Source: Chloroflexota bacterium (GTDB taxonomy: Bacteria; Chloroflexota; Anaerolineae; UBA4142). From it: 39,862 bases of DNA. Shown here one piece after another: positions 1 through 39,862 of this stretch. The DNA is taken from contig JACRBM010000080.1 of the NCBI GenBank assembly GCA_016219275.1, positions 1 to 39,862 on the forward strand. The letters run 5' to 3'. Position 1 is the first letter of the stretch. The number at the start of each line of letters is the position of its first letter. Made by a program: the position numbers and the translations under genes. The notes beneath the pieces were generated by a model. That model was not told the DNA's origin. It did not search any database and saw only the letters and a list, made by a program, of their open reading frames with translations.

Positions 1-100
1 TCTCTCCCTTGCCCCCATTATACAGTTAATTGTCAGGGAGAGTTGTACCACCCCATATTAGCACAGGGGGCGACGCCGAGCAAATCTGAACTCGAAAATG
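1..100. other. CRISPR trailer-side flank, no gene seen
   Basis: These 100 bases lie beyond the last repeat on the side away from cas2. No further repeat is present, so the array ends at 101 unless it resumes outside the window. A weak inverted repeat (8-bp arms at 2-9 and 35-42, 25-nt loop) is visible. No coding region is supported. Confidence 0.5.
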
Positions 101-1686
101 GTATCAATCTCTGTTAGAGTTTAGTTTTCATTCTGACCAAAACCAATACGGCTGCGTAACAATTCTCTCACTGATGGTATCAATCTCTGTTAGAGTTTAG
201 TTTTCATTCTGACGCGACTTTAACAAACGAACAGTTCCGCCAGGCACGCGAATGGTATCAATCTCTGTTAGAGTTTAGTTTTCATTCTGACGAGAGGACA
301 TGAATGAGCGGTATCTAACAAAACTATTCGGCGCGTATCAATCTCTGTTAGAGTTTAGTTTTCATTCTGACAGGTACAAGAACTGCCGCAAGGACGGCAA
401 TCGGCCAGTATCAATCTCTGTTAGAGTTTAGTTTTCATTCTGACAACTCGACGTAGCATTGCGTCGTGAGTTGGATCGAATCATGTATCAATCTCTGTTA
501 GAGTTTAGTTTTCATTCTGACCAGTACTCGATCGTGAGTCTGAGGAGGATTGACATGTTTGTTGGTATCAATCTCTGTTAGAGTTTAGTTTTCATTCTGA
601 CTTGGATCGAATCATTCGACTGCGTTTCCGTTTTGGCTTGGCAGAGTATCAATCTCTGTTAGAGTTTAGTTTTCATTCTGACGAATCATTCGACTGCGTT
701 TCCGTTTTGGCTTGGCAGAGTATCAATCTCTGTTAGAGTTTAGTTTTCATTCTGACGATGAACTCGCGGCAACCGAAACCACCTGGTCCGATAAGTATCA
801 ATCTCTGTTAGAGTTTAGTTTTCATTCTGACTTGCAGAATATAACCTCGGCGAATTCCCTCATGGGGCGACAGTAAGGTATCAATCTCTGTTAGAGTTTA
901 GTTTTCATTCTGACTATCGCATTGAATAGCGCACCGCAAGACGCAAAGCAACGTATCAATCTCTGTTAGAGTTTAGTTTTCATTCTGACCTGACAATGCG
1001 AAAAGACATTCCACCATAGCCAACTCCGTATCAATCTCTGTTAGAGTTTAGTTTTCATTCTGACGACCGATGAAGTCCAACGTCGAGACACACCGGAAAC
1101 GATCCACGTATCAATCTCTGTTAGAGTTTAGTTTTCATTCTGACTTGATCGCGTTGATCGCGATCGCCGCGTGCTCGACATCTCCCAGGTATCAATCTCT
1201 GTTAGAGTTTAGTTTTCATTCTGACTGGCAGAGTCCGCAATCGCAGAGATTGAGAATGTGCGTATCAATCTCTGTTAGAGTTTAGTTTTCATTCTGACTG
1301 GGAGCGTTAAATTATCCCTTCTGACTGCAATGGTGGTCATCACGTATCAATCTCTGTTAGAGTTTAGTTTTCATTCTGACTGGAAAGAGTTGGGAAGTTG
1401 AGTACACATACAGAGATACCTTTGTATCAATCTCTGTTAGAGTTTAGTTTTCATTCTGACCAGCTCGACAATGAGGTGGCTATCTCATGGTTTCATGCGT
1501 ATCAATCTCTGTTAGAGTTTAGTTTTCATTCTGACGCGTAGCGATGCCTGCGGATGGTGCGAAGAGGTAAAACATGTATCAATCTCTGTTAGAGTTTAGT
1601 TTTCATTCTGACATGACGCAAGAACCGCAACGGTCGCGGACACAACCTCGTATCAATCTCTGTTAGAGTTTAGTTTTCATTCTGAC
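101..1686 (-). CRISPR. CRISPR array, 21 repeats of 37 bp and 20 spacers
   Basis: On the plus strand each repeat begins GTATCAATCT and ends TTCATTCTGAC. Repeats start at 101, 177, 255, 335, 408, 485, 565, 646, 720, 795, 878, 953, 1028, 1108, 1189, 1262, 1344, 1424, 1499, 1576 and 1650; all look identical. Spacers are 36-46 nt. Transcription is probably leftward: read on the minus strand, the repeat holds a small hairpin (CTCT-AAC-AGAG) followed by exactly eight bases, ATTGATAC, which resembles the common 5' handle ATTGAAAC left by Cas6-type cleavage. That places the leader between 1687 and 1957, next to cas2, and the newest spacers near 1650. Spacers 5, 7 and 8 share sequence, and spacer 8 is a suffix of spacer 7. 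The array lies directly downstream of a type III cas operon on the same strand. Confidence 0.98.
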
Positions 1687-1957
1687 AGTCGCATTCTCCC
1701 AGCGAGTGGGAGACAGAACGCAATTTGCCCGCTCCCCAGCCCTGTCAGTGGGGCAAAAACCCCATCCCGGCACATCGGCGCCACTTTGCGAGAATCGGCA
1801 ACTCGTACCCACCACGCTTGGATTCTCGCAAATCATCCGCGCTTGCGCGTCAAAATGAATCGGTTTGCGTCAAAAAATCTCATTTTTCAATCACATTTCA
1901 CCCCCCTTTGCGAGAATCGCCCCAAGCGCTCTACCCCCCACCGATTCTCGCAAAACC
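1687..1957 (-). promoter_or_regulatory. CRISPR leader with twin perfect palindromes
   Basis: This non-coding stretch separates cas2 from the array. It holds two long inverted repeats built from the same arm, TTTGCGAGAATC(G): arms 1785-1796/1821-1832 (12 bp, 24-nt loop) and 1907-1919/1942-1954 (13 bp, 22-nt loop). Nearer the array are two smaller hairpins, 1695-1701/1707-1713 and 1749-1753/1760-1764. Between the large palindromes is an AT-rich tract in which GCGTCAAAA occurs twice. Position and base composition fit a leader. The palindromes could be binding sites for an integration factor, or the one just after the cas2 stop could shield the transcript; no T-run follows it, so a classic terminator is unlikely. 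Confidence 0.65.
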
Positions 1958-2242
1958 CTACACCACAATGACCTGCACTTCTTTCACCACTTGCACGCCG
2001 CTGGTCGTCTCAATTTTGCTCCGACACGTTTCGCACAAAAAATAATAGCGCACCTGGTCCAGCCGGGGCTTGATCACGCGCCGCACCGCGCGTTCCATCC
2101 GCGCAAAATCCTTTTCCACCAGCAAACACTCGAACACGCTATATTGTACCGGCGTCCCAAAATCAAGCAGCCGCTTGTGCAAACGCGTGCGCCGCTTGTC
2201 ATCCGAAATATCGTACGCGACAACGATAAATTTTTTGGTCAT
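1958..2242 (-). CDS. cas2: CRISPR-associated endoribonuclease Cas2
   Basis: Cas2 is the small dimeric partner that bridges two Cas1 dimers in the spacer integration complex. The 94-residue product has the typical start, MTKKFIVVAYDISDD, with the conserved Asp at residue 11 after the first beta strand, and the usual RRTRLHKRLL helix. I chose the ATG at 2242 because AAGGA lies about six bases upstream and the N-terminus matches the family. A longer reading frame from a GTG at 2296, overlapping the cas1 stop, would add 18 residues unlike Cas2. The CxxC in YYFLCETC near residue 67 is seen in some Cas2 proteins. It is the last cas gene before the leader and is probably co-transcribed with cas1. 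Confidence 0.95.
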   Translation of the reverse strand: MTKKFIVVAYDISDDKRRTRLHKRLLDFGTPVQYSVFECLLVEKDFARMERAVRRVIKPRLDQVRYYFLCETCRSKIETTSGVQVVKEVQVIVV

Positions 2243-2292
2243 CGTGTCCTTCAGACCTGAAAGAGTTTCGCGCCAGCGCCTTCCCGGTCTTG

Positions 2293-3291
2293 TCACCGCG
2301 CGCGAAACGGAATATACGCCGGCAACTCGCCCTCGATCACCTTGCGCAAAAGCCGCGCCTGCACCTCAAAACACTTTTGGTACGTCAACCGCCGGCGATA
2401 GTGCGGATGCAGAACCTCGGTTTGAATGCGCGCCGTGTAATAACGCAAATACTTTTTCAAGCCGCGCTCGCTCAAATACACCCCGCCATCGTCGCCAGCG
2501 TGAAAATCTTTTTGCTCCAAAACACGCTTGTTGATCAACATCAGCGCCACCAAATCGGCAATGACGCCGCGAAACTCTTCCACCAGATCGAGCGCGAGCG
2601 CGGGACGCCCGTACGCGTCCGCGTGAAAAAAACCGGCATACGGATCCAACCCGACAATTTCCAACGCCGCAAAAATGTTTTCGCCAAGCAACGTATAACC
2701 CAGACTCAAGAGCGCGTTCACCGGATCGGGCGGCGGTCGCCGGGCGCGCTTTTCAAACGTCCAATCGCCGCGCAGAACCGCGCGCAACGCGCCAAAGTAT
2801 GCCTTGGAACCCGCGCCCTCATTGCCGCGCAGTTCCGCCAGATCGTTCGCGCGCGCCGCCGCGCGTAGGTGCGGAATCAACGCGTCCGCCGCCGTCCGCA
2901 AACCCTCCACACCGTGATCGCGCCCCCAGCGTTGCGCCAGCGTCCGATAGTTCGCCAGCTTGCCCTCCACCACCGCGCGGCTCACTTGCAACGAGAATGC
3001 CGCATCCTTCATCTTGGCATACTGCGTCTGTCGCAATGCGATGTTGAGCGGCGTCGCGCCGATCAACCGTCCGCGCAGTTTACCTTGCGGCGTCAGGAAA
3101 ACCAGTTCGATGCCCTGATCGAGCAAAAACGCGATCGCCGGCGTCGTCACACCCACATTGCCGATCAACACGACCGACGATACATTGATCGCCGGCACCG
3201 CGATGATCGTGGCATCCTCTTTCGTGACGACCAACTTGTGATATTCTTTTTCGACGCGCGCGCCCTGCTCGGTTACATACAACGTTGCCAT
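2293..3291 (-). CDS. cas1: CRISPR-associated endonuclease/integrase Cas1
   Basis: Cas1 is the metal-dependent integrase that inserts new spacers at the leader-proximal repeat. The 332-residue protein has an N-terminal beta domain (to about residue 75) and an alpha-helical catalytic domain. The three metal ligands are visible: Glu158 in RGNEGAGSKAYF, His223 in GFFHADAYGRP and Glu238 in LDLVEEFRG. I place the start at the ATG at 3291 (MATLYVTEQG); a TTG six bases upstream is also in frame, and neither has a strong Shine-Dalgarno sequence. Here Cas1 is not fused to the reverse transcriptase, which is the separate gene upstream; 134 bp containing heptamer repeats separate them. Length and motifs indicate an intact enzyme. 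Confidence 0.97.
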   Translation of the reverse strand: MATLYVTEQGARVEKEYHKLVVTKEDATIIAVPAINVSSVVLIGNVGVTTPAIAFLLDQGIELVFLTPQGKLRGRLIGATPLNIALRQTQYAKMKDAAFSLQVSRAVVEGKLANYRTLAQRWGRDHGVEGLRTAADALIPHLRAAARANDLAELRGNEGAGSKAYFGALRAVLRGDWTFEKRARRPPPDPVNALLSLGYTLLGENIFAALEIVGLDPYAGFFHADAYGRPALALDLVEEFRGVIADLVALMLINKRVLEQKDFHAGDDGGVYLSERGLKKYLRYYTARIQTEVLHPHYRRRLTYQKCFEVQARLLRKVIEGELPAYIPFRAR

Positions 3292-3425
3292 ACGCAAGTC
3301 AGACGGATGAACGCTTCGCGTGAAGGATGAAAAACTGAATAGATTTTTCTGCGTCCCTGCTACACCGAGTTCCCGCGAGTTCCTCGTTGTTCTTCATCCT
3401 TCCGCTCTCATCCTTCATCCTTTCC
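3292..3425. repeat. Heptamer repeats between RT gene and cas1
   Basis: The 134-bp gap contains repeated 7-mers CATCCTT (three copies, with a divergent unit CCGCTCT between, about 3396-3421) and an opposite-strand copy AAGGATG near 3321. The same seven-base architecture, with other words, recurs elsewhere in the window. It separates the reverse transcriptase and cas1 genes, which are otherwise in the same orientation. Confidence 0.6.
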
Positions 3426-4337
3426 TCAATACCATTCCGGCGGCAGAAAATCCCATGTCGTTGGTCGCGTTTTGGCGTGCACGCGCTTGCCCTGTTTGAG
3501 GTACGCGAACGAGTCGCGATAGAAATGCACACCAAGATAATCAAACCCTTCGTCGAACGAAACCACGCGTGTCTTGGCGGGTGACAACTTTAAGCGCAAA
3601 TAACCCAACGCCCACGCCGCAAATCGCCGCGCCTCTTCCATCTCCGCGCGCGTCTCACCCAGGATGATAAAATCATCGGCGTACCGCACCAAGCGCAACC
3701 CCATGCGCGTCAACGCCAGGTCAAACCGATGCAAGTACACGTTTGACAACAACGGCGAGACGACCATCCCCAGCGGCGTGCCGACCGCCTGGTCGCGCGC
3801 GCGCCGCCCGACCTTGAGCCACAGTTCGATCAGTGCGATGATCCGCGCATCGTCCACATCTTCGCGCAAAAAATCGAGCAACAAGGTGTGATCGAGCGAT
3901 TCAAAAAACTGTTCAATGTCGCCATCGAGAACCCAACGGAATCCGTCATCGCGCGCGCGCAACACCGCATCCAGCGCGCCCTGGGTGGAACGCCCCGGAC
4001 GATAACCGAACGCACAGTCCAAAAATTGGGCGTCGAGTTTTTCTTCGAGCACGTTCAATACCGCGCGTTGCAGAATCCGATCGCGCACCGTGCAGATGCT
4101 GATCGTGCGTGTGCCACCGCTCGGCTTGCGGATTTGGAACTGGCGCAAACGCTGCGGCTTGTACGTGTTCGCGCGCACGCTTGCGCGCAATTCGACCAAG
4201 TGCGTTTCCCACTCACGCGCAAAACGCCGAATGCTGATCTCGTCTACGCCCGGCGCGCCCTTGTTCTGCGCGATGCGATTGTATGCCGCGCGCAAATTGG
4301 CGAGCGCCAGCGCGCGAGTGAGGAGGCGGGTGGGCAT
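3426..4337 (-). CDS. CRISPR-associated reverse transcriptase (group II intron-like)
   Basis: A 303-residue RNA-directed DNA polymerase of the group II intron/CRISPR-RT lineage. Visible motifs: the RT0-1 region LRAAYNRIAQNKGAPGVDEI (residues 15-34), FQIRKPSGGTRTI near 67-79, the motif A aspartate in LDGDIEQFF (138-144), GTPLGMVVSPLLSNVYLHRFD (187-206), the catalytic YADD at 219-222, and the FDYLGVHF end of the palm (265-272). There is no maturase X domain, no HNH nuclease and no intron RNA around it, so it is not a mobile group II intron. It sits just upstream of cas1. RTs linked to type III cas1 genes can allow spacer acquisition from RNA; that role is inferred here. The ATG at 4337 has no clear Shine-Dalgarno sequence, so translation may depend on the upstream gene. 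Confidence 0.93.
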   Translation of the reverse strand: MPTRLLTRALALANLRAAYNRIAQNKGAPGVDEISIRRFAREWETHLVELRASVRANTYKPQRLRQFQIRKPSGGTRTISICTVRDRILQRAVLNVLEEKLDAQFLDCAFGYRPGRSTQGALDAVLRARDDGFRWVLDGDIEQFFESLDHTLLLDFLREDVDDARIIALIELWLKVGRRARDQAVGTPLGMVVSPLLSNVYLHRFDLALTRMGLRLVRYADDFIILGETRAEMEEARRFAAWALGYLRLKLSPAKTRVVSFDEGFDYLGVHFYRDSFAYLKQGKRVHAKTRPTTWDFLPPEWY

Positions 4338-4346
4338 AGGAGCACA

Positions 4347-4463
4347 CTCAAACCCACTTGTCTTCTTTCAATGTGACCTTGATGCACGCTCGAAGCGGGC
4401 ATTGCTTGCACCGGCTCTTGTCAGCTCAAACCCACTTGTCTTCTTTCAATGTGACCTTGATGC
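4347..4463. repeat. 39-bp exact direct duplication of the Cas7 gene end
   Basis: The sequence 4425-4463, which includes the last codons and stop of the Cas7-like gene, recurs exactly at 4347-4385. The 39 bp between the copies (4386-4424) are unrelated. The second copy is non-coding and lies in the gap before the reverse transcriptase. It may be a relic of a duplicated or deleted second Cas7-type gene, or simple slippage. Confidence 0.9.
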
Positions 4464-5211
4464 TAACATCGCCAAAGCCCTTGGAGATTTGCCCACCCAT
4501 CCGTTTCACGTCTTCTAAACGTTCGACCACAAACTCTTTGATGAGATCCGTTTGACTCTTGGCATTTCCCCTGAGCCATTCATCCGCATATCCTCTACCT
4601 TGTAGTGGACGCGGTTTACCCAATTCCCAACCGCGAATTGTGTCCGAGAGCAAAATACGCATCTCGCCTTCAAACACCGACCCTTGCGGGATGCCCTGCA
4701 ACGTGCGATTCGCGGCGTGCGCGACCGTATCCGTTCCACGGTCGCGGCGATTCTGATAAATTTCTTCGATCTCGGTACCGCCCGTCAATCCCAGGTATGG
4801 CGTCTGCACAAACCCGATTAACCCCATCGTCCCGTAAAGGTAGCAAGTAGGACAAACCGCGACTTGCCCTTCGCGACGACCGCTACTGCGATACTCGCAA
4901 TTCGCGCCCTTGTATTTTTGTCCACGTGTCAAGGCGCGTTCGTCTTCCGAAAGGTTGTTGAAACTGGAAGGGATGCACGGTTTCATCGGTGGCTGGTTGC
5001 CATAGTTCAAGATCAAATATTCTTCGAGTTTTGCGCGCGCCGCGCCTTTGAGACTGGAACCCTGCACCACCGGTTTTCCGCCCAGCGTGGTGAACGGACC
5101 ATGCACATCGGACATCGGGTCTTTAAACGCGCCGATGTGCAACGGTTGTTTGGTCGTCAAGCGTACCGTGTAAATCGCCCAATGTTGATTGCGTTTAATC
5201 TCGGTTGGCAT
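4426..5211 (-). CDS. Cas7-group RAMP protein (Csm3-like backbone subunit)
   Basis: A 261-residue RAMP superfamily protein, probably the repeated backbone subunit that coats the crRNA and cuts target RNA. It shows LHIGAFKDPMSD near residues 24-35, VVQGSSLKGAARAKLE (48-63) corresponding to the Csm3 motif PGSSLKGxLR, a zinc-type element with Cys105 and CPTCYLYG (120-127), and a glycine-rich C-terminal loop, GGQISKGFGDV (239-249). Asp31 or Asp35 lies where Csm3 proteins carry the catalytic Asp (Asp33); which one is equivalent needs an alignment. It starts at the ATG directly after the stop of the preceding small gene, with GGAG upstream, so it is translationally coupled. It is the only Cas7-type gene in the locus, whereas III-A to III-D systems normally carry two or more. 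Confidence 0.88.
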   Translation of the reverse strand: MPTEIKRNQHWAIYTVRLTTKQPLHIGAFKDPMSDVHGPFTTLGGKPVVQGSSLKGAARAKLEEYLILNYGNQPPMKPCIPSSFNNLSEDERALTRGQKYKGANCEYRSSGRREGQVAVCPTCYLYGTMGLIGFVQTPYLGLTGGTEIEEIYQNRRDRGTDTVAHAANRTLQGIPQGSVFEGEMRILLSDTIRGWELGKPRPLQGRGYADEWLRGNAKSQTDLIKEFVVERLEDVKRMGGQISKGFGDVSIKVTLKEDKWV

Positions 5212-5583
5212 TTAGCTCTCCTTTGTGCGCCCATAAAAATCGCGTAGGGCATTCAGTTTTTTCAAAATAAAACCGCCGTGCGCGCGCCGCAAATGTTCGC
5301 ACTCGAGTACGCCGATAATTTCAACCAAGTAATTCAAATCGTCGCGGCGATTCGCGTACGTGCTGTCTTCACGCTTGCCGACAACAAACGCTTCAGCAAG
5401 CGTTGGTCCATCGCGTTCAAAAACCGTCGCGACGTCATCCAACAAACCCGTCACCTCAAGTTGCGGACGATCTCGTCGCACCTGCATTTTAGACACATAC
5501 ATCACAATCTCGTCCATCGCGCGTTTAGCACGAACTTCAAGTGGGTCCATCGCGCGTTTAGCACACTCTTCAAGTGGGTCCAT
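5212..5583 (-). CDS. Small Cas11-like (Csm2/Cmr5-type) subunit, tentative
   Basis: A 123-residue, apparently all-helical, charged protein between two RAMP genes, the usual place of the small subunit (Csm2/Cmr5, Cas11) that lines the inner belly of type III complexes. I do not recognise a family motif, so the call rests on size, predicted helicity and position. The start at 5583 is supported by a strong AGGAGGTG seven bases upstream. The N-terminus is an internal tandem duplication: MDPLEECAKRA, MDPLEVRAKRA, then MDEIVM, encoded by a 33-bp direct repeat that also repeats the start codon, giving three in-frame ATGs (5583, 5550, 5517). The conserved core probably begins at the third Met. It abuts the Cas7-like gene (TAA immediately followed by ATG). 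Confidence 0.6.
   Translation of the reverse strand: MDPLEECAKRAMDPLEVRAKRAMDEIVMYVSKMQVRRDRPQLEVTGLLDDVATVFERDGPTLAEAFVVGKREDSTYANRRDDLNYLVEIIGVLECEHLRRAHGGFILKKLNALRDFYGRTKES
5518..5583 (-). repeat. 33-bp tandem repeat at the 5' end of the Cas11-like gene
   Basis: Two 33-bp units, differing at only a few bases, encode MDPLE(E/V)(C/R)AKRA twice in frame. Each unit starts with an ATG, so the copy number can change the length of the N-terminus without breaking the frame. Confidence 0.85.
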
Positions 5584-5584
5584 C

Positions 5585-6199
5585 TTACACCTCCTGTGTT
5601 TCTTTCAGGAACGGTAGCGGTGCGCTCACCCAGCTATCTTCAAAGAGCGCGCGGACGTACTCGCCGCCTTCGTGCGCCGCATCCGGTTGAAAGAGATAAC
5701 CAAAGATTGGCATTTTGACTTGGATCTGAAACAACTCCAACACCCGCGAATTTTCCGGTACGCGCACCGCCAGCCGACCTTCAACGGGCTTGAACTCTAA
5801 CGCCGGCTTGGTGCGTTTCAACCGGCATTGTCCAAATCCCAGTGAACGATACGCGCCCATTTCCAGCATCAAATCGGCTTCGAGTTCTGCCGCGTCGCCA
5901 TCGGTTGGAATATAGACACGCGCGTGAACATCGCTAAGGAATTCAATCTCTAATGGGAGTTTGGCTGTGTCGCTGAACACATCGCGCAACCCGCGCATCT
6001 TGGTCTCGCGCCGAAATTTCTGAATGCGCCCAACCGCGTGAATGTCCGACTCGCGTCCTTCGCCACGTCGGCGCGCGCGGAGCGCGCCCGTAATTTGCGA
6101 GTACGGAATCGAACTGTCCAAACTTGCGCGGTAGGTTCCCTTTTTGGTGCGCTCACCCAAACATAAAGCGTCGCAAGTTAATTCATATTCCCAAAACAT
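5585..6199 (-). CDS. Cas5-group RAMP protein (Csm4-like)
   Basis: A 204-residue RAMP protein, likely the Cas5/Csm4-type subunit that caps the crRNA 5' handle and contacts Cas10. The N-terminal strand MFWEYELTCDALCL is followed by GTYRASLDSSIPYSQITGAL, which resembles the Ser-x-IxGxLR loop of RAMP proteins, and a glycine-rich loop, GAYRSLGFGQCRLKR, lies near residues 116-130. It is shorter than most Csm4 or Csx10 proteins. I start it at the ATG at 6199 because the Cas10 stop codon (6201-6203) is one base upstream, so the genes are coupled. A longer frame from 6292 would overlap Cas10 and adds no RAMP-like sequence. It ends one base before the next start codon. Confidence 0.75.
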   Translation of the reverse strand: MFWEYELTCDALCLGERTKKGTYRASLDSSIPYSQITGALRARRRGEGRESDIHAVGRIQKFRRETKMRGLRDVFSDTAKLPLEIEFLSDVHARVYIPTDGDAAELEADLMLEMGAYRSLGFGQCRLKRTKPALEFKPVEGRLAVRVPENSRVLELFQIQVKMPIFGYLFQPDAAHEGGEYVRALFEDSWVSAPLPFLKETQEV

Positions 6200-6200
6200 A

Positions 6201-8480
6201 TCACTCCAATCCGAACGTAGTGAGATGCTCGTACGCCAACAGATCGCGCATTCGCAAAACGCCCTGCTCGATCGCGTCGGCGAAAGAATCAATCACCCGC
6301 GGCGATAGCTTACGCCGGTCGTGTCGGTCACTCAACAATGTCAAGGTTGCCAATGCCGTACTGGCGCTCCGCTGTTCGATTTGCGCGAGTTTGTGCAGGT
6401 ACGTTCGTCCGCGTTTAACTTCACGGTCACGATCATTCAAGTCCAATCCAACCAACAAGTCAAACGCGCGCAAACCAATTTCCATTGGACGCTTACCGAC
6501 CACGCGCACGCTTATCGGTTGCGGCGGCTTGCTAATGTACCGCCAATGTTGGAAGAACGGGTACTTGGGATCTGAGATGCTAATTCCCAGACGAATGGGC
6601 GGCATCGTATCCTTTTCAAACCATACTGGGAAACGCGACCGGCACAGCACGCGAAATGATTCCAGCAGATGGTACAACTGCGCCCCGTCGCGTAACTGAA
6701 TCAAGCGCAAGTCGGACATACCCAAGTCGCGTAATTCAGGTTTACCATCACGTGAGCGCGGCGCAATTTCATTTAGCCGCGCGTTCCAATCCGTCAAAAA
6801 AGCGCGATAGTCTTCGACGAAATCGCGCGCGACTGCCGCAATGCGAACATCCTTCAAACATTCTTCCCGGATCTTGACATCTACGATATTCGCTTCAACG
6901 TAATCGGCGTACAGGTTGAGCAAGGCACTTTCGAGTGCGTGTGCTTCCAGATTCACCTTGACCCATAGCGCCAGATCCCAATCGTCAATGCTTCCCTGGT
7001 AAAGACCACCCGTGCGAATCTCTTCACACACATCGCAAACATAATCAATGGTATTTGCCATCGGACGCTCTTTTGCCTGGCGCATCTGGCAAATCTCACA
7101 GATGGGCGGTGGAAAAGCAGAGCACTCGGCAATATCTTTTGGATACAAAGAGATGTGTGCATATTCCCCAGCAAATTGTTCAACTGAATCAGAACTTGAT
7201 TGAGTCGCAACCCGCTGAACCAAGGCTGTTTCGGTGTTCTGCAGGTTAACCAGTTTCTTCTTGGCGTCACTCCATTCTCGATCTGCCACAGAAATTCGCT
7301 TGCCATGCTCGACACGATCCATTGCTTGAGCAGATTGCCGGCGTAATGTCAAACGCGCCTCATCTAATCGCTTGACCGCTTGCTCCTGGTCGGAAATCTG
7401 ACTCTGCACCTGCACCAATTCGGGTTTCAACCCAACTTGAAAACGCCGAGTCAAACCCTGTTGCACCGCCGTCGGTAGCCAAACACCAACTTGTTTCAAT
7501 GGCGCGGTTTTGATCTCGATCTCCAGATATAAATGCTCATTCAATACCGGCTCGAACGCGTCGCGCAGTTTCTTGTTCAAACCAGCGGGCTCGGCGTCCT
7601 CTGCAACGTATGGAAGAACAAGCCACACCGAATCGCTCGTTTGAAACAACAGTTCATCGCCAAATTGATTTTCAAGTTGTTCCGAAACTTTCGCCAATTT
7701 ACCAAACAAGTTCAAGTCCGCCGGGCGAACCGGGTTCTGGTGAAACTTGACCGTCGCGCGAAGCGAGTGGAGCGACCATCGTTGCTCTGCGTCCTGTGTG
7801 GTTTGAACCGACTCGCCGCCCAAACTCAACCACAACGGCTCATGCTTTACGGTAATATTTTTCTTCAGAATCCGGTAGAACTGACCAACCAATTGCGAAT
7901 GCGACAATAGTGATGTAACATTACGCGGAATGGTCTCGTCCTCCGGCTTGACCTCCATATTCGGACGAAATGTTTCCCAAAGTTTCTTTGCATCATTCGA
8001 CTGAATCAGATTCAAGGCATCTGTAAGCGAATTAGCATCCTTGATTGGCTCCGGATCACCATGCATTAATTGAGCAAATCGCGGATTCCACAAACGATGG
8101 ACAGTCATCCTCTCTGCGCCACCAATCCTTTTCCCCAAAGCGCGTCCCGCTGTCGTCGCAAGGTGATCACTCAGGATGATTAAAAAAATCGCCTTCCGAT
8201 CTTCTTCCGTTATTTTGGGATTAGGACAAGGCAATGATAGATTCCGTTCCCAGCCATCCGACTTGGCATGATGATGTGTGATAGCCCACCAAACAAGGTT
8301 TTCAGGCGGAGACTTGAATCCTAATGTCCCCCAATCCAAGTTACCAAACTGCGGTTTGTCAGCACCATGCACATAGACCTTGGCACCATCTGTGGATTTG
8401 ACGGGGGGAGTCGCAGTAGTTAATTCTGATGTTGCCAACTTCATCAAGTCATGCAATTCCGCAATCAAATCTGTTGCCAC
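6201..8480 (-). CDS. Divergent Cas10-like large subunit, HD intact, GGDD absent
   Basis: A 759-residue Cas10 relative, the large subunit of a type III effector. Domains seen: an N-terminal HD region with His10-Asp11 (ELHDLMKL), a His69-71 cluster (AITHHHAKSDG) and Asp105 (IILSDHLATT); a palm-1 region ending with LLFQTSDSVWLVLPYVAED (277-295), matching the Csm1 pattern; a strongly helical, coiled-coil-like insert at about 352-428; a zinc ribbon with Cys461, Cys464, Cys482 and Cys485; and a palm-2 region (about 490-660) whose end, IRLGISISDPKYPFFQHW, fits Csm1. GGDD does not occur anywhere in the protein; the expected site reads DLRLIQLRDGAQLYHLLESF. So cyclic oligoadenylate synthesis is predicted lost while HD nuclease activity is kept. 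Starts at a GTG with GAGGTG eight bases upstream. First gene of the cas operon. Confidence 0.85.
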   Translation of the reverse strand: MATDLIAELHDLMKLATSELTTATPPVKSTDGAKVYVHGADKPQFGNLDWGTLGFKSPPENLVWWAITHHHAKSDGWERNLSLPCPNPKITEEDRKAIFLIILSDHLATTAGRALGKRIGGAERMTVHRLWNPRFAQLMHGDPEPIKDANSLTDALNLIQSNDAKKLWETFRPNMEVKPEDETIPRNVTSLLSHSQLVGQFYRILKKNITVKHEPLWLSLGGESVQTTQDAEQRWSLHSLRATVKFHQNPVRPADLNLFGKLAKVSEQLENQFGDELLFQTSDSVWLVLPYVAEDAEPAGLNKKLRDAFEPVLNEHLYLEIEIKTAPLKQVGVWLPTAVQQGLTRRFQVGLKPELVQVQSQISDQEQAVKRLDEARLTLRRQSAQAMDRVEHGKRISVADREWSDAKKKLVNLQNTETALVQRVATQSSSDSVEQFAGEYAHISLYPKDIAECSAFPPPICEICQMRQAKERPMANTIDYVCDVCEEIRTGGLYQGSIDDWDLALWVKVNLEAHALESALLNLYADYVEANIVDVKIREECLKDVRIAAVARDFVEDYRAFLTDWNARLNEIAPRSRDGKPELRDLGMSDLRLIQLRDGAQLYHLLESFRVLCRSRFPVWFEKDTMPPIRLGISISDPKYPFFQHWRYISKPPQPISVRVVGKRPMEIGLRAFDLLVGLDLNDRDREVKRGRTYLHKLAQIEQRSASTALATLTLLSDRHDRRKLSPRVIDSFADAIEQGVLRMRDLLAYEHLTTFGLE

Positions 8481-8636
8481 AGTTTCACCTCATAAAAAAC
8501 ACAACGCGCCGCACACGCACAAAGCTCATTTCGCTTTGCCGCGTGGCGACGCGTGCTCTAGTTGCCGGGATTCTAGAACCATGCCAAGTGGATTGTCCGT
8601 CAAGACTCACACCCGCACTTGATCAATTTGCTCGCG

Positions 8637-8665
8637 ATTGTATCACGCTTCCCAGCGCGTGGCAA
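8637..8665 (-). promoter_or_regulatory. Predicted promoter of the cas operon
   Basis: On the minus strand TTGCCA (8660-8665) and TACAAT (8637-8642) are 17 bp apart. Transcription would start near 8630, leaving a leader of about 150 nt before the Cas10 GTG. No other equally good minus-strand pair was found between 8481 and 8660. Confidence 0.55.
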
Positions 8666-8984
8666 ATAGACTTTATCGGAAACAACTTTTACCTCTCGCC
8701 AAGACGCAAAGCACGCAAAGAATCATCTTGAAAAAACTTGGCGTTCTTGGCGGCTTGGCGAGAGAGGTCTTATTCCCGATAATGTCTAATGGATTTGCCA
8801 AGTTCACGGCGTTATTTACTCCAATTACCTCGTCCAACACCCCGACTTGCGTATAGTAATGATCGCAAACGTCAATTTCAACCTATCTTCGTCTAACCTA
8901 CTTCCTACCTAGAACCTACCTACCTCTGCTTGGAGCATCTCTAAACTACACGAAATCGGTTGGGGGTTGCTTTTGGGAACTGGG
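8666..8984. other. Intergenic region with inverted repeat and heptamer tract
   Basis: No gene is supported here. An inverted repeat has arms 8691-8703 and 8754-8768 (ACCTCTCGCCAAG against its complement, with a 2-nt bulge), enclosing GACGCAAAGCACGCAAAG. This looks like a dispersed palindromic repeat. At about 8881-8935 there is a tract of CTAC-rich seven-base words (AACCTAC, TTCCTAC). The rest, up to the end of the next gene at 8985, shows nothing recognisable. Confidence 0.5.
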
Positions 8985-10130
8985 TTATGCAGACTTGGGT
9001 TTGGGCATAAACCGATCCCACGCCACGTGCGTTCGTCGCGCGATGAACCACACGGTGAACGTATCGTCGAGCCATTGTTGCACCGCGCGCGTCGCGTTGA
9101 ACACCTGACGCACGATGAGTGGAATCGGAATCGCGAGCAACGCGGTCCACAACACGTTGATGACCGACAACCACTCGACCAAATTCAACTTGGTGCCGCC
9201 CAAATACATTCCGATGAATCCCGTGACGGCAATCGCAGCAATTGCCGTGAAGAACAACGTAATGAATAATCCGACCCGACGAATGATCGCGATGTACCAG
9301 TGATCCGCAGAGGTCAAGTACGTTCGCGGATCGCGCAAGCCGAACAAGAGCACATCCCAGTGTTGCGCCTGCCGCTCCAATGCCTTTTGTAGGTTCACCT
9401 CGTCGCGCTCGGTCAGGTCGGCGGATTTTTTATTTTTGTTATCGCGCATCAAAATGTTTTCGCGATACACCAACGCGGTGCCCACGCTCCACCATTTCAA
9501 ATGCCAACGAATCACCGGCGCGACGTAACGCGGCAAATTTTTTTCTAGCGCGTTGAGCCGCGTTCGCTCAACATCGAGCCGATACTTGGAAAGTAAACGT
9601 TGCCAGCTTTCTTCCGCGACGGTTTTCTTCGGACGTTGTTTGGGCAAGCGCATGTACCAGTACGTGTCTGCGAGACTCAACCCAGCGTTGAACGCCTGCG
9701 CGCTCGCCGAAGACACGCTGTCGAGCCGCGCCCACACTTGCTTGCTCCACTCGTCGAGCAAGTCGCGCAATTCGCGTTGAGTGTAGTACGCGGCTTCTTT
9801 GCGGTCGAGCCAGTTGCGCGTTTTCTGCGGGAGCGCATTGATCGTTTTCGTCAACTCGCTCGCCTTGTCCGGCGTTTCGAAACCGAGCGCGAGATAAAAC
9901 TGGGCGAGGCGCTGTGCGGCGAACACAAACGCATCGGGCGCGCGTTCGATACTTCCATCGGACGCGTCGAGCCGCGGCGCGTACTCGTCCGTCACAGCAG
10001 CGCGCGGCGGCGTGGGGCGCGCGCCTTTGCGGAGATGTCCCAGCGTTTCGGAAATCGCCCAGCCGAGCAGGAAGGCGTTCGTCACGCGCGTATTTTCGCG
10101 CGCATCGAGAGATTTGTTTTCGTTTGGCAT
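8985..10130 (-). CDS. Membrane protein of unknown function
   Basis: A 381-residue protein I do not recognise. The N-terminal two thirds are soluble and helical, with many charged residues. Two hydrophobic segments lie near the C-terminus (about 285-310, GLFITLFFTAIAAIAVTGF, and 318-342, LSVINVLWTALLAIPIPLIV), followed by a short basic tail, so most of the protein probably faces the cytoplasm. I place the start at the ATG at 10130 (MPNENKSLDA); a TTG at 10148 is in frame but overlaps a consensus promoter on the other strand. No Shine-Dalgarno sequence is visible. No conserved neighbour suggests a role; it is separated from the cas operon by 0.5 kb and appears unrelated to it. Confidence 0.75.
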   Translation of the reverse strand: MPNENKSLDARENTRVTNAFLLGWAISETLGHLRKGARPTPPRAAVTDEYAPRLDASDGSIERAPDAFVFAAQRLAQFYLALGFETPDKASELTKTINALPQKTRNWLDRKEAAYYTQRELRDLLDEWSKQVWARLDSVSSASAQAFNAGLSLADTYWYMRLPKQRPKKTVAEESWQRLLSKYRLDVERTRLNALEKNLPRYVAPVIRWHLKWWSVGTALVYRENILMRDNKNKKSADLTERDEVNLQKALERQAQHWDVLLFGLRDPRTYLTSADHWYIAIIRRVGLFITLFFTAIAAIAVTGFIGMYLGGTKLNLVEWLSVINVLWTALLAIPIPLIVRQVFNATRAVQQWLDDTFTVWFIARRTHVAWDRFMPKPKSA

Positions 10131-10157
10131 TGACAAAGTTTTTTCCAATGTTATAAT
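10130..10157 (+). promoter_or_regulatory. Full-consensus sigma70 promoter
   Basis: TTGACA (10130-10135) and TATAAT (10152-10157) both match consensus perfectly, with a 16-bp spacer. The promoter points right, away from the membrane-protein gene whose start codon it touches, and into a region with no plus-strand gene. Confidence 0.8.
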
Positions 10158-10162
10158 GTGGC

Positions 10163-10242
10163 TGCTCGTTCGGTGAGAATGGTTGCGCCTATGTCCAAAT
10201 GGACCTCGCCCATCTTGCCTTGTCGAACGAGCAAAGTTTTTT
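10163..10242 (+). ncRNA. Candidate hairpin small RNA
   Basis: Immediately after the consensus promoter is a sequence of about 80 nt that folds on itself. The outer stem GCTCGTTC (10164-10171) pairs with GAACGAGC (10225-10232). An inner stem, GGTGAGA then TGG (10172-10182), pairs with CCA-TCTTGCC (10210-10219) with one bulged A. The tip is GTCC-AAAT-GGAC (10193-10204). After the outer stem comes AAAG and a run of six T (10237-10242), as in an intrinsic terminator. It lacks the GGAA tetraloop motif of SRP RNA and is too short for 6S RNA. Family unknown; it could also act on the adjacent minus-strand genes. Confidence 0.5.
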
Positions 10243-10246
10243 GTAC

Positions 10247-10265
10247 GGCAAATTTGAAATTTGCC
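10247..10265. repeat. 19-bp palindrome after the gctB-like gene
   Basis: GGCAAATTT-G-AAATTTGCC is a perfect palindrome 10 bp beyond the stop codon of the CoA-transferase B gene. It has no T-run on either strand. It may be a protein-binding site or part of a transcript end. Confidence 0.6.
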
Positions 10266-10275
10266 TTACGCCTTC

Positions 10276-11043
10276 TCAAATATAAAACCGTCCTGGGTCA
10301 ATTTCCTCGCGCAACAAGCGCAACTCGTCCGCGCTCGGCGGCTCGTTCATCGCCACCTGCTCCGCAACTAGCAACTCGAATCCGGTGTTCGCGATCACAT
10401 CGTTGATCGTCACGCCGGGATGCGTCGCGATCAAACGCATCCGGCGCGATTCGCGTTCGTAATCCATCAACGCGAGCGTCGAGACGACGTTGATCGGTCC
10501 GGTGTTACAAGGCAAACCCGCCGCTTCGCGCGCGCCCGGTCCGGTGAGATACCCCGGCGTCGTGATGAAATCTACCTTGGGCACGAATCGCCGCGTATCG
10601 TGTTGCATGATCGCGATCGTTTGCCAGCACAAACTCCCCACATCGTTCGCGCCGCCGCTCCCTGGCAAACGCGCCTTGGGATGATCGTGCGCGCCGATGA
10701 CGGTGCTATTCAAATTGCCGAACCGATCAATCTGCGCGCCGCCCAGAAAACCGTAATCAATAAAACCGCGTTGCGCGGTCTCCATAATGTCGCAGATGCC
10801 GGACGCGGCGGCGGCTTTGTGGAACGTGCGCGCTTCGCCGACCGCGCGCGGCAATGCTTCGAGAATCGCGCCGGTGCCGCCAAACTCAAAGATCGGCACC
10901 AGGTTTGGCGCGCGCGTTTTCACTGCCAGCATCGCGGCGAGCATCGGAATACCCGTGCCGATGAACGCGGTCGTCGCATCGCGAAACAAACGCGCGGCGA
11001 CGCAGATCATCAGTTCAGTTTTGGAGTATCCAGCATTTGGCAT
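10276..11043 (-). CDS. CoA-transferase subunit B, glutaconate CoA-transferase type
   Basis: The 255-residue protein matches the B subunit of class I CoA-transferases of the glutaconate/3-oxoacid type, which move CoA between acyl-CoA and a free acid by way of a glutamyl-CoA thioester. Glu53 in LVPIFEFGGTGAI lies where the catalytic Glu of Acidaminococcus GctB is (about residue 54), and FLGGAQIDRFGNLNST and GPGA are typical of the family. I choose the ATG at 11043 (MPNAGYSKTE) because AGGAG lies just upstream; the ATG at 11058 is also in frame. It follows the A-subunit gene in the same direction, 87 bp downstream. The true substrate cannot be read from sequence. Confidence 0.85.
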   Translation of the reverse strand: MPNAGYSKTELMICVAARLFRDATTAFIGTGIPMLAAMLAVKTRAPNLVPIFEFGGTGAILEALPRAVGEARTFHKAAAASGICDIMETAQRGFIDYGFLGGAQIDRFGNLNSTVIGAHDHPKARLPGSGGANDVGSLCWQTIAIMQHDTRRFVPKVDFITTPGYLTGPGAREAAGLPCNTGPINVVSTLALMDYERESRRMRLIATHPGVTINDVIANTGFELLVAEQVAMNEPPSADELRLLREEIDPGRFYI

Positions 11044-11059
11044 TGGGTCTCCTGACATG

Positions 11060-11130
11060 GATATTTTTAATTGGTAATTGGTAATTCGTACTTCGCCATC
11101 CGCTATTTGCTATTCGCCACTCGTCACCCG
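11060..11130. repeat. Heptamer repeats between gctA-like and gctB-like genes
   Basis: The gap is made almost wholly of seven-base words: ATTGGTA twice, then ATTCGTA, GCTATTT, GCTATTC, GCCACTC, GTCACCC and GTCACTC. It runs up to the stop codon of the A-subunit gene. No promoter or gene is visible. Confidence 0.7.
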
Positions 11131-12108
11131 TCACTCTCTCCGCTCGCGCTGTTCGACCAACTCCGCGAACCGCGCCGCACCGATCAAATCGAGATACGCG
11201 CGATGGTCGGACACGTTGTAAATGTACTTGTCGAGGTACGCGCGCGCGCCTGGCGCGGTCTCACTCGCGTGCACCCACTCGCGGAGAATCACTTCATCGC
11301 GCGCGTACATGTACGCCATCTCGCCGGGATGCGAACCGAACGGCGCGTGCACCACTGCGTCCACCAAGTAAAACGGAATCAGCGTACGATCCGGATACTT
11401 GCGAATCTCTTCCGTCGGCACGATTTCCTCCGCGCTGATGATCAAGCGTTTGCACGCCCGCGCCATTTCGCCGGCAAAGCCGGTGATGCCTTCGATTTGC
11501 GCGTTGCCGTAACAATCCGCGCGATGAACGTGGATCAAACCGACATCGAGAATCAACGCGGGGAGCAAACACACTTTCATGCCGGTAAATGGGTCATGGG
11601 TAACCACTGCCGCGCTTGCGTCGAGCGTATCTGAACCCAGCATCGCGCGCACCGGGATGAACGGCACACCCATCGCCGCGGCTTTCATTCGCCACGAAAT
11701 CGCGCCGTTCGACCACTCGACGCATGTGGCGATTTGTCCCGATTCGACTGCGCGGCGCAACGCGGACGATGTGCCGTACACCTCCATCCCGATGTAGGTC
11801 AAATCAAGTTGATTGACCAGCCCCGCGGCGATCCACAAATCGAGATCAAAGACACCCTGACCGCACACCCGCAAATTCGTCTTGCCCTGCCGCACTACCT
11901 CGCGCACGAGCGACATGGGACAACGCACCGAACCGTACAACTCGGTGCCGATGTAGCAACCATCGGTCACGAACCGACGAATCGCGTCTGCTTCGCTCAT
12001 CCGTTTGTCCACCAGCGCGCGCGTTTTCTGCGTGCGATTCCATTCGCGAAACGCCTCCAAGTCGGGCGGTTGAATGAGTTCGCCGCGCCCGCGTGCCAGT
12101 ACCTGCAT
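11131..12108 (-). CDS. CoA-transferase subunit A, glutaconate CoA-transferase type
   Basis: A 325-residue class I CoA-transferase A subunit. It pairs with the downstream B subunit to form the CoA-transferase, probably for an organic acid such as glutaconate or a 3-oxoacid. Family features include the N-terminal Rossmann-like region with VDKRMSEADAIRRFV, GTELYGSVRCPMSLVREVVR and GGIVNQL-like AGLVNQLDLTYIGMEV near the middle, and HVHRADCYGNAQIEG towards the end. The ATG at 12108 (MQVLARGRGE) is chosen since AAGGAGGAACG precedes it directly; a start at 12129 would skip this site. It is divergent from the signalling operon starting at 12201. Confidence 0.85.
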   Translation of the reverse strand: MQVLARGRGELIQPPDLEAFREWNRTQKTRALVDKRMSEADAIRRFVTDGCYIGTELYGSVRCPMSLVREVVRQGKTNLRVCGQGVFDLDLWIAAGLVNQLDLTYIGMEVYGTSSALRRAVESGQIATCVEWSNGAISWRMKAAAMGVPFIPVRAMLGSDTLDASAAVVTHDPFTGMKVCLLPALILDVGLIHVHRADCYGNAQIEGITGFAGEMARACKRLIISAEEIVPTEEIRKYPDRTLIPFYLVDAVVHAPFGSHPGEMAYMYARDEVILREWVHASETAPGARAYLDKYIYNVSDHRAYLDLIGAARFAELVEQRERRE

Positions 12109-12162
12109 CGTTCCTCCTTGAACGCTCAAGATACGGTGAAATCATACGGCATTCGTTTTTGA

Positions 12163-12191
12163 TTGTCAACAACCTTCTTTTGATGTATAAT
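12163..12191 (+). promoter_or_regulatory. Promoter of the GAF/GGDEF signalling operon
   Basis: TTGTCA (12163-12168), 17-bp spacer, TATAAT (12186-12191). The ATG at 12201 is only 9 nt after the -10 box, so the mRNA should begin at or next to the start codon. Confidence 0.75.
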
Positions 12192-12200
12192 CGCGTCGCA

Positions 12201-13622
12201 ATGGATTCTACTGTGCCTGCCCAAGTTTTATTTGCCGATTCGGATGCATTGCTGTGCGTCATGGCGCGCCGCGCGTTGCAAGAACGCGGGTACACCGTTA
12301 CGATCGCGCATGATGGGTCCGAAGTCCTCGAACGTTTCGAGCAACACGCGTACGCCGCCATCGTCCTGGGTTTGTCGCTGCGCCTGGTAGACGGCGTGCG
12401 CGCGCTGCGTGAAATCAAAAGCCGCCGCCCGGACATGCCCATAATTTTGCTCAGTTCGAATCAAGACGAGGACATGAACGCAGTCGGCAACCAAGGGGCT
12501 TTTTGCGTCGTCAAGACACCCATCACCGATTGGGATCAATTTGCCAATACACTCGCGCAGGCGATCCAACAGCGCGGTGTCCCGGATCGAACTGTCATGG
12601 CGCAAGCTAATTTGACGGACAATTCGGTGGATGCGTCCACCACCCCGACCGCGCGCGCGATAGACCGCGCAGCGTTTACGCTCTTGCGCTTGCTCACAGA
12701 CATGACGCGCGCGGGCAAACCCTTGGGCGAAACGCTCGACGTGCTTTTGCAAGTCAGCGCGCAAATCATGGAAACGAATCACGCCGCGCTCGTGCTCCTC
12801 GAAGGCGACCAACTGCGCGTGTATCGCGTACTCGGCGCACCCGAGTCGAGCCACCTACCGTACGATGCGAACGCGATGACGGATGATGCGTTCGCATTGC
12901 GCGTGGCTGACGCGCGGCGTACACTCACCGAAGTCAGTCCCACTCACGGCAATGCCACCGTCATTGGCACGCCGCTGATCGTCCGCGATGAAACGATCGG
13001 TGTGTTGCTGGCGTATGATCTGCCCTCGGATTTCGCCGCGCCCACGCGTGTCAAGTGGCTGGAATTGTACGCGGCGTATGGCGCGCTCGCGATTGAAATG
13101 GAGCGGCTTGCCGGCGAGTACGAACAGCAACTCCCCACAGATATGATGACGGATACGCTCAAACGCGCGCCGTTTTTGGATCTCGCCGACCGCGAGTTTC
13201 GCCGCGCGTGGCGTTACAATCAACCGATCACCGCGATCTATGTCAGTCTCGATAACTTGGCGGAAATTCGTTCGACGAACGGCGCGTCATCCGGCGAACG
13301 CGCGCTCAAACTCGCGGCGCATACGTGTCGCAACACGGTGCGCTCGATTGATCTGCTTTGCCGCTATGACGACGACGCGTTCGCCGTGTTGCTCCTGATG
13401 ACGACGAGCGCGGACGCGCGGCACGTCGCCGATCGTTTACGCAATGGTCTGGCGAGCTTGGAGATCGCCAACGGCAAAGCATCGGTGCGCGTGACCGCGT
13501 CGCTCGGCGTTTCCGCGTATCCGCGCGAAGGATGCTCCTCCATCTTCGACCTGATTGCGATCGCGCAAGAGGCGCAACGCGCGGCGCTCCGCCGCGGCGC
13601 GAACCAAATCGTGTACGTCTGA
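12201..13622 (+). CDS. Pseudo-receiver, GAF and degenerate GGDEF protein
   Basis: A 473-residue cytoplasmic signalling protein. Residues 1-120 form a response-regulator receiver fold (VLFADSD, and Lys105 in VVKTP), but the phospho-acceptor Asp is replaced by Gly57 in YAAIVLGLSLRLVDG. A GAF-like sensor domain follows (about 165-310). The C-terminus is a GGDEF domain whose signature reads RYDDDAF (DDDAF at 390-394) instead of RYGGDEF, so diguanylate cyclase activity should be absent. Two independent active sites are thus lost, which suggests a binding or scaffold role. The upstream in-frame start at 12093 is rejected because the promoter -10 box lies at 12186-12191. No Shine-Dalgarno sequence is seen, consistent with a leaderless transcript. 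The next gene starts 17 bp downstream. Confidence 0.85.
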   Translation: MDSTVPAQVLFADSDALLCVMARRALQERGYTVTIAHDGSEVLERFEQHAYAAIVLGLSLRLVDGVRALREIKSRRPDMPIILLSSNQDEDMNAVGNQGAFCVVKTPITDWDQFANTLAQAIQQRGVPDRTVMAQANLTDNSVDASTTPTARAIDRAAFTLLRLLTDMTRAGKPLGETLDVLLQVSAQIMETNHAALVLLEGDQLRVYRVLGAPESSHLPYDANAMTDDAFALRVADARRTLTEVSPTHGNATVIGTPLIVRDETIGVLLAYDLPSDFAAPTRVKWLELYAAYGALAIEMERLAGEYEQQLPTDMMTDTLKRAPFLDLADREFRRAWRYNQPITAIYVSLDNLAEIRSTNGASSGERALKLAAHTCRNTVRSIDLLCRYDDDAFAVLLLMTTSADARHVADRLRNGLASLEIANGKASVRVTASLGVSAYPREGCSSIFDLIAIAQEAQRAALRRGANQIVYV

Positions 13623-13639
13623 GTCGCCGAGATGAACGA

Positions 13640-15364
13640 ATGAGCGCGCCGCCTTTTCTCGATCAGTCCGGCAATGTGTGGATGACCGATTTTCCCGAGC
13701 CGTTGACCACACCTGAAGCGATCTCGACGCGCGACGCGATGGAGGAATTGCGCCGGCGCTACGCCGAGTTGGCGACCTTGTACGCCACTGGCGCGCGGCT
13801 CAACGCGATTGTGGAATGGCACCACATCACTCACGCGATTGTGGACGCCGCCATTCATCTCGGCAAGGCGGACGGCGCAACGCTGTTGTTGGTGGACGAG
13901 TCCACCAACGAGTTGCACATCGCCGCCGCGCGCGATTTGCCGGATTCGGTCGTCGCGCGCACGCGCATCAAATTCGGCGAGGGCGTCGTCGGCTGGGTCG
14001 CCGAAAAACGACAACCTTTGTTGTTGCTCGGTGCTTTGAACGCGGACGAGTATCCGCACGCACATCCCAAACCCAATGCCATCGGCTCTTCGATTTGCGT
14101 GCCGTTGCTCATCGCGCCTTCGCTCACGACGCTGGGTGTGCTGTGTCTCAGCCGACGCGTCAGTTCGCCTTGGTTCACGCACGCCGAAATGCGCGTCGTC
14201 GAGGCGCTCAGTCATCAAGCCAGCGTGGCGTTGCAAAACGCGCGCACGCATCGCCGTTTGCAACGCCGCGCGTTACAAATGGAAAACCTGGTCGAGATCA
14301 GCGCGAGTTTGATCGCGACGCTCGAGGTTGATTCGGTTCTCCATTCGATTATTGACAAAGCAGTCGAGTTATTGCATTGTGAAGCCGGCTCGCTGTTATT
14401 GGTAGACCCGGAAACCGGTGGACTCGTTTTCAAGGTCGCGACCGGTCCCGCCGGCAGTCAACTCATTGGCACCAAACTACCGCCCGGCGCGGGGATTGTC
14501 GGCACGGTGATGCGCGAGGGCAAACCGCTCATCGTCAACGACGCCAAGTCCGATCCGCGCCATTATGGCGATGTGGACGAGAGCACTCAGCGCATCACCC
14601 AAAGTCTACTCTGCGTGCCGCTCAAAAATCAATCTACCACCCTGGGTGTAATCGAGATCATGAACAAACTCGACGGCACCCCGTTCGGCGAGGACGACAG
14701 CGAATTGCTCGTCGCCTTTGCGATCCAGGGCACCATCGCGTTGGAGAACGCGCGGCTGTATTCCGAGTTGCGCCGCTCGTTCACCGACATCGTCCGCATC
14801 ATCGCGAATGCCGTTGAAGCGCGCGACCCGTACACCGCGGGGCACACGAGCCGCGTCACCGACATCGCGTTGGAGACGGCGCGCGAACTGGGATGGTCGC
14901 GCGAACAACTCGATACGCTCGAAGGCGGCGCGCTATTGCACGACATTGGCAAAATCGGCATTCGCGACATCGTTCTCCGCAAACCCAGCGGACTGACCGA
15001 CGACGAGTACGCCGAGATGAAACAACATCCCATTGTCGGCGCGCAAATGCTCGAAGGCGTCGCCGCGTTGCGACTGATGTTGCCGTACGTGTTGTATCAT
15101 CAAGAGCGCTACGACGGCAAAGGGTATCCGTTCGGACTCGCCGGCAAAGAGATTCCGCTTGAGGGACGTTTGCTCGCTGTCGTGGACACGTTCGATGCGA
15201 TGACCTCGGATCGCCCGTACCGCAAGGGCTTGTCCGTCGAAACGGCGGTCGCGGAAATTCTCCGCAATCGCGGCACCCAGTTCGATCCCGATGTAGTTGA
15301 CGCGTTGTTGCGCGTGCATGCCAAAGGCAAATTATATCCTGCGATCATGGAAAAAGAATTGTGA
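13640..15364 (+). CDS. GAF-GAF-HD-GYP phosphodiesterase
   Basis: A 574-residue protein with two GAF sensor domains (about 60-205 and 220-375) and a C-terminal HD-GYP domain (about 385-560), the type that hydrolyses cyclic di-GMP. LLHDIGKIG near residue 430 and DGKGYPFGL near 490 are present. The usual HHE motif reads HQE (YHQERYDGKGYP, about 486), so one conserved His is Gln; activity may be altered. I start at the ATG at 13640 (MSAPPFLDQS), 17 bp after the preceding stop. It overlaps the next gene by four bases (GTGA), so the three genes 12201-16404 form an operon. Together with a dead GGDEF partner it suggests cyclic di-GMP breakdown without local synthesis. Confidence 0.9.
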   Translation: MSAPPFLDQSGNVWMTDFPEPLTTPEAISTRDAMEELRRRYAELATLYATGARLNAIVEWHHITHAIVDAAIHLGKADGATLLLVDESTNELHIAAARDLPDSVVARTRIKFGEGVVGWVAEKRQPLLLLGALNADEYPHAHPKPNAIGSSICVPLLIAPSLTTLGVLCLSRRVSSPWFTHAEMRVVEALSHQASVALQNARTHRRLQRRALQMENLVEISASLIATLEVDSVLHSIIDKAVELLHCEAGSLLLVDPETGGLVFKVATGPAGSQLIGTKLPPGAGIVGTVMREGKPLIVNDAKSDPRHYGDVDESTQRITQSLLCVPLKNQSTTLGVIEIMNKLDGTPFGEDDSELLVAFAIQGTIALENARLYSELRRSFTDIVRIIANAVEARDPYTAGHTSRVTDIALETARELGWSREQLDTLEGGALLHDIGKIGIRDIVLRKPSGLTDDEYAEMKQHPIVGAQMLEGVAALRLMLPYVLYHQERYDGKGYPFGLAGKEIPLEGRLLAVVDTFDAMTSDRPYRKGLSVETAVAEILRNRGTQFDPDVVDALLRVHAKGKLYPAIMEKEL

Positions 15365-16404
15365 GTAGCCAAGCCACCGCTTTACCGCTAGATTCCGTGC
15401 CCCCGGTCATTCATCCGTGGGAAGACTTGGAAACTATTTTGCGCCACGCAAAAAAAGCGTACGCGAATGGCGACAAGGTGCGCGCGTCCGCGTTGTACGC
15501 GCGCGTGATCGAGTTAAACCCGAACGATGTGCGCGGCTGGGTGGGCTATGCCTCCGCCACGCCGAACGCCGACGAAGCGATCGTCAGTTGGGGTTATACG
15601 CTCGCGCTCGCGCCGGACAACAAAGAAGCGCGCACGGAACTGGACGCGCTTGTCGAAGAGAAAATCAAGAACTCGATGCTCGCGCAAATCGAAAACCCTT
15701 CGCTCGCGGCGTCGTTCGTCGCGCTGGGGCGCGCGCTCGCCGAAGCCGGTCAACGCGCGTGGGCGTATCGTCTGCTCGTACGCGCCACGCAATTGGATAG
15801 TGCGAACGAACACGCCTGGGTCTGGCGCGGCGGCGTGACCGAGGATTTGAACGAGACGATCAGTTGTTTGAATCAGGCGCTCAAACAAAATCCGCAGAGT
15901 GTGCGCGCGCTTGCCGGTTTGCGCTGGGCGCAAACGCGCCAGTCCGCCGCGCCGGCATCGCGCACGGCGGTGGAACGCGCGACGCAATGGGTCGAAGACG
16001 CGCAACGCGCGTTACACGAAGGGGATACTGAACGCGCCTACGAACTGCTCAAGAACGCGACGGAGCTGGATCCGCACAATATGCTCGCGTGGTTTTGGCG
16101 CGGGAGTGTCGCGCTGGATGTGGACGAGGCGCTCGCGTGTATGGAGCAGGCGCTCAACCTCGATCCCAAGAGCGAAGCCGCCAAAGACGCCGTGTGGTGG
16201 CTCCGCATTCGCAAATTACGCGAACGCGCGCGCGCCCAAGCACGCGTGTTCGCGACCTCGGCATCCGCATCGTTCCCGCGCGTTGCCAAGCCCGCGCCTC
16301 TCCCCGCCGAACCGGCACGCTTACACATCCAAATGTGGATGCTGGTCGGCATCGCGACCGTATTGTTGGCGTTAATCGTGGCGGTGATCGTTCTCACGCG
16401 GTGA
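15361..16404 (+). CDS. TPR-repeat protein with C-terminal membrane anchor
   Basis: A 347-residue protein starting at a GTG inside the stop codon of the HD-GYP gene. It contains tetratricopeptide-like repeats (AYANGDKVRASALYARVIELNP near 33-54, ALHEGDTERAYELLKNATELDP near 217-238, and a further repeat just after) and ends with one membrane segment, WMLVGIATVLLALIVAVIVL, and only two residues beyond it. The repeats therefore most likely face the cytoplasm, tail-anchored. It probably serves as a protein-protein adaptor for the two upstream GAF signalling proteins; that is inferred from the operon only. Confidence 0.8.
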   Translation: MSSQATALPLDSVPPVIHPWEDLETILRHAKKAYANGDKVRASALYARVIELNPNDVRGWVGYASATPNADEAIVSWGYTLALAPDNKEARTELDALVEEKIKNSMLAQIENPSLAASFVALGRALAEAGQRAWAYRLLVRATQLDSANEHAWVWRGGVTEDLNETISCLNQALKQNPQSVRALAGLRWAQTRQSAAPASRTAVERATQWVEDAQRALHEGDTERAYELLKNATELDPHNMLAWFWRGSVALDVDEALACMEQALNLDPKSEAAKDAVWWLRIRKLRERARAQARVFATSASASFPRVAKPAPLPAEPARLHIQMWMLVGIATVLLALIVAVIVLTR

Positions 16405-16436
16405 GATCGGAGCGCACAACCGGCGCGATGTGTTGA

Positions 16437-16481
16437 AAACCAAGACCTGGAAGGTTTTGCAAACCTTCCAGGTCTTGGTTT
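16437..16481. terminator. 21-bp perfect palindrome between convergent genes
   Basis: Arms 16437-16457 and 16461-16481 are exact complements with a three-base loop (TGC). The arm contains CCAAGACCTGGAAGG. It ends inside the stop codon of the aconitase gene and lies 33 bp after the TPR gene. It can act as a two-way transcript end and resembles dispersed palindromes rather than a simple terminator. Confidence 0.8.
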
Positions 16482-19194
16482 ACGCCTTCATCAAATTCCG
16501 CAGAACCGTTTGCAGAATGCCGCCGTTCTTGTAGTACTCGACCTCGACCGGCGTATCGAGCCGCGCGATCACGTTGAACGCGACCGTCGTCCCATCTTCG
16601 CGTTTCGCTTCAACGCGCAACTCTTGGCGCGACTTGATATTGTCGCTGATACCCAGGACGCTGATAACCTCGCGCCCAGTGAGATTGTATGTTGCCGCGC
16701 TTTCCCCAGGTTTGAACTGCATAGGCAGCACACCCATGCCGATCAAGTTGCCGCGATGAATCCGTTCGAACGATTCCGCGATGGCTGCCTTGATGCCGAG
16801 CAATGCCACTCCCTTCGCCGCCCAATCGCGCGACGACCCTGTGCCGTACTCTTTGCCCGCGATCACGACGAGCGGAACATTCTCGGCGATGTACTTCATC
16901 GCCGCGTCGTACATCGGTATCTTGGCTCCATCGGGGAAATGCAATGTGTTGCCGCCCTCTTCGCCGCCCAGCAAAAGATTTTTGAGCCGAATGTTCGCGA
17001 ACGTCCCGCGCATCATCACCTCGTGATTGCCACGCCGCGTGCCGTACTGGTTGAAATCTTCCGGCGTCACGCCATGCTCGATGAGGTACTTGCCCGCCGG
17101 TGAATTCTTGGCGATGCCGCCCGCCGGCGAAATGTGATCGGTCGTGATGCTGTCGCCGAAAATGCCGAGCACACGCGCGTTGCGAATTTCGCTCAAGGGT
17201 TTAAGGTCCGGTTTCAAATCGGCAAAGAACGGCGGATTCTGAATGTAGGTCGAATTCGAATTCCACTCGTACGCATCGCCACCGCTCACCGGAATCGCGT
17301 TCCACATCGGATTGCCGTCGAACACGTTCGCGTATGTCTTGGTGAACATCGTCGAATCCACCGATGAAGCAATCGTGTCCGCGATTTCTTTTTGCGAGGG
17401 CCAAATATCGCGCAAGAAAACTGGCTTGCTGTCCTTACCTGCGCCGAGCGGTTCAGTTTCGAGATTGATGTCGGTCGTGCCCGCGAGCGCGTACGCGACG
17501 ACGAGCGGCGGCGACGCGAGAAAATTCGCTTTGATCTGCGCGTGCACGCGACCTTCAAAATTGCGATTGCCGGAAATCACTGCCGCCGCGACAAGATTGT
17601 TCTCGTTGATCGCTTTCGAAACCGGGTCGGGCAAGGGACCCGAATTACCGATACAAACTGTGCAGCCGTACCCGGTCGTGTAAAATCCCAGCTTTTGCAA
17701 GAACGGCGTGAGACCGGCTTTGTCGAGATATTCGGTCACGACCTTGGAACCGGGCGCGAGCGATGTTTTGACGTGCGGCTTGACGGTCAAGCCGGCTTCG
17801 ACCGCTTTTTTCGCGAGCAAGCCCGCGCCGATCATCACCGATGGGTTGCTTGTGTTCGTGCAAGACGTGATGCCAGCCAGCACAACCGCGCCGTGAGAAA
17901 TTTCGGATTTTCGGTTTTCTATTTTCGATTGCGCATCCCAGGTCACTGGCACGGTCTTGCCTGCCTCAGTATCCGACAAACCGTACCCGCGTTCTTTGAC
18001 CGGCGCGGTCAACGATTTACGCAACGCGGTTTTCAAATCGCGCAACGCGACGCGATCTTGCGGACGTTTCGGTCCGGCGAGACTCGGCTCGACCTCTGCG
18101 AGATTGAGTTCGAGCGTATCGGTGAACACGGGATCGGGCGTCGCGTCGGTACGATACAAGCCCTGCTCTTTCGCGTATCGTTCGAGCAAGTCCGCTGATT
18201 TCGCGCGACCGGTCGCGCGCAAGTACCGAATCGTTTCGGCATCCGTCTGGAAAAAGCCCATCGTCGCGCCATAATCGGGCGCCATGTTCGCAATCGTCGC
18301 GCGATCGGGCAACGAAATGTTCGACAAGCCCGTGCCGTAAAATTCGACGAACTTGTCCACGACGCCTTTTTTGCGAAGCATCTGCGTCACGGTCAATGTG
18401 AGATCGGTCGCGGTCACACCATCGCGCAGCGCGCCGTGCAGTTTGAACCCGACGACCTGCGGTGTGACCATGTAGTACGGCTGACCCAGCATCACCGCTT
18501 CGGCTTCGATACCGCCGACGCCCCAACCCAGGACGCCGAGACCGTTGATCATCGTCGTGTGCGAATCGGTGCCGACGACGGTATCGGGATACACCACGCC
18601 CTCACGCGTGAGCACACCTTGCGCGAGATATTCGAGGTTGACCTGGTGGATGATGCCGGTCGCCGGCGGGACGACGCGCAGATTCTCGAACGCTTGTGAA
18701 CCCCAACGCAAAAATTCGTACCGCTCGCGATTGCGCTCGAATTCGAGTTGCGCATTTTTCTGCAACGCGTCCCCGTTGCCAAAATAATCTACTAGCACCG
18801 AGTGATCAATCACTAAATCCACCGGGACGAGCGGATTGATTTTCTTCGCATCCCCGCCGAGCCGCTTGACCGCGTCGCGCATCGCGGCAAGGTCAACGAC
18901 GCACGGCACGCCGGTGAAATCTTGCATGATGACGCGCGCCGGCATAAACGGCAGTTCGCCGAGTGTGGGATTTTTTGCGTCCCAGTGCGCGAGCCGGGTC
19001 ACATCGTCTTGGGTAACTAGAAAACCATCGCACGTTCGCAAAACGTCTTCGAGCAGAATGCGAATTGAAAATGGCAAGCGCGCCAGGTTGCTGACGATAC
19101 CGGCTTTTTCCAGCCGGTCAAGCCGGTACAAGACGAGTCCGGTATCGAATGTCGCACGCGCGCCAAACGGATCGGTCAAGCGTTGACTAGTCAT
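16480..19194 (-). CDS. acnA: Aconitate hydratase (AcnA/IRP type)
   Basis: The 904-residue enzyme converts citrate to isocitrate in the tricarboxylic acid cycle, using a [4Fe-4S] cluster. Cluster ligands are visible in SCTNTSNPS (near residue 446) and [14 protein letters not shown] (near 510). Other family signatures are [28 protein letters not shown] and SRDWAAKG in the C-terminal swivel domain. Length is typical of AcnA. The ATG at 19194 has GGAGA just upstream. Odd feature: residues around 420-433 read [14 protein letters not shown], encoded by seven-base repeats (17895-17935), inserted just ahead of the first cluster cysteine. Families without the insert have a short loop there, so the insertion is probably tolerated. 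The gene is convergent with the TPR gene. Confidence 0.97.
17895..17935 (-). repeat. Heptamer repeat translated within acnA
   Basis: On the minus strand the seven-base words AATCGAA, AATAGAA, AACCGAA and AATCCGA follow each other and encode SKIENRKSE in frame. The same style of repeat is intergenic at 21273-21338 and 27812-27925. Confidence 0.75.
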
Positions 19195-19204
19195 TCTCCA
19201 TCTC

Positions 19205-19335
19205 CCAATCGTTTAGATGTTGGAATTTGGAAATTGGAAGTGGATAATTGGAAATTGGTAACTGGAGACCGCTCCAGTCTCCGAATTCCATCATCCAATT
19301 TCCAACCTCCACCTTCCAATTTCCAAAACATTATA
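19205..19335. repeat. Heptamer tract between acnA and the lipoprotein gene
   Basis: Words such as TTGGAAT, TTGGAAA, TTGGAAG and TTGGTAA run rightwards. After a centre at GGAGACCGCTCCAGTCTCC they are followed by the complementary type (CCAATTT, CCAACCT, CCACCTT, CCAATTT). The whole makes an imperfect inverted repeat about 130 bp long. No gene is supported here. Confidence 0.7.
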
Positions 19336-19381
19336 CTCTGATTTTTTTGCGCGGCAAGAGCAAGACGCCCTTGCCCGGCAC

Positions 19382-19410
19382 TTGTCCATCGCCCACAAAT
19401 TTGGTAGAAT
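19382..19410 (+). promoter_or_regulatory. Promoter of the dioxygenase-like lipoprotein gene
   Basis: TTGTCC (19382-19387), 17 bp, TAGAAT (19405-19410). The predicted 5' leader is about 45 nt and carries GAGGT before the ATG at 19464. Confidence 0.6.
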
Positions 19411-19463
19411 CTGCTCTCCCGATGCTCCGCGCAAATCATTGCGGGATAGACGAGGTAATCACA

Positions 19464-20216
19464 ATGAAAAATAGATATACCAATCTGGCGCGACACATTC
19501 TATCGCGCGCAATTTTGTTTTCCGTACTCACGCTCCTGCTTGCGGCGTGCGCCGGACAACCGACGAGCGCACCCGCGCCACAAGCGACGGCGATTGTGCA
19601 ACCGACGAGCGTACCGGCACCACAGGCGACCGCGACCACGCGACCGACAAACGCGCCGTCCACTGCCGCGCCAGCGGCAACGCAACCCGCGCCGACCCAG
19701 TCCTCCGCGGCGCGCGACGTTGTGCCAACCCCGGTGTGTCGCGGCACACTCGAAGCCACACCGGCGCAGACCGAAGGTCCGTACTACAAACAGAATCCGC
19801 CCGAACGCGCGACGCTCACCGAACCTGGGACGACCGGCACAAAAATCCTGGTCATCGGGTACGTGCTTTCGACGGATTGCAAACCGATCGCGCGCGCGCG
19901 CGTGGACTTTTGGCAAGCGGATGACAAGGGCGAGTACGACAATTCGGGGTACAAATATCGCGGCTATCAATTGACAGACAACGCGGGACAGTATCGTCTC
20001 GAAACCGTGTTGCCCGGCTTGTATCCTGGTCGCACGCGGCACATTCACGTCAAGGTGCAAGCGCCGAACCAACCCGTGATCACCACGCAAATCTATTTCC
20101 CGAACGAAGCCGGCAATGCGCGCGACTCGATCTACAATCCCAAACTTCTCGTCGCGATGCAAGACACAAGCGTGGGCAAGGTGGCGACGTTCAACTTTGT
20201 GGTGAATGTGAAGTAG
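19464..20216 (+). CDS. Secreted lipoprotein with intradiol dioxygenase-like domain
   Basis: A 250-residue exported lipoprotein: basic N-terminus, hydrophobic stretch and a lipobox, LLAACAGQ, with Cys29. A Pro/Ala/Thr-rich linker (about 32-90) leads to a domain of the intradiol ring-cleavage dioxygenase fold. TEGPYY (Tyr107/108), the SGYKYRGYQ tyrosines and RTRHIHVKV (His193, His195) are in the places of the two Tyr and two His that bind non-haem Fe(III) in catechol dioxygenases. Outside-facing members of this family are often of unknown substrate, so activity on aromatic rings is a family-based guess. The start at 19464 is preferred over 19248 because signal peptide and promoter fit. No aromatic degradation genes are nearby. 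Confidence 0.85.
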   Translation: MKNRYTNLARHILSRAILFSVLTLLLAACAGQPTSAPAPQATAIVQPTSVPAPQATATTRPTNAPSTAAPAATQPAPTQSSAARDVVPTPVCRGTLEATPAQTEGPYYKQNPPERATLTEPGTTGTKILVIGYVLSTDCKPIARARVDFWQADDKGEYDNSGYKYRGYQLTDNAGQYRLETVLPGLYPGRTRHIHVKVQAPNQPVITTQIYFPNEAGNARDSIYNPKLLVAMQDTSVGKVATFNFVVNVK

Positions 20217-20402
20217 AATTCCTGGGGCGCGCAACCGAAAACGCAAGTAACTCAGCCACGCTGTATTTCAACCACAGAGATCACAAAGGTCACACAGTTC
20301 TGGCTTATTATTCCCTCTTTGCTCTCTGTGCGCTATGCGTCTATAGTAGGTTTGAGTTACGAGCGAAACCAGCAGAAAGCTGGGTACGCGCTGTCATACG
20401 TT
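20217..20402. other. Intergenic stretch left of the MITE
   Basis: No gene is supported. About 20270-20335 holds CACAGAGATCACAAAGG and later CTCTCTGTGCGC, a partly inverted pattern typical of dispersed repeats. The final nine bases (20394-20402) are the left copy of a target-site duplication. Confidence 0.4.
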
Positions 20403-20530
20403 GGGTGGGCGTCAAGTTTTTGGGTGGTGAAGAAACCTTGCGAAGGTTGAACGGCAATCCTATTTGATTTGTCGTCGAAATCTTCGCAAGGTTGAGTGTT
20501 CCAAAATTTTGACGCACACCCTCATACGTT
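20394..20530. mobile_element. 119-bp MITE-like element with 9-bp target duplication
   Basis: The element spans 20403-20521. Its ends are GGGTGGGCGTCAA and TTGACGCACACCC, inverted repeats matching at 12 of 13 positions. A second internal inverted repeat, AACCTTGCGAAG (20434-20445) with CTTCGCAAGGTT (20482-20493), makes it foldable. It is flanked by the exact direct repeat TCATACGTT (20394-20402 and 20522-20530), as left by a transposase. It has no coding capacity, so it would be mobilised by a transposase elsewhere. Confidence 0.8.
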
Positions 20531-20537
20531 TCGCCTC

Positions 20538-20566
20538 TTGCGCGTTCTCCCCGCGTCGTGTAGAAT
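20538..20566 (+). promoter_or_regulatory. Promoter of the exonuclease gene
   Basis: TTGCGC (20538-20543), 17 bp, TAGAAT (20561-20566), then 9 nt to the ATG at 20576. It begins 8 bp after the right target duplication of the MITE. Confidence 0.5.
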
Positions 20567-20575
20567 ACCGGCATC

Positions 20576-21274
20576 ATGTCCGACATCTTTTACGACCTCG
20601 AAACGAAAGAGCTGCTCGACACGAGCAATCCCGACCAGGACGCGGCGATTCGGGTGTTGCGTCTTTCGGTCGGCGCGACATGGTGCGCGTGCCACGACGC
20701 GCAATTTTTTCGTACCACCGCGCCGCTCACCGAGCATTTGCTCGCGCACACGCGCATCGTCGGTTTCAACATTCTGCGCTTTGACAACACCGTGCTCGCG
20801 TGGTCGCCCGAACGTCCCGTCCACGAAAAGATTGATCCCGTCTCCGGCAAACGCATCATCGAAAAACCATTGCCCGATGCGCCGGAAGATTTGAAAAAAC
20901 TACTCGACTCGCGCAGTTTCGATTTGCAAGCCGATCTCGAAAATCGGCTGGGACATCGCGTCTCGCTCGCCGCGCTCGCCGAGGCGACGCTCGGCAAAGA
21001 AAAGAGCGCGACCGCCGCGCAAGCCGTCGTGTGGAATCGCTTTGCCGCGATCCTGCGCGACAAGTGGTCGCTCGCGCTGCTCGATGTTGGCGATCAAGAG
21101 GGCGCGCAACGCGTTAACGAACTGGGTCGGTGGTTCCAAGAACGGCTCGAAGAGTACTGCCTGCAAGACGCGTTGCTCGTGAAAAAACTTTTCGAGTACG
21201 CCATCGCGAACAAACGCGTCGCGTTCATTGACTTTGAGGGCGAACGACGCGCGGTCAAAGTACAATGGAAATAA
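20576..21274 (+). CDS. Predicted DEDD-family 3'-5' exonuclease
   Basis: A 232-residue protein of the RNase H-like DEDD exonuclease superfamily. The ExoI motif is seen as FYDLETKE (Asp7, Glu9), ExoII as GFNILRFDN (Asn65, Asp70), and ExoIII-like YCLQDALL (Tyr194, Asp198), which would place it with the DEDDy type. LGHRVSLAALAEATLG resembles the RNase D region between motifs. It has no helicase or polymerase domain, so it is likely a stand-alone nuclease acting on single-stranded nucleic acid. Substrate unknown. The start ATG lies 9 nt after the -10 box and has no Shine-Dalgarno sequence, so the mRNA is probably leaderless. Confidence 0.75.
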   Translation: MSDIFYDLETKELLDTSNPDQDAAIRVLRLSVGATWCACHDAQFFRTTAPLTEHLLAHTRIVGFNILRFDNTVLAWSPERPVHEKIDPVSGKRIIEKPLPDAPEDLKKLLDSRSFDLQADLENRLGHRVSLAALAEATLGKEKSATAAQAVVWNRFAAILRDKWSLALLDVGDQEGAQRVNELGRWFQERLEEYCLQDALLVKKLFEYAIANKRVAFIDFEGERRAVKVQWK

Positions 21275-21338
21275 TTTTGGATTTTGGATTTTGGATTGCG
21301 CGGTCAATCCGAAATCGAAAATCGAAAATAACAAGCAC
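21273..21338. repeat. Heptamer tract before the formate-THF ligase gene
   Basis: GGATTTT occurs in tandem, then a short centre, then CGAAAAT in tandem. The tract fills the gap between the exonuclease stop and the fhs start. Confidence 0.7.
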
Positions 21339-21352
21339 GTCGAAAGCAAACT

Positions 21353-23035
21353 GTGATTCCATCTACTTTTCCTGAACCGAAACCGATCGGCGACATCGCG
21401 CGCGCAATGGGTTTGTCGGACGAAGAGCTTTTTCCGTATGGCAAATTCAAAGCGAAAATTTCGCTCGATGCGCTCACCCGCTTCGCCGATCAACCGAACG
21501 GCAAGTACGTCGTCGTCACTTCGATGACGCCGACGCCGCTGGGCGAAGGCAAAACGACGACAACCGTCGGTCTCGCGATGGCGTTGAATCGCGTGGGACA
21601 GCGCGCAGCAGTATGTATGCGTCAGCCGTCGCTCGGACCAGTGTTCGGCGTCAAAGGCGGCGGCACCGGCGGCGGTCACGCGCGCGTTCTGCCGATTGAC
21701 GACATCAACTTGCATCTCACCGGCGACACACACGCGGTCGCGATGGCGCACAACCTGCTCGCGTCATTCCTCGACAATCATTTATATCAAGGCAACGCGT
21801 TCGATATTGATCCATTCTCGATCACTTGGCCGCGCGTGCTCGATATGAACGATCGCGCACTGCGCCACGTCGCGATCGGTCTGGGCGGACGCGAGGGTGG
21901 TGTACCGCGCGAAACGAACTTTGATCTGGCGGTGTCGAGCGAAGTGATGGCGACGCTCGCGCTGGCGGCTTCCCGCATTGATTTACGCGCGCGCCTGGGT
22001 CGCATCGTCGTCGGCATGACACGTGCCGGGAAACCGGTGACCGCCGATGATCTGCAATGCGCCGGCGCGATGGCGGCATTGTTGCGCGACGCGATCCAGC
22101 CCAACCTCCTACAAACCATCGAACACACACCGGCGTTGATTCACACCGGACCGTTTGGCAGTATCGCACATGGCAACAACTCGGTGCTCGCCGATCACAT
22201 CGCGTTGAAACTGAGCGATTACGTCATCACGGAATCGGGTCTGGGTTCGGAACTGGGCATGGAAAAATTTTTCGACATCAAGTGCCGTTATTCCGGCTTG
22301 ACGCCAAACGCCGTCGTCCTGGTTGCGACGACGCGCGCGCTCAAGATGCACGGCGGCGCGGGCACGGTCGTCGCCGGGAAACCTCTGCCCGATGAATTAA
22401 CCAAGGAAAATTTGCCGGCGCTCGAACGCGGTTGCGCCAATCTGATCAAGCACATCGAGAACGCGTTGTGGTTCGGCGTGCCGGTCGTCGTCGCGGTGAA
22501 TCGGTTCGAGCATGACACCGAACGCGAAATCGCGATGGTCGAAAAAATCGCGCGCGAGTCCGGCGCGGAAGGCGCGTTCGTGTCGGATGCGTACTCGCGC
22601 GGCGGCGCGGGCGCGATCTCGCTCGCCGAGGCGGTCGTGCATGCGTGCAAAAAACAAGCGCAGTTCAAATATCTGTACGCGCTCGAATTGCCGATCAAGG
22701 AAAAAATCGAACGTATCGTAGATCGGATGTACGGCGGAGAGGGTGTCGAGTATACGCCGATAGCAGAACAAAAAATTAAACAGTACACCGAACTAGGTTT
22801 GGGTACACTGCCGATTTGCTTGGCAAAGACGCACCTCTCGCTTTCGCACGACGAAAAACTCAAAGGTCGTCCGCGTCGGTTCCGCATCCCGGTGCGCGAC
22901 GTTCGCATCGCGGCGGGCGCGGGTTATCTTGTCGCGATGGGCGGCGATGTGCGCACGATGCCGGCATTGCCGCGCGTTCCGGCTGGAACTCACATAGACG
23001 TGGACGAACATGGCAACATCAGCGGAATGCACTAG
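21353..23035 (+). CDS. fhs: Formate-tetrahydrofolate ligase
   Basis: The 560-residue enzyme makes 10-formyl-tetrahydrofolate from formate, THF and ATP in one-carbon metabolism. It acts in purine synthesis and, in acetogens, in the Wood-Ljungdahl pathway; no other pathway gene is in the window. The ATP-binding loop PTPLGEGKTTT lies at residues 60-70 and the family signature FGVKGGGTGGGHARVLP near 99-115 is clear. Length is as usual for the family. The start is a GTG at 21353 with no strong Shine-Dalgarno sequence; the next Met is well inside the conserved region, so this start is likely. Two small membrane-protein genes follow in the same direction. Confidence 0.97.
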   Translation: MIPSTFPEPKPIGDIARAMGLSDEELFPYGKFKAKISLDALTRFADQPNGKYVVVTSMTPTPLGEGKTTTTVGLAMALNRVGQRAAVCMRQPSLGPVFGVKGGGTGGGHARVLPIDDINLHLTGDTHAVAMAHNLLASFLDNHLYQGNAFDIDPFSITWPRVLDMNDRALRHVAIGLGGREGGVPRETNFDLAVSSEVMATLALAASRIDLRARLGRIVVGMTRAGKPVTADDLQCAGAMAALLRDAIQPNLLQTIEHTPALIHTGPFGSIAHGNNSVLADHIALKLSDYVITESGLGSELGMEKFFDIKCRYSGLTPNAVVLVATTRALKMHGGAGTVVAGKPLPDELTKENLPALERGCANLIKHIENALWFGVPVVVAVNRFEHDTEREIAMVEKIARESGAEGAFVSDAYSRGGAGAISLAEAVVHACKKQAQFKYLYALELPIKEKIERIVDRMYGGEGVEYTPIAEQKIKQYTELGLGTLPICLAKTHLSLSHDEKLKGRPRRFRIPVRDVRIAAGAGYLVAMGGDVRTMPALPRVPAGTHIDVDEHGNISGMH

Positions 23036-23038
23036 CCG

Positions 23039-23425
23039 ATGGAAGAAAAAACATTTTTCCTCGACCTGCTCCACTTTGGCACTGGCACGCAAGCCATCAA
23101 CTATTTTGTGTTTTGCTTTTTTGCCATTTTAGGTGTGATTCAGGGCGTCGCGGCGCATTATCAACGCCGCGATTTGATGTGGTTGGACATCAACCTGGGT
23201 TACGCGCTTGGCGCGGCGATGATCGTCTGCGGTTTCGGGTGGTTCTTTACGACCGACCAGGAAATTTTCATCCCCGCGCTCGCGGGCGGCGAATTTTTCG
23301 CGCTGTTCGTCGGCGCGGTGATCCTGGCGGTGCCGACCACACGCGTCGTCGCCTTCGCGTTGGCGCGTCTCCGCGCGTTCGCGCCGGCGCCCAAACCGAC
23401 CCGCGAGAAAGAGCCGACGGGATGA
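23039..23425 (+). CDS. Small membrane protein, function unknown
   Basis: A 128-residue protein starting four bases after the fhs stop codon. Three hydrophobic segments are seen (about 20-40, 52-72 and 78-98), followed by a cytoplasmic-looking tail rich in Pro, Lys and Arg. I do not recognise a family. It overlaps the following PAP2-like gene by four bases (ATGA), so both are translated from one message, probably with fhs. Confidence 0.7.
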   Translation: MEEKTFFLDLLHFGTGTQAINYFVFCFFAILGVIQGVAAHYQRRDLMWLDINLGYALGAAMIVCGFGWFFTTDQEIFIPALAGGEFFALFVGAVILAVPTTRVVAFALARLRAFAPAPKPTREKEPTG

Positions 23426-24000
23426 GTCTCGACGTTTGGCTGTTTCATCTGATCAACGATTTCGTCGGCGCGATCCCGTTGATGGATTGGCTCGCGCGCG
23501 CGCTCGTCAACGACCATGCGGTACCGACGACGATGGCGCTCATCGCGATCGGGGTCTGGTTTTCCGGCGCAACTGAAGAAGAACGCGCGCGCAATCGCCG
23601 CGCGGTCATTTTCATCGCGCTGGGTATTTTATTTACGAACGCGCTCATCAAGGATTTGTCGTACGTCTATTTTCGTCCGCGCCCATTTGCCACTGAACCG
23701 GTAAAACTACTTTTCTATCGTCCATCCGTTTCGTCGTTTCCCAGCATCCCCATCGCGACGGCATTCTGTTTCGCGGCGGGCGCGTGGTACACAAATCGGC
23801 GCCTCGGCATCGCACTCGGAATCCTGGGGATGTTGTTCGCGTGGTCGCGCGTGTACGCCGGCGTGCATTATCCGAGCGATGTCATCGCAGGCGCGGCGCT
23901 CGGCGCGGGCATCACGACGATTGTCACACGTCTACGTTTCATCTTCGACCCGATCGCGGATTTCGGCATCCGCTTCGCACAACGCCTGGGTTTAACCTAA
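23422..24000 (+). CDS. PAP2-superfamily membrane protein with altered active site
   Basis: A 192-residue membrane protein with five or six hydrophobic segments, related to type 2 phosphatidic acid phosphatases that dephosphorylate lipid phosphates such as undecaprenyl diphosphate. Motif 1 is present (KDLSYVYFRPRP, Lys77, Arg85, Pro86) and motif 3 is present (SRVYAGVHYPSD, Ser142, Arg143, His149, Asp153). Motif 2, normally PSGH, reads PSIP (residues 107-110), so the His that donates a proton to the leaving group is missing. It may be inactive or use another residue. It is coupled to the upstream gene by an ATGA overlap. Confidence 0.8.
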   Translation: MSLDVWLFHLINDFVGAIPLMDWLARALVNDHAVPTTMALIAIGVWFSGATEEERARNRRAVIFIALGILFTNALIKDLSYVYFRPRPFATEPVKLLFYRPSVSSFPSIPIATAFCFAAGAWYTNRRLGIALGILGMLFAWSRVYAGVHYPSDVIAGAALGAGITTIVTRLRFIFDPIADFGIRFAQRLGLT

Positions 24001-24003
24001 AAG

Positions 24004-24034
24004 GAATCCAGGTCTCTCGAAGAAACCTGGATTC
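24004..24034 (+). terminator. Hairpin after the PAP2-like gene
   Basis: GAATCCAGGT (24004-24013) pairs with ACCTGGATTC (24025-24034) across an 11-nt loop. No T-run follows. It separates the fhs group from the aminotransferase gene. Confidence 0.5.
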
Positions 24035-24070
24035 TGGCGAAGCGTACTATTCAACACCAAGGAGGTTTCA

Positions 24071-25393
24071 ATGTCGAACCGAATCCTGGTTACTCCTCCC
24101 GGACCTCAAGCCCAAGCCATTCTCGAACGCGACGCGCGTGTATTGTCACCCTCGTACGCGCGCGATTACGGATTCGTGATGGAACGCGGACTCGGCGCGG
24201 AGGTCTGGGATGTAGACGGCAATCGCTACATTGATTTCTGCGCGGGCATCGCGGTCAATTCGACCGGGCATTGTCATCCGGAAATCGTGAAAGCGATTCA
24301 GGCGCAAGCCGAAAAATTCATCCACATCTCGTCCGACTTTTATCACGATGTGATGGTACGCGTCGCCGAGCGCATTGACGAGATCGCGCCGATGAAAGAA
24401 GCTGTGACTGTCTTCCTCGCCAATTCCGGCACCGAATCGGTTGAAGCCGCGTTGAAACTCGCGCGCTATGCGACGGGACGCCGCCAGTTCATCGGATTCC
24501 TGGGGGCGTTCCACGGACGCTCGATGGGTTCGCTCTCGTTCACCGCGAGCAAAGCGCGCCAGCAAGAACGCTTTTTCCCGACGATGCCCGGCGTGTGGCA
24601 CGTGCCCTTCCCCGACCCGTATCGTCCCGTGTTTCCGATTCCGCCCGGCGGCGACATTGGCGATGCCGTGGTGGATTACATCGAGAACGTCCTATTCCCC
24701 GAAGCATTGCCACCCGACGAAGTCGCAGCGGTACTCGTCGAACCGATCCAGGGCGAAGGCGGATACATTGTGCCACCGCCGAATTTCTTTCCGCGTCTGC
24801 GCGCGTTGTGCGACAAGCACGGCATCTTGTTGATCGTAGACGAAGTTCAAGCCGGCGTCGGTCGCACCGGCAAGTGGTGGGCGATTCAACATTGGAATGT
24901 CGAGCCGGATATTGTGTGCATCGCGAAAGGCATCGCGAGCGGCGTGCCGATGGGTGCGATGGCGGCGCGTAAATCGGTCGGCGCGAAATGGAAACCCGGC
25001 GCGCACGGCAACACGTACGGCGGCAATCCGATCGCGTGCGTCGCCGCGCTTAAAACGCTCGAACTCGTCGAACGCGAGTACATGCAAAACGCAACGACGA
25101 TGGGTGCGTACATGTTCGACGCGTTGTGCGAAATGCAGGCGCGGCACCCCAGCGTTGGTCAGGTACGCGGCAAGGGACTGATGATCGGCGTCGAACTCGT
25201 CAAGGACCGCGCGACGAAAGAACCGGCGCGCGCGATGCGAACGCAGTTGGTACACCGTTGTTTCGAGCGCGGCTTGCTCACACTGGGTTGCGGGCAAAGC
25301 ACAATGCGCTTTATGCCCGCGTTGATGATCGGCAAGGATTTGGTGGAAGAAGGACTCGGAATTTTCGAGAAGGCATTGACGGAAGTGGAGTAG
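24071..25393 (+). CDS. Class III PLP-dependent aminotransferase (GabT/ArgD type)
   Basis: A 440-residue aminotransferase acting on an omega-amino group, such as 4-aminobutyrate or N-acetylornithine. Family features: FCAGIAVNSTGHCHPEIV near 57-74, NSGTESVEAALKLAR for phosphate binding, EPIQGEGG, IVDEVQAGVGRTG with the PLP-pyridine aspartate, and Lys286 in CIAKGIASG as the Schiff-base lysine. AAGGAGG lies ideally before the ATG. Exact substrate cannot be assigned; no arginine-synthesis or GABA genes flank it. Confidence 0.93.
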   Translation: MSNRILVTPPGPQAQAILERDARVLSPSYARDYGFVMERGLGAEVWDVDGNRYIDFCAGIAVNSTGHCHPEIVKAIQAQAEKFIHISSDFYHDVMVRVAERIDEIAPMKEAVTVFLANSGTESVEAALKLARYATGRRQFIGFLGAFHGRSMGSLSFTASKARQQERFFPTMPGVWHVPFPDPYRPVFPIPPGGDIGDAVVDYIENVLFPEALPPDEVAAVLVEPIQGEGGYIVPPPNFFPRLRALCDKHGILLIVDEVQAGVGRTGKWWAIQHWNVEPDIVCIAKGIASGVPMGAMAARKSVGAKWKPGAHGNTYGGNPIACVAALKTLELVEREYMQNATTMGAYMFDALCEMQARHPSVGQVRGKGLMIGVELVKDRATKEPARAMRTQLVHRCFERGLLTLGCGQSTMRFMPALMIGKDLVEEGLGIFEKALTEVE

Positions 25394-25402
25394 AAGGGGT
25401 GC

Positions 25403-25442
25403 TTGCTCAATGTGCCCTCTTTAGGTATAATGTGGACACATT
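25403..25442 (+). promoter_or_regulatory. Promoter and candidate operator of the toxin-antitoxin pair
   Basis: TTGCTC (25403-25408), 17 bp, TATAAT (25426-25431). Overlapping the -10 box and predicted start point is AATGTG-GA-CACATT (25429-25442), an inverted repeat with perfect 6-bp arms. An antitoxin dimer bound there would block RNA polymerase, as is usual for toxin-antitoxin autoregulation. Confidence 0.6.
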
Positions 25443-25456
25443 GGACGGGAGGGAAA

Positions 25457-25732
25457 ATGGCGCAAACAACCGTCGGTATTCGCGAACTGAAAGAACAACT
25501 CGCCAGATACATCCGCCAAGTTAAAGCCGGCAACACACTCGTCATCACCGAACGTGGCAAACCAGTCGGGCGCATCGTGCCGGTCAAATCGTCCACCGAG
25601 GAGCGGATGCAGGAATTGATCAAAGCCGGTGTGATCGAGTGGAGCGGGCGAAATCTGAAACCGGCAAAACCGAGCGCGCGCCTGCGCGGTACAAAAACAC
25701 TATCCGATCTCGTGCTAGAAAATCGCGATTGA
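25457..25732 (+). CDS. Phd/YefM-family antitoxin
   Basis: A 91-residue antitoxin that should bind both its operator DNA and the toxin encoded next door. The N-terminus MAQTTVGIRELKEQLARYI followed by VKAGNTLVITERGKPVGRIVP is the standard Phd/YefM DNA-binding fold; the C-terminus, rich in basic residues and ending SDLVLENRD, would wrap the toxin. The start at 25457 has GGGAGGG upstream; an in-frame TTG at 25403 is inside the promoter and is rejected. The toxin gene begins 13 bp downstream. Confidence 0.88.
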   Translation: MAQTTVGIRELKEQLARYIRQVKAGNTLVITERGKPVGRIVPVKSSTEERMQELIKAGVIEWSGRNLKPAKPSARLRGTKTLSDLVLENRD

Positions 25733-25745
25733 ACAGAGCCATCAG

Positions 25746-26219
25746 ATGTTTCTTTACCTTGATACTAGCGCATTAGTCAAACGGTACGTGATTGAAGCAG
25801 GAACAGCTGAGGTAAACCAAGCCACCGCACGCGCCGAGACCAATGGTACGGTTACAATAACCCGAGTTGAAGTAGTAGCGGCGCTTGCCAAAGCCGTCCG
25901 AATCGGCGCGTTAGAACAAACGGTGGCGCTTTCAAATCTTCAAAAATTTAGAAACGAATGGAGCGATTTGACGCGTATCCATGTCACAGATCATCTTGTG
26001 ATGCGCGCCGACACACTGGCGTGGGAACACCACTTGCGCGGCTATGACGCTGTTCACCTCGCCGCGGCGCTCGTGTGGCAGGAGGGCTTGGGCGCGACGG
26101 TAACCATAGCAACTTTCGACCAATCACTCTGGCTCGCCGCACAAAAAGAAGGACTGGCTCCTTTCCCGGCTGATCTCCCGCTTGACACCAAGACAACAAA
26201 ACGCAAAATAAAAAAATAA
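25746..26219 (+). CDS. PIN-domain toxin (VapC-like ribonuclease)
   Basis: A 157-residue PIN-domain protein, likely an endoribonuclease held inactive by the antitoxin upstream. All four acidic metal-binding positions are present: Asp6 (YLDTSALVKRY), Glu42 (TRVEVVAAL), Asp101 (GYDAVHLAAAL) and Asp125 (ATFDQSLW). The toxin therefore looks intact. The last 20 residues are a basic tail. A strong terminator follows, so the pair is a closed two-gene unit. Confidence 0.9.
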   Translation: MFLYLDTSALVKRYVIEAGTAEVNQATARAETNGTVTITRVEVVAALAKAVRIGALEQTVALSNLQKFRNEWSDLTRIHVTDHLVMRADTLAWEHHLRGYDAVHLAAALVWQEGLGATVTIATFDQSLWLAAQKEGLAPFPADLPLDTKTTKRKIKK

Positions 26220-26225
26220 ATCCGT

Positions 26226-26276
26226 AAGGGAGACAAGGGGCGAACGAGACACCTGCTTGTCTCCTTTTTATTTTTC
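26226..26276 (+). terminator. Intrinsic terminator after the PIN toxin gene
   Basis: GGAGACAAG (26229-26237) pairs with CTTGTCTCC (26256-26264) and is followed by TTTTTATTTTTC. Confidence 0.85.
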
Positions 26277-26282
26277 ACCGAG

Positions 26283-27035
26283 ATGGCTAACTCAATCACT
26301 CTCCTCAACATCCGCATTGACAACGTAACGTACGCCGAGGCGATGGCGCGCGTCGAACTATTTTTGCGCGAACCTGGGTTACACCATATCGCGACTGTGA
26401 ATCCGGAATTCGTCGTAATGGCACAGACCGACGCGGAATTCGCGCGCGTGTTGAACGCGACGGCGCTCAACACGCCGGATGGCGTTGGCTTGCTTTGGGC
26501 AGCGCGGCGAATGGGTGCGCCATTTCGTGAACGCGTCGCCGGTCAAGACTTGATGGATCGAATCTGCGCGCTCGCAGCGGAACGTGGCGAGCGTGTGTTT
26601 CTGCTCGGCGCGCGCGCGGGAATCGCGGAGCGCGCCGCGCAAGCCCTCGCCGCGAAACATCCGCGTTTGCAAATTGCGGGATGCTACGCGGGTTCGCCCG
26701 CGCCTGCCGAGGACGAAGCAATCACGCGACGCATCAATGAATCGCGTGCGCGAATCCTGTTCGTGGCGTACGGTCCACCGAAGCAAGAGTTGTGGATCGC
26801 GCGCAACGCCTCGCTCCTGCCCGGCGTTGCGCTTGCGATGGGTGTCGGCGGGACATTCGATACGCTCGCCGGCATCGTGCCGCGCGCGCCGCGCTGGATG
26901 CGCGAAGCAGGATTCGAGTGGACGTATCGTTTGGTGCGGGAACCGCGGCGCATCAAACGACAACTTGCGATTCCGTACTTTATGTGGCTCATTGTCACTC
27001 ACAAGTCGCGCAACAAAATAACCCGAGTCGCGTAA
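26283..27035 (+). CDS. WecG/TagA/CpsF-family glycosyltransferase
   Basis: A 250-residue glycosyltransferase of the family that adds N-acetylmannosamine or a related sugar to lipid-linked N-acetylglucosamine in surface-polymer synthesis. Family motifs are TVNPEFV (38-44), TPDGVGL (64-70), GPPKQE (164-169), GVGGTFD and RAPRWMREAGFEWTYRL near the end. The C-terminus is basic (MWLIVTHKSRNKITRVA) and may hold the enzyme to the membrane. It stands alone between the toxin-antitoxin pair and a regulator; a lipid-linked-sugar role agrees with the glycosyltransferase and flippase genes downstream. Confidence 0.9.
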   Translation: MANSITLLNIRIDNVTYAEAMARVELFLREPGLHHIATVNPEFVVMAQTDAEFARVLNATALNTPDGVGLLWAARRMGAPFRERVAGQDLMDRICALAAERGERVFLLGARAGIAERAAQALAAKHPRLQIAGCYAGSPAPAEDEAITRRINESRARILFVAYGPPKQELWIARNASLLPGVALAMGVGGTFDTLAGIVPRAPRWMREAGFEWTYRLVREPRRIKRQLAIPYFMWLIVTHKSRNKITRVA

Positions 27036-27073
27036 TAAAAAATCGCGTGGCGGACTATGCTCCAACCACGCGA
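27036..27073 (-). terminator. Terminator of the OmpR-type regulator gene
   Basis: On the minus strand TCGCGTGG and CCACGCGA (27066-27073 and 27043-27050) form an 8-bp stem with a 15-nt loop, followed by TTTTTT. Confidence 0.75.
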
Positions 27074-27089
27074 CCAACTGACCACACGA

Positions 27090-27743
27090 CTAACTCGCCA
27101 CAAACTTGTACCCCTGCCCGCGCACCGTCAACAAACGTTGCGGCTTGCTAGCATTGTCTTCGATCTTTTCGCGCAGCCAACGAATATGCACGTCGAGTGT
27201 CCGCGTGTCGCCCAGATAATCCGTTTCCCAGACTTCGCGCATCAACATTTTACGCGTGACGATTTGTCCCGCTTTAGCGATAAACAGTTTGATCAAAATA
27301 AATTCTTTCGGCGTCAACGAAAAACGTTTATTGCCGCGCGTCAGTTTGTGCTTTTCCACATCAATCGTGAGTCCGGCCGCCTTGAGCAAACGCGGCGGCT
27401 TGTTCTCCAACACCGTTTTGACGCGCGCGAGCAACTTTTTCCCAGATACGGGTTTTTGTACGACCGCAATCGGCGTCAAGGCAGAATCTATTTTGGCGCT
27501 CGCCGCGGCAATCGCGATGAGCGGCGCAGAGGACTCGCTCTTGACCTTGCGGCACACGGCTTTGCAATTGATGCGCGAGGCGACATCCACGACCAGAATA
27601 TCGAGCCGATGCGCTTTGGCTTGCGCCACCGCTTGTCGTCCGCTCGTCGCAGTATATACCGTGAATTCTTTTTTGTTGAACAGATTCGCGTATGATACGA
27701 CCGCGGTTTTATCGCTAGCCACGATCAAGATAGATGAAGGCAT
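27090..27743 (-). CDS. OmpR/PhoB-type response regulator
   Basis: A 217-residue DNA-binding response regulator. The N-terminal receiver (about 1-105) has the phospho-acceptor Asp in DILVVDVAS and Lys in VVQKPVS, but the usual pair of acidic residues at the end of strand 1 reads ASD (ILIVASDK), so one may be missing. The C-terminal winged helix (about 120-217) is typical: SLTPKEFILIKLFI, VTRKMLMREVWE, RTLDVHIRWLREKI and VRGQGYKF. No histidine kinase is adjacent, so it is an orphan here. Start at the ATG at 27743 with GGAG 11 bases upstream. Confidence 0.9.
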   Translation of the reverse strand: MPSSILIVASDKTAVVSYANLFNKKEFTVYTATSGRQAVAQAKAHRLDILVVDVASRINCKAVCRKVKSESSAPLIAIAAASAKIDSALTPIAVVQKPVSGKKLLARVKTVLENKPPRLLKAAGLTIDVEKHKLTRGNKRFSLTPKEFILIKLFIAKAGQIVTRKMLMREVWETDYLGDTRTLDVHIRWLREKIEDNASKPQRLLTVRGQGYKFVAS

Positions 27744-27778
27744 CTCACTTTCTCCGGAGCGCACACGAACTCACCGGT

Positions 27779-27807
27779 ATTATACTCAAGTTTCTTAAGA
27801 TTGGCAA
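27779..27807 (-). promoter_or_regulatory. Promoter of the response regulator gene
   Basis: On the minus strand TTGCCA (27802-27807), 17 bp, TATAAT (27779-27784). The -10 hexamer is perfect. Confidence 0.75.
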
Positions 27808-27811
27808 TCGC

Positions 27812-27925
27812 GTATAGAATTTTTGATTTTGATTTTCGATTTTGGATTTTGGATTGGACCTATAACGCCACATCCGCAAATCCAAAATCGGAAATCGGAA
27901 ATCGGAAATCAGAAATTTCAAATTG
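27812..27925. repeat. Heptamer tract between divergent genes
   Basis: GATTTTG/GATTTTC-type words, then a centre, then CGGAAAT three times and CAGAAAT. The two halves are roughly complementary. It lies between the divergent promoters of the regulator and the glycosyltransferase. Confidence 0.7.
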
Positions 27926-27951
27926 ACCTTTCATCTTGACGATGCTATAAT
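27923..27951 (+). promoter_or_regulatory. Promoter of the glycosyltransferase-flippase operon
   Basis: TTGACC (27923-27928), 17 bp, TATAAT (27946-27951). The ATG at 27960 is 8 nt after the -10 box. Confidence 0.75.
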
Positions 27952-27959
27952 CCGCGCGC

Positions 27960-28721
27960 ATGAATACATACATCATCCTACCCACCTACAACGAAGCGCA
28001 GAATCTTGAGCCGATGATTCGCGCGCTCCTGGCTTTGCCTCTCGATCCATTGCATATCCTTGTAGTGGACGACCATTCACAAGATGGCACTGGTCAAATC
28101 GCCGAACGCTTGAGCGAACAGCACCGCGACCAGGTCTCCGTCATGCACCGTCCGGGAAAACTGGGGCTGGGCACTGCGTACGTCACGGGTTTCAAATGGG
28201 CGCTCGCGCACAATGCGGATTGCATTATTCAAATGGACACGGACTTTTCGCATTCGCCGGATTATTTACCGCGATTCGTCGGCAGGATGGACGCGCACGA
28301 CGTCGTGGTCGGTTCGCGTTACGCGCCGGGCGGCAAGCTCGATCCGCGTTGGAGCGGCTGGCGGTACTTGCTCAGTTGGTGGGCGAACAGCGTGTGGGTG
28401 CGCGCGATCCTGGGTCTGCAAGTGCGCGATGCGACTGCCGGGTTCAAGTGCTGGAGCCGCCGCGCGCTCGAACACATTCAACTCGACAATGTGATCTCGA
28501 ACGGGTACGTCTTTCAAGTGGAGATGGCGTACCTGTCCGAAAAAAGCGGGTTGAAGATTCTCGAATGGCCCATCTATTTTGAAGATCGTCGCATCGGCAA
28601 ATCGAAAATGTCGGTGCCGATCAAACTCGAAGCGGCTTGGCGCGTGATCGAAATCCGTCTACAGCACGGTCCTCTCAAAAAGAAAATCGCCCGCGTAGAG
28701 TTTCAGCGTGAATCGGCGTGA
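27960..28721 (+). CDS. Polyprenol monophosphomannose synthase-like GT2 glycosyltransferase
   Basis: A 253-residue family 2 glycosyltransferase like dolichyl-phosphate-mannose synthase, which moves mannose (or another sugar) from a nucleotide to a lipid phosphate on the cytoplasmic face. Seen: LPTYNEAQNLEPMI, VVDDHSQDGT (35-44), the metal-binding MDTDFSH (92-98), a DATAGFKCW motif, and FEDRRIGKSKMS near the end. It lacks a C-terminal membrane domain. Its last 14 bases overlap the following fused membrane-protein gene, so the lipid-linked sugar may be used by, or moved with, that protein. Leaderless start likely. Confidence 0.92.
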   Translation: MNTYIILPTYNEAQNLEPMIRALLALPLDPLHILVVDDHSQDGTGQIAERLSEQHRDQVSVMHRPGKLGLGTAYVTGFKWALAHNADCIIQMDTDFSHSPDYLPRFVGRMDAHDVVVGSRYAPGGKLDPRWSGWRYLLSWWANSVWVRAILGLQVRDATAGFKCWSRRALEHIQLDNVISNGYVFQVEMAYLSEKSGLKILEWPIYFEDRRIGKSKMSVPIKLEAAWRVIEIRLQHGPLKKKIARVEFQRESA

Positions 28722-31700
28722 CCTCCTCGTCGTCTTGCTGTTCGTCGCGCTCGGTGCGTTGTTCTTTGCGCCGGTGCTCGTCGGCGGCAGGACGCTGATT
28801 CCCTTCGACAACCTCTTCCGCTTTCCGCCGTGGAATTCCTTCGCGACCCAGGTCGGTGTCGCGCAACCGTACAACGAACTCGCCAGCGATCTCGTCCTCG
28901 AAAATTACGCGTGGAAAAAGCTGCTCGTCGAGTCGCTCCGGGCGAAAGAAATTCCGCTGTGGAATCCGTACCTCTTTGGCGGTGTTCCGTTTCTGGCGGC
29001 AGGACAACAATCCGCGCTCTATCCGTTCAGCATTCTGTTTTACTTTCTCCCGCTCGACCGCGCGTTCGGCATTTTCGTCGCGCTCCAACTCGCCATCGCC
29101 GCGATCGCGATGTTCGTATTCGCGCGCGTGCTTGGCTTGAGTCGCGTCGCCGCGATCATCAGCGCGCTCGCGTTCGCGTTCAGCGGGATGATGACGGTGA
29201 GCATCACCTTTCCAATGGTCATCAGCGCGGCGGCATGGCTCCCCGCGATTCTCGCGTGCGTCGAGTTGATCGTCACCGCGCGCAATTCGGCGCGCCAGAT
29301 TTTGTTCGCGCTCATCGGCGCGCTGTTGATCGGCATTCAATTCCTCGCCGGTCACATCGAGATTTCGATGTACGTTTTGATCGTGACCGCATTCTACACG
29401 GTGTGGCGCGCCTTCTCCCTGCCCGGTTGGCGAGGAAGGGTCGGGATAGGGGTTATCATCGCCGCGATGACGTTCATCGGCATCGCGCTTGCCGCGATTC
29501 AAATCGTGCCGCTGTACGAATTAGTGCAGAATAATTTTCGCAGTGGCTCGGTCACGTACCAAGACGTGGTAGGTTGGGCGTACCCGATTCGCCAGATCAT
29601 CACATTCTTCATTCCCGATTTTTTTGGCAACCCCACGCATCACACGTACCTCGACGTGTTCGATTTCACCACGCGTCCCGCGCCGGGTGGGACGATTTTT
29701 TGGGGCATCAAGAATTACGTCGAAGCCGGTTCGTACGTCGGCATCCTCCCGCTCGTCCTCGCACTCATCGCGATGATCTCACGCGTCACGTCTCACGTCT
29801 CACGTCTCACATCTCACATTTCGCTTTTCACCGTCCTCGCCATCATTTCGTTGCTGTTCACCTTTGGCACACCGTTGTACGCAATTCTCTTTTTCGGCGT
29901 GCCTGGTTTCAATCAACTGCACTCGCCGTTTCGCTGGGTGTTTCCGTACACTCTGAGCGTTGCGGCGCTGGCGGGAATCAGCGCGGAAATAATTCAAAAT
30001 TCAAAATTCAAAATTCAAAATTCGCCCCGTCAATTTCGAATTTCGGATTTCGAATTCATGCCGATCATCATCGGAATTGGGATTCTCTTCGTTCTCGCCG
30101 CGTCCTGGTTCTGGCGCGATCAATCCATCGCGTTCGCGGATCGCATCGTGCATTCGTCTGACCTTGCCAGCCAAGTGTTCGACAACGGGCGAATGTTTTT
30201 CTCGTACGAGTTTCGCAACGTCGCACTGTTCGCGATTTTTGTCATTGGCGCGGGCGTTGCGATACGCGCCTTGCAATCCGCGCGTTGGCGATGGGTCTCG
30301 GTCGCAATTCTCGCGGCGGATTTGTTCATCATCGGAATGCAATTCTATCCGCGCGCGGACGCGCGCCTCGCCGAGTTCACGCCGCCCGCCGTCCAGTTTT
30401 TACAAGAGGATCCGTCGCTCTATCGCATCACGAGTTACGATAATCCAGACGAAAAAATGTTCAACGCGAACGCGGGCATGTTTTTCGGCATTAGCGATAT
30501 TCGCGGGTACGATTCGATCATCCCGAAACAGTACGCCGAATTGATGGGCGTGCTCGCGCCGCAAGATGAATTGCTCTACAATCGCATCGCGGCGTTCTAC
30601 AAGCCCGACCCGTTCGATTCGCCGCTGTTGAATTTACTCAACGTCAAATACGTTTTGACGACGCGTCCATTGCCCAATGCCGGCTACACGCTCGTTTACG
30701 ACAAAGAGATTCAGATTTATCGCAACGACCGGGTGTTGCCGCGCGCGTTCATGGTCCCGCGCGCGCGCGTCATCACCGATCGTGCGGCACTGCTCAACAC
30801 GATGAAGCAACTCGATCCAACGCGCGGGGTCTTGATCGAGCAACAACCCGAATCGAATATTGACGCGACGTGCGCGCTCAAACCGGTGAGCATTGAAAAG
30901 TACGCGCTGACCGAAGTCATCGTCAAAAGCGAACAGGATTGCGCGGGCTGGCTCGTGCTGAGCGATTCGTACTTTCCGGGTTGGATCGCACAGATAGATG
31001 GACAAGACGCATCGCTTTATCGCGCCGATTACAACTTTCGCGCGGTCATCGTCCCCGCCGGCGCGCACACGATTCGTTTTCGTTATAGTCCGGTCTCGTT
31101 CCGCGTCGGCGGCATCGCCTCGTTCGTCGGCGCGATGATGGTGTTGCTGGGATTCGCCTATCTCGCGTGGCGACGTTTTTATCGCGAAGAAACAACATCG
31201 CAGATTCAGGTCGTCGCGAAAAATTCACTCCTGCCGATGGCAACATCGCTGCTCATGAAACTGATTGATCTCGCGTTTGCGTTCTTGTCATTCCGCGTCC
31301 TGGGTCCGACCGGCACGGGACGGTACGGCTGGGCGATCCTAATTTGGTCTCTTACCGACACGATCACCGATTTTGGATTGGGGCTTTTGCTCACGCGCGA
31401 AATGTCGCGTGACCGAACCCGCGCCAATCGCTATTTGACGAACGGAACGATTTTGCGCGTTCTGCTCTGGCTTGCCTCGATTCTGCCGGTCGCACTCGTC
31501 ACGTACGTCTATCTTCAATTCTTCAATCTCAGCACCGACTCGGCATTCGCGATCGGTTTGTTGATGATCAGCATGTTACCCGGCACGCTTGCCGCATCGC
31601 TGGCATCCCTGTTCTATGCGTACGAACGATTTGAGTATCGCATCGCGGTAGACATGACGACGCGCTTGCTTTCGGTCACGCTCGGCGTGATTGCGCTTGT

Positions 31701-32667
31701 GCTCGGCTACGGCATTATCGGACTCGCGACTGTTTCAATCATTACGAATATTTTTCAGCTGACGGTGTTTTATTGGCTTGTCCGTACCACGCTTTTTGCG
31801 CCGCGCCTTGAACTTGATCGCCCCATGATTCGCTGGATGTTTTTTGAATCGTATCCGTTGATGTTGAACAACCTGTTCGCCAAAGTGTTTTTCCGGATTG
31901 ATGGGTTGATCCTGCAAGCGATTCGCGGCGATACCGAATTGGGTTATTATCAGACCGCGTACAAATTTATTGACGCGCTCAATATCATTCCATCAAATTT
32001 CACAATTGCGATTTTCCCGGCGCTTTCGCGGCTTGCTTCGTCGGCGAAGGACGCGATGCTGCGCGCGTATGTCCTATCGTTGAAGATTTTGCTCTGGATT
32101 GCCCTGCCGATCACGGTTGGCACAATTTTCATTTCGCACGAACTGATTGGGTTTATCGGCGGCGACGCGTACTTGCCACATTCCGCCATTGCGCTTCAAG
32201 TGCTGATTTGGTTTTTGCCGTTCAGTTTCATGAACAGTGTGACGCACTATGTTTTAATCGCGCTGGGGCAACAACGTTTTCTCACCAAAGCATTCATCAT
32301 TGGCGTCGTGTTCAACCTCGCGGCGAATGTGGTCGCCATTCCCGCGCTCGGTTATGTCGGCGCGGCTCTGACGACGATTCTCTCTGAGATGGTTCTGCTC
32401 GCGCCGTTCTACTACAGCGTCCGCAAAAATCTCGCGACGATACCCTTCCTTTCGCTCGCGTGGCGACCTGCGCTTGCGTCCGGCGTGATGGGCGTCGCGC
32501 TCTGGGCGATGATTCCGCTCGTGGGCGTCGTCCTCGCAATTCCAGTTGCCGGCATTGTGTACGGCATTGTTTTGATCGCGCTAGGCGCGCTGGGCGAGGA
32601 TGAAAAATTTTTATTGCGAAAATTGATTCCGGAAAAATTCCATCGGCTTGCGCGTATCGCGCAATAA
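28708..32667 (+). CDS. Fusion of YfhO-like membrane protein and Wzx-type flippase
   Basis: A 1319-residue membrane protein. Residues 1 to about 825 resemble YfhO: LLVVLLFVALGALFFAPVL, conserved WNPYLFGGVPFLAAGQQSAL near 91-110, many membrane helices and a long exported domain ending in FRYSPVSFRVGGIASF. From about residue 830 the sequence is a complete polysaccharide exporter of the Wzx/MATE group (SLLMKLIDLAFAFLSFRVLG, GTGRYGWAILIWSLTDTITD), with 12-14 helices. The two parts normally exist separately; the join is in one frame with no stop. YfhO proteins glycosylate wall polymers, so coupling to a flippase is logical. The GTG start overlaps the glycosyltransferase gene. Seven-base repeats are translated near residues 357-372 (SRVTSHVSRLTSHIS) and 428-450 (QNSKFKIQNS). 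Confidence 0.85.
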   Translation: MNRRDLLVVLLFVALGALFFAPVLVGGRTLIPFDNLFRFPPWNSFATQVGVAQPYNELASDLVLENYAWKKLLVESLRAKEIPLWNPYLFGGVPFLAAGQQSALYPFSILFYFLPLDRAFGIFVALQLAIAAIAMFVFARVLGLSRVAAIISALAFAFSGMMTVSITFPMVISAAAWLPAILACVELIVTARNSARQILFALIGALLIGIQFLAGHIEISMYVLIVTAFYTVWRAFSLPGWRGRVGIGVIIAAMTFIGIALAAIQIVPLYELVQNNFRSGSVTYQDVVGWAYPIRQIITFFIPDFFGNPTHHTYLDVFDFTTRPAPGGTIFWGIKNYVEAGSYVGILPLVLALIAMISRVTSHVSRLTSHISLFTVLAIISLLFTFGTPLYAILFFGVPGFNQLHSPFRWVFPYTLSVAALAGISAEIIQNSKFKIQNSPRQFRISDFEFMPIIIGIGILFVLAASWFWRDQSIAFADRIVHSSDLASQVFDNGRMFFSYEFRNVALFAIFVIGAGVAIRALQSARWRWVSVAILAADLFIIGMQFYPRADARLAEFTPPAVQFLQEDPSLYRITSYDNPDEKMFNANAGMFFGISDIRGYDSIIPKQYAELMGVLAPQDELLYNRIAAFYKPDPFDSPLLNLLNVKYVLTTRPLPNAGYTLVYDKEIQIYRNDRVLPRAFMVPRARVITDRAALLNTMKQLDPTRGVLIEQQPESNIDATCALKPVSIEKYALTEVIVKSEQDCAGWLVLSDSYFPGWIAQIDGQDASLYRADYNFRAVIVPAGAHTIRFRYSPVSFRVGGIASFVGAMMVLLGFAYLAWRRFYREETTSQIQVVAKNSLLPMATSLLMKLIDLAFAFLSFRVLGPTGTGRYGWAILIWSLTDTITDFGLGLLLTREMSRDRTRANRYLTNGTILRVLLWLASILPVALVTYVYLQFFNLSTDSAFAIGLLMISMLPGTLAASLASLFYAYERFEYRIAVDMTTRLLSVTLGVIALVLGYGIIGLATVSIITNIFQLTVFYWLVRTTLFAPRLELDRPMIRWMFFESYPLMLNNLFAKVFFRIDGLILQAIRGDTELGYYQTAYKFIDALNIIPSNFTIAIFPALSRLASSAKDAMLRAYVLSLKILLWIALPITVGTIFISHELIGFIGGDAYLPHSAIALQVLIWFLPFSFMNSVTHYVLIALGQQRFLTKAFIIGVVFNLAANVVAIPALGYVGAALTTILSEMVLLAPFYYSVRKNLATIPFLSLAWRPALASGVMGVALWAMIPLVGVVLAIPVAGIVYGIVLIALGALGEDEKFLLRKLIPEKFHRLARIAQ
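29778..29822 (+). repeat. Heptamer repeat translated within the YfhO part (first)
   Basis: TCACGTC repeats in tandem, drifting to TCACATC, and encodes VTSHVSRLTSHIS. Seven-base units in multiples of three (21 bp) keep the frame open. Confidence 0.75.
29993..30060 (+). repeat. Heptamer repeat translated within the YfhO part (second)
   Basis: AAAATTC repeats four to five times and encodes NSKFKIQNS. A drifted continuation, with GAATTTC and GGATTTC words, follows up to about 30057. Confidence 0.75.
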
Positions 32668-32758
32668 CTATCAGCTCCCCAAACTCAAGGAACTAGAGAG
32701 GATAAAAAAATTCCCTAGAACGTTCAGGGACCAGCGCCAAGAACGAAGAGGAGTTTCG

Positions 32759-33823
32759 ATGAACCGCACTGAGTGGACGATTCTTGGAGTACTGAGCGTT
32801 TGCATTGTCGTTGTGTTCTGCCTTCTTGGAGTGTTCATCCTGAACACTTTGCCGGGAACTACCGGTGAGCGCGAATCGGCAATGATCGTTCCATCCGCGA
32901 CACCGGACCGCGCGACCCCCACACCACGCTCGACGTGGACTCCAACCTCAACCCGCACGCCCGCCCCCACCGCGACCTGGGTAATACAGCGTCCTGCCAC
33001 GGCTCCGCCGCCGACCGCGGTTTATCGGTTGCCCACGCGCAAACCCACCGTTCGCGTTCCAACTCGAACGCGCGTGCCGGGTCCCATCCAGGATGGTTGG
33101 GACAAAACGGCGAAGGCGCAAGCGCTCCGTTTCGACATGAACATGACGCTCGCCGGGGACATCTGGAATCTCCCTGGCGCATCCGGGCACAAGGTCGAAT
33201 TTTCTTATCTAAGTTTCAGCGGCGAATCCCAGGGCAAGGACAATCATTTCGTAATGAAGGGGTACCTCATTGATTTGTTGATCCCCAGTCCAAAAGGATT
33301 GGAGATGATTACGGTGGGCAACCAAGTCTATTTGCGCGGACCCGTTCCGATGTTAGGCGCGTCGGAAGCAAAATGGTATGTGGATACCGCGACCAACCTG
33401 TACACTGCAAGTTCTTTGCGCCGACCGGAAGATTGGATCGGGTATGGGTACGGCAACCCCGATTGGTCCAGCTTTAAGAAAGCTGCGACCGAATCGCTCG
33501 ACAACAAACGTTGCGATGTCTATCGCGCCGACAAGACTGCGACTCAAGCGTGGTTACGATCAGTCAACCCGGAGGACATTCTGAATCCAGACACATCCGA
33601 CAATATGGATGATGCGGAAATCAAAGTCTGGCTCTGCGACGACGGATTCGCCCATCAGTTTCGGATGATCCTGGCAACCCACTCCAAGTACGATCCGCAA
33701 CAAAAGGGCAAAGTGCAAATGCAGATGCACTTTTACGACTTGAACGGGAATGTCAAGATTAGCGCGCCGGCAAATGCGACGCCGCTTAACCTTCCCAAAG
33801 CGCCGACGGATAAAACGCTCTGA
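32759..33823 (+). CDS. Membrane-anchored protein with Thr/Pro linker, LppX-like domain tentative
   Basis: A 354-residue exported protein with one N-terminal membrane segment (ILGVLSVCIVVVFCLLGVFIL, about 8-28) and a Thr/Pro/Ala-rich linker (about 40-105) that would span the cell wall. The remaining 240 residues form a soluble domain rich in beta strands (VYLRGPVPMLGASEAKWYVD, FYDLNGNVKISAP) that resembles LppX/LolA-type lipid-carrier folds; that likeness is loose. The start at 32759 has AGGAG nine bases upstream; a longer frame from 32648 overlaps the end of the previous gene and is rejected. It may follow the flippase gene in the same transcript. Confidence 0.75.
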   Translation: MNRTEWTILGVLSVCIVVVFCLLGVFILNTLPGTTGERESAMIVPSATPDRATPTPRSTWTPTSTRTPAPTATWVIQRPATAPPPTAVYRLPTRKPTVRVPTRTRVPGPIQDGWDKTAKAQALRFDMNMTLAGDIWNLPGASGHKVEFSYLSFSGESQGKDNHFVMKGYLIDLLIPSPKGLEMITVGNQVYLRGPVPMLGASEAKWYVDTATNLYTASSLRRPEDWIGYGYGNPDWSSFKKAATESLDNKRCDVYRADKTATQAWLRSVNPEDILNPDTSDNMDDAEIKVWLCDDGFAHQFRMILATHSKYDPQQKGKVQMQMHFYDLNGNVKISAPANATPLNLPKAPTDKTL

Positions 33824-33841
33824 ACAGATTCCATTCGCCTA

Positions 33842-33882
33842 AAATCCGTAGGGGCGACCCTGGTGGTCGCCCCTACGGATTT
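33842..33882. terminator. 18-bp perfect palindrome at convergent gene ends
   Basis: AAATCCGTAGGGGCGACC (33842-33859) is complementary to 33865-33882, loop CTGGT. The right arm contains the TAG stop and last codons of the DUF1992 gene. Such GTAGGGGCGACC palindromes look like dispersed repeats; here it also suits a two-way terminator. Confidence 0.8.
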
Positions 33883-34379
33883 GTACTAGCATCGAGATAT
33901 TTTTCAATCTCTTCATCAATGCGGATGCGCGTGAAATGTGGAATGCCCGGCGGCGCTTTGAGGTTGAACACATCAATCAACTTGTTCAACTCGGTCGCGC
34001 GCGCGCGATACATCGCGCTGACTTCGCCGCGCACACATTGCAAGTGATCGCGCGCTTTGATCATTCGATCAATCGGTAACGCGTTCGCTTGCGCGGCGCG
34101 CGCGCGTTGCCACCGCGCTTGCTCGTCCACCCACTTGCTCAACGCGTCGAGCGCCGCGCGAATTTCCTTACCCTGCTCCACCCAGTCCGGCGCGACGCCG
34201 GCATCGCGCATGATTTTGTACGCGAGCTGCCAATCTTCCGGCGTATGCGGATTGACGCTGAGATCGAGCGGCTTGCCTTTGCCAGGCAGGTTATCGAACT
34301 CGCCGCGTTCCATCGCCTCGCGAATCGTTTTCTCCACGCCGGCTTCCCAATCTTGCGGTGTTATCTTCGAACCGTCCAT
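33873..34379 (-). CDS. DUF1992 (DnaJ-C28-like) protein
   Basis: A 168-residue protein of the DUF1992 family, related to the conserved domain of animal DNAJC28. The hallmark ERGEFDNLPGKGKPLDL is at about residues 25-41, followed by LAYKIMRDAGVAPDWVE. The family's biochemical role is not established. The last three residues and the stop codon are supplied by an inserted palindrome, so the native C-terminus may have been slightly different. It is probably transcribed independently of bS21, since a hairpin lies between them. Confidence 0.88.
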   Translation of the reverse strand: MDGSKITPQDWEAGVEKTIREAMERGEFDNLPGKGKPLDLSVNPHTPEDWQLAYKIMRDAGVAPDWVEQGKEIRAALDALSKWVDEQARWQRARAAQANALPIDRMIKARDHLQCVRGEVSAMYRARATELNKLIDVFNLKAPPGIPHFTRIRIDEEIEKYLDASTNP

Positions 34380-34398
34380 CCGCGTTTCCTCACTAGCA

Positions 34399-34431
34399 AG
34401 AAACCCGTCTCAATTCTGCAGACGGGTTTCT
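34399..34431 (-). terminator. Terminator hairpin after rpsU
   Basis: AGAAACCCGTCT (34399-34410) pairs with AGACGGGTTTCT (34420-34431) over a nine-base loop, with a short T-containing tail (TGCTAGT) on the minus strand. It lies 20 bp downstream of the bS21 stop codon. Confidence 0.7.
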
Positions 34432-34450
34432 AACTTACTTGGTACACGGG

Positions 34451-34654
34451 CTAACCTTCATCCGAATCCTGGCGCAAGCGCATCATGCGCGCGCGTCGGC
34501 GACCTTTGCGTTCGTCCATCCGGCGTTGTTCGCCTTTGGGCACGAACCAACGACGACGGCGCAGGTCTTTCATCACGCCGCCTTCCATTACTTCTTTGTT
34601 AAAGCGGCGCAACAAACTGTCGAAAGACTCACCGTCTCGCAACTTGACCGTCAC
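34451..34654 (-). CDS. rpsU: 30S ribosomal protein bS21
   Basis: A 67-residue protein with the bS21 pattern: MTVKLRDGESFDSLLRRF, then a helical core with KEVMEGGVMKDLRRRRWFVPK and a basic C-terminal tail. It binds the 30S subunit near the anti-Shine-Dalgarno end of 16S rRNA and helps initiation. It starts at a GTG with GAGGA upstream. Its presence is of interest because several genes here appear leaderless and others use clear Shine-Dalgarno sites. Confidence 0.93.
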   Translation of the reverse strand: MTVKLRDGESFDSLLRRFNKEVMEGGVMKDLRRRRWFVPKGEQRRMDERKGRRRARMMRLRQDSDEG

Positions 34655-34722
34655 AGTATCCTCACCCCTTTATTGTAGAATATCCCTTGCTATAATTTTG
34701 GAGCGACGGCGATATTACCATT

Positions 34723-36363
34723 TCAGCGCGGAATTGTCAAATAGCGCGCCAACTGCCAAAGCGGTGCGAACCCTTGCAGATTGTTGCCTTCGCTATTGCC
34801 TTGAATGAGGAACGTCCGACCATTGCTCGCATACGTGTTGCTCGTCACTTGATTGTGCGTCGAGTTGAGCAAATGCACGGCGACGTTGTTGCTCTGCAAC
34901 GTATTGCCGCATAGACAATTGCCGTGCGAGCGATAATCGCCCGGCGGCAGAAACGAAAATGCGCCCTTGTCGTATTCCTCCGAGTAAAAATACAACGCCG
35001 TGTTGCTGTTGACGATTTGATTGCCCGAGATCATGTTGTTGTGGCTGTTCAACGAAATGACGCCATGATTGCTCATGTTCGAAATCGAGTTTCCTTTGAT
35101 CTCGGTGTTCTGTGCGAATCCAAGCCAGACGCCGTCGAGTCCATCGCGCATTTGATTGTCATTGACTTTGTTGCCCGTACAAAAACTCAGTTCGACGCCG
35201 TTGTAGAGTACGCCTGTAATCGTGTTGCCGATGATCGAATTGTTGTTGCCGCACGGCAGCGCGTGCGCTTTGATAAATACGCCATTGCCATTCCGCCCGA
35301 CGACCGCGTTGTTGGCAATCACATTACCGTTCGAACCATCTTGCACGACGATGCCGCCCGCATCGCATCCGAAACCGACCGTGCCCGCACCCCAGGTACA
35401 TTTTCGCACATTATCCGCGGTCGTGTTGCCGGACACTTCGCTGCTGTTCGTCCGCAACAAGTTGATGCCCCACGCTGAATTGTCTGACGAAGTGTTGCTC
35501 CGCACCGAGATGCCCGACGAGTACCGCACGTCAATCCCAATCGCTTGATGCAAAGTGGTGTTGCTGAGAACCTGGGAATCGGTCGTGTTGTTGAGACGGA
35601 TCCCGCCACCCTCCGTCATGCCAAGAAACTTGCCAAAGCGCGACCCAGGGTCCACATCGTCATAGTTGTTCGAACTGTCGTTGTTACGAATCACGAGCTT
35701 GGTACCGGCTTCGACGTAAATCCCGTATAGAAAATTCGACACGCGGCAGCCGCGCACCTCGACGTACTGCGGCGTCTGCGAACCGAGCAGACCGTACTTG
35801 CGAATCGCGACGCCATAGCCAGTAAAGTTAGCGCCGCGAATCGCGTGATTGTTGCAATCGAGCACAACGTAACTCGAACGAATCTTGATGCACTCGCCAT
35901 TGGCATTCAGGTCCGTGCTCAAACGATATGTGCCCGGTGAGTCAATCGAGGCGCACGAGTTGATCGCCGTGATGGGCGGTGAAGTCGGCGTCACCGTTGG
36001 GCGCGGCGTGGGCGGCAGCGTGGGTGTGGGCGGGATCGTCGGTGTGGGCGACAAGGTTGGCGTCGGCGAGAGTGTCGGTGTGGGGGTTTTCGTCGGCGTG
36101 GGCGTGCGGGAAGGCGTGGACGTGCGCGATGGAGTGACCGTGTTCGTCGGCGTGTGCGTGGGTGGCGTGGACGTCAGCATCGCGACGTACACATTCGTTG
36201 CCACCGCGACGGATGTGCGTTGCGCGAGCGTACTCTGCGCGCGTTCGTACTGATCCATCAACACGCCGAATACGCCCATCGCGACCAGTCCGATGACGGC
36301 TGTTTCGATCACGATCAAAACGGAAATCTCTTTGCGATTTGTGCGCGCGGCTTTTTGCGACAT
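34723..36363 (-). CDS. Membrane-anchored NosD-like right-handed beta-helix protein
   Basis: A 546-residue surface protein. A membrane segment near residues 14-36 (ISVLIVIETAVIGLVAMGVF) is followed by an unusually regular linker of TPTPT-type repeats (about 65-130), expected to cross the envelope. From about 140 on there are 20-odd short repeats of the parallel beta-helix type with Asn/Ser/Gly turns (VISGNQIVNSNTALYF, SNNVAVHLLNSTHNQVTSN), as in NosD/CASH domains that bind or cleave polysaccharides. No catalytic residues can be named. The start at 36363 is preferred since a promoter ends 8 nt upstream. It is the first of three beta-helix proteins in a row. Confidence 0.85.
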   Translation of the reverse strand: MSQKAARTNRKEISVLIVIETAVIGLVAMGVFGVLMDQYERAQSTLAQRTSVAVATNVYVAMLTSTPPTHTPTNTVTPSRTSTPSRTPTPTKTPTPTLSPTPTLSPTPTIPPTPTLPPTPRPTVTPTSPPITAINSCASIDSPGTYRLSTDLNANGECIKIRSSYVVLDCNNHAIRGANFTGYGVAIRKYGLLGSQTPQYVEVRGCRVSNFLYGIYVEAGTKLVIRNNDSSNNYDDVDPGSRFGKFLGMTEGGGIRLNNTTDSQVLSNTTLHQAIGIDVRYSSGISVRSNTSSDNSAWGINLLRTNSSEVSGNTTADNVRKCTWGAGTVGFGCDAGGIVVQDGSNGNVIANNAVVGRNGNGVFIKAHALPCGNNNSIIGNTITGVLYNGVELSFCTGNKVNDNQMRDGLDGVWLGFAQNTEIKGNSISNMSNHGVISLNSHNNMISGNQIVNSNTALYFYSEEYDKGAFSFLPPGDYRSHGNCLCGNTLQSNNVAVHLLNSTHNQVTSNTYASNGRTFLIQGNSEGNNLQGFAPLWQLARYLTIPR

Positions 36364-36371
36364 CGGCGCAA

Positions 36372-36400
36372 ATTCTAGCACAGGGTACGCGCGGTGTCAA
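36372..36400 (-). promoter_or_regulatory. Promoter of the NosD-like gene
   Basis: On the minus strand TTGACA (36395-36400), 17 bp, TAGAAT (36372-36377), and 8 nt to the ATG. Confidence 0.8.
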
Positions 36401-36435
36401 TTCGTCTTATGCAACTCGCCAGACACGCTTTCGCG

Positions 36436-38001
36436 TCAGTCTCCAGCACTACGCCGCCGCGCGCGTACACTGCCGGCGATCACCACTCCACCGATAACGA
36501 TAATTCCCAGCAGAAACAAACGGGGCAACCCAGTGTGATCGTTGTACGCCGCGAACGAATTTACAGCCACCGCCGTTGGCAAACCATACTCATACGCGCC
36601 GATATCACAAGTCCCAACGCGCGATTGCCCGCGCTGATCGGTTGAGGGGCATCCATTGTTGTCGCCTGCGTTGATCGCCGGGCTACCGGATAAAAGCGCG
36701 TGTGTTTGCGTCGCGCCGCCGTTGTTCGCGAGCGAACCAAGGAGCGGATTAGTCGTTGGCTTGTCGCCGGTCGCGCTGAGATTGCAGGAGCTATCCGTAC
36801 TGATGTTGTGTCCCAGCGAAATGATTCCCAAGCCCATATCGCTCAGGCAATTCGGTGTTGCGCCGTTCGATGCGATAATCGTGTTTTTGAGTCGCACGAC
36901 ACTATCCACGGTGTAACTGTTGTAAATACCTGCCGCAATACCATTCAGGTTCGTCGCTTGATTGCCATTTATCGTTACATTCGTCAGAGTCATACTTCCA
37001 ACATTGTGAATCCCCGCGACTTCTTGCGCGGTATTACCGCTGATCGTTACATTCGTGATTGTCATTAAACCACCAGAAGTAATTCCCCCACCACGTTGGT
37101 TCGCCTGGTTATTTGCAATTAGGGCATTTGTAAGTGTCACGAAACCTGTACTGAATAAACCACCCGCCGCGTCTGCGGTATTGGTTAGTATATTGCTGTT
37201 TAGGATGGTTAAATTAGCACTATTACCAACACCACCACCGACCGATGCCACATTCTCGCTAATCGTGCTGTTCTCCAAAACCAACGTTCCTTGGTTGTCA
37301 AAGCCACCTCCAACATATCCGTTATTGGAAACGATGTGTACATTTTCCAGGTAAGCAAAGCCGGAATTATTCAAGCCCGCTCCTTCACTCCCCGAAGTGT
37401 TGTTGTTCAGATTCACATTCGACATGTACAGAGTACCATAATTGCGGATACCACCTCCACGATTAATCACCGTGTTGCTGGTAACCGTTGAATTAGTGAT
37501 CGTTAGAACCCCCGCATTGTTAATCCCTCCGCCTTCTCCCGCTTGATAAGGAGAACCGTTGCGAATGGTCACATTCGAGATGGTGACACGGGCAGGTGCC
37601 CAAATTTCAAAGACGCGATCAAGCATGTTCCCATCAATAATTGTGTTGCTCGCTCCAGCGCCATTGAGGGTCATATCAGAAGTAATATCAAAATCTCCAA
37701 AAGTTGGAAAATTCCCTCCGCCACTTTCGGCACGTGTCAGGAGATACACTCCAGCCGGTAGATTAATCGAGTTCGCTCCTCCCAACGCGTTCGCTTGCAT
37801 CAACGCCGCGCGCAACGCGCAGGTGTTTGTTGTTGTGTGGCATACACCGTCCGTCAAATTGTCGTCAATCAAATCAGTCGTGTCGTTGACCGTGAATGTG
37901 ACCGCCATCGGTTTGGCATGTACGGGTACGCCGAGCGCAAAGAGCAAGACAGCATTAACCAATAATGTTGTCAGAACAAAATACCTAGTCCCACTTTTCA
38001 T
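36436..38001 (-). CDS. CSLREA-domain beta-helix surface protein, copy A
   Basis: A 521-residue secreted protein. A signal peptide (MKSGTRYFVLTTLLVNAVLL, cleavage likely after VHA) precedes a CSLREA-type region: FTVNDTTDLIDDNLTDG, two Cys, and CALRAALMQANA. The middle (about 100-340) is made of repeats such as LTITNSTVTSNTVINRGGG, the parallel beta-helix pattern. The C-terminus GLPRLFLLGIIVIGGVVIAG plus RARRR is a membrane anchor with basic stop-transfer residues. It lies 50 bp after copy B and shares its first 90 and last 180 residues almost exactly, while the middle is unrelated in detail. AGGAG precedes the ATG at 38001. Confidence 0.88.
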   Translation of the reverse strand: MKSGTRYFVLTTLLVNAVLLFALGVPVHAKPMAVTFTVNDTTDLIDDNLTDGVCHTTTNTCALRAALMQANALGGANSINLPAGVYLLTRAESGGGNFPTFGDFDITSDMTLNGAGASNTIIDGNMLDRVFEIWAPARVTISNVTIRNGSPYQAGEGGGINNAGVLTITNSTVTSNTVINRGGGIRNYGTLYMSNVNLNNNTSGSEGAGLNNSGFAYLENVHIVSNNGYVGGGFDNQGTLVLENSTISENVASVGGGVGNSANLTILNSNILTNTADAAGGLFSTGFVTLTNALIANNQANQRGGGITSGGLMTITNVTISGNTAQEVAGIHNVGSMTLTNVTINGNQATNLNGIAAGIYNSYTVDSVVRLKNTIIASNGATPNCLSDMGLGIISLGHNISTDSSCNLSATGDKPTTNPLLGSLANNGGATQTHALLSGSPAINAGDNNGCPSTDQRGQSRVGTCDIGAYEYGLPTAVAVNSFAAYNDHTGLPRLFLLGIIVIGGVVIAGSVRARRRSAGD

Positions 38002-38051
38002 GATTTATCTCCTGATGGACAAAGTTTTCGGCATCCAGATTATGCAACCAC

Positions 38052-39629
38052 TCAGTTCCTCACGTCACGCCGCCGCGCGCGTACGCTACCGGCGATCACC
38101 ACTCCACCGATAACGATAATTCCCAGCAGAAACAAACGGGGCAACCCAGTGTGGTCGTTGTACGCCGCGAACGAATTTACAGCCACCGCCGTTGGCAAAC
38201 CATACTCATACGCGCCGATATCACAAGTCCCAACTCGCGATTGCCCGCGCTGATCGGTTGAGGGGCATCCATTGTTGTCACCCGTGTTGATCGCCGGGCT
38301 ACCGGATAAAAGCGCGTGTGTTTGCGTCGCGCCGCCGTTGTTCGCGAGCGAACCAAGAAGTGGATTAGTCGTTGGCTTGTCGCCCGTCGCATTGAGATTG
38401 CAGGAGCTATCCGTACTGATGTTGTGTCCCAGCGAAATGATTCCCAAGCCCATATCGCTCAGGCAATTTGGGGTTGTGCCGTTCGATGCGATAATCGTGT
38501 TTTTGAGTCGCACGACACTGTCCACGTTGTAACTATTGTAGACGCCTACGGCAATCCCATTTGGGTTTGTCGCTTGATTGCCGTTGATCGTTACGTTCGT
38601 AAGTGTGATATTTCCAGCATTTTCAATTCCCGCGCCTGCTTGCGCGGTGTTACCGCTGATCGTTACATTCGTCAGTGAAGCGTTTCCGGAAATTGAAATC
38701 AGACCAAAACCTGTGGTATTGCTACTAACGGTACTGGCGGTCAATGTCAATGTGCTACCTCGACTACTAAAAATGGCGGCAGAATAATTCAAAGAACTGT
38801 TACCAACGATAGAACTGTTGGTCACCGTTAGAATCCCTCCATTGGCAATTCCGCCACTATGGAATGGGGCAGAGTTACTACTGACCGTAACATTAGTCAG
38901 CTCTGCTTGCCCAGAGATTGCCAAGCCACCACCCAAGCCAGTCGTGGTATCTGTCACCACGTTTTGTTTGATGAGAGTATTCGTTAGACTCAGACTACCG
39001 TTACTCATAATCCCGCCACCCATCGTCCAACTTGTATTGTTGATAATTTGGCTATCTGACACGACAAGTTCGCCTTCACTCCAGATACCACCACCGGCAT
39101 CTGCAGAATTGTTATCAAGGTTAACATTCGAAAGGATCACACTACCCGAATTGTAAACACCACCACCGTACGCTGAGAAATCGTATTTCTTTCCATTTCG
39201 AATCGTTAAACCACTGATAGCCACTCGGTAGTTAGAAGAAATACGGAAAACCCGATTAGTTTGATTTCCATCTATCACGGTATTCACTACACCAGAACCC
39301 ATGATGGTTAGATTGCTACTAATGTCGAGATCGCCTACATTGTCGAGTCCATTCCCGGCAATCGTGAGCACAAACATACCCGCCGGCAAATTGATCGTGT
39401 TCGTCCCGCCCAACGCGTTCGCTTGCATCACCGCCGCGCGCAGCGTACACGTGTTTGTCGTCGTGTGGCATACACCGTCCGTCAAATTGTCGTCAATCAA
39501 ATCAGTCGTGTCGTTGACCGTGAATGTGACCACCATCGGTTTGGCATGTACGGGTACGCCGAGCGCAAAGAGCAGGACAGCATTAACCAATAATGTTGTC
39601 AGAACAAAATACCTAGTCTCACTTTTCAT
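38052..39629 (-). CDS. CSLREA-domain beta-helix surface protein, copy B
   Basis: A 525-residue paralogue of the next gene, with the same signal peptide (MKSETRYFVLTTLLVNAVLL), CSLREA region, beta-helix repeats (for example LTNVTVSSNSAPFHSGGIAN) and C-terminal anchor GLPRLFLLGIIVIGG. I start it at the ATG at 39629, with AGGAG upstream; an upstream in-frame start at 39695 would cover the promoter. Its last 180 residues differ from copy A at only about seven places outside the final four residues, and the DNA is nearly identical. The function is presumably adhesion or polysaccharide binding at the surface; no enzyme activity can be inferred. Confidence 0.88.
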   Translation of the reverse strand: MKSETRYFVLTTLLVNAVLLFALGVPVHAKPMVVTFTVNDTTDLIDDNLTDGVCHTTTNTCTLRAAVMQANALGGTNTINLPAGMFVLTIAGNGLDNVGDLDISSNLTIMGSGVVNTVIDGNQTNRVFRISSNYRVAISGLTIRNGKKYDFSAYGGGVYNSGSVILSNVNLDNNSADAGGGIWSEGELVVSDSQIINNTSWTMGGGIMSNGSLSLTNTLIKQNVVTDTTTGLGGGLAISGQAELTNVTVSSNSAPFHSGGIANGGILTVTNSSIVGNSSLNYSAAIFSSRGSTLTLTASTVSSNTTGFGLISISGNASLTNVTISGNTAQAGAGIENAGNITLTNVTINGNQATNPNGIAVGVYNSYNVDSVVRLKNTIIASNGTTPNCLSDMGLGIISLGHNISTDSSCNLNATGDKPTTNPLLGSLANNGGATQTHALLSGSPAINTGDNNGCPSTDQRGQSRVGTCDIGAYEYGLPTAVAVNSFAAYNDHTGLPRLFLLGIIVIGGVVIAGSVRARRRDVRN

Positions 39630-39666
39630 GGTTGATCTCCTCACAGACCTGGTTTTCAACATCCGA

Positions 39667-39695
39667 ATTATAACGCCTCTAACCTGGGTATGCAA
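39667..39695 (-). promoter_or_regulatory. Promoter of the CSLREA gene pair
   Basis: On the minus strand TTGCAT (39690-39695), 17 bp, TATAAT (39667-39672). The leader is about 35 nt and carries AGGAG before the ATG. Confidence 0.75.
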
Positions 39696-39726
39696 GAGTT
39701 TTGAGGTTAAATTTTGTTAACCGTCA

Positions 39727-39762
39727 TTTCACATAACCGATATGAGTAATTTTCACATAACC
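39727..39762. repeat. 12-bp direct repeat upstream of the last gene
   Basis: TTTCACATAACC occurs at 39727-39738 and 39751-39762, period 24 bp. It lies between the CSLREA promoter and the gene starting at 39806 and may be a regulator-binding site or part of the end of a mobile element. Confidence 0.7.
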
Positions 39763-39805
39763 TCTGTTAGAATGAGTGTACCATTTCAATTCAGGAGGTT
39801 CACTC

Positions 39806-39862
39806 ATGACGCGCACTTTAACTGTTCGCAAACCAACTCGGCGTGAAGTCCACGAACTCGAA
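39806..39862 (+). CDS. Partial gene at window edge, function unknown
   Basis: The first 19 codons of a plus-strand gene (MTRTLTVRKPTRREVHELE) are seen, with a strong AGGAGG seven bases before the ATG. The short basic N-terminus resembles the starts of some transposases and other DNA-binding proteins, but 19 residues are too few for assignment. The gene continues outside the window. Confidence 0.6.
   Translation, partial: MTRTLTVRKPTRREVHELE

What the first reader, a model, noticed from the sequence alone, without database searches (positions are those of the whole stretch)
445..1261. Four spacers sampled from one target; two share the same end but differ in length
Spacer 8 (683-719) is the 37-nt suffix of spacer 7 (602-645), so both crRNAs begin at the same base next to the handle and differ only at the 3' end. 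Spacer 5 (445-484) ends with the 14 nt that begin spacer 7 (TTGGATCGAATCAT). Spacer 15 (1226-1261) begins with the last 7 nt of spacer 7. Assembled, they give 99 nt with a 32-codon open frame on the plus strand. The reverse strand also has open frames, so direction is not proven by this alone. The target has been sampled repeatedly.
Basis: seen in the sequence. Interest (0 to 1): 0.75.

Follow-up and report, generated by a model that had tools for sequence, protein, structure and literature searches.

The report
CRISPR spacers resampling one unidentified transcript
A bacterial immune array next to a reverse transcriptase stored three or four overlapping snippets of one short stretch of an unidentified invader's gene; such resampling also occurs in related arrays with and without the reverse transcriptase, so it is real but fairly ordinary.

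Summary
Window 101-1686 is an array of 21 identical 37-nt repeats and 20 spacers. Spacer 8 is the 37-nt suffix of spacer 7. Spacers 5 and 7 overlap by 14 nt. Spacers 7 and 15 overlap by 7 nt, probable but not certain (P about 0.004 for that join; about 0.02 over all pairs).

Next to it lie cas2, cas1, a stand-alone reverse transcriptase (RT) and a type III-F effector. A conserved leader between cas2 and the array puts crRNAs on the minus strand, so plus is the target (mRNA) sense; a coding model and a Shine-Dalgarno/ATG count agree.

No protospacer was found in the host genome, 395 other genomes of its class, phages, plasmids, viral contigs or genome contigs.

Resampling is not special to RT loci: 4 of 29 RT arrays and 5 of 24 RT-less arrays hold overlapping spacers, all same-strand. 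The shared end of 7/8 is unique in the survey but expected in about 3% of overlapping pairs. Every checkable end is fully templated, so the untemplated tails of Marinomonas-type RNA capture are not seen.

Verdict: repeated acquisition from one target; a new member of a known kind.

The parts
101..1686 (-). CRISPR array, 21 identical 37-nt repeats and 20 spacers (36-46 nt); crRNA strand is minus
   Evidence: orientation from repeat 3' end ATTGATAC and leader conservation
445..484 (.). spacer 5; its last 14 nt equal the first 14 nt of spacer 7
602..645 (.). spacer 7, 44 nt
683..719 (.). spacer 8, 37 nt, exact suffix of spacer 7 (same handle-side end of the crRNA)
1226..1261 (.). spacer 15; first 7 nt equal last 7 nt of spacer 7 (probable overlap)
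1687..1957 (-). leader region between cas2 and the array, conserved in a relative (L047) up to the array edge
1958..2296 (-). cas2 (ORF as listed; true start probably at 2239)
   Evidence: Pfam PF09827 1.4e-21
2293..3297 (-). cas1
   Evidence: Pfam PF01867 1.4e-90
3426..4337 (-). stand-alone CRISPR-associated reverse transcriptase with intact YADD motif
   Evidence: PF00078 1.8e-31; PADLOC RT 1.1e-87; YADD
4426..5211 (-). cas7 of type III-F
   Evidence: PADLOC Cas7_IIIf 1.3e-50
5212..5583 (-). cas11 of type III-F
   Evidence: PADLOC Cas11f 1.2e-8
5585..6292 (-). cas5 of type III-F
   Evidence: PADLOC Cas5_IIIf 5.7e-42
6201..8480 (-). cas10 with N-terminal HD motif and no GGDD motif
   Evidence: PADLOC Cas10a|Cas10f 2.9e-71; motif scan

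Best explanation
This is the array of a type III-F CRISPR-Cas system with its own RT-Cas1-Cas2 adaptation module. Over time the module inserted several fragments of one roughly 100-nt stretch of a protein-coding gene, probably of an unsequenced mobile element, all in the orientation that makes the crRNA antisense to the mRNA. Inferred order: 5, then 7 and 8, then 15, since 15 is nearest the leader. Spacers whose crRNA can pair with the transcript are the useful ones for a type III effector, so the common strand is expected from selection alone. Shown: the overlaps, the gene content, the leader position, the sense bias. Inferred: the invader, the order of capture, independent capture of 8, and whether the substrate was RNA or DNA.
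For: Exact overlaps. Adaptation and III-F effector genes. Leader on the cas2 side. Target-strand coding score: 14 of 20 window spacers, and +2.8 nats for the 99-nt contig. SD-ATG strings lie on the target-sense strand in 35 spacers versus 13 on the crRNA strand in RT arrays. Similar sliding overlaps occur in other arrays: L057 9/13, L079 11/12, L086 8/9, and controls L115, L116, L124, L148, L151. All 11 exact end-overlaps of 11 nt or more are same-strand. Strand bias from selection in an RT-less type III system is reported in PMC7515739.
Against: No protospacer found anywhere searched, so the target is a reconstruction. Spacer 8 next to spacer 7 with one identical end could come from array rearrangement. 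The spacer 15 join rests on 7 nt.
Confidence: 0.75

Rival explanations
1. Spacer 8 was not acquired from the invader: the repeat-spacer-7 unit was duplicated in tandem by recombination and the copy lost 7 nt at its leader-distal junction. Only two or three independent captures then remain.
For: 7 and 8 are neighbours; they are the only nested non-identical pair in 53 arrays. Identical spacers from array rearrangement are common in the survey, 25 pairs, some of them neighbours, for example L124 79/80/81 and L143 33/34.
Against: The loss would have to start exactly at the repeat boundary, with only 1 nt of microhomology (sequence). Overlapping neighbours with both ends different exist (L079 11/12, L086 8/9), so neighbour captures need no duplication. 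A shared end is expected in about 3% of overlapping pairs.
Confidence: 0.22
2. The shared end records reverse transcription: cDNA of the invader mRNA began at one fixed site, giving two prespacers with the same crRNA-side end and different far ends.
For: RT with intact YADD beside cas1. CRISPR RTs start DNA synthesis de novo on RNA (PMC10415136). The shared end is the one that would be the cDNA 5' end in this orientation.
Against: One case only; none of the other 4 overlaps at RT loci shares an end. All checkable ends are fully templated, whereas RT-Cas1 spacers taken from RNA often carry two or more untemplated nt (PMC11014452). No A-rich composition at spacer ends.
Confidence: 0.08
3. Spacer 15 does not belong to the same target; its 7-nt match is chance.
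For: 7 nt only; about 0.02 expected among all ordered pairs (380 x 4^-7).
Against: P about 0.004 for a join to the 5-7-8 contig ends; the plus frame continues open across the join.
Confidence: 0.12
4. Assembly artefact: the contig merges arrays of co-occurring strains, so neighbour relations and the 7/8 pair are not one cell's array.
For: Draft assembly in 107 contigs; the window is a whole contig with the array about 100 nt from its end.
Against: 21 repeats are identical and the spacing is regular; a collapsed repeat would shorten, not invent, a nested spacer.
Confidence: 0.05

Closest known systems
Type III-F CRISPR-Cas
   Same: Cas10 with HD and no GGDD, single Cas7, Cas5 and Cas11 of the III-F models; matches the description that III-F generally has HD but lacks cyclase motifs (PMC11229360)
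   Different: Has its own cas1, cas2, RT and array, whereas most III-F loci lack arrays, with known exceptions (PMC12669027)
RT-CRISPR clade 9 (Chloroflexi, RT separate from Cas1; PMC5541045)
   Same: Stand-alone RT directly upstream of cas1; RT homologues occur in 66 of 396 sampled genomes of the same class
   Different: Clade placement not tested by a tree; that paper had no complete operon for the clade
Marinomonas mediterranea RT-Cas1 RNA spacer acquisition (PMC11014452)
   Same: RT coupled to Cas1-Cas2 in a type III locus
   Different: RT not fused; checkable spacer ends carry no untemplated tails
Thermus thermophilus type III adaptation without RT (PMC7515739)
   Same: Spacers antisense to transcripts, explained there by selection
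   Different: No RT there

Membership tests
Type III-F CRISPR-Cas | Cas10, Cas7, Cas5 and Cas11 of III-F type | tested here: met
Type III-F CRISPR-Cas | HD present and GGDD cyclase motif absent in Cas10 | tested here: met
   HD at residue 10; no GGDD
RT-linked CRISPR adaptation module | RT with intact YADD next to cas1 and cas2 | tested here: met
RT-linked CRISPR adaptation module | spacers acquired from RNA, dependent on RT | not testable with these tools
   needs acquisition experiments
Marinomonas-type RNA spacer capture | two or more untemplated nt at spacer-repeat junctions | tested here: not met
   all ends testable from exact overlaps in RT arrays are templated; only a borderline 11-nt case (L080 10/11) shows a 3-nt discordance. 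Few ends, so modest power
RT-CRISPR clade 9 of Toro et al. 2017 | phylogenetic placement of the RT | not tested
   no reference tree built; the host phylum is inferred only from the resemblance to the stand-alone RTs described in the paper

The most novel reading that the evidence does not exclude
A stand-alone RT feeding a III-F array copies invader mRNA from preferred start sites near an existing target, so that new spacers cluster around an old one and sometimes share an exact end (an RNA-level analogue of primed adaptation).
Probability: 0.06. Interest if true: 0.65.

Novelty: new member of a known kind. Interest (0 to 1): 0.27.

Why it matters
The overlaps give a 99-nt reconstruction of an unknown element's gene and a way to check spacer ends for untemplated nucleotides without knowing the target. 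That test can be run on any array and bears on whether RT-linked systems took their natural spacers from RNA, an open question because RT-linked spacers rarely match known sequences (PMC5513706).

Tried and rejected
Self-target in the host genome: only short chance matches. Phages and plasmids: no significant match; the 20-nt Microbacterium phage hit to spacer 15 has E 0.9. Eight viral-contig scans with degenerate patterns for spacers 5, 7/8, 15, 18, 2, 9 and 4: the few hits (L106-L112, L175, L176) have unrelated flanking sequence. Genome contigs: two Lachnospiraceae hits, unrelated protein. Order and class genomes: only short host matches. Pfam and PHROGs gave nothing for the 32-aa peptide. 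Idea that resampling is a mark of RT loci: per pair 5/3836 versus 6/30278 (P 0.005; P 0.06 without the window), but by array 4/29 versus 5/24, not different; array lengths differ between the sets, so not supported. RNA-tail signature: not seen. Second type III array of the same genome: 10 spacers, none overlapping.

Full report
Observation. The array at 101-1686 has 21 identical 37-nt repeats and 20 spacers of 36-46 nt. The reported coordinates and overlaps are exact. Only spacers 5, 7, 8 and 15 overlap. The 14-nt and 37-nt overlaps cannot be chance; the 7-nt one between 7 and 15 is probable (P 0.004 for a join to the contig ends; about 0.02 over all ordered pairs).

System. To the right of the array, all on the minus strand, lie cas2, cas1, a stand-alone RT with YADD, and Cas7, Cas11, Cas5 and Cas10 that match PADLOC III-F models. 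Cas10 has an N-terminal HD and no GGDD, as described for III-F (PMC11229360). Most III-F loci lack arrays, with exceptions (PMC12669027). No Cas6 model was matched by the window proteins scanned with Pfam and PADLOC; two Cas6 genes lie elsewhere in the genome, one of them beside a separate Cmr-like type III locus with its own array and a different repeat.

Orientation. The closest relative (G098, RT 84% identical) has a contig that breaks at the array edge; its sequence aligns with window 1688 onward up to cas2, so the leader is on the cas2 side. In minus orientation the repeat ends in ATTGATAC, like the ATTGAAAC ends of related arrays. Spacers near 1650 are the newest (inference from leader polarity).

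Direction of the target. A three-phase coding model trained on genes of these loci calls the strand of a 40-nt gene fragment correctly 66% of the time. It assigns the target strand as coding for 14 of 20 window spacers, 64% of 398 spacers at RT loci and 56% of 664 at RT-less loci; the 99-nt contig scores +2.8 nats for the plus strand. Shine-Dalgarno plus start-codon strings are on the target-sense strand in 35 against 13 spacers at RT loci and 56 against 23 in controls; purine-rich composition may add to this. So crRNAs are mostly antisense to mRNA. This is what a type III effector needs, and PMC7515739 shows that selection alone can produce it. It is not evidence for RNA capture.

Is resampling unusual? 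I compared 29 arrays beside CRISPR RTs (402 spacers) with 24 arrays beside RT-less Cas1 (821 spacers) from the same class. Exact end-overlaps of 11 nt or more: window 5/7 and 7/8, L057 9/13, L079 11/12, L086 8/9 at RT loci; six in controls. All eleven are same-strand; one further control pair, L151 43/54, overlaps on opposite strands when two discordant end bases are allowed. By array, 4 of 29 versus 5 of 24 have an overlap; by pair the RT loci are richer (P 0.005, or 0.06 without the window), but the control arrays are much longer, so pair counts are not a fair basis. Resampling is therefore ordinary here and needs no RT.

The shared end. 7/8 is the only nested pair. If ends are placed at random, about 3% of overlapping pairs share an end, and at least one such case among 11 overlaps is expected with probability 0.29. 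It is a mild oddity. A tandem duplication of the unit with loss of 7 nt is the main rival; the loss would have to begin exactly at the repeat boundary with 1 nt of microhomology.

A test of RNA capture. In RT-Cas1 systems shown to take spacers from RNA, new spacers with noncoded junction nucleotides mostly have two or more of them (PMC11014452). Overlapping spacers allow this to be checked without the target. The right end of 5 and the left ends of 7 and 8 are fully templated, as are the testable ends in L057, L079 and L086, even when up to 6 untemplated nt are allowed in the search. Spacer ends show no A-rich composition. Only L080 10/11 (11 nt, 3-nt discordance) could be a tailed case, near chance level. 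This argues modestly against Marinomonas-type capture for these spacers and leaves DNA capture, or RNA capture with trimming, open.

Target search. No protospacer was found in the host genome, the 395 other class genomes sampled, phages, plasmids, viral contigs or genome contigs. This is in line with the reported rarity of matches for RT-linked spacers (PMC5513706).

Conclusion. The array holds repeated captures of one unidentified coding region by a III-F system with an RT-containing adaptation module.

Noticed in passing
window 1958-8480: A III-F effector locus with its own RT, Cas1, Cas2 and array; most III-F loci are described as lacking arrays, so the combination may be uncommon.
   Followed up: partly
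window spacers, left-end position 3: 14 of 20 spacers have G at the third base from the left (leader-distal) end (Bonferroni P about 0.005); L048 (50%) and L054 (40%) lean the same way. Possibly an acquisition preference inside the spacer.
   Followed up: partly
window 4347-4385 and 4425-4463: 39-nt perfect direct repeat: one copy covers the 3' end of cas7, the other lies in the gap before the RT gene.
   Followed up: no
window 5512-5577: Two 33-nt in-frame tandem units at the start of the Cas11 ORF.
   Followed up: no
L080 first array, spacers 10/11: Neighbouring spacers match by 11 nt with 3 discordant bases at the end of spacer 10; either chance or an untemplated tail.
   Followed up: partly
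L124 and L143: RT-less arrays with blocks of duplicated identical spacers, evidence of frequent array rearrangement.
   Followed up: no
L187 (same genome, contig C96): A second type III locus, Cmr-like with a Cas10 bearing GGDD and a Cas6, with an 11-repeat array and a different repeat.
   Followed up: partly
window 36436-38001 and 38052-39695: Two tandem, very similar large secreted-looking proteins with nearly identical N-terminal signal region.
   Followed up: no
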